Assembly (NCBI GenBank): GCA_017508285.1
Contig: JAFVZG010000102.1
Location: 1-33,482 of the forward strand
DNA from: Lentisphaeria bacterium
GTDB lineage: Bacteria; Verrucomicrobiota; Lentisphaeria; Victivallales; Victivallaceae
DNA: 33,482 bases
Reading direction: 5' to 3'
Below, piece after piece: positions 1 to 33,482 of the stretch. The notes beneath the pieces are model-generated. The model worked only from the letters and a program-made list of their open reading frames with translations, did no database searches and was not told where the DNA came from. Both the position numbers and the translations under genes were made by a program. How positions within the stretch are numbered: position 1 is the first letter of the stretch; each line of letters opens with the position of its first letter.

Positions 1-1
1 G

Positions 2-1531
2 GGACAATTCGGCAGTTACCTTTTCGGTCAGACCGCCAATGCGGACTTCTCTGAACCGATGGTCAGAGCCTACCGGGAATTTCTCCGGGATAAATACGGA
101 GATAAAGAGGAATTCAAAACCATCATGCCGCCATCCAAAGCAGCAAGGCAGATCGCCCAAAAGGGGATGCTGCGCACTGCCGGATCGATCCGGTATTATT
201 CAGATTATTATGAATGTGCCGCAAAAATGAAAAATCAGGCATTGGCACACTTCTGCCGCCGCGCCAAAGAGGCTTGTCCGGATATGCTTTGCGGCAGTTT
301 CGGCGGTTCGGCAATGAGTGTCGGTTCTTCGGCATACTCGCTCAACCACTCCGGATGTGACCGCAAATATCTTTTGCAGGTGAAAGAACTTGATTTTCTC
401 TCCACCCCCAATATCTATTTTGCCCAGCGCAAGGGAGCGACCTTTTCCCAGAATCCGGTAAAATCGACCATACAGCACAAACGGTTCATCGCCGAATGCG
501 ATACCAGAAGTGAACTTGCCAACAATCCGTGGGCCCCGGCGAAAGGCTTTTCCGGAGATCAATTTTTGCAGGAAACGGCATTCAATCTGCTGACATCCGG
601 TTATCTCTGGCACTATGACTTCGGTCTGGATTGGTACAGCGTGCCGGAAGTAAGAGCGATAAGAAAAAAACTCTACACCCTTGATCCGGCACTCTTTGAC
701 ACCTCGATCCAGGCGGAAATAGCAGTCGTCGCCGATGGTGAGAGCGTGAATCTCACCTCCGGTTCGGTAGGCTTTTACCGGCAATTCGGTGAAACGCTGA
801 CCCGGGAGTTATCCCGCTGCGGAGCATTTGCCGACCATATCACCATGGAAGATGTGACCAAACTGCCGCCTTACAAACTGTATATATTCCGCGATGCCTT
901 CATCTACCGGCCGGAAGTGAGGAAATTTCTGGAAGAAAACAACGCTTCCGCCTTGTGGCTGGGCCCGGCAGGAATGATCGACGGGGATGATATCAGCGTG
1001 GAAAGTGCCGCAAAACAGACCTCTTTCAAGTTGAAAATCGCCGAAAATGTGGTCGCCCCCAATACCGTCACACTCCATGGGAAACACTTCCTCAATGCCG
1101 GGATCACCCTGCCCGCCACTCCCAGCGGCGTGGAAGATATCAATGCTTTGTGGTCACCGGTACTCTACGCAGAAGAGGAATCCGGCTGTGAGGTCGCCGG
1201 TCTGGTGGAATCTCTGGATCTGCCCGGCATGATCTCCCGCAAAAGCGGCAGCCGTTACGATGTCTGGAGTGCTTCGCCGCTGCTTTTTGCCGCCACCATC
1301 GGCAACCTTGCCAAAGCCGCCGGAGTAACGATGCAGATCGAAAAAGGTGATGCCGAAATTTACGGTGCCGGAAAAGTCTTCGCCATCCGCCTGAAAAACG
1401 ATGAACCGGTCACTTTGAGGTCTGCCGACGGTTTGCGCGACCTTATTTCCGGCAAAGAGTATCCGGCAGAAGATGGCAAAGTGGTCTTTTCAGCTCCGGC
1501 GGGCAAAGTCTTTCTCTTTCAGCAGCGGTAG
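2..1531 (+). CDS. GH42/COG1874-like glycoside hydrolase (beta-galactosidase-like), 5'-truncated
   Basis: The reading frame is open from base 2, so the N-terminus lies outside the window; an ATG at 59 is internal. About 509 residues remain. The start reads like the inner part of a GH42-type TIM barrel (SEPMVRAYREFLRDKYG). Next come a segment with AECDTRSEL and the motif GYLWHYDFGLDWY, typical of beta-galactosidase-like barrels. From about residue 240 a domain resembles the Rossmann-like trimerisation domain of GH42 enzymes (SGSVGFYRQFGETLTREL, then YIFRDAFIYRPEVRKFLEEN). The last 100 residues look like a beta-sandwich. Substrate cannot be told from sequence; cleavage of a plant or host glycan is inferred from the family. 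The gene runs 13 bases into the convergent epimerase gene. The family call is fairly secure; the exact GH family is not. Confidence 0.7.
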   Translation, partial: GQFGSYLFGQTANADFSEPMVRAYREFLRDKYGDKEEFKTIMPPSKAARQIAQKGMLRTAGSIRYYSDYYECAAKMKNQALAHFCRRAKEACPDMLCGSFGGSAMSVGSSAYSLNHSGCDRKYLLQVKELDFLSTPNIYFAQRKGATFSQNPVKSTIQHKRFIAECDTRSELANNPWAPAKGFSGDQFLQETAFNLLTSGYLWHYDFGLDWYSVPEVRAIRKKLYTLDPALFDTSIQAEIAVVADGESVNLTSGSVGFYRQFGETLTRELSRCGAFADHITMEDVTKLPPYKLYIFRDAFIYRPEVRKFLEENNASALWLGPAGMIDGDDISVESAAKQTSFKLKIAENVVAPNTVTLHGKHFLNAGITLPATPSGVEDINALWSPVLYAEEESGCEVAGLVESLDLPGMISRKSGSRYDVWSASPLLFAATIGNLAKAAGVTMQIEKGDAEIYGAGKVFAIRLKNDEPVTLRSADGLRDLISGKEYPAEDGKVVFSAPAGKVFLFQQR

Positions 1532-2430
1532 ATCCCGGCAGACAACCGGATCGCTTCATCAAGTGTGACCGTCTCTGAACTCAACTTCTCAAGCCGGGAA
1601 AGATTCACATCCGGCACATAAGGCTGCCCCTGGGCATCCGGTGCCGGAGTCTGCATGATCCTTACCCCGCAATCCGGGGCGATAAGTGCCGCCACCTTGC
1701 GGGCAAGAGCGGCGATGGATACCGCCTGATCGCTGCCGACATTGTACGCCTTGCCGCAACTGCCGGATCCCAGCAGATTGAAAAGCCACCTGACCAGATC
1801 ATCGGCATACAGATAAGAACGCAGCGGAGTGCCGTCGCCATTGACGGTGATCTCTTTCCCCGCCAGAGCATCGCGGATGAAATTGCCGATGGCGAAGTGG
1901 ATATTGCGGTCAAGATATTTGCCGGTAAAAGCAAAACAGCGGGCGGCGACGGCGGGTATTCCGGAAGCAAAGCAGAGAGATTCCGCCTCAAGTTTGGCTT
2001 TGCCGTAAACCGTCAACGGCTGACAGAGGGCACTTTCCGGCACCAAGGGAAGCTGCTGTCTGCCGTAAACTGCCCCGGAACTGATGAAAAGCAGTTTTTT
2101 CACTCTGCACTTCCGGGCGATTTCCAGTGAGTGACGCGTGCCGTCAATAATGATCGACCGCATCTCTTCATCCGGGATCGTCACCGAGGCAGGAGCAGCA
2201 CCGAGGATCATCGCATCAAAAGTGCCGGAAACGGCAAAATCCCGCACATCTCCAGAAATAAATGATACCTCCGAAAGAGCATTGAATTCCGGGAAATCAT
2301 GCAAAAATTTCTCCGGCTTTCTGGATAAAATGGTAAACTCATACCCGGTCAACTCTTTTCTTTTGACCATATCAAGTATGCTTTTGCCGAAAAATCCGGT
2401 TCCTCCGGTAAGAAGGATTTTTTCACTCAT
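1519..2430 (-). CDS. NAD-dependent epimerase/dehydratase (extended SDR), nucleotide-sugar type
   Basis: A 303-residue extended short-chain dehydrogenase. The N-terminal Rossmann motif is TGGTGFFG. The catalytic Ser lies in SSGAVYG and the Tyr/Lys pair in VYGKAK. RSYLYADDLVRWLF and AYNVGSDQAVSI are characteristic of sugar-nucleotide epimerases, dehydratases and 4-ketoreductases. A TTG one codon upstream (2433) also opens the frame, but the ATG at 2430 is preferred. The gene lies downstream of the CDP-sugar operon on the same strand, separated by 200 bp holding a promoter repeat and inverted repeats, so it may be cotranscribed or independent. By context it could be the 4-ketoreductase or epimerase finishing a CDP-deoxysugar; that is inference. 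Its 3' end overlaps the convergent glycosidase gene by 13 bp. Confidence 0.85.
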   Translation of the reverse strand: MSEKILLTGGTGFFGKSILDMVKRKELTGYEFTILSRKPEKFLHDFPEFNALSEVSFISGDVRDFAVSGTFDAMILGAAPASVTIPDEEMRSIIIDGTRHSLEIARKCRVKKLLFISSGAVYGRQQLPLVPESALCQPLTVYGKAKLEAESLCFASGIPAVAARCFAFTGKYLDRNIHFAIGNFIRDALAGKEITVNGDGTPLRSYLYADDLVRWLFNLLGSGSCGKAYNVGSDQAVSIAALARKVAALIAPDCGVRIMQTPAPDAQGQPYVPDVNLSRLEKLSSETVTLDEAIRLSAGIYRC

Positions 2431-2480
2431 CAAAAATTATTGTTCCATTTGTTGTGATAAAATCTAGCCGTCCGTCTTCG

Positions 2481-2523
2481 TTGCACTACGCCGTGACAAG
2501 TCGGTGGCACCCACCGGGTGCAA
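2481..2523. repeat. Nested inverted repeats beside the promoter repeat
   Basis: TTGCAC (2481-2486) pairs with GTGCAA (2518-2523). Inside are two mutually exclusive hairpins: CGGTGG/CCACCG with a 3-nt loop (2502-2516) and CACCC/GGGTG with a 3-nt loop (2508-2520). The right arm overlaps the first bases of the 120-bp promoter repeat. There is no T-tract, so it is not a standard terminator. It could be a degenerate dispersed element or an end of one. Confidence 0.5.
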
Positions 2524-2637
2524 TCAAATCGTTTCATATTTTTGACAGATCATAATGTAAGTGATATATTCTATGTGTCGCCATAAAATGTGTTCATTCG
2601 GTTTTGTATGTATGTTTCACAAAATTTGGGACATTAC
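2518..2637 (+). repeat. Promoter-bearing 120-bp direct repeat, copy A (orphan)
   Basis: This is an ungapped match to 33291-33410 with 5 mismatches in 120 bases (about 96%). It carries TTGACA at 2542-2547, a 17-bp spacer and TATATT at 2565-2570. The following leader, with TGTATGTATG and CAAAATTTGGGACA, is conserved too. No plus-strand gene follows. The last four bases run into the stop codon of the minus-strand glycosyltransferase gene, so any transcript would be antisense to the polysaccharide operon. Confidence 0.9.
2542..2570 (+). promoter_or_regulatory. Sigma70-like promoter in repeat copy A
   Basis: TTGACA-17 bp-TATATT, matching the consensus at 11 of 12 positions. It points rightward into the 3' end of the GT2 gene. 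It is identical at both boxes to the promoter in repeat copy B. Activity is inferred only from consensus match and conservation. Confidence 0.6.
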
Positions 2638-3572
2638 TCATCAAAATTGATCCGTTCCTCTTCGATGACCAGCGGCTTGTTTTTCACCTGCGTATAGATC
2701 GCTCCGATGTATTCGCCGAGGATGCCGATGAAAATAAGCTGAACCGCCGAGAAGAAAAACAATCCGATGACCAACGGAGCCATGCCGACTTGAAAGTTAT
2801 CCCAGTTGCAGAGTTTGTAGATAAAGTAGCCCAGAGCCACCAGCAGACTTAAAAAGGCGATGAAAAATCCGGAAAAGACCGCCAGGCGCAGAGGCAGTTT
2901 GGTGTGGTTGACAAAACCGGTCATCGCCATATCGTAGAGGGTGAAAAAGTTATTTTTGGTCTTGCCGTGTTTGCGTTTTTCCTGAATGAATGGTACTTCA
3001 CAACGCTTGAAACCGATCTCCGAAACCAAGCCCCGGAAATAGGGATAGGGGTCGTGATATTTTTTAAGCGCATCCATAAAACAGCGGTCATAAAGCCCGA
3101 ATCCGGTGAAACGCTCGATAAGATCATCTGAGGGAGAAAATTTTTTCAGCATCTTATAGTAGATCCCCCGCAAACACTCCATCAAAAGTGATGCTCTGGT
3201 TCCGGAGCGCACTCCGGCAATAACTTTACAGCCCTCTTCATATTTTTTCAGGAACTCTGTCAGCATCTCCGGAGGCTCCTGCAGATCGGAACAAAGGTAA
3301 AACACCAAATCACCGGAAGCATTGAGCAGGGCATTGAATGGTGAACGGATATGCCCGAAGTTATTGGCATTCAAAATGACCTTGAATTTCGGGTCCTTTG
3401 CCGCGATCTCCCGCAGGATCTCTCTGGTACCGTCAGTGGAAAGATTATCGGAAATGACAAATTCATAATCATATTCCGGATGACGGTCAAGTTCAAGTTT
3501 GCATCTTTCATAGAAGGGCAGAATGTTTTCCGCCTCATTCCAGCAGCTGCTGGCGATACTGATTTTTTTCAC
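2634..3572 (-). CDS. GT2 glycosyltransferase, ArnC/GtrB/DPM1-like, membrane-anchored
   Basis: A 312-residue family 2 glycosyltransferase, probably transferring a sugar from a nucleotide donor to polyprenyl phosphate at the inner membrane. The GT-A fold is visible in SCWNEAENILPFYERC, ISDNLSTDGTREIL and the DxD-like motif CSDLQEPPEML. Two hydrophobic segments fill about residues 225-250 and 260-290 (LAVFSGFFIAFLSLLVALGY; LVIGLFFFSAVQLIFIGILG). They are followed by GEYIGAIYTQVKNKP, the usual C-terminal layout of the ArnC/GtrB group. The start is a GTG preceded by a GA-rich SD-like stretch. It is the last gene of the rfbF operon, 9 nt after the aldolase gene, which suggests it handles the sugar made there. 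Its stop codon overlaps repeat copy A. Confidence 0.88.
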   Translation of the reverse strand: MKKISIASSCWNEAENILPFYERCKLELDRHPEYDYEFVISDNLSTDGTREILREIAAKDPKFKVILNANNFGHIRSPFNALLNASGDLVFYLCSDLQEPPEMLTEFLKKYEEGCKVIAGVRSGTRASLLMECLRGIYYKMLKKFSPSDDLIERFTGFGLYDRCFMDALKKYHDPYPYFRGLVSEIGFKRCEVPFIQEKRKHGKTKNNFFTLYDMAMTGFVNHTKLPLRLAVFSGFFIAFLSLLVALGYFIYKLCNWDNFQVGMAPLVIGLFFFSAVQLIFIGILGEYIGAIYTQVKNKPLVIEEERINFDE

Positions 3573-3581
3573 CCTGCCACC

Positions 3582-4364
3582 TCATCCATTCAATCTCTTT
3601 TCCAGCATGGCGATCCGGTTTTCATCCTCCGCTTTGATACCGGAGTAGTAACGGCGTTTACTTTTCAGCCAGCACAACTCAAATTCCAGAGCCTTGCGGA
3701 AGATTTTTTCACCATACTCAACCGCCTCTGCATGAAACACCACCTTGCGGGTCTCAAATTTATCGATCAACTTTTCCTGATTGAGTCTTTTGATAAAATC
3801 AATACTGTTGACCGATATCGCCCCGCCAAGACCGCAAGCCAGATTTTTCTCTCTTGCCATCCGGAATGTATCGGCACAAATATTGAAAAACTCCTCGCTG
3901 TCTACCGCACTTCTATCCAGCCCCAGAGATCCGGCGAGGTCAACTCTGCCAACCGTCACCCCTTGAATATTTTTCAGACCGGGCAAATCCAGCATACCGG
4001 AAAAATTGCGGTAACTGGTAATAGTTTCCATATTGAAAAAGAAATCGATATCCCCGGCGTTATCAGGAGCGATCATCGTTTCTATCATTGATATATATTT
4101 CTGTAAAGCGAAAGGAGTTTCCACCATGGGAGCAATGATCGAAGCAACGCCTATTGCCAGACAATTATAGACATCGGTCACTGATTCAACACCGCCGATC
4201 TTCATGATCACCGGCAGATCCAGGCCGCTCAAAATATCTTTCAGGCGCATCAATTCAACCATGCGGGTCCCCTCAGCTTCAAATTCAGCCTTTATCTGGA
4301 AACAACCGCATTCATCCCGAAGTTCTTTCAGGATATCGATCATGTTTTTTTCAAGTAAATTCAT
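3582..4364 (-). CDS. HpcH/HpaI (CitE-like) aldolase family protein
   Basis: A 260-residue TIM-barrel protein of the HpcH/HpaI aldolase and citrate-lyase-beta superfamily, whose members make or break C-C bonds using pyruvate or acyl-CoA enolates with a divalent metal. Visible motifs: PVIMKIGGVESVTDVY, the family's APMVET, a likely metal-binding Glu in FNMETI, and GRVDLAGSLG with the second metal-binding Asp. A strong SD (GAGGAG) sits 5 nt before the ATG. It lies 19 nt after the cyclase gene in the CDP-sugar operon. That context makes a role in extending or trimming a sugar carbon skeleton more likely than aromatic catabolism or citrate cleavage; this is inference. I do not know a characterised orthologue. 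Confidence 0.8.
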   Translation of the reverse strand: MNLLEKNMIDILKELRDECGCFQIKAEFEAEGTRMVELMRLKDILSGLDLPVIMKIGGVESVTDVYNCLAIGVASIIAPMVETPFALQKYISMIETMIAPDNAGDIDFFFNMETITSYRNFSGMLDLPGLKNIQGVTVGRVDLAGSLGLDRSAVDSEEFFNICADTFRMAREKNLACGLGGAISVNSIDFIKRLNQEKLIDKFETRKVVFHAEAVEYGEKIFRKALEFELCWLKSKRRYYSGIKAEDENRIAMLEKRLNG

Positions 4365-4383
4365 CTGAGCTCCTCTGCAAAGA

Positions 4384-5466
4384 TTACGGGAACAACACCT
4401 TTTTCAAGATATCAAGGGCGATATAAAACTCCTCAAAAGTCAGGTCGGCGATTTTCTCCAGCCCGCCGTCACACGGGATGACCACCGGCAGACCGCTGCC
4501 GGTGCGTTTCTTATCATTTTTCAATGATTCCAGAAGTTTTTCTCCGTTATAATCAATGACCCGCTGCTCCTGAAAAATAAAGGGAAGACAGATTTCCTCC
4601 CGTATCATATCGTTGAATTCCTGAGATATCCTGCCGCGCATGACCGCTACGATATTGGCAAAAATAATGCCGATATTCACAGCGATACCATGAGGAACAA
4701 AATATCCGGATGCCGCCTCAAGAGCATGACCGAAACAGTGACCGTAATTGAGCAGATTCCGTCTGCCCATATCAAATTCATCATCCTCCATAAACGCACA
4801 CTTTATCCGCAGACAATCAGCGACAGCCCCGGCAAGATCACCGTCACTGCCGACAATATCTTTCATCCTGCCCGGCACATGGGAAACTGACCCTTTTTCA
4901 AATCCATCCATCAGCAGAAATTTGACAATTTCACCGTAGCCACTGTAACGGTCAAGTTCTTTCAAAGTTTTCTGAAATCCCGGATAAATGAAAAGCCGGT
5001 GCGGCGGATAAAAAGTACCCAGCAGATTTTTACGGCTGCCGAAATTCAACGATGTCTTGCCGCCGATACAACTGTCAACCTGCGCAAGCAGCGTTGTCGG
5101 CACAAAATACCACTTCACACCGCGATACAATGTCGATGCGGCAAAACCGCTGACATCCTGCGTTATCCCGCCGCCGACAGAGATAAAATTCAAATTCCGT
5201 TTGGCAGCAAAAGAGCCGACCAGCCACGAATAGATACCGGAGAGATACTCCAGATTTTTATTCGCTTCAAGAGCATCAAACAAAAAAATCGCCCGTCCCT
5301 TGAAAAAACGGTCAAACAGTTCACGGTAAAGATCATAAACATTGCGGTCAACCAGCAATGCCGCATCCGGCAGAGAGCTCAAATATTCAAAAAATCCGGT
5401 ATCGCTGCAAATATCCGCCTGATAATTGCGGATGGATGAACGGATCGGGATACTAAGATCACTCAT
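4384..5466 (-). CDS. 3-dehydroquinate-synthase-like sugar phosphate cyclase
   Basis: A 360-residue member of the DHQS/sugar phosphate cyclase family, which uses NAD and a metal to oxidise, eliminate phosphate and close a carbocycle. Family motifs are intact: SVGGGITQDVSGFAAS (NAD loop), RGVKWYFVPTTLLAQVDSCI, GGKTSLNFGSRKNLLGTFY, the metal Glu in GYGEIVKF (about residue 179) and metal His residues in NYGHCFGHALEA and PHGIAVN. A basic KNDKKR segment is also present. An SD (GGAGG) precedes the ATG, which overlaps the SDR stop (ATGA). It sits inside a CDP-sugar operon with no shikimate genes, so it is probably a specialised cyclase rather than the AroB of aromatic synthesis. A housekeeping AroB elsewhere would confirm this. 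Confidence 0.85.
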   Translation of the reverse strand: MSDLSIPIRSSIRNYQADICSDTGFFEYLSSLPDAALLVDRNVYDLYRELFDRFFKGRAIFLFDALEANKNLEYLSGIYSWLVGSFAAKRNLNFISVGGGITQDVSGFAASTLYRGVKWYFVPTTLLAQVDSCIGGKTSLNFGSRKNLLGTFYPPHRLFIYPGFQKTLKELDRYSGYGEIVKFLLMDGFEKGSVSHVPGRMKDIVGSDGDLAGAVADCLRIKCAFMEDDEFDMGRRNLLNYGHCFGHALEAASGYFVPHGIAVNIGIIFANIVAVMRGRISQEFNDMIREEICLPFIFQEQRVIDYNGEKLLESLKNDKKRTGSGLPVVIPCDGGLEKIADLTFEEFYIALDILKKVLFP

Positions 5467-6125
5467 GCTAAAAATCCTCCGTCAGCCACGATCGTCTGCC
5501 CGGTAATATAACTGTTATCCGGAGAAATCAGAAATGCGGCAATTTTGGCGATCTCGTGAACTTCCGCCATCCGCCGCAGCGGGATCTGACGGCAGATATC
5601 CGCCATCTCATCTGCCGGAACATTCTGCCGGGTCATATCGGTAAGAACATATCCCGGAGCGATCGCATTGACCAGAATATTATCCGGACCCAACTCCCGG
5701 GCAAGAGCCGCTGTCACGCCCCGGATGCCGAATTTCCCGATGGAGTACATCGTGCGCAGCTCTTTGGAACGCATCCCCCATATCGAACTGAAAGAGAGTA
5801 TCCTGCCGCCATGCAGTTTTTTCATTCCTCCTGCGACCGCCTGGATCAACTTCAACGGAGAGATCAAATTGATATTCAGCATCGACTGCAGAGAATCATC
5901 ATCTATATCCTCAAGCGACTTGAGAATATTCAATCCGGCAGTATTCACGAGCGCATTCACCGGTTCAAGAGTGGAAACGAATTTTTCAACCGATACCATA
6001 TCGTCAAGATCCAACTCGCTTCTGCCGGGAGCAATGATTTCCCAGCCGTCGCGCCCGGACAACTCCTCCACTATCGCTCTGCCGATGCCGCGGCTGCCGC
6101 CGGTGACCAAAACCCGGTAACTCAT
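5463..6125 (-). CDS. Short-chain dehydrogenase/reductase (FabG-like)
   Basis: A 220-residue classical SDR. The cofactor motif TGGSRGIGRAI is at the N-terminus and LVNTAGLN carries the structural Asn. Catalytic Ser is in SFSSIWG and the Tyr/Lys pair in YSIGK. The tail APGYVLTDMT...ITGQTIVADGG is typical of FabG-like reductases. A perfect AGGAGG lies 10 nt before the ATG. The start overlaps the stop of the ThDP-enzyme gene (TAATG), so translation is probably coupled. In this operon the likely role is reduction of a keto group on a nucleotide sugar, for instance after two-carbon addition, as YerF does for yersiniose. It is not clearly a YerF homologue; the substrate is inferred from context only. 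Confidence 0.85.
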   Translation of the reverse strand: MSYRVLVTGGSRGIGRAIVEELSGRDGWEIIAPGRSELDLDDMVSVEKFVSTLEPVNALVNTAGLNILKSLEDIDDDSLQSMLNINLISPLKLIQAVAGGMKKLHGGRILSFSSIWGMRSKELRTMYSIGKFGIRGVTAALARELGPDNILVNAIAPGYVLTDMTRQNVPADEMADICRQIPLRRMAEVHEIAKIAAFLISPDNSYITGQTIVADGGFLA

Positions 6126-7918
6126 TATTCTGCATCCTCCTGTATCATGTGGGAAGATTTTTCCTCCTCAGAGAGAAATGGATACATATCTTCAAGCACT
6201 GCCGACACCATTTGCCCGTCGGGAAGCCGCCGGGATGACAATTTCGGTGTAAAATTCAAAAATCCCGGCATCCTGACCACGCAGAATACTACGCCGGGAG
6301 CATCCAGAACCGCCTGCACTTTACTCCGTAATTCCAGCTGATCATTGATCTCAAAAACCCGGCAGCCGAAAGCTTCTGCCAAACGCCCGAAATCAGGAAA
6401 ACTCACACCGCTTGAGGCATGGCAGCCAATGAATTCTTCACTGAAAAAATTCTTTTGAGTCTGTTTTATTGAACCGTATCCGTCATTATCCAGCAGAAAA
6501 ATCTTCACCGGCAATTGATGATGGATGATCGTCTGCAATTCCTGCATATTCATCATAAAGCTGCCGTCGCCGGCAAGGCAGACGGTTTTCCTGCCGCTGC
6601 CTATAGCACACCCCAGCGCAGCCGGGATATCATACCCCATGGAAGCACAGCCGGAATTCCAGAAAATACGCTGTCCGCATTTGACATCTCCGCTTTGAAA
6701 GAGAGCAACACAAGCAGTACCGTTACCGGCGACTATGTCGGTATCGGATGTTGTCATCCGGGTCAATTCCCGCATAAAAAAGTATGGATTGACCTTATCC
6801 TGCCATGCTTCCTGCTCCGGGGTGACTGTCGGCAATAACCGGCGGCGGTCGGCACACCAATTACGCCATGATGAATAATCGGGCAACTGCACAGATTGAA
6901 TGGCGTGCCCAAAGGCATCGATGAATTTTCCGGCATCAGCACAGATCGCCAGATCCGGCACAAAGGTCTTTTTCTTCAATTCTGCGGCATCGATGTCCAC
7001 TGCTGTTTTAACTGCTCCGGAAGCAAAACATTCCCAATTATAACTCACTTGCCGGATGTTATTGCGCGAACCGATGGAAATGACCAGATCCGCATTCTGC
7101 AATGCGAAGTTCCCGGCACGCTGACCGATGGAACCGATCCTGCCGGCAAAAAGCGGCTCTCCGCTGTCAAGCAATTCCATTGCCCCGAAAGTTGTCACCG
7201 CCGGGATATTCAGTTTCTTCAGCAAACGCCGGAAACTTTCTTCCGCATGAGCAAGGATGATCCCGTGACCGGCAATTATCAACGGACGGCGGGAGTTCTC
7301 CAGAAGTTCCAGAAGTCTGCCGATCTCACTGCTTTCCGGAGCCGGAGAAATATAAGGCTGATGATCAAACGCCGGCAAAGCCGCTTCTTCGATCAAAGCC
7401 CCCTGCACATTCAGCGGGATATCCAGCCACACCGGGCCCGGTCTGCCGGATAACGCATAATGGAATGCTTTTTCCAGTTCGACCCGTATTTGTGACGGGT
7501 CAGCAACCATTGCGGCATATTTGGTCACCGGCTTGACCATGTCAATGATATTGATCTCCTGATCCCCCAACTGCCGCAACCCCAATTCCGGACAGCTGGC
7601 GATCGTGGTTTCAAATTTCACCTGCCCGGAAATATATATCACCGGTATGGAATCCAGCCATTGACCGATGACCCCGGTAAGAGCATTTGTCCCCCCGGGA
7701 CCGGAAGTAACACTTACTGCGGCGACCGGATTACCGGCACGAACATATCCCTCGGCGGCAATGGCACACCCCTGTTCGTGGTGACAGCAAACCGGAGTTA
7801 TCCGTTTTTCACAGCGCAAACCGTCATTGAGAAACATCGCTCCACCGCCGGTAACCAGAAATGTATGCCTGACACCGCGGTCAGCCAGAAACTTGAAAAT
7901 ATAATCAGCAACTCTCAT
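6125..7918 (-). CDS. ThDP-dependent acetolactate-synthase-like enzyme, probable C2 transferase to a CDP-sugar (YerE-like role)
   Basis: A 597-residue protein with all three domains of the acetolactate synthase/pyruvate oxidase family. The N-terminal PYR domain has the ThDP-activating Glu in CCHHEQG (residue 48) and SGPGGTNALTG. The middle domain has RRPLIIAGHG. The C-terminal PP domain has GDGSFMMNMQELQT (from about residue 447) ending in LLDND, the Mg/ThDP motif. The ATG at 7918 overlaps the rfbH stop (ATGA); an in-frame TTG at 7927 is less likely. Known for YerE: it moves an acetyl-derived unit from pyruvate onto CDP-4-keto-3,6-dideoxyglucose, the product of RfbH, whose gene is directly upstream here. 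That fit supports a branched-chain sugar pathway over valine/isoleucine synthesis. No small regulatory IlvN subunit lies nearby. Confidence 0.82.
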   Translation of the reverse strand: MRVADYIFKFLADRGVRHTFLVTGGGAMFLNDGLRCEKRITPVCCHHEQGCAIAAEGYVRAGNPVAAVSVTSGPGGTNALTGVIGQWLDSIPVIYISGQVKFETTIASCPELGLRQLGDQEINIIDMVKPVTKYAAMVADPSQIRVELEKAFHYALSGRPGPVWLDIPLNVQGALIEEAALPAFDHQPYISPAPESSEIGRLLELLENSRRPLIIAGHGIILAHAEESFRRLLKKLNIPAVTTFGAMELLDSGEPLFAGRIGSIGQRAGNFALQNADLVISIGSRNNIRQVSYNWECFASGAVKTAVDIDAAELKKKTFVPDLAICADAGKFIDAFGHAIQSVQLPDYSSWRNWCADRRRLLPTVTPEQEAWQDKVNPYFFMRELTRMTTSDTDIVAGNGTACVALFQSGDVKCGQRIFWNSGCASMGYDIPAALGCAIGSGRKTVCLAGDGSFMMNMQELQTIIHHQLPVKIFLLDNDGYGSIKQTQKNFFSEEFIGCHASSGVSFPDFGRLAEAFGCRVFEINDQLELRSKVQAVLDAPGVVFCVVRMPGFLNFTPKLSSRRLPDGQMVSAVLEDMYPFLSEEEKSSHMIQEDAE

Positions 7919-9249
7919 TTCCTGCAAAACTCCCGGATCTTTGAAATCATGTAATCCAGCTTTGCTTCCCCCATGCCGGGGTAAAGACCGATCCAGAAAC
8001 TGTTATTCATGATCTTTTCAGTATTTTCCAGAGTACCGGAAACCCGGTAATCCGTACCCTCGACCAAAGTTTCAAAACAGGGGTGCTTCAAAATATTACC
8101 GGCAAAAAGATTGCGGGTCTGAATAAGATTAGCTTCCAGATAGCCGGTCAAATCATTCCGGGTGAAACCGGCATCGTCACTTACCGTCATCAGCAGACCG
8201 AACCACGACGGTTCACTCTCAGGCAGAGATTCAAAAACGGTCAACTCTTTCAGATCCTTCAAACCGTCGCGCAGTTTCCGGTAATTTTCCTGCCTCTTTT
8301 CCGTAAATCCAGCCAGTTTTTCCAGCTGGGCGCAGCCGATCGCCGCCTGCAGATCAGTGCCTTTCAAATTGAAGCCGAAGTGACTGTAAACATATTTGTG
8401 GTCGTAACCGACCGGCAGTTTGCCGAATTGCCGGGTGAAGCGGCAGCCGCAGCTGTTATCCTCACCGGAATTGCACCAGCAATCCCGCCCCCAATCCCGC
8501 ATGGAAAGCATGATCTTTTTCAAAAGCGGATCATCCGTATAGACCGCCCCGCCCTCTCCCATGGTCAAATGGTGCGGCGGATAAAAACTCGATGTCCCGA
8601 TATCCCCCCAGGTGCCGGTGAATTTACCCTTGTATTTCGACCCCAGAGCATCGCAGTTATCCTCGATCAGAAACAATTTGTGCCGGTCGCAGAACTCCTT
8701 TACCGCACTCAGATCAAAGGGATTTCCCAGAGTGTGGGCGATCATCACCGCTTTGCTCTTTTCTGAAAGGGCTTTTTCCAGAGCTCCTGTGTCGATATTC
8801 GCTCCGGCAGCTTCCACATCCACAAATACCGGGATCGCCCCATACTGGATGACCGGTGCCACCGTCGTCGGGAAAGCACATGCCACGGTGATGACCTCAT
8901 CACCTCTTTTCACCCTCCTGTCGCCGAGCAGCGGCGAAGTCAATGCGGCAAATGCCAGCAGATTGGCAGATGAACCGCTGTTGACCATCAATGCAAAACG
9001 CACTCCCAGATACTCTGCCAGTGCCTTCTCGAATTTCTTTGTATATCTCCCGGAAGTAAGCCAGAACTCCAATGCGGCATCGGTCAGATTGAGCATCTCT
9101 TTTTCGTCAAAGACTCTTCCGGCGTAATTCACCTTGCTTTTACCCGCTTCAAAGGGGGCATTTTGAGCCGGAGCATGGCAAAGGCGGTAATACTCTCTGA
9201 CCTTTTCCATGATCTCATCATGCAGCTGTTGAACTTTCAATTTATCCAT
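7915..9249 (-). CDS. rfbH: CDP-4-keto-6-deoxy-D-glucose 3-dehydratase (E1)
   Basis: A 444-residue DegT/AHBA-fold enzyme that removes the C3 hydroxyl of CDP-4-keto-6-deoxyglucose using PMP and a [2Fe-2S] cluster. The diagnostic change is visible: in FYPPHHLTMGEGG the PLP-lysine of aminotransferases is replaced by His (about residue 226). The family's cluster cysteines are visible in DNCDALG and in the CWC and SCGC pairs further on. The rest, SGSSANLLAF and VACAFPTTVAP, fits the family. The start overlaps the rfbG end by 13 nt. The enzyme needs the reductase RfbI/AscD (E3) to complete turnover; no such gene is present in this window. Confidence 0.95.
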   Translation of the reverse strand: MDKLKVQQLHDEIMEKVREYYRLCHAPAQNAPFEAGKSKVNYAGRVFDEKEMLNLTDAALEFWLTSGRYTKKFEKALAEYLGVRFALMVNSGSSANLLAFAALTSPLLGDRRVKRGDEVITVACAFPTTVAPVIQYGAIPVFVDVEAAGANIDTGALEKALSEKSKAVMIAHTLGNPFDLSAVKEFCDRHKLFLIEDNCDALGSKYKGKFTGTWGDIGTSSFYPPHHLTMGEGGAVYTDDPLLKKIMLSMRDWGRDCWCNSGEDNSCGCRFTRQFGKLPVGYDHKYVYSHFGFNLKGTDLQAAIGCAQLEKLAGFTEKRQENYRKLRDGLKDLKELTVFESLPESEPSWFGLLMTVSDDAGFTRNDLTGYLEANLIQTRNLFAGNILKHPCFETLVEGTDYRVSGTLENTEKIMNNSFWIGLYPGMGEAKLDYMISKIREFCRK

Positions 9250-10325
9250 GCCAAACCCCGTTCTGCCGCCAATGCGATGTAGCGGTCAAGTTGTTCCCCG
9301 GTGATCACCCGGTCATTCCGGTAATACTCCCGGTACCACTCTGCGGTGAAACTGAACATCTCTTCCGGAGTCAGCACCCCGTGCCATGCCAGTTTTTCAT
9401 GCGCCTTTGAACAATCCAGCTGCAGCAAGGTCGCTTCATGCGGCTGTTCAGCCGGAGTGTCGAAAACAAATTTGATATCTTCCCACTTTTCTGCCAACAT
9501 CTCTGCCGCTTTGCCCACGCTGACAACTCCATCAGCATCGGGTCCGAAATTCCATGCTCCGGCGGCACTGCATTTTCCCAGAAAAAGTTCCGCCCCCAGC
9601 TGCAGATAACCGCTCAACGGCTCCAACACATACTGCCACGGTCTGGTGGCAAACGGATTGCGGATCTTTGCCGCAACTCCAGCCGCCGCCGCCCGCATGA
9701 TATCCGGAACCAGCCGGTCTTTTGCCCAGTCACCGCCGCCGATGACATTGCCGGCCCGGGCACTTGCCAGAAGCAGTTGATGTTTCCTGCCGTAATCGGC
9801 AGTATTGAAAAATGAACGGCGGTAAGAGGATACCACCAATTCGCAGCACCCCTTGCTGGCACTGTAAGGATCATAACCGCCCATCGGGTCGGACTCAATG
9901 TAACCGGCACTCTGTTCCCGGTTTTCATAACACTTGTCGCTGGTGACGATCACTGCCGCCCGGAGCGACGGAGCGCGGCGGCAGCATTCAAGAATATTCA
10001 CCGTGCCCATGACATTGGTCTCAAATGTTTCCACCGGAATATCATAGGAAAGCCGGACTATCGGCTGTGCCGCCAGATGAAAAACCATTTCCGGCTGAAA
10101 CGAAGTGAATATCTGCTGCAATCCGGCAAGTTCCCGGATATCGACAAGATGCGACTCCACCGGCAGAGACAACAGATCCCAGTGGGCCGGAGAACTCTCA
10201 GGCGCAAGGGCAACGGCACAAACTTCCGCCCCCATCCGGCTCAACCACGATGCCAGATAAGAGCCCTTGAAGCCGGTATGACCGGTCAGCAGCACCCGTT
10301 TTCCCTGATAGACCGAATTGAACAT
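9237..10325 (-). CDS. rfbG: CDP-glucose 4,6-dehydratase
   Basis: A 362-residue extended SDR converting CDP-glucose to CDP-4-keto-6-deoxyglucose. The N-terminus VLLTGHTGFKGSYLASWL is the hallmark of RfbG. FHLAAQPIVRLSYDIP, VTSDKCYENRE, YDPYSASKGCCEL (Tyr/Lys catalytic pair) and RAGNVIGGGDWAKDRLVPD are all conserved family blocks. The length is normal. The gene starts 3 nt after the rfbF stop, with GGAAG and GAG upstream of the ATG, and overlaps rfbH by 13 nt. The product feeds RfbH directly. Confidence is high because of both motifs and gene order. Confidence 0.96.
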   Translation of the reverse strand: MFNSVYQGKRVLLTGHTGFKGSYLASWLSRMGAEVCAVALAPESSPAHWDLLSLPVESHLVDIRELAGLQQIFTSFQPEMVFHLAAQPIVRLSYDIPVETFETNVMGTVNILECCRRAPSLRAAVIVTSDKCYENREQSAGYIESDPMGGYDPYSASKGCCELVVSSYRRSFFNTADYGRKHQLLLASARAGNVIGGGDWAKDRLVPDIMRAAAAGVAAKIRNPFATRPWQYVLEPLSGYLQLGAELFLGKCSAAGAWNFGPDADGVVSVGKAAEMLAEKWEDIKFVFDTPAEQPHEATLLQLDCSKAHEKLAWHGVLTPEEMFSFTAEWYREYYRNDRVITGEQLDRYIALAAERGLAWIN

Positions 10326-10328
10326 CTC

Positions 10329-11135
10329 TTACTTCCAATACTTTATCCACGGAGCCTTGCCGGAATTCCACAACTCATTGAGCAGCAGGTATTCCCGCTG
10401 ATTATCCATACACTGCCAGAATCCTTCATGGCGGTAAACGCCCATATTGCCATCTGCAGAAACCTGCTGAAACGGCACTCTTTCCAGATACATTTGCCGG
10501 TCATCCGTCAGATAATTTGTGACAAACTGCCGGTCAACGACCATAAAGCCGCCGTTGATCACCCCGTCACCTTTCGGCGGTTTCTCCTCAAAACCGCACA
10601 CCTTTTCCCCGTCGATGAGCATCTGACCGAAACGGGGCTCCGGATGGACGGCGGTCACGGTGATCATTTTACCGTTTTCAAGATGGGTTTGATAAAGTTT
10701 GCTGATATCCACATCACTCACGCCGTCACCGTAAGTCAGAAAGAAACATTTGTCTTCCGGGCGCAGATATTTTGCCGCTTTGAATACCCGGTAAGCGGTC
10801 ATGGATTCTTCACCGGTACCGGCGAGTGTGACCTCCCAGCCGCCCTCAGAAATCTCATCGTGAAAAGTGATCTCCGGTTCTTTGCCGAGGCGGATGGTGG
10901 CATCCGCTGCCCGCAGATGGTAATTGGCAAAAAAATCGATAAAAACTTCCCGCTTGTAACCGAGGCAGAGGATAAAACGGCGGCATCCGAAAGCGGCGTA
11001 ACTTTTCATGATATGCCAGACTATCGGATATTCACCGATGGCGACCATCGGTTTGGGAAGCAGTTCCGTAACATCCCGCAAACGGGTTCCTTTGCCGCCG
11101 CACAGGATCATCACCGGGATATCTGCCAACTCCAT
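10329..11135 (-). CDS. rfbF: Glucose-1-phosphate cytidylyltransferase
   Basis: A 268-residue nucleotidyltransferase making CDP-glucose from glucose-1-phosphate and CTP. The signature MILCGGKGTRLRDVTELLPK is near the N-terminus, with FFLTYGDGVSDVDI (metal Asp), FEEKPPKGDGVINGGFMV and a C-terminal WKSG-like segment. An ATG also exists at 11147, but GGAGG lies 5 nt before the ATG at 11135, which decides the start. This is the first gene of the operon, 42 bp downstream of a good promoter. It commits glucose-1-phosphate to the CDP-deoxysugar branch. Confidence 0.96.
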   Translation of the reverse strand: MELADIPVMILCGGKGTRLRDVTELLPKPMVAIGEYPIVWHIMKSYAAFGCRRFILCLGYKREVFIDFFANYHLRAADATIRLGKEPEITFHDEISEGGWEVTLAGTGEESMTAYRVFKAAKYLRPEDKCFFLTYGDGVSDVDISKLYQTHLENGKMITVTAVHPEPRFGQMLIDGEKVCGFEEKPPKGDGVINGGFMVVDRQFVTNYLTDDRQMYLERVPFQQVSADGNMGVYRHEGFWQCMDNQREYLLLNELWNSGKAPWIKYWK

Positions 11136-11176
11136 ACTGACCTCCATGAAATAATCTTATTACACTATCGTTGGAT

Positions 11177-11205
11177 ACTATAACACCTTTAAGGAATAAT
11201 TGCAA
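11177..11205 (-). promoter_or_regulatory. Promoter of the rfbF-GT2 operon
   Basis: On the minus strand: TTGCAA (11205-11200), 17-bp spacer, TATAGT (11182-11177). It lies about 42 bp upstream of the rfbF start and is the only good promoter match seen ahead of the eight tightly packed genes. Confidence 0.65.
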
Positions 11206-11311
11206 GTTTTCAGGCAGACTATTTCCTCAAAAAGTATGATTTGCCACCATCTGAGATCCGCCGGGGATACCCGGAACTGCTGAATCATCTTCCCCTGTTG
11301 CCTCAACCGGT

Positions 11312-11359
11312 AAAAAAAGGGGCCGGCGCTCACCTTTTTGAGGTTTTGCGCTCAGCCCC
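11312..11359 (-). terminator. Rho-independent terminator of the glutamate dehydrogenase gene
   Basis: On the minus strand GGGGCTGAGCGC pairs imperfectly with GAGCGCCGGCCCC, followed by seven T. It starts 21 bp past the stop codon at 11380. Its 5' arm is nearly identical to that of the terminator at 18351-18388. Confidence 0.8.
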
Positions 11360-11379
11360 TGAGGGTTCTGCACTTTACA

Positions 11380-13695
11380 TCAGAGTGCTTTGATGATATC
11401 TGCCACTGCAGGATCTTCCGGAGAATAGATGATCCGGCTGGCAGCTTCCGCTGCGCCGATCGCCTTGCGGTAAAGTTCCGGCAGGCGGCTGACCCGGTCA
11501 GCGAATTTATTGCTGAAAATCGGCAGCAGGTGATCCAGGATCAACTGGTCAGCGAGCAATTCCGGTTTCTCAGTAAAGAGATCAAAGAGACGGGCTTTAA
11601 GATCATTGACCTTGTTGCCCAACTCATTGCTGAGGTCAGTCATCGGCACATTTTTGCGGGCGATGAATTCAGCATAGAGCCAGTTGGCCTCTTTGTTGGC
11701 ACATTCAGCAAGACGGGTCATCAACTCGGCGACCAGCTCTTCCTTATTGGCGATGAATTCATCTTTTTCCAGCAGGATACCGCTCATGATCTCGTAACTG
11801 GAGGTGATCACACCGCACTTGTTGCTGGAAGAATCCAGCACATTGATGATACCGGCAGCCTGCAGTTTCAAACGGGCGGAAGGAGTGGTGAAGGAGTTCG
11901 CACCTTCCACGATGGCTTTGATGATGGGTTTGCCGTCAGCCAGATAGTTCTCCCAGTTGCCGTCATGGATGGTCTGGGGACGGCCGCCGCCGGGAATGAA
12001 GACGGTGGCTTCACGGAAGATATTGTTGCTGAAAAGAGCCATGAATTCGTTATGACTGATGCTCTTTTCCACCCCTTTGCCGTTGACGACCTCCACCATG
12101 CGGTGGGTTCCGTCGGCATTGGCGGCACTCCAGATCATAAAGGCACCTTCGCCGGTAAGTTTAGCCGGGTTGAAACCATCCAGAGCCGCTTTGTGGATCA
12201 GTGAGGAAAGTTCCTCGCGGTCGATACCCGCAGGATCGTAGAGAGCGGCAGGCCCGTCGGTAACGGCAATGATCCGGAGATTTTTCAAAACGTATGAACC
12301 GTCGGCATTGCGCTGATTGAGCAGTTTCATCATATTGCCCGCCACATCGCCGAAAGGACCGCCGGAAAGGATCACGGAGTAATCATCGGTTTCCGGAGCG
12401 ATACCCAGATAGTTCAGGGTTTTGATAAGATACTGGTAGACACCGAAACTGGTCACACCGTAATGCTTGTGATTGATACCGGTATCTTCCTTACCGGAGA
12501 TGATGCCGGATTTGAGGACATAATTTTCCGCCTCGCCGCGTTCACCCATGTAGGTGATCATCTCATCGAACATGTTTTCATCCGGTCCGATCTCAATGAT
12601 GTCATTGGAGTCCTGCAGAAGCAGAGCGAGAAATGCCTCGTAGATCGCCCGCTGAGCCGCCCACAGGGTGCTCTTGAAGTCGGCACCGTCAAGATTCTCA
12701 AGGATGGTGACCATTTTGGAACCGCCCTCGTAGATATCTTTGTTCTTTTTGTGCTGGGTATTGGCAAGAACGAAGTTTTCACGGAAAATTTCGCAATGGG
12801 CATGATTGAATGCATCACGCTTATCCAATTCGCATCTGCCCGGTTTGGGCACCACCGTGCGCCAGCCGCCGCGGGCGATGGGGGCGAAACGGATCTGGAA
12901 ACCGCTGATCTTGTTGCGGTAGAAGAAGAAAACACCGAAAGGACGCTCCGGCGGGAATGCCTGGATATAACGGGCATCCAAATCACCGAAGAAACTCATA
13001 AACGCCGGGTCAAGTTTGAATGCCAGCGCAGTTTTGTTTTCCAGAGAATAGTTGCTGCGGATGATGCAGCGGAAAAATTCAGCCGCGGAAGAGAGTACGG
13101 TTTTGACCTTCACATCCTTATCCGCGATACCGCTGTTGACGGCGGAAACCGCTTCAAGCACATCTTTGACGCAACGATCACCGGCAAGGAACTTATCCAT
13201 AAGTTTGCGCAGGATCTCCGGATAAAGCCCCATCAGGCGGCGGATCTCGCAGAGCGTATACGCATTGCGGTCGATAAAAGACAACTGGCTGTGAATGAAT
13301 TCGGCAGCCGCATTGAGTACGTTAGCCTCGGCAACGGCAAAACCGCCGTAAACGGTGAAAAAGTCATCGCCGCCGGAAATAAGCAATTCGGCAACTTCGC
13401 GGGCGGGATCGGCAGGGAGAGTGCCATTCTCAACTTCGACCGTCATGGTGCAGACGGCTTTGTTGTAAAAATCATCCGCTTTGGCATCGGCGTTGACCAC
13501 ACCGGTGGTGCAAGAGGTGACTTTGCCGCCGTTTCCGGCGAGAGCGAGAATTTTATTGATCATGACATCGGTCATGAAAGAATTTGCAACAGCGATTTGC
13601 CAGGTGGTGCAGTTGCCTTGGACTGCAGTTTTGACGACCGGGTAATCGACTTTTGCCGCGGCATTTGCGGCCTCAACGGGGAAATTTTCGTTCAT
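11380..13695 (-). CDS. NAD-type glutamate dehydrogenase (large, GDH2-like)
   Basis: About 771 residues, much longer than the 450-residue hexameric GDHs and nearer the large NAD-dependent class. It catalyses oxidative deamination of glutamate to 2-oxoglutarate. Visible blocks: FQIRFAPIARGGWRTVV, then THKKNKDIYEGGSKMV-like catalytic Lys region (residues TQHKKNKDIYEGGSKM), the dinucleotide-binding stretch ILSGGPFGDVAGNMMKLL, and VEGANSFTTPSARL with the family's VEGAN motif. An in-frame TTG at 13752 would add 19 residues, but it abuts the -10 box and so lies at or before the transcription start. The ATG at 13695 is preferred. It is a single-gene unit with its own promoter and terminator. The cofactor choice (NAD) is from family resemblance. 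Confidence 0.88.
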   Translation of the reverse strand: MNENFPVEAANAAAKVDYPVVKTAVQGNCTTWQIAVANSFMTDVMINKILALAGNGGKVTSCTTGVVNADAKADDFYNKAVCTMTVEVENGTLPADPAREVAELLISGGDDFFTVYGGFAVAEANVLNAAAEFIHSQLSFIDRNAYTLCEIRRLMGLYPEILRKLMDKFLAGDRCVKDVLEAVSAVNSGIADKDVKVKTVLSSAAEFFRCIIRSNYSLENKTALAFKLDPAFMSFFGDLDARYIQAFPPERPFGVFFFYRNKISGFQIRFAPIARGGWRTVVPKPGRCELDKRDAFNHAHCEIFRENFVLANTQHKKNKDIYEGGSKMVTILENLDGADFKSTLWAAQRAIYEAFLALLLQDSNDIIEIGPDENMFDEMITYMGERGEAENYVLKSGIISGKEDTGINHKHYGVTSFGVYQYLIKTLNYLGIAPETDDYSVILSGGPFGDVAGNMMKLLNQRNADGSYVLKNLRIIAVTDGPAALYDPAGIDREELSSLIHKAALDGFNPAKLTGEGAFMIWSAANADGTHRMVEVVNGKGVEKSISHNEFMALFSNNIFREATVFIPGGGRPQTIHDGNWENYLADGKPIIKAIVEGANSFTTPSARLKLQAAGIINVLDSSSNKCGVITSSYEIMSGILLEKDEFIANKEELVAELMTRLAECANKEANWLYAEFIARKNVPMTDLSNELGNKVNDLKARLFDLFTEKPELLADQLILDHLLPIFSNKFADRVSRLPELYRKAIGAAEAASRIIYSPEDPAVADIIKAL

Positions 13696-13752
13696 CAATT
13701 TCACACTTTCTGTTTGGATTAAACTTGCATTTACTAATGCACCCGAATTCAA

Positions 13753-13781
13753 AATATATCACAGAAAAATATTTTTTGCAA
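13753..13781 (-). promoter_or_regulatory. Promoter of the glutamate dehydrogenase gene
   Basis: On the minus strand: TTGCAA (13781-13776), 17-bp spacer, TATATT (13758-13753). It predicts a leader of about 50 nt before the ATG at 13695 and rules against the TTG at 13752 as a start. Confidence 0.7.
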
Positions 13782-13968
13782 GCTATCTTTGCGGTTTTAG
13801 CAGAATTTTTTTAAAGAAAAAAATCACTAAAACTGAACTTTTAGGAGTGTTTTACTGTGTTAAATCATAAAAAAATATCTTTTTCCGAGTGATCGCCGAT
13901 TTACCTCAAGTGCAAAATACCGGATTTTCCGCAGCACACCTTCCTGCACCACTTTTCCCGGAAAAAAG

Positions 13969-13997
13969 TTGCAAAAGCACCAAATGTGTGTTATCTT
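13969..13997 (+). promoter_or_regulatory. Candidate promoter of the exporter operon
   Basis: TTGCAA (13969-13974), 17-bp spacer, TATCTT (13992-13997), about 90 bp before the exporter ATG. An AT-rich tract just downstream (14010-14030) holds alternative -10-like boxes, so the exact start is uncertain. Confidence 0.5.
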
Positions 13998-14086
13998 AAT
14001 AGAATGACTGTATTTTATATTATATTGTATTGCCAAAAATCCTTTGGGCGATACAGTAACAGAGAAAGAAAGGACGGTTCAATTTT

Positions 14087-16672
14087 ATGGAGAATAAGAG
14101 TGTTGCGCTGACAGGATTGCAGTGTCTGCAATTTCTGTTTCAGCAGGTACGGCGCAATGTTAATTTTTCCTCCCAGATGACCGCTGAATTGCAGGAACAG
14201 TGCCAGAATGACCCCATCGGCACCATGATGGCATTTTGCGAAAAGCACAAACTCTCTCCGGAAAAGATCACCTCTCCGGAGGAGATCGGCGGCTATGTGG
14301 GTCCGATTCTGATGATGCTGAAAAAACAGAATTGGATACTGGTAACCAACTCTGCTCAGTTGAAAAATTCCGAAGAGAGCACCACCATCATCGATCCGGC
14401 TTCACCGCAGGGGAAAGTTCTTAAAGTTCAGGTACAGCAGATCCTGGAAAATTACGGCGGTACCGCCATCATCTTCCGCAATCTGGCGCAGGTCGATGCC
14501 CGGAAACAGAGCAAACTGACCACCTTTGTGCAGATCGCCAACCACCACAATACGGCGATCGACATCCGGGAAATCATGCACGAATATGCGGTCGGCGAAG
14601 AGGAGGTCAGGGATAATCTATTCAAAGAGATCGCCAACAACTACCAATTCAAGGTCAAAACAGTTAAACTCACCTGGGAAAAACTGCAGAAGTGTCAGGA
14701 TGCCTACCCCTTTATCGCCATCAAGAAAAACGGCAAATACACCGCTTTATGCGGATTCAAAAAGGGCGAAGCCGCCAATGAAAACGAGGAACCGCCGGTG
14801 GAAGCAGCGATCCTCGACCCGGATTCCGACGAGTACAATTCTCCGGAGCGTTTCCGTTTCCTCAATGAAGAGATGTTCAATGAGGAGTTTACCGGCAAAT
14901 TCATTCTGCTGAAAAAAGTCTACAAATTATCCGATGAAGCCCAGCCATTCAGTTTGCGCTGGTTCATTCCGGAATTCATCAAAAACAAAGAGATCTTCGG
15001 GGAGATCGCGATCATGGTGGTCATGCTGACCGTCTTTTCACTGATAATCCCGCTCTTCTTCCAGATCGTAGTCGATAAGGTGCTGGTCAATCAGGCATAC
15101 AATACCCTCAATGTGCTGGGCGTCGGGATAATCCTGGCGGTGATATTCAATGCTCTGGTAACTTATGTGCGCAGTTATCTGCTGCTCTTTGCCACCAACA
15201 AGATCGATATCGCCACGGCGACCAAAACCTTCAACCATCTGATGAAACTGCCGGTGGATTTCTTTGACCGGATCCCTTCCGGAGTGCTGCTCAAACACAT
15301 GCAGCAGACTGAAAAGATCCGCGGATTTCTTTCCGGGAACCTCTTTTTCACCATACTGGATGTCTTTGCTCTATGCATATTCATCCCGTTCCTGCTCTTT
15401 TACAGTGTGACTCTGACGATCATCGTGCTGGGATTTTCCGCATTGATGGCACTGGTCATCGCCAGTCTGATCAAGCCGTTCCAGAGAAGACTGGATGAGT
15501 TGTATCAGGCCGAGGGTAAACGACAGAGCCGTCTGGTGGAATCCATCCACGGTATCAAAACCGTCAAATCACTCGCCCTCGAACCGGTGGAACGCAAAAT
15601 GTGGGATGATTCCACTGCCTATGCCATCAAATCATACTTCCGGGTCGGCAAAATTTCCATGACGGCTCAGAGCATCAGCCAGATGCTGGAAATGATGATG
15701 ACCATCTGCGTCATCTGGGTGGGCGCGACCCTGGTATTCAACCATTCGCTCTCCATCGGTGCATTGATCGCCTTCCAGATGCTTGCCAACCGGGTGACCG
15801 GTCCGCTGGTCAAAATGGTGGGCTTGATCCACGAATATCAGCAGATCGCCCTGTCAGTGCGGATGCTGGGTGTGGTGATGAATACTCCGGAAGAACCTGC
15901 CGGCGGCGGCGTCCGCAAACGGTTGAGCGGCGAAGTTACTTTCGAAAAGATCTCTTTCCGCTACCGCAGTGATATGCCGATGGTTATCAAAGACTTTTCG
16001 CTGGATATCAAAGCCGGTGAAACCATCGGTTTCGTCGGCCGTTCCGGTTCCGGTAAAACCACGATCACCAAACTGCTGCAGGGCCTTTACCATGTGCAGC
16101 AGGGCATCATCAAAATCGACGGTATCGACATCCGGGAACTGGATAAATCCCACCTGCGCCGCAATATCGGTGTGGTGCTGCAGGAAAACTACTTCTTCAG
16201 CGGTACGGTCAGAGAAAATATTTCACTGCCCAAGCAGAATGCCTCTCTGGAAGAGGTCATATATGCCGCCAAACTTGCCGGCGCAGATGAATTCGTCCAG
16301 AAACTTCCCCGCGGTTACGATACCGTGCTGGAAGAGAATGCCGCCAACCTTTCCGGCGGTCAGAAACAGCGTCTGGCGATCGCCCGCGCCCTGCTGACCA
16401 ATCCGCCGATATTGATTTTTGACGAAGCCACCAGTGCCCTTGACCCCGAAAGCGAAGAGGTGATCCGGCAGAACCTGAAAGCGATCGCCCGCGGACGCAC
16501 GGTCATCATCGTTTCACACCGTCTCTCGATCATCAGCCATGCCAATAAAATCATCGTGATCGACCGCGGAGAGATCAGCGAAGAAGGACCGCACCGCGAA
16601 TTGGTCAAACAACAGGGCATCTATCAGGAATTCTGGAATCAGCAAATGAGAGCAGGTGATGACGATGAATAA
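14087..16672 (+). CDS. Type I secretion-type ABC exporter (HlyB/LapB-like permease-ATPase)
   Basis: 861 residues, longer than HlyB (about 710). About residues 1-120 are an unrecognised extension. Residues about 125-260 resemble the C39-like domain of HlyB (NHHNTAIDIREIMHEYAVGEEEV, YPFIAIKKNGKYTAL) but show no catalytic Cys motif, so no leader cleavage is expected. Five or six membrane segments follow from about residue 305 (FGEIAIMVVMLTVFSLIIPL onward). The C-terminal ATPase has Walker A GRSGSGKTT, Q-loop VVLQENYFFSGT, signature NLSGGQKQRLAIARAL, Walker B ILIFDEATSALD and the H-loop SHR. It overlaps the adaptor gene by 8 nt. Likely role: one-step export of an unfolded protein or adhesin with the adjacent HlyD-type protein and a TolC-like pore not in this window. 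Its substrate is not evident. Confidence 0.88.
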   Translation: MENKSVALTGLQCLQFLFQQVRRNVNFSSQMTAELQEQCQNDPIGTMMAFCEKHKLSPEKITSPEEIGGYVGPILMMLKKQNWILVTNSAQLKNSEESTTIIDPASPQGKVLKVQVQQILENYGGTAIIFRNLAQVDARKQSKLTTFVQIANHHNTAIDIREIMHEYAVGEEEVRDNLFKEIANNYQFKVKTVKLTWEKLQKCQDAYPFIAIKKNGKYTALCGFKKGEAANENEEPPVEAAILDPDSDEYNSPERFRFLNEEMFNEEFTGKFILLKKVYKLSDEAQPFSLRWFIPEFIKNKEIFGEIAIMVVMLTVFSLIIPLFFQIVVDKVLVNQAYNTLNVLGVGIILAVIFNALVTYVRSYLLLFATNKIDIATATKTFNHLMKLPVDFFDRIPSGVLLKHMQQTEKIRGFLSGNLFFTILDVFALCIFIPFLLFYSVTLTIIVLGFSALMALVIASLIKPFQRRLDELYQAEGKRQSRLVESIHGIKTVKSLALEPVERKMWDDSTAYAIKSYFRVGKISMTAQSISQMLEMMMTICVIWVGATLVFNHSLSIGALIAFQMLANRVTGPLVKMVGLIHEYQQIALSVRMLGVVMNTPEEPAGGGVRKRLSGEVTFEKISFRYRSDMPMVIKDFSLDIKAGETIGFVGRSGSGKTTITKLLQGLYHVQQGIIKIDGIDIRELDKSHLRRNIGVVLQENYFFSGTVRENISLPKQNASLEEVIYAAKLAGADEFVQKLPRGYDTVLEENAANLSGGQKQRLAIARALLTNPPILIFDEATSALDPESEEVIRQNLKAIARGRTVIIVSHRLSIISHANKIIVIDRGEISEEGPHRELVKQQGIYQEFWNQQMRAGDDDE

Positions 16673-17987
16673 TGAAAATAACAAAACTCCGGATGAAGTC
16701 GTGGAGTTCCTCCCGGATGCGCTGGAAATAAAAAATCAAAAATTGCCGCTGGCAATCAAAATCGGAGTGTGGTTCCCGTTTTTTGCCCTGATCGGAGCAA
16801 TAATCTGGGCATCGATCGCCAAAACCGATGTGGTCATTCAGGGCGGAGGAAAACTCGTTTCCGAATCCCCGACCATCGTAATGAAGCCGCTGGAAAGATC
16901 GGTCATCGAAAAAGTACATATCAAAATCGGCGATGTGGTCAGCAAAGATCAGATATTGATCACCTTTGACCCCACCATCAATATGGCGGAAGCCGACCGG
17001 CTCAAAAATGAGATCCGCGCACTGGAAGCTCAGCTTTCACGGCTGCAGGCGGAATTCAGCGGCAGTGATTACACCGGCGGAGCCGATCAGTTTGCCAAAT
17101 GGCAGCTGTCGATTTTCAAACAGCGCAATGAGTACTTCAAACAGCGTATAACCTACTTCGACGAGGCCCTCAAACAGCTCGATGCGATGGAAAAGAGTAA
17201 AAACGACACTCTGACCAAGCAGAGAGAAAGATTGAAGACCGTCAAAGAATTGGAAACTATCTTCAGCGACCTCTACAAGAAAAAAGCCGGTACTCTGGTG
17301 GATCTGCACCAGATGTCCATCACCCGTATGGAAATGGAGGCTTCTGTCGATCAGTTGGCAAATGACCTGCTTGACCTCAAACACCGCCGCGGAGTCCAGA
17401 TCGCTGAAAAGAACTCCTTTATTCAGGAGTGGCGCAACCAGATATCGGAAAATCTGGTTTCTGTCGACCGCAATCTGACTTCGACCCGCAAAGAGTATGA
17501 CAAGATCGAATCGTTGATCGAATATGTCTGTCTGCGTGCGCCCTGCGATGCCATGGTTCACGAGATCGCCGCATTTTCACCCGGTTCCGCCGTCCGGGAA
17601 GCGGAGGCTTTGATCACACTTATCCCGCTGGATGGACACATTGAGTTGGAAGCAGAGATCCGCCCCGAAGATATCGGTAAAGTCAAAGTCGGTGCCGAAG
17701 CACGGATCAAACTTACAGCTTATCCATTCCAGAAATACGGCACTCTCAACGGTGTGGTGAAAAACATTTCGGAAGATACTCTGGAAAACAATGTCGCCGG
17801 TCATGCGATCAAGTATTACCGCGCCAGACTTACCGTCAGCGGCAAACTCAAGGGCGTTAAAGAAAATTTCCGTCTGATCCCCGGTATGGAAACCCAGTGC
17901 GAAATCAAACATAACCGCAGAAGAGTGATCGAATATGTCCTCTATCCGCTGATAAAAGCTCTGGATGAAACCGCCCGCGAACCCTGA
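16665..17987 (+). CDS. HlyD-family membrane fusion protein (type I secretion adaptor)
   Basis: About 440 residues. A short cytoplasmic N-terminus is followed by one membrane helix (IGVWFPFFALIGAIIWASIA, about residues 30-50). The first half-lipoyl block is VIEKVHIKIGDVVSKDQILI. A long coiled-coil hairpin spans about residues 105-280. The second lipoyl half is LRAPCDAMVHEIAAFSPGS, and a beta-barrel domain carries the HlyD signature-like VGAEARIKLTAYPFQKYGT. It bridges the ABC exporter and an outer-membrane pore across the periplasm. An in-frame GTG (16656) and ATG (16659) exist upstream, but AGGTGA lies 5 nt before the ATG at 16665. The start overlaps the exporter end, giving coupled translation. 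Confidence 0.9.
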   Translation: MNNENNKTPDEVVEFLPDALEIKNQKLPLAIKIGVWFPFFALIGAIIWASIAKTDVVIQGGGKLVSESPTIVMKPLERSVIEKVHIKIGDVVSKDQILITFDPTINMAEADRLKNEIRALEAQLSRLQAEFSGSDYTGGADQFAKWQLSIFKQRNEYFKQRITYFDEALKQLDAMEKSKNDTLTKQRERLKTVKELETIFSDLYKKKAGTLVDLHQMSITRMEMEASVDQLANDLLDLKHRRGVQIAEKNSFIQEWRNQISENLVSVDRNLTSTRKEYDKIESLIEYVCLRAPCDAMVHEIAAFSPGSAVREAEALITLIPLDGHIELEAEIRPEDIGKVKVGAEARIKLTAYPFQKYGTLNGVVKNISEDTLENNVAGHAIKYYRARLTVSGKLKGVKENFRLIPGMETQCEIKHNRRRVIEYVLYPLIKALDETAREP

Positions 17988-17998
17988 TGAAACTCTCC

Positions 17999-18037
17999 GG
18001 GGGGCTGAGCAACAAAGCTGCAGCCCCCCATTTTTTT
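17999..18037 (+). terminator. Strong terminator after the exporter operon
   Basis: A perfect 9-bp stem GGGGGGCTG/CAGCCCCCC (17999-18007 and 18021-18029), then A and seven T. It begins 11 bp past the adaptor stop codon. Confidence 0.92.
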
Positions 18038-18038
18038 G

Positions 18039-18075
18039 CACGCCGCTTTTCTGCATACGGGCGTGGCTTTTTTTT
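18039..18075 (+). terminator. Second, tandem terminator-like hairpin
   Basis: CACGCC (18039-18044) pairs with GGCGTG (18060-18065), then GC and eight T. It follows the first terminator immediately and probably backs it up. Confidence 0.6.
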
Positions 18076-18350
18076 GCAGGGCGGCTCACGCCTCTTTCTG
18101 CTCCCACCCGCGGTGCCACCGGCACTTTTGTACTTTTGGTTTGCGCGCGTTTTATAGCGTTTGGCTGGCTCGGCGAACTCAGACCGGCGTGATCGGCGGC
18201 AACAACCGGTAATGGACTTCATGGATATGCGAGATCAGCCGCTTGCAAACATACCGCATGCAGACTGCTCCCGCAAAATTCCCACACTCCCCCTGTCGGT
18301 ACAGCAAACGGGCGGTGTGAGCCACCCTGCAAAAAAAGCGTAAATTGCAC
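18076..18350. other. Unassigned GC-rich intergenic stretch
   Basis: 275 bp between two convergent operons and their terminators. Short ORFs cross it on both strands, including a basic, Arg/Lys-rich one on the minus strand, but none has a good SD, a recognisable domain or a consistent start. I see no tRNA, transposase or long repeat. It may be decayed sequence. Confidence 0.4.
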
Positions 18351-18388
18351 AAAAAAACGGAGCTGCCCGCTTTTTTGCGTTCAGCCCC
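18351..18388 (-). terminator. Terminator of the symporter gene
   Basis: On the minus strand GGGGCTG pairs with CAGCTCC (one G-U), with an inner CGC/GCG, followed by seven T. It lies 18 bp past the putP stop. Confidence 0.8.
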
Positions 18389-18405
18389 ATTAAAGTCAAT
18401 GAGTT

Positions 18406-19947
18406 TTATTTTGCTTCTGCTTCGACCTTTTCAGCCGGAACTTCAACTTTTTTCCGCGCATCTTTCAACTCCTGACGCGCTTCATCGAATTCTTTGATGA
18501 TCACTTCGTTTTTCTGTTTGATGCAGAAATCCAGCACGATGATAACGATGATATTGGCGACAAAGCCCGGCAGGATCTCATACATATATTTGTTAAGACC
18601 GAGCAGATACCAAGTGATCATCACCACCGTACCGACGATCATACCGGCAAGTGCCGACTGCCAGGTGGTGCGTTTGGAATAAAGAGCCATAATGACCACC
18701 GGTCCGAATGCTGCACCGAAACCGCCCCAGGCGAATTTCACAATATTGAAGATCGTATCATTGGGGAAAAGAGCGATCAAAGTGGCGATAATGGAAATCA
18801 TCACCACAAAACTACGGCTTATCCAAACAGATTCGGTGACCGTTGCATTGCGGCGGATGACCCGGCGGTAAAAGTCTTCGGTCAGAGCCGAAGTGGTGAC
18901 CAGCAGCTGGGAATCGATAGTCGACATGATCGCTGCCATGATCGCTGCCAGCAATATCCCGCCGATCCAGGGATTGAAGAGGTCACGGATAAGGTACATA
19001 AAAATATTTTCCGCTTCATTTGCCGGCAGACCTTTATAGATCGGCATTGCCGTCAAACCGATCGCCACGGCACCGGCGAGCGAAATCAATACCCAGGTCA
19101 TTGCAATAGAGGTGGTTCTGGGCAGCAGTTTGACATCTTTGATACTCATGAAACGGCTGAGGATATGAGGTTGTCCGAAGTAGCCCAGACCCCAAACCGC
19201 ACAGGAGATGATCGCCATCCAGGTAAGCGTACTGCCTTCACCCGGAAAAAGGTGCAGACCTTTAGCCGAACAGGAAGCTATCACATTATCCACACCGCCG
19301 GCACCATCCATAGCGATCACCGGGACGATGATGATCGTAATAAACATCAAAGTTCCCTGCACCAGATCAGTCCAGCAAACGGCGAGATAACCGCCAAGAA
19401 GCGTATAAAGCAGCACCACCGCCGCCCCGATCAATACAGCGATCTGGTAGTTGATACCGAGCATGGTATTGAAAAGTTTACCGGCGGCAACCATACCGGA
19501 AGCGGCGTAGATGGTGAAGAAAAGCAGAATGATCAATGATGAGATCGCCCGCAGCAAACCGCTGGGATCTTTGAATCTCTCTGCAAAGAAGCTGGAAAGC
19601 GTAAGAGAATTATGTTTTGCCGTAAATATTCTCAAGCGCGGAGCGACAAACACCCAGTTGAGAAATGTTCCGATCGCCAGACCGATGGCGACCCAGGCAT
19701 CAGCCATACCGCCGAGATAGATCGCGCCGGGCAGCCCCATAAGCAGCCAGCCGCTCATATCGCTTGCCTGCGCAGAAAGAGCAGTCACCCAACTGCCCAT
19801 ACCTCTGCCGCCGAGCAGATAATCATCCAGAGTTTTGCTCTGCTTGCAGAAAAGTGCGCCGATGATCACCATCAGCACCAAATATCCAAAAAACGCCGTC
19901 AATGTCCCGATCTGAGCGCCGGGAAAAATATTTGTCAACCACTCCAT
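18406..19947 (-). CDS. putP: Sodium/solute symporter, PutP (proline) type
   Basis: 513 residues with about 13 hydrophobic segments, the size of E. coli PutP (502). The sodium-site motif ALSAQASDMSGWLLMGLPGA in the second helix is close to that of PutP, including Asp and Ser residues known to matter for Na+ coupling. GGYLAVCWTDLVQG, GYFGQPHILSRFMSIK and AAIMAAIMSTIDSQLL are also PutP blocks. The C-terminus is a charged, Lys/Glu-rich tail. GGGGGG lies about 6 nt before the ATG. The gene starts 36 bp after the HNH gene; no clear own promoter is seen there, so it may be read from the response-regulator promoter. Proline is the likely solute from similarity; related transporters carry other solutes. 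Confidence 0.9.
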   Translation of the reverse strand: MEWLTNIFPGAQIGTLTAFFGYLVLMVIIGALFCKQSKTLDDYLLGGRGMGSWVTALSAQASDMSGWLLMGLPGAIYLGGMADAWVAIGLAIGTFLNWVFVAPRLRIFTAKHNSLTLSSFFAERFKDPSGLLRAISSLIILLFFTIYAASGMVAAGKLFNTMLGINYQIAVLIGAAVVLLYTLLGGYLAVCWTDLVQGTLMFITIIIVPVIAMDGAGGVDNVIASCSAKGLHLFPGEGSTLTWMAIISCAVWGLGYFGQPHILSRFMSIKDVKLLPRTTSIAMTWVLISLAGAVAIGLTAMPIYKGLPANEAENIFMYLIRDLFNPWIGGILLAAIMAAIMSTIDSQLLVTTSALTEDFYRRVIRRNATVTESVWISRSFVVMISIIATLIALFPNDTIFNIVKFAWGGFGAAFGPVVIMALYSKRTTWQSALAGMIVGTVVMITWYLLGLNKYMYEILPGFVANIIVIIVLDFCIKQKNEVIIKEFDEARQELKDARKKVEVPAEKVEAEAK

Positions 19948-19983
19948 GGAAGACCCCCCTTTTTTTGTTTTTATTTCAAATTT

Positions 19984-20301
19984 TTATATTTCGTCACACC
20001 CGTCATTATCCGGGATATCCAATTCCCGCAGCAGCATCTCCACCGGAGTAAGGTATTTCTTTTCCTGATTGCAGCTGCGGCAGCAGACCACCATATTGCC
20101 TTTGGTACTGCGCCCTCCCCGTGAAAGCGGAACGATATGATCCAGAGTCAACTCATCCGCCGGGAATTTTTCTTTGCAGTAAAAACAGATGCCTTTGCGG
20201 AAAAGTTCCTGAAAGTGGGCAGTTTTACGCAACTGTTTTGCCTTATTTCTTTCCCGCTTCACATGGGCATCGTCTTTATTGATCTCGATCCACTCATCCA
20301 T
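19984..20301 (-). CDS. Small HNH endonuclease-like protein
   Basis: 105 residues. A basic N-terminus (KRERNKAKQLRK) leads to a zinc-supported HNH fold: CFYC, then LTLDHIVPLSRGG (the DH of HNH), then GNMVVCCRSCNQEKK with the Asn and second C-x2-C pair. All key residues are present, so nuclease activity is plausible. It begins 3 nt after the response-regulator stop, with AGGA about 10 nt before the ATG, and is therefore cotranscribed with it. Proteins of this size are widespread in bacteria and their target is generally unknown. No methylase or toxin-antitoxin partner is adjacent. Confidence 0.85.
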   Translation of the reverse strand: MDEWIEINKDDAHVKRERNKAKQLRKTAHFQELFRKGICFYCKEKFPADELTLDHIVPLSRGGRSTKGNMVVCCRSCNQEKKYLTPVEMLLRELDIPDNDGCDEI

Positions 20302-20304
20302 CGG

Positions 20305-20703
20305 TCACTTTTCCTGATCCAGAACCCGCCGGATCTCAGCCAGCACCACCGGCAAACGGTGAGGCTTCGGCAAGAATCCGCAAGCACCCTGCTCCAACAG
20401 ATCGGCGACCTCCTCTTCGGAAACAAATCCGCTGGAAAGAAGCACTTTGACCTCCGGATCGATCGCCTTGAGCCGCAGGAAGGTCTGGTGACCGCCTGAC
20501 TTTGGCATGATCATATCCAGCACGACCAGATCGATCTCATGGGGATTGGCTTCATATATTTCCACCGCATCCAAACCGTTTTCAGCGAGCAGAACCGAGT
20601 ATCCCAACTCACTTAAGGCATCGATCAGGAAGTCCCAGATGGTCTCATGGTCATCCACGATCAAAATCGTTTCATTGCCGCGGGGCAAAACATTATCAGT
20701 CAT
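20305..20703 (-). CDS. Stand-alone response-regulator receiver protein
   Basis: 132 residues forming just a CheY-like receiver. The acidic pair is in LIVDDHE (D17, D18). The phosphoacceptor is D63 in LVVLDMIMP, Ser is in LLSSGF and the conserved Lys is K113 in LPKPH. There is no output domain, and no kinase gene lies nearby. The sequence resembles receiver modules found at the C-terminus of hybrid kinases. An in-frame upstream ATG (20769) lies before the predicted transcription start, so the ATG at 20703 is chosen; GGAGG sits 12 nt before it, a long spacing. It shares an operon with the HNH gene. Confidence 0.88.
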   Translation of the reverse strand: MTDNVLPRGNETILIVDDHETIWDFLIDALSELGYSVLLAENGLDAVEIYEANPHEIDLVVLDMIMPKSGGHQTFLRLKAIDPEVKVLLSSGFVSEEEVADLLEQGACGFLPKPHRLPVVLAEIRRVLDQEK

Positions 20704-20748
20704 AAAAAAAACAATCCTCCAGATTTCAAAAATGTCTGTTCGCCGCAT

Positions 20749-20777
20749 ATTATACGCAACAAACCGCATAAACGCAA
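20749..20777 (-). promoter_or_regulatory. Promoter of the response regulator-HNH operon
   Basis: On the minus strand: TTGCGT (20777-20772), 17-bp spacer, TATAAT (20754-20749). It gives a leader of about 40 nt before the ATG at 20703. Confidence 0.7.
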
Positions 20778-20838
20778 ATCATTATTGAAAAAAAAACGGT
20801 TTTTTTACGGTTTTCTCTGTTTTGCACCCCTTTTCTGA

Positions 20839-23800
20839 TCAAAATATCCGGATCACCTCCTTCAAACGCAGTGCGCAAATATGGCATTCCACCGACTCCG
20901 GAGGCAACTGCAGCAATCCGGCAAGCGACTTGCGGTAACTTGCCATCTGCGGGCGGTAAGACTCCACCTGTGAAGCATCTTTGAAGCGGTCACTCTTATA
21001 ATCATATATGACCGCCCGGCAGACTTTGCCATTTTCTTTGAATATGACCACCCGGTCAAAGGCTCCGGAAACATTGACATTCCCGTCACGGAAAAGTGCA
21101 AACCGCTTTTCCCGCCACAATTCACACTCATTTTCCGGCATGCGCAAAGCCTCCCGAACCGGAGAGCCCGGCTGCAGAGCATCGCAAAAAATTTCTGCAG
21201 CTTCGCCACCGGCTCCATTTTCCCGGCAAAAAGTTCCGGCATCAAAGGAGTCATCTATAAAACCGGTTTTTTCCAGAAGTTCATGCAGAGCATCCCCCAG
21301 AATATTGCCTCCCGGCTCAAAACGGCGAACCGGATTGACCGGAATTTTACCATGCCCTTCTGCTGAAACATGGTGAACCGCCTCCCGGGTCAGCCGCACC
21401 GCCGGATAAGTGAAAAACTCCCCGGCAGTTTCATCCGGTGCGGCGAACTCTCCGGCATACCACAGGCGGTCTCCGGCAGAAAAACTCACTGCCGCCGGAT
21501 AAAGGGTCTGATTGGGGATATTCACCAGCTCCTCCAACTCCCGGTCAGCCGGATTCACCCCATACAGCGGCAAACGCTTCTGGATAAGTTTATCCATCGC
21601 CAGAGATGTGGAACTTTTACTGCAGGAAAGCAGGATATAAAGAGCCCGTTTGGCACGGGTCATCGCCACATAAAGATTGCAGCATTTGGCAAACGCCTCA
21701 TTAACGGCAGATTTTTCCCGGTTTTCCCGATAAGGATCGATCGACTGCGAGATGATATCCGGCGGCATATAAGCGACCCATTGCGCGCGCTTCATGCCAT
21801 CGCCGTAACTGCTGTCGCTGTAATCAAAAATTTCACTTTCCGGGGTCAATTGGATATGATTGCCCCGCCGGTTGCCGGTATCGGGCAGGAAGACGATGTC
21901 AAATTCCAATCCTTTGGATTTGTGACAGGTCATCACCTGTATGGTATTTTCCAGAGCCCGCCCGGTTTCACCGGTAAATTCGATCTGCCGCAGGAACTCG
22001 CCGGGAGTGCCGTCAAATCTTTCGGCGGCATTGCGCATGATTTCCAGATGTCTGCGGTCAAAAGCGGTTCCCTCTCTGCCGAAAACCTCAGCAAATCTGG
22101 CGGCAAATCCACCCAGCCCGTGATAGAACAACTCCTGCCGCAGTGCTTCATCCAGCGGCAATTCCGGCGGAAAACCGAGTTTTTCTTTCAGCATCTCCAT
22201 ACCGCCCGACCGGATATCACTCTCATTCGGCGCATAATAGAATAGATCATCAAGGATCCTGCCCGCCTGAATATCCCCGGGGTGTTCAGCAAGGATGAGC
22301 AGCTGACGGAATACCTGAAACGCCACACTTTCCACCGGAGAAATATTGCCGTCAACTGAAACCGGCAATGCCGTATTTTTACGCAGCTGCTCGGCAAGCG
22401 CACGGGCGGTACGGTTGGTCTGCACCAGAACTCCGACCGTCAAACCACGGCGGAAAGGCTGGATATCATGAAGGATATTGGCGATCATCGCGGCTTTGGC
22501 GGGAATATTCTGGGAACTTCTTTCCAGAGGTTTCACCTCAAGCACTGCTGCATGCCCGGATAAATCCGGTTTGGCACTGATATGCGGCAGATAGTGCATC
22601 ATCTGCAAAGCCTCATTGAAGTACGGCATATCCTCCGACGCATCAGCAAAGAGTGCATTGACCGTATTCAGGATCACCTGAGATGACCGGTAGGAACGGG
22701 TAAGCGTATCTGCCGGATCATAACCAAGTTTATCCTGCAGACAGCGCAATTGACCGGAAATATAGTTGAATAATTCCGGATTTCCTCCCCGCCACTGGTA
22801 GATCGACTGTTTGATATCCCCCACACAGAAAAAGGAGCGGAATTCTTCGCTTCCGGCGGTGCTGAACAACTCTTTGAGCAGAGGGTCGAAAGCCATGAAT
22901 TGCGCATCACTGGTATCCTGAAACTCATCAAACATATAGTGGGATAATTTGGCATCAAGGCGAAATTCCAGCGAATGATCTTCCGGGCCGAGCATCATCT
23001 CACGGGTTTCCGGATCCATCGAAAGCAGCAGTGCCGGCAGATCAGTGAAGGTCAGGTTCCCGGCATTGCGCACATTGCGGGCATAGATCCGGTCAAATTT
23101 GGCGATCAGGGAAAAAATCGCCCGCCCTTTGCGGAGCATCTGCAAAAATGAGAGTGCCCTTATATGCCGGTAACTGCGGATCAATGCTCCGGATAAACGG
23201 GTATCAAAGGTGATTTTGCTGACATATTGCAGCTGGATATCACCGCTGGCATCGAACCAATTACCCGGATTGTTGTCAAAAAGTGCCTGAAACAAATTAT
23301 TGGTATCTTCGCCGATCCTGCCGAAAAGGAAACCGGATTCGCTCTTTTTCAACCCGGCTGCCAACTCCCGCAAACGCCGGGTAAGTGCCGGGATGCTCCG
23401 CGAAGCCCCCCTGGGCAATTCCGGAATACCGCTGTCAAAATCATCTGCTGCATTGAGCAGTATCTCCACCGTACCGGCACACAACTCCGGCGGCATCACA
23501 TCACCGGCAGAGGGATACCACGGCAGATTTTCGATCTGAGGCAGTGAACCGTCACTTTCCCGGTAAAGATCCAACAGGAAACAGGAGTAAACACTTGACA
23601 GGATCATCTGCAATGATGAATAAAAACTCTGCTGCTCAGAGGCGTTGGCATCTTTCAGCAGCTCCCGCAGAACATTCAACTCCTCTTCATCGGCGGAGAA
23701 TATCCATTTGCGTAACGTTTTGCGCAGCAGCCGGTCATCGTTCTCGCCGATCATTTTCACGCCGCCCCAGATCCCCAATTCCGGAGCAAAACTCTGCAGC

Positions 23801-26800
23801 AGACGCATGAAAAAACTGTCAATGGTACTTATTTGCAATTCTTTGGAAGATGCCAGAAGCTCCCGCAACAGAATAAGTGCCTTATCCGGAGTTATCCGCA
23901 AACAGCGGTTGGAAGAGATATCGGGGAATTCGATCATCTCCCGCATCCGCCGGACTATCCGGTCAAAAATCTCTCCCGCCGCCTTGCGGGTAAAGGTGAT
24001 CGCCAGAATATTTTCCGGCTTGACTCCGAAACTGAGCAGCTGGATGAACCGCGATGCCAGAGAATAGGTTTTACCGGTTCCGGCGGAAGCGGTAATGATA
24101 TTGAATGACTTGAAGCCGTTGAAAGCCTTGCAGTTTGAACAATCTCCGTGAAAGCAGCCGCATTTGCCGCTTACCGCCGCCGGACAGTCGCAGCAGCGGG
24201 TATTCCCGGCAGGAGAAATATCCGGCAATACCGGAAATTTCCTTTTTTCCCCGGCATCCGGAACCGTGATTTCCGGGATACTCCCGGCATTTTCCACCGT
24301 TTCGCTCTCTTCGCTCTGCCACTGTATCCCTCTTACCACCGCCGCCGCATCCGGACGGAAAAATTCCCCGGTGATCTTGTGAGGATCAACCCACATCCGG
24401 CGGTCGGAGAACTCTTTGATCTCGCAGATCAACCGGCTGACACACTCCCGGGCGGCAGGAAGCACCTCCGCCAAATCATCCGCATCCCACACCTGAATAG
24501 CAGTATCAGTAACACTGCGGGGCAGAACCATATAGGCACACTCAAGGCGGCAGGCAGCCGGATCGATACCGAATTTATTATAAAATGCCGGATCATTGCA
24601 GAGCAAGATGGCGTAAAGCGGCAGCTGCAGACGGGTAAAACGGATATCCCCGGCTTTTACCGTGCAGTGTTCTCTGACCACATTATCCACCTTGCCGGTC
24701 TTGATATCCACGATCCGCAGAGTATTGGTGGCGCGGTTGTATTCGATCAGGTCGATGCTTCCCCGGAATACGGCACCGGCAAACTCCACTTCCCGCACCT
24801 CGTCGCCGCCGAAACGGTACTCGTTTGCCAGCACTTCATAGCCCTCCTGCCGGACGGAAAAGAGTTTTTCAGCGGCATATTCCAGCCGCTGACGCATATT
24901 ATCGGCGGCAAGTTTCACCATCACCGGCAACTCCCCGTAAAATTCAGTCAGTGCCGATTCAAAACAATCAAGCAGTCTCTTGCGCAGTTTTTCCACTGAC
25001 GGGAACTGCTCTTTGCCGAGTAATTCAAATGCCCGGTGACAGAAAATACCGGAAATGCGGGCATCCGGCTCGCACACCTCATAATCCACTGTATCGCACT
25101 TCAACACCCGGTGCCAGTAAAAATCAAAGGGGGAATTCAGATATTCATCCAGATCCGTCACCCGTAAAAGCAGTCTGCCATCCGGAGTTTTACGGTATTC
25201 CGGAGACAAATGCAAGTGAAACTCCCTGCCGCAATCGGCCGGCGGCGGCAGTTTCAACGCCTCCGGCTCCCGGAAAAGTCTGGTACTGCGCGCCAGCAGA
25301 TCTTCTGCAGAAAGGTCATTGCCGCCGAAAAGCAGTGCCGAAGGGCGCAGAACTGACTTTTCCCGATCCTCGCGCAAAACTATCAAATGCACATCACCTT
25401 TCTGCCGGGAGGCACTCACTCCGGTCAGGTGGCAGAGAGAACGCACCAGTGTTTCCCGGTTGCTCCGGATGCCGATCTCCCGGCGCAAACTGTCGGTCAA
25501 AAACGGCGTGATGTCGATCTTATCCGGAAAATACTTTTCATTCATCCCGCAAAAAATCATCCGCTTCTGAGTAAGAAACGGCATCTCAAGGCGTCCTTCA
25601 AAGGTGATTGCATTTTCCGGAATATGATCGGCTAAAGACTCTTCGCCGCACCGGAGCAAAAAACTCTCCATCAACGATAATTTATCCACCCCGGCAGTCA
25701 CTGCCGCCGGAAGTGCAGTTAATTCAGTCAGTTTTCCGGTGAACCAGCGGCATTCGGTATCAAAAGAGACATTTTCCACTGTTTCGCCACCAATATCCCC
25801 GGCGTCAAGGTAAATTTCAGTAAAAAACTTTTTCAAAAACTCTGCCGGAGATAACTTTTCAAATTGCCCTTTCCAGTAATTCACCTTGTCAATGGCATAT
25901 TTCAACTGCGGGATCTCTGCCGTCAACCTGCCGGCGGCACTCACCGTATCTGGCATATACTGCTGTTGAAAATCATCCAGTTTTATCAGCAGACTGCGGA
26001 TGAATCCGCTTTCTTTGACCAGATAAAGAGTAAAATCCCTTTCCCGGATCAATTCGGAAGCATAGAAAAAGTCATCATCATTCTTAAGATAATCCAGAAG
26101 TTTACGGGCTGTTTTCCACAACCGCAAACGGGAAAAAACCACTCCGGCAGGATCGGCGATCACCGGATTTTTGCCGTCACTCCCGGTCAGACGGCTGAAT
26201 TCTCCGGCAAAATCAGGATAAAGTGACGGATCTGACAGAACAATCGCACACCGGTCAGGATCAAACTCCCCGTCAGAAGAAGCCAGCAAAATGGCACGGC
26301 GGGCGGCATCCACCGGATCGGCGGCAAGATGCAAAGTTTCCAATGGTGCCTGAAAGGATTTATTTTCCCATATTTCCGGTACCGGCACTCCCCATTGATC
26401 GTAATGATCCTCATTTTCCGGAGCATCGCCGATCCAGATCTCCACCATTTGCGGATATTCCCGGTCAAGGGCAGCAAGTTTCTCCTGCAAAGGCCGGGGA
26501 AGATCCGGAATACCGGCAAGGATCACCTTTTCCACTCCGGCAAAGGCAGCTGTACCGGCGGCGGCGATGCGGTCACACTCTACCGGATCATCATAACCGC
26601 AGGCGGCAAGTTCACGGCAATAAAGTTTTTCCAGTGCCGCCAGCTGCCCGCCCCGGCTGCCGAGTTTTTCAGCGACTTCGCCGATGGAAAATCCGCCGGC
26701 ACTCAACTCATGGCGCAAATCATGCATCACTCCGGCGGCAGAAAAACGGTCGCCGGGTATTTTGCCGTCAGGGAAAATCAGCGAATATCTTTCCGGATGC

Positions 26801-27099
26801 GATGCCGCTTTTGCCAATGCCTTTGCCCACAGTATCCCGGAAACAAAACTATCCGGGGTATTGCACGGTTTTTCCCCGTAATGCAAAAGCAGATGCGGGG
26901 TGAGCATCTGCGGCAGAAGCACTCCGCGACCGGCAAAGACCGGCAGCAGACGCTGAACATTGCTTCTGGCAACTTTTCCCGGCAAGACCAGCAGTATCCT
27001 GCCGAAATCCGGAAGTTCTTCCGGCTTCAGCTGCGCCAATCCGGCGGCGATACTTTCCGGCAGGAGCCGGTCATTACCGAGAAATACCCGTTTTGCCAT
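20839..27099 (-). CDS. Fused AddB-AddA-like helicase-nuclease, two PD-(D/E)XK nuclease domains
   Basis: 2086 residues in one uninterrupted frame. Residues 1 to about 680 look like the inactive-helicase part of AddB (ILLVLPGKVARSNVQRLL; TFEGRLEMPFLTQKRMIFCGM). A first nuclease domain follows, with GSIDLIEYN and VDIKTGK near residue 800. A Cys-rich linker (about 967-988) comes before a complete UvrD/RecB-type helicase: Walker A ASAGTGKT (about 1005), motif Ia ITFTRKAAGEI, motif II DEFQDT (about 1390), motif III VGDIKQSIYQWRGG, motif V MTCHKSKGLEFD, motif VI YVAMTRAKRALY (about 1810). A second nuclease has GAFDRVV and IYDYKSDR (about 2034) with YRPQMASYRKSL. In known bacteria AddA and AddB are separate subunits that process double-strand breaks for RecA. 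It starts 10 bp after the aconitase gene. Confidence 0.88.
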   Translation of the reverse strand: MAKRVFLGNDRLLPESIAAGLAQLKPEELPDFGRILLVLPGKVARSNVQRLLPVFAGRGVLLPQMLTPHLLLHYGEKPCNTPDSFVSGILWAKALAKAASHPERYSLIFPDGKIPGDRFSAAGVMHDLRHELSAGGFSIGEVAEKLGSRGGQLAALEKLYCRELAACGYDDPVECDRIAAAGTAAFAGVEKVILAGIPDLPRPLQEKLAALDREYPQMVEIWIGDAPENEDHYDQWGVPVPEIWENKSFQAPLETLHLAADPVDAARRAILLASSDGEFDPDRCAIVLSDPSLYPDFAGEFSRLTGSDGKNPVIADPAGVVFSRLRLWKTARKLLDYLKNDDDFFYASELIRERDFTLYLVKESGFIRSLLIKLDDFQQQYMPDTVSAAGRLTAEIPQLKYAIDKVNYWKGQFEKLSPAEFLKKFFTEIYLDAGDIGGETVENVSFDTECRWFTGKLTELTALPAAVTAGVDKLSLMESFLLRCGEESLADHIPENAITFEGRLEMPFLTQKRMIFCGMNEKYFPDKIDITPFLTDSLRREIGIRSNRETLVRSLCHLTGVSASRQKGDVHLIVLREDREKSVLRPSALLFGGNDLSAEDLLARSTRLFREPEALKLPPPADCGREFHLHLSPEYRKTPDGRLLLRVTDLDEYLNSPFDFYWHRVLKCDTVDYEVCEPDARISGIFCHRAFELLGKEQFPSVEKLRKRLLDCFESALTEFYGELPVMVKLAADNMRQRLEYAAEKLFSVRQEGYEVLANEYRFGGDEVREVEFAGAVFRGSIDLIEYNRATNTLRIVDIKTGKVDNVVREHCTVKAGDIRFTRLQLPLYAILLCNDPAFYNKFGIDPAACRLECAYMVLPRSVTDTAIQVWDADDLAEVLPAARECVSRLICEIKEFSDRRMWVDPHKITGEFFRPDAAAVVRGIQWQSEESETVENAGSIPEITVPDAGEKRKFPVLPDISPAGNTRCCDCPAAVSGKCGCFHGDCSNCKAFNGFKSFNIITASAGTGKTYSLASRFIQLLSFGVKPENILAITFTRKAAGEIFDRIVRRMREMIEFPDISSNRCLRITPDKALILLRELLASSKELQISTIDSFFMRLLQSFAPELGIWGGVKMIGENDDRLLRKTLRKWIFSADEEELNVLRELLKDANASEQQSFYSSLQMILSSVYSCFLLDLYRESDGSLPQIENLPWYPSAGDVMPPELCAGTVEILLNAADDFDSGIPELPRGASRSIPALTRRLRELAAGLKKSESGFLFGRIGEDTNNLFQALFDNNPGNWFDASGDIQLQYVSKITFDTRLSGALIRSYRHIRALSFLQMLRKGRAIFSLIAKFDRIYARNVRNAGNLTFTDLPALLLSMDPETREMMLGPEDHSLEFRLDAKLSHYMFDEFQDTSDAQFMAFDPLLKELFSTAGSEEFRSFFCVGDIKQSIYQWRGGNPELFNYISGQLRCLQDKLGYDPADTLTRSYRSSQVILNTVNALFADASEDMPYFNEALQMMHYLPHISAKPDLSGHAAVLEVKPLERSSQNIPAKAAMIANILHDIQPFRRGLTVGVLVQTNRTARALAEQLRKNTALPVSVDGNISPVESVAFQVFRQLLILAEHPGDIQAGRILDDLFYYAPNESDIRSGGMEMLKEKLGFPPELPLDEALRQELFYHGLGGFAARFAEVFGREGTAFDRRHLEIMRNAAERFDGTPGEFLRQIEFTGETGRALENTIQVMTCHKSKGLEFDIVFLPDTGNRRGNHIQLTPESEIFDYSDSSYGDGMKRAQWVAYMPPDIISQSIDPYRENREKSAVNEAFAKCCNLYVAMTRAKRALYILLSCSKSSTSLAMDKLIQKRLPLYGVNPADRELEELVNIPNQTLYPAAVSFSAGDRLWYAGEFAAPDETAGEFFTYPAVRLTREAVHHVSAEGHGKIPVNPVRRFEPGGNILGDALHELLEKTGFIDDSFDAGTFCRENGAGGEAAEIFCDALQPGSPVREALRMPENECELWREKRFALFRDGNVNVSGAFDRVVIFKENGKVCRAVIYDYKSDRFKDASQVESYRPQMASYRKSLAGLLQLPPESVECHICALRLKEVIRIF

Positions 27100-27109
27100 C
27101 GTCTTTATA

Positions 27110-29047
27110 TCAGCAATTCAATCTGCCGCCTGCTTTGACCAGACGGATGTCATTTTCTGAAAGAGGATGGGTGAAACGGATCTCTACTTTGCTGCCGTCA
27201 GCTTTATTGAGAGTACCGGTAACTTCACCGCCGACCACCAGTTGTGACGGCAGAGAAGCAAAAGTCAGCGAATCGCCCTCGGCGATCTGCTCATAATCCG
27301 CCGGATTTTTGAAGATCAACGGCACGATGCCGAAGTTGATCAGATTGGCACGGTGGATCCTTTCGATCGCCAGAGCCGCGACCACCTTGATACCGAGATA
27401 CATGGGGCAGATGGCGGCGTGTTCACGGCTGGAACCCTGACCGTAACTGTCTCTGCCGATAATGATACCGTGTTTGCCGGCATCACGCACAGCGGCGGCG
27501 CGTTCAGCAAATCCGGGCTTGCCGTTTTCCTTGAAGCACTCAAAGACGACTTTACTGTAAGCCGGAATATTGCTCCGGAGTTTAAGATGCACTCCGGCGG
27601 GCATGATATGGTCAGTGGTGATCTTGTCGCCGACTTTGATGACCACCACGCCGTCGATATCCTGCGGCAGGGGGTCATTGGCAGGAGGTTCACCGATAGT
27701 AGGTTTACGGATAATGCCTTTGCCGCTTTCACCTTTCTGGAAGTGGGCGTCGTCAGAGGTGTAAAATTCCGGCTCTTCGATCACCGGGAAGTCGATACCG
27801 AGATCACGGGGATCGACAAATTCACCGGCGATGGCGGCGACGACGGCAGTTTCCGGACTGACCAGATAGGATTGATCGCCTTTGGTGCCGGAGCGTCCGG
27901 CGAAGTTGCGGTTGAATGTACGCACCGTGACCGTATCATCCGCCGGACTCTGCCCCTGACCGATGCAGGGCCCGCAGCCGACTTCCAGAATACGGGCCCC
28001 GGCGGCGACCAGATCACCGAGCATACCGTTGGCACAAAGCATTTCCAATACCGGACGGCTCCCCGGAGCAATGCCGAATGTCACATCCGGATGCACCTTG
28101 CGCCCTTTGAGAGCCGCCGCGACCAGTGCCAGATCCCGGTAACCGCCGTTGGTACAGCTGCCGACCAGCACCTGACCGACCTTTTTACCCGCCAATTCAC
28201 GGAGAGATTTGATATTATCCGGACTGGAAGGACAGGCGGCAAGCGGCTCCAGAGCATCCAGATCGATCTCCACCACCCGGTCATATTCCGCATCGGCATC
28301 GGCGGCAAGCGGAGTAAAATCCTCTTCGCGTTTCTGGCGGCGGAGAAATTCTCTGGTGCGCTCATCGGAAGGGAAAACGCTGGTGGTCACGCCCAGTTCC
28401 GCGCCCATATTGGTAATGGTCGCCCGCTGGGGAACACTCAGATCGGCGACACCGGGACCGAAATATTCCACGATCGATCCGACATTGCCTTTGGTGGTGA
28501 GAATGCTCAGAAGTTTGAGAATGACATCTTTGGCGGCGACCCACGGTTTGAGTTTGCCGGTAAGTTTCACACCGACGATTTTGGGAGTGGGGATGGTAAA
28601 AGGCTGACCTGCCATTGCCAGAGCGACATCAAGTCCGCCGGCACCGATGGCGATCATACCGATACCGCCGCCGGTGGGGGTGTGACTGTCGGAACCGATC
28701 AATGTTTTACCGGGTTTACCGAAACGCTCCAGATGCAGCTGGTGACAGATACCATTGCCCGGAGGAGAGAAAATCACCCCTTTTTCTGCGGCAACGGTTT
28801 GCAGATAAAGGTGATCGTTGCGGTTTTCCGGCCCATTCTGCATCATATTGTGATCGACATAGGAAACGGATAATTCAGTTGCCACCTTACCGGTCTTCAT
28901 CGCCTCCAATTCCAGATAAGCCATCGTGCCGGTGGCATCCTGAGTAAGAGTCTGATCGATACGGATAAGCAGTTGAGTATCCTTTGCCGGATCACCTGAA
29001 ACCAGATGGGAAGCAATGATTTTTTGAACCAGAGTACCGCGCGCCAT
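27110..29047 (-). CDS. acn: Aconitate hydratase
   Basis: 645 residues, the size of the shorter, mitochondrial-like bacterial aconitases rather than the 890-residue AcnA. It interconverts citrate and isocitrate through a [4Fe-4S] cluster. Cluster cysteines are in GSCTNGGYRD and VGCGPCIGQGQSP. Other blocks: LIGSDSHTPTGGGIGM, FNRNFAGRSGT, KITTDHIMPAG and the swivel-domain GRDSYGQGSSREHAA with substrate-binding Ser/Arg. An in-frame upstream ATG (29113) overlaps the promoter -10 box; AAAGGA lies about 10 nt before the ATG at 29047. It is the first gene of a unit with the fused helicase-nuclease, an unusual pairing of central metabolism with DNA repair. Confidence 0.94.
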   Translation of the reverse strand: MARGTLVQKIIASHLVSGDPAKDTQLLIRIDQTLTQDATGTMAYLELEAMKTGKVATELSVSYVDHNMMQNGPENRNDHLYLQTVAAEKGVIFSPPGNGICHQLHLERFGKPGKTLIGSDSHTPTGGGIGMIAIGAGGLDVALAMAGQPFTIPTPKIVGVKLTGKLKPWVAAKDVILKLLSILTTKGNVGSIVEYFGPGVADLSVPQRATITNMGAELGVTTSVFPSDERTREFLRRQKREEDFTPLAADADAEYDRVVEIDLDALEPLAACPSSPDNIKSLRELAGKKVGQVLVGSCTNGGYRDLALVAAALKGRKVHPDVTFGIAPGSRPVLEMLCANGMLGDLVAAGARILEVGCGPCIGQGQSPADDTVTVRTFNRNFAGRSGTKGDQSYLVSPETAVVAAIAGEFVDPRDLGIDFPVIEEPEFYTSDDAHFQKGESGKGIIRKPTIGEPPANDPLPQDIDGVVVIKVGDKITTDHIMPAGVHLKLRSNIPAYSKVVFECFKENGKPGFAERAAAVRDAGKHGIIIGRDSYGQGSSREHAAICPMYLGIKVVAALAIERIHRANLINFGIVPLIFKNPADYEQIAEGDSLTFASLPSQLVVGGEVTGTLNKADGSKVEIRFTHPLSENDIRLVKAGGRLNC

Positions 29048-29103
29048 AGAAAAAAATCCTTTCAAATTTGGGAACATTGAATATTTACCGGTGTATTTCC
29101 TAT

Positions 29104-29132
29104 AATATAGCACATTGACCGGGTTGTTTCAA
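29104..29132 (-). promoter_or_regulatory. Promoter of the aconitase gene
   Basis: On the minus strand: TTGAAA (29132-29127), 17-bp spacer, TATATT (29109-29104). It lies between the helicase stop codon and the aconitase ATG, giving a leader of about 50 nt. Confidence 0.7.
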
Positions 29133-29161
29133 TCGGCGAAAGAACCGGAAACCGCTTAAAG

Positions 29162-31234
29162 TCAATCAATTATTTCCGGAGAATACGGCAGGGAGTTTAT
29201 AAAGTTTCTCCCGTAACGGCGGGTGATGATCCGGGGATCAAGCACCGCTATCACCCCCCGGTCGCGCCGGGTACGGATCAAACGCCCGGCACCCTGACGG
29301 AACTTCAATACCGCTTCCGGCAGAGAGTAGTGGGCAAAGGAACTTTTTCCGGCGGCTTCCAGTTTTTCCATCCGGGCCGAGGTGAGCGGAGAACCGATCG
29401 AAGCAAAGGGCAGCCGGGTGATTATCACCAGTGTCAGACTTTCCCCGGGGACATCCACCCCGGTCCAGAAACTGTCAGTGCCGAAAAGTACCGATCCGGG
29501 AACCGACTGAAAAGTTCTCAGCATTTCCGATCTGCCAATCCCGTCGCCCTGCACCAGAAGCGGCAGACCGTGCAGGGCGAATTCTCCGCTCAATAACTGC
29601 TGACACGCTTTCATGCTCTGGTAACTGGTAAAAAGCACAAAGGCATTGCCGCCATTGGCAATGACCATTTCGCAGATGACTCTGGCACGATGGGAGTTGT
29701 AATCCGGCGAATCAGGTTCAGGCATACTCTTTTTGAGCAGCAGTTTTGCCTGATCTGCAGAAAACGGCGAATCCAATTCCAGCATCTCTCCCCCGGTAAA
29801 GCCGGTGCGTTCCAGAAAATAATCAAATTTACCTGCCACCGTCAAGGTCGCACTGCACAGCAGAACCGGCAGATCACCATTGAAAAGCAATTCCCGCAGC
29901 AATTGGGATACATTCAATGGCGAGGCACAGCAACTGATACTTTCCGCCTCTTTTTCCACGAAGTAAACGGCATCTTCCATCAACCGGGCGACAAAACTCC
30001 GGATCATATCGGCAAACAACCGGCACTTTTCCCCGTTTGAAGATATTTCCGTGCGGAAGTTGTCATCATCGCAGTTTTCAGCGATCTCACTCAACCGGCT
30101 GCCCAGTTTATCCAGCACCGCAAGCAGATCAGACGGTTCGGCATCCGGCACATGCTCATCCAGACGGCACGCTGAATTGCCGGCTTCTTCCAGCAATTTT
30201 TCGTAAGAAACAAAAAAACCGTACACCTCATCCCTGCCGAATTGAGCCAACGCCCGCAACTCCGGCATCTTCTCCCCCGGATGCATCAGTAATCCCCGGG
30301 TGCGTTCCGGGTTGTAAAGCCGGTTCATCAAACCGATCATCGCCGATTTGGAAAGATGAAGCCCCAGATGGGCTGCCGCATTATTTTCCAATGTATGCGC
30401 CTCGTCGATCATCACCGCGGCATAATCCGGCAGCAAAGTGCCGCCGCCGCCGGATTCCTGACGGATCGCCAGATCGGTGAGAAAAAGAGCATGATTGGCG
30501 ACCACGATATCGGCGGCATCCCACTTGCGGCGGGCACGGTAGTAGTAACAATTGCGGTAAAATTCGCACTTCGGCCCGGCGCAGTTGCCGCTTTCGGAAC
30601 AGACCATGTGCCAGATACGGCTGTTTTCCCGGATGCCGTTGAGATAGTTGTCATCCCTGCCGGATTCCAGATCGTGAATGATCTTTTCCACATCCAGCAC
30701 CATCTGCGGCACGGGCAGAAGCATGTCACGCTGTTCACCGGAAAGCATCGCCAGACGGCGGCGGCAGAGATAGTTGCTGCGCCCTTTGGCAAGCGCGACC
30801 TGAAATTCGACACCGGTAAGTTCCTGCAAAAACGGCAGGTCTTTTTCGATCAGCTGGTGCTGCAGATTGATAGTTTCAGTGGAGATCAATACCGGACGCC
30901 GCCGGTTGACCGCATAGTGGATCAACGGCAGCAGATAGGCAAAACTTTTACCGACTCCGGTGGGAGCCTCCACACAAAGATTGCCGCCGCTTTTCAAGGC
31001 GCGGGAAACCGCACATGCCATAGCCAGCTGCTGAGGCCGCTCCTCACAGGGTGAGCCGTTAACCGCACTCGCCTGAAAAAGTGTGCCGCCGGGGGCGAAA
31101 AACTCCCGGCACAGTTCTTCCAGATCCACTTGTGCCGGATCATTGCCCATCTCATAATCAACGGCAAATTCATCCATATCAAAGGCGGGATCATCCGGCA
31201 CGCCGCCGGAACCTGCAAACGCATCAATGATCAT
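29162..31234 (-). CDS. dinG: DinG/XPD-type Fe-S helicase
   Basis: 690 residues of an SF2 5'-3' helicase. Walker A is in EAPTGVGKSFAYLLPL. Cluster cysteines are in SNYLCRRR and in the spaced series CSESGNC, AGPKC, EFYRNC. Motif II is MIDEAHTLENNA. Later motifs are VLLCSATL, FGTDSFWTGVDVPG and QGAGRLIRTRRDRG. DinG enzymes unwind DNA at R-loops, forks or damaged sites. There is no N-terminal exonuclease domain, unlike some Gram-positive DinG proteins. The first 60 residues are acidic and unmatched. The ATG shares one base with the stop of the upstream AlbA_2 gene, so the two are translationally coupled. Confidence 0.92.
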   Translation of the reverse strand: MIIDAFAGSGGVPDDPAFDMDEFAVDYEMGNDPAQVDLEELCREFFAPGGTLFQASAVNGSPCEERPQQLAMACAVSRALKSGGNLCVEAPTGVGKSFAYLLPLIHYAVNRRRPVLISTETINLQHQLIEKDLPFLQELTGVEFQVALAKGRSNYLCRRRLAMLSGEQRDMLLPVPQMVLDVEKIIHDLESGRDDNYLNGIRENSRIWHMVCSESGNCAGPKCEFYRNCYYYRARRKWDAADIVVANHALFLTDLAIRQESGGGGTLLPDYAAVMIDEAHTLENNAAAHLGLHLSKSAMIGLMNRLYNPERTRGLLMHPGEKMPELRALAQFGRDEVYGFFVSYEKLLEEAGNSACRLDEHVPDAEPSDLLAVLDKLGSRLSEIAENCDDDNFRTEISSNGEKCRLFADMIRSFVARLMEDAVYFVEKEAESISCCASPLNVSQLLRELLFNGDLPVLLCSATLTVAGKFDYFLERTGFTGGEMLELDSPFSADQAKLLLKKSMPEPDSPDYNSHRARVICEMVIANGGNAFVLFTSYQSMKACQQLLSGEFALHGLPLLVQGDGIGRSEMLRTFQSVPGSVLFGTDSFWTGVDVPGESLTLVIITRLPFASIGSPLTSARMEKLEAAGKSSFAHYSLPEAVLKFRQGAGRLIRTRRDRGVIAVLDPRIITRRYGRNFINSLPYSPEIID

Positions 31235-32448
31235 CAGCGGCGCTCCAGAAAAGTACGGATCGCCGCTTCAAGCCGATCCAGTTTTTTATCGGGGAACTTC
31301 AACTCTTCCCCGATCCGGCGCAACAGTCTTGCGGCATGATTTTCCCTGCCGCTGTTCAAATCGGCGACACTGCGCTTGATCTCGGCGGAAATATTTTCAC
31401 CTGACGGCCGCAAAACCCCGTCAAAAACGGCATTTTTTCCGGTTTCCACGCTCAACTGCAAAGTGAATAACTCTTCACTCAAGTCAAATACGACTCCGAG
31501 ATTACCGGCGAAACAGGTTGCTTCCGCACAAAACTGCGCCAGCAGCTCCAGCGGGAATTCCCCGGATATTCCCCGGAAAAAACAAAATACCCCATTGTCA
31601 AATATCTGCCACATCAAAGATTTATCCGGTGACAAGCGGCGTATACCGCCGGTGATTTCACTGCCGCAGGCGACCTCCTGCCGGGAAAGAAATTGCGGTT
31701 CTGAACAGGGGAAAACGGTATCGCTCAGTGCCTGGGAAAAATTTTCAGGAAACATCTTTTCTCCGATCTGCACTTCCGGGATGACCGTGAATTTGAGCAA
31801 GATCCCCTCCTGCTTGCGCCAGCGGCGTTTGCGGAAATAAAGTTCGGCATCCTGCACCAGATCGCAACTGCGTGAATTATTCTCCGGCGCACTGTTGAAA
31901 CCGGTTTCATAAAGTATCCCGCGCAAGATCCTGCCCAATTGCTCTCTTTCATTGCGCATACAGCGGCGGAGCAACTCCTGCAATTCATGGGCGCGGCGGG
32001 CCGGACGGCTGGAAGCCTCCGGAGTGCGGATGTAGAATACCCCCTCCTGCAATTCCCCCTCCACTCCCTTTGAACAGACATGCGGCAGAGAACGGAAAGG
32101 CCGGACGACAAATATCACATACTGTTTGCCATCCACCACCGGCCGTTCGATGGTAAAATCCAGCGGCGGCTCGATATGGGCATTGATAAAATCCCCCACC
32201 GGGGTCGGGTCAAAACTGCCGGCTTCCTCTCCGGTAACTCCGGTGGTGAGCGTTGGTATGCCGGAAGCATCTTCTGATACTCCGATCACCAGAAAGCCGC
32301 CTCTGGTATTGGCAAATGCGGTCAAATGGCGGACTATTTTCCCCTTTTCCTGACGGCTCATCTGCTGCCATGACATGGCGGATTTATAATCCAACTCATC
32401 GGATTCCACCTTGCGCTTGACCAATTCGGCACAATCGTATGATCGCAT
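31234..32448 (-). CDS. AlbA_2/Schlafen-type putative DNA-binding protein
   Basis: 404 residues. The N-terminal 150 residues form an AlbA_2 (divergent AAA-4/Schlafen) domain: ESDELDYKSAM, IVRHLTAFANTRGGFLVIGV, then FYIRTPEASSRPA. These domains are usually annotated as putative nucleic-acid or ATP binding. The remaining 250 residues match nothing I recognise; they are soluble with several Cys residues and a basic C-terminus. A TTG at 32460 also opens the frame, but GGTGG precedes the ATG at 32448. It lies 15 nt after the zinc-ribbon gene and overlaps dinG by one base, so the three form an operon. A role with the helicase in nucleic-acid metabolism is inferred. Confidence 0.8.
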   Translation of the reverse strand: MRSYDCAELVKRKVESDELDYKSAMSWQQMSRQEKGKIVRHLTAFANTRGGFLVIGVSEDASGIPTLTTGVTGEEAGSFDPTPVGDFINAHIEPPLDFTIERPVVDGKQYVIFVVRPFRSLPHVCSKGVEGELQEGVFYIRTPEASSRPARRAHELQELLRRCMRNEREQLGRILRGILYETGFNSAPENNSRSCDLVQDAELYFRKRRWRKQEGILLKFTVIPEVQIGEKMFPENFSQALSDTVFPCSEPQFLSRQEVACGSEITGGIRRLSPDKSLMWQIFDNGVFCFFRGISGEFPLELLAQFCAEATCFAGNLGVVFDLSEELFTLQLSVETGKNAVFDGVLRPSGENISAEIKRSVADLNSGRENHAARLLRRIGEELKFPDKKLDRLEAAIRTFLERR

Positions 32449-32463
32449 CGGCACCACCAATAA

Positions 32464-33174
32464 TTATTCCGGATCAGCGTAGAGCAGATGCTGACAATTG
32501 TCGCAATGTTCAATACTTCCTTTTGACAGCTCATTGGCGGTCTGCATGGTGACCCGCATATGACAGTTGCCGCAGCAGCCGTTGTCGAGTTTGGTCAACG
32601 GTGCAGAATTGTCTTTATTTTTGAGCAGACGCTGATAGGTATTGAGCAACTCATCCGGAATTTTGGCAGTCAGAGCCGGGCGGTCGGCAATCGACTTGGC
32701 GATCTCGGCTTTGACTGTTTTGGAAAATTCCAGCAGTTCTTCAAATTCAGTACGGGCGTTGCGCAGTTCCAAAGCGTTGGCACGCCTGATTTTTTCGGCA
32801 TTGCTTTTCAACTCCTCGACCCGGTCGAATTTAATGAGCAATTCTTCCTCTATTTCGCCGATCTTGCGTTTGTTATCGGCGATTTGCGCGAGCATTGCCT
32901 GATATTCATTATTTTTCTTCACCAATGCAGACTGCTGCTGCAGCTTCTGACTTTCGGAAGTGAGGCGGGCGATTTCGGCTTCAGCCTGTTTAACGGCAAG
33001 TTCCTCTTTTTTCAACGCTTCGGCGGCGGCAGCGGTGGAAGCATTGAGTTTATCCCGGCGGGCGATAATGGCATCCATCTCTTTGGGCAGCAATGCCAAA
33101 CGGTTTTCCATACCTTTACGCCGCAAATCGGCATCCTGCAAAATAAGCAGTGCTTCCAAATTCTGATCTGCCAT
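32464..33174 (-). CDS. Coiled-coil C4 zinc-ribbon protein (DUF164/CdsZ-like)
   Basis: 236 residues. Residues about 10-175 are an almost unbroken coiled-coil hairpin rich in Ala, Glu, Lys and Leu, with the conserved turn VKKNNEYQAMLAQI. The C-terminus is a zinc ribbon with CCGNCHM and later HCDNCQHLLY. Both C-x2-C pairs are intact. This is the usual layout of the DUF164 family, found in many bacteria including chlamydiae; its molecular job is poorly known. An in-frame extension to 33300 passes through the promoter, so the ATG at 33174 with GGGAGAG 6 nt upstream is chosen. It is the first gene of the unit with the AlbA_2 and dinG genes. Confidence 0.88.
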   Translation of the reverse strand: MADQNLEALLILQDADLRRKGMENRLALLPKEMDAIIARRDKLNASTAAAAEALKKEELAVKQAEAEIARLTSESQKLQQQSALVKKNNEYQAMLAQIADNKRKIGEIEEELLIKFDRVEELKSNAEKIRRANALELRNARTEFEELLEFSKTVKAEIAKSIADRPALTAKIPDELLNTYQRLLKNKDNSAPLTKLDNGCCGNCHMRVTMQTANELSKGSIEHCDNCQHLLYADPE

Positions 33175-33228
33175 AAACAACTCTCCCGTTTTTTTGGATT
33201 TTGGATTCATACTTCTCTTATTGGGGGA

Positions 33229-33257
33229 AATATAAAACAACTTCTCTGCCATGTCAA
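33229..33257 (-). promoter_or_regulatory. Promoter of the zinc ribbon-AlbA_2-dinG operon
   Basis: On the minus strand: TTGACA (33257-33252), 17-bp spacer, TATATT (33234-33229). It matches the consensus at 11 of 12 positions and lies 55 bp before the ATG at 33174. Confidence 0.75.
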
Positions 33258-33290
33258 GGAGCTGTATCAAGATTTTTGCAAAAAAACCGA

Positions 33291-33410
33291 GTGCAATCAA
33301 ATCGTTTTATCTTTTTGACAAATCATAATGTAAGTGATATATTCTATGTGTCGCCATAAAATGTGTTCATTCGCTCTTGTATGTATGTTTCACAAAATTT
33401 GGGACATTAC
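33291..33410 (+). repeat. Promoter-bearing 120-bp direct repeat, copy B
   Basis: The second copy of the repeat at 2518-2637 (5 mismatches, no gaps). It ends 21 bp before an ATG with a good SD, so here the promoter and leader are correctly placed to drive a gene. The mismatches sit at five positions near the -35 flank and in the mid-leader; 52 bases covering the spacer, -10 box and early leader are identical. Confidence 0.92.
33315..33343 (+). promoter_or_regulatory. Sigma70-like promoter in repeat copy B
   Basis: TTGACA (33315-33320), 17-bp spacer, TATATT (33338-33343), about 88 bp ahead of the oxidoreductase ATG. The long conserved leader may hold an operator, for example around TGTATGTATG and CAAAATTTGGGACA. 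Confidence 0.7.
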
Positions 33411-33431
33411 CAATATCTTCCGGAGAAAATC

Positions 33432-33482
33432 ATGGATAATATCAAAGTTGCCATTATCGGATTGGATACCAGCCACTCCACC
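33432..33482 (+). CDS. Gfo/Idh/MocA-family oxidoreductase, N-terminal fragment
   Basis: Only 17 codons lie in the window, and the frame runs off the right edge. They read MDNIKVAIIGLDTSHST, a Rossmann beta-strand and turn like the starts of Gfo/Idh/MocA sugar oxidoreductases. CCGGAG lies 6 nt before the ATG. The family call rests on a very short stretch plus the promoter context. Confidence 0.5.
   Translation, partial: MDNIKVAIIGLDTSHST

Follow-up and report, generated by a model that had tools for sequence, protein, structure and literature searches.

MITEs, which are non-autonomous transposons, often retain just the end sequences of their parent element. Near-identical promoters upstream of non-homologous genes were reportedly described by Matus-Garcia et al. 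in 2012 as putative mobile promoters. The Acinetobacter element MITEAba12 is 113 bp long and highly conserved, has no reported orientation preference, and carries a right-end promoter that has RNA-seq support in its host (PMC6382973). BrickBuilt of Porphyromonas gingivalis showed promoter activity in lacZ fusions and was itself proposed as a putative mobile promoter (PMC4596501). Among autonomous elements, insertion sequences (ISs) of the rare ISH6 family reportedly generate 8-bp duplications of an AT-rich target, AANATNTT (PMC3942029), and a survey that found them in 15 genomes described them as mainly haloarchaeal and suggested that they mark high-salt habitats (PMC9208149).

The locus described here lies in a window of 33,482 nucleotides, which is contig 66 of a MAG from an uncultured gut Lentisphaeria bacterium (1.87 Mb in 138 contigs, 71% complete). 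We consider it highly probable (about 0.88) that the repeat found twice in this window is a MITE of an uncultured gut Lentisphaeria genus, mobilized by ISH6-type transposition, that carries an outward promoter and has given rise to short forms by deletion.

A gene-less transposon at both ends of the window

The earlier note had observed that positions 2518-2637 and 33291-33410 align without gaps, in the same orientation, at 115 of 120 positions and that each stretch carries TTGACA-17-TATATT. Both observations are correct: the hexamers lie at 2542/2565 and 33315/33338, and the full ungapped match covers 2513-2637 and 33286-33410 at 95% identity. Because a 51-bp core with up to 3 mismatches occurred at 15 places in the same genome, versus 0 for a reversed-pattern control, and because other genomic copies gave BLAST E-values down to 1e-58, the duplication is far above chance. 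Where the unit begins and ends had to be revised. The 120 bases do not form a unit of their own; they make up one end of a small transposon without genes, whose left end (2436 on) had been omitted, and the approximately 60 leader bases described as conserved are actually a spacer plus the right terminal inverted repeat (2615-2638 and 33388-33411).

As a 131-bp query, the right half gave 39 matches in its own MAG at E <= 10, ~27 of them clear, and the left half, the 186 bp upstream in full copies, gave 43 (~34 clear). Compared together with their flanks, these matches form one element, and the whole-genome search proposed in the earlier note did uncover further copies: at least 22 distinct insertions, a lower bound because the element contains the start or end of many contigs. 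The MITE therefore accounts for a dispersed repeat at which Lentisphaeria assemblies break up. Right halves of 16 copies have a mean identity of 96.6%. Neighboring ORFs are mostly within 150 bp on either side, do not overlap the element, and are unrelated to each other, including genes for an epimerase, a GT2 protein, a member of an antibiotic acetyltransferase family, an aldolase, a Clp N-domain protein, an FGGY kinase, and an aldo/keto reductase.

The full-length element (locus L010) is 308 bp and runs from ATTATTGTCCCATTTGTTGTGATA to a right terminal repeat with the consensus TTTCACAAAATTTGGGACATTACC, in which L010 has TTCC for TTTC. Its terminal inverted repeats are imperfect, the right one reading inward as GGTAATGTCCCAAATTTTGTGA; the left end matches the reverse complement of the right end at 17/22 positions without gaps, and the two ends pair in the fold. 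A G+C-rich hairpin core occupies the center. Shorter forms are common, some having lost the central hairpin, with ...AAAATCC or ...CGGTGGCATCC joined to ACCGGG..., and others without the segment that joins the hairpin to the right end; the former would result from hairpin deletion, for which replication slippage is the probable mechanism. In some relatives the hairpin module (query 71-190) stands alone or twice side by side (for example, at G008:C56:18466-18764), and it may amplify separately too. With terminal inverted repeats, a target duplication, many mainly intergenic copies, a related autonomous element, and too little room for a transposase, the element has the features of a MITE.

Both window copies read along the forward strand. 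Copy A (2436-2638, 203 bp) has lost the central hairpin, and both its ends match L010. It consists of a left terminal inverted repeat (2436-2460), a sigma-70-type promoter directed toward the right end (2542-2570), and the right terminal inverted repeat (2615-2638), and it sits between two leftward genes, for an epimerase and a glycosyltransferase, so that its promoter is antisense into the glycosyltransferase 3' end. An ATTAC within the right repeat provides the glycosyltransferase (...ERINFDE) with its TAA stop at 2634-2636. Copy B (33286-33411, 126 bp) is missing its left part; its promoter (33315-33343) faces the start of a Gfo/Idh-like gene at 33433, making it the only copy in the window with a gene that it may drive. 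The core of its right terminal inverted repeat (33388-33411) is the same as in the ISH6-type IS ends of L221, L227, and L286, and the adjoining right-hand target sequence, AATATCTT (33412-33419), fits the target reported for ISH6 (PMC3942029).

The element transposes. An 8-bp direct repeat bordered all 11 copies in the MAG that retained both flanks, with 7-8 of 8 positions matching and one pair weaker in part. Since the element ends were fixed by inspecting these same 11 copies, true flank pairs were compared with permuted pairs at the same offsets: 81/88 positions matched, against a null of 42.1 +/- 6.1, and 0/20,000 permutations did as well. Among the 60 copies in relatives with a left end that could be placed automatically, 34 had a perfect 8-bp repeat and 40 matched at 7 or more of 8 positions. 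Copy A is flanked by CATCAAAA on the left (2428-2435) and on the right (2639-2646), while four same-genus genomes (G008, G004, G015, and G021) have both flanking genes and no copy at the orthologous site, with a single CATCAAAA at L279, L280, and L282 and CATCGAAA at L281. L279 is the clean empty site, and the other three carry a different insert in that gap. In a fifth relative, G001 (L283), another subfamily has inserted nearby in the opposite orientation. The different insert, CCCCGAACCCCATATCTTTTTACAAAAACTTTT ... CCCGCTTTTTTTGAAAAAGG, which lies between the epimerase and glycosyltransferase genes in L280, L281, and L282 (G015, G021, and G004), looks like a second dispersed repeat.

Matches were present in 20 of 40 genomes (the MAG and 39 relatives), nearly all in the same genus, with one marginal match in another family. 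A GTDB scan with the right-end 22-mer returned at least 110 stretches, and every one of the 80 matches listed came from Lentisphaeria, Victivallis vadensis DSM 14823 among them; phages, plasmids, and viral contigs gave no match. Over the right 115 bp, the MAG and the SIG80 cluster (L110-L187) appear to have one and the same consensus, although shared genes, in the few stretches compared, show 74-82% identity at the DNA level, which points to recent spread of this subfamily, perhaps between species.

ISH6-family insertion sequences as the likely parent

The ends of the MITE lead to a family of autonomous elements. An ISH6-family IS ends at locus L135, whose protein matches the NF041731 ISH6 transposase (E value of 7e-124; score of 413.7 bits, cut-off 240), and the last transposase codons overlap the same right end as that of the MITE. 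Genomes of the same genus contain fragments of ISH6 transposase, an ISH6-type IS is present in UBA5247, and V. vadensis has a near-complete ISH6-type IS (L286) plus many further ends. Termini of the V. vadensis IS and of the same-genus fragments, TTAATGTCCCAAATTTTGTGA ... TTCACAAAATTTGGGACAATAAC, are almost those of the MITE, with no shared sequence seen between MITE and IS outside the ends. Another locus, L284, is an internally deleted ISH6-type IS of ~470 bp, an intermediate of the kind that gives rise to MITEs.

Target choice also agrees with this parentage: the 34 perfect duplications match AANATNTT at 3.21 of 6 positions, compared with 2.62 +/- 0.19 after shuffling (9/5000), a significant but weak resemblance. 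These data support a model in which ISH6-family (Mutator-like DDE) transposases most likely move the MITE in trans, inserting it into AT-rich intergenic DNA with duplication of 8 bp. The host MAG, 71% complete and broken at repeats, yielded no transposase of the ISH6 or Mutator family. A search for an intact transposase in the same genus found none, and the near-full-length L135 and L286 each carry one stop codon. Recoding of a conserved in-frame stop, first seen in L135, was considered and rejected, as the codon is arginine in L286 and L218.

An IS256-family parent was also considered. One same-genus genome does have an intact IS256-family IS (L096, G017:C51) with ends close to GTAGTGTCCGAAGTTTTGCGCACA; these are only partly like the ends of the MITE, while ISH6-type ends match almost exactly. 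ISH6-family ISs are themselves residents of gut Lentisphaeria (L135, L286 of V. vadensis, and L218-L227), extending ISH6-type elements to animal-gut members of this class, including a cultured one.

The outward promoter

Right ends of the element fall into groups with unrelated leaders. Eight subfamilies have an outward-directed pair of TTGACA-like and TATATT-like hexamers, 16-17 bp apart and 64-68 bp from the right end, and the fraction of mononucleotide shuffles reaching both promoter score and position was 0-0.0033 per subfamily. Across eight representatives, the 42 bp that separate promoter from terminal repeat are 33-52% alike, about the random level for a gapped alignment. As promoter-bearing subfamilies supplied these representatives, and some internally deleted copies lack the -10 box, the promoter claim concerns subfamilies rather than every copy. 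Judged by these alignments, promoter architecture is kept while the sequence around it turned over. The promoter is probably active, to go by its sequence, and could drive a neighboring gene by chance.

The earlier note had also suggested a shared regulator that binds the leader, of which there is no sign; the leader is the very part that differs completely between subfamilies. In four subfamilies (L108, L111, L126, and L131) the -35/-10 spacer consists of a palindrome, ATCACA-ACTTA-TGTGAT, which is a possible operator and is degenerate in the window copies. As a general repressor site, ATCACA-N5-TGTGAT was rejected because other subfamilies lack it.

What keeps the promoter in place admits several answers. 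One, which we put forward tentatively, is that the promoter at its fixed 64-68 bp is a working part of the transposon life cycle: transcription that crosses the right end or the junction of an excised circle would promote or time transposition, and promoter and distance would be kept while the sequence up to the end turns over completely. An equally tentative alternative is that the promoter is a passenger without a role, descended from the transposase promoter of the parental IS. The ISH6-type IS of this clade does have TTGACA-17-TATTTT ~39 bp inside its left end, and the habit of MITEs to keep just parental ends would suit such an origin. Yet the IS promoter points inward near the left end, whereas that of the MITE points outward, 64-68 bp from the right end, and it survives although the adjacent leader was replaced several times.

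A third answer, the first one given for this DNA, is a family of mobile promoters retained because copies drive the genes beside which they land. The family is mobile, as shown by its target duplications, by empty sites, and by a parent IS that shares its ends, and it carries promoters, as consensus and a position kept across subfamilies with unrelated leaders indicate; its boundaries are those of the whole MITE, with the promoter as merely one component. Retention for host genes would also fit an outward promoter that is conserved and keeps a constant distance to the right end, and copy B, together with others among the ~10 of 22 copies in the MAG that face a co-directional gene (copy B added by eye), points at plausible clients, such as genes for the Gfo/Idh-like protein, an aldolase, and a Clp N-domain protein. 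However, the right-hand neighbor is co-directional in only 43/109 copies from relatives, so upstream-of-gene enrichment is absent, and with a co-directional gene at only ~40% of copies, spread to new genes is unsupported as the main role.

Between tandem genes, moreover, the promoter was antisense in 22/32 copies from relatives (P = 0.05) and in 27/39 when pooled (P = 0.024), and a looser left-end rule applied to fewer loci gave 24 to 7; the evidential weight of this bias is modest, because the gene calls were simply the longest non-overlapping ORFs. Copy A has nothing in sense to drive. Promoter hexamers also vary among resident copies, at 0.042 per site per copy versus 0.016 in the leader (partly one shared TTGACC variant), as expected if the host has no need of them. 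Neighbor orientation and hexamer variation together speak against selection for driving neighbors, which makes retention for host genes unlikely, and leave element-level selection, or inheritance, as explanations. We therefore favor a MITE whose promoter owes its persistence more probably to selection on propagation of the element itself, or to descent, than to any service to host genes.

A regulon element or riboswitch-like RNA leader of co-regulated genes would fit the strong fold of the whole element (z of -3.1 and -4.3), but the inverted repeats and hairpin core explain that fold, Rfam gave two matches that were both far under gathering scores, many copies are antisense or at gene ends, and target duplications surround them, all of which makes this very improbable. 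Segmental duplication (or recombination) involving a gene together with its promoter, which two same-orientation copies in one window might suggest and which the earlier note framed in terms of Gfo/Idh paralogues, is refuted by homology that stops at the element ends, unrelated flanking genes, the many copies, and the 8-bp target duplications.

Relation to known promoter-carrying MITEs

Promoter-bearing MITEs are already known, and near-identical promoters upstream of non-homologous genes, the hallmark of a putative mobile promoter, would describe under half of the copies studied here. Like the Lentisphaeria MITE, MITEAba12 is a short element at AT-rich sites with target duplications and an outward sigma-70 promoter near its right end, and it can supply codons to neighboring genes (PMC6382973); the Lentisphaeria element differs in having a hairpin core, ISH6-type ends, 8-bp duplications, and several subfamilies whose leaders are unrelated. 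Correia elements (CREE) of Neisseria are likewise promoter-carrying MITEs with terminal repeats, but they have other ends, and most of their copies are reported to lie directly upstream of genes, unlike those of the Lentisphaeria MITE (PMC10969869). BrickBuilt shares an intergenic location, an outward promoter, and leader and tail deletions, and it differs in having a core of 23-nt tandem repeats, other ends, and a host from another phylum (PMC4596501). The ISH6 family (p-MULT 2) has in common with the MITE the terminal repeats of its clade members and the AT-rich 8-bp duplicated target; its members are autonomous and encode a transposase, whereas the MITE encodes none and resembles them at the ends alone (PMC3942029). 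No description of a MITE family with ISH6-type ends was found in the literature searched, and an ISH6-type MITE in gut bacteria appears to be new. The fixed distance between promoter and right end is one unexplained regularity of the Lentisphaeria MITE, and it makes testable whether MITE promoters are kept for host genes or for the transposon.
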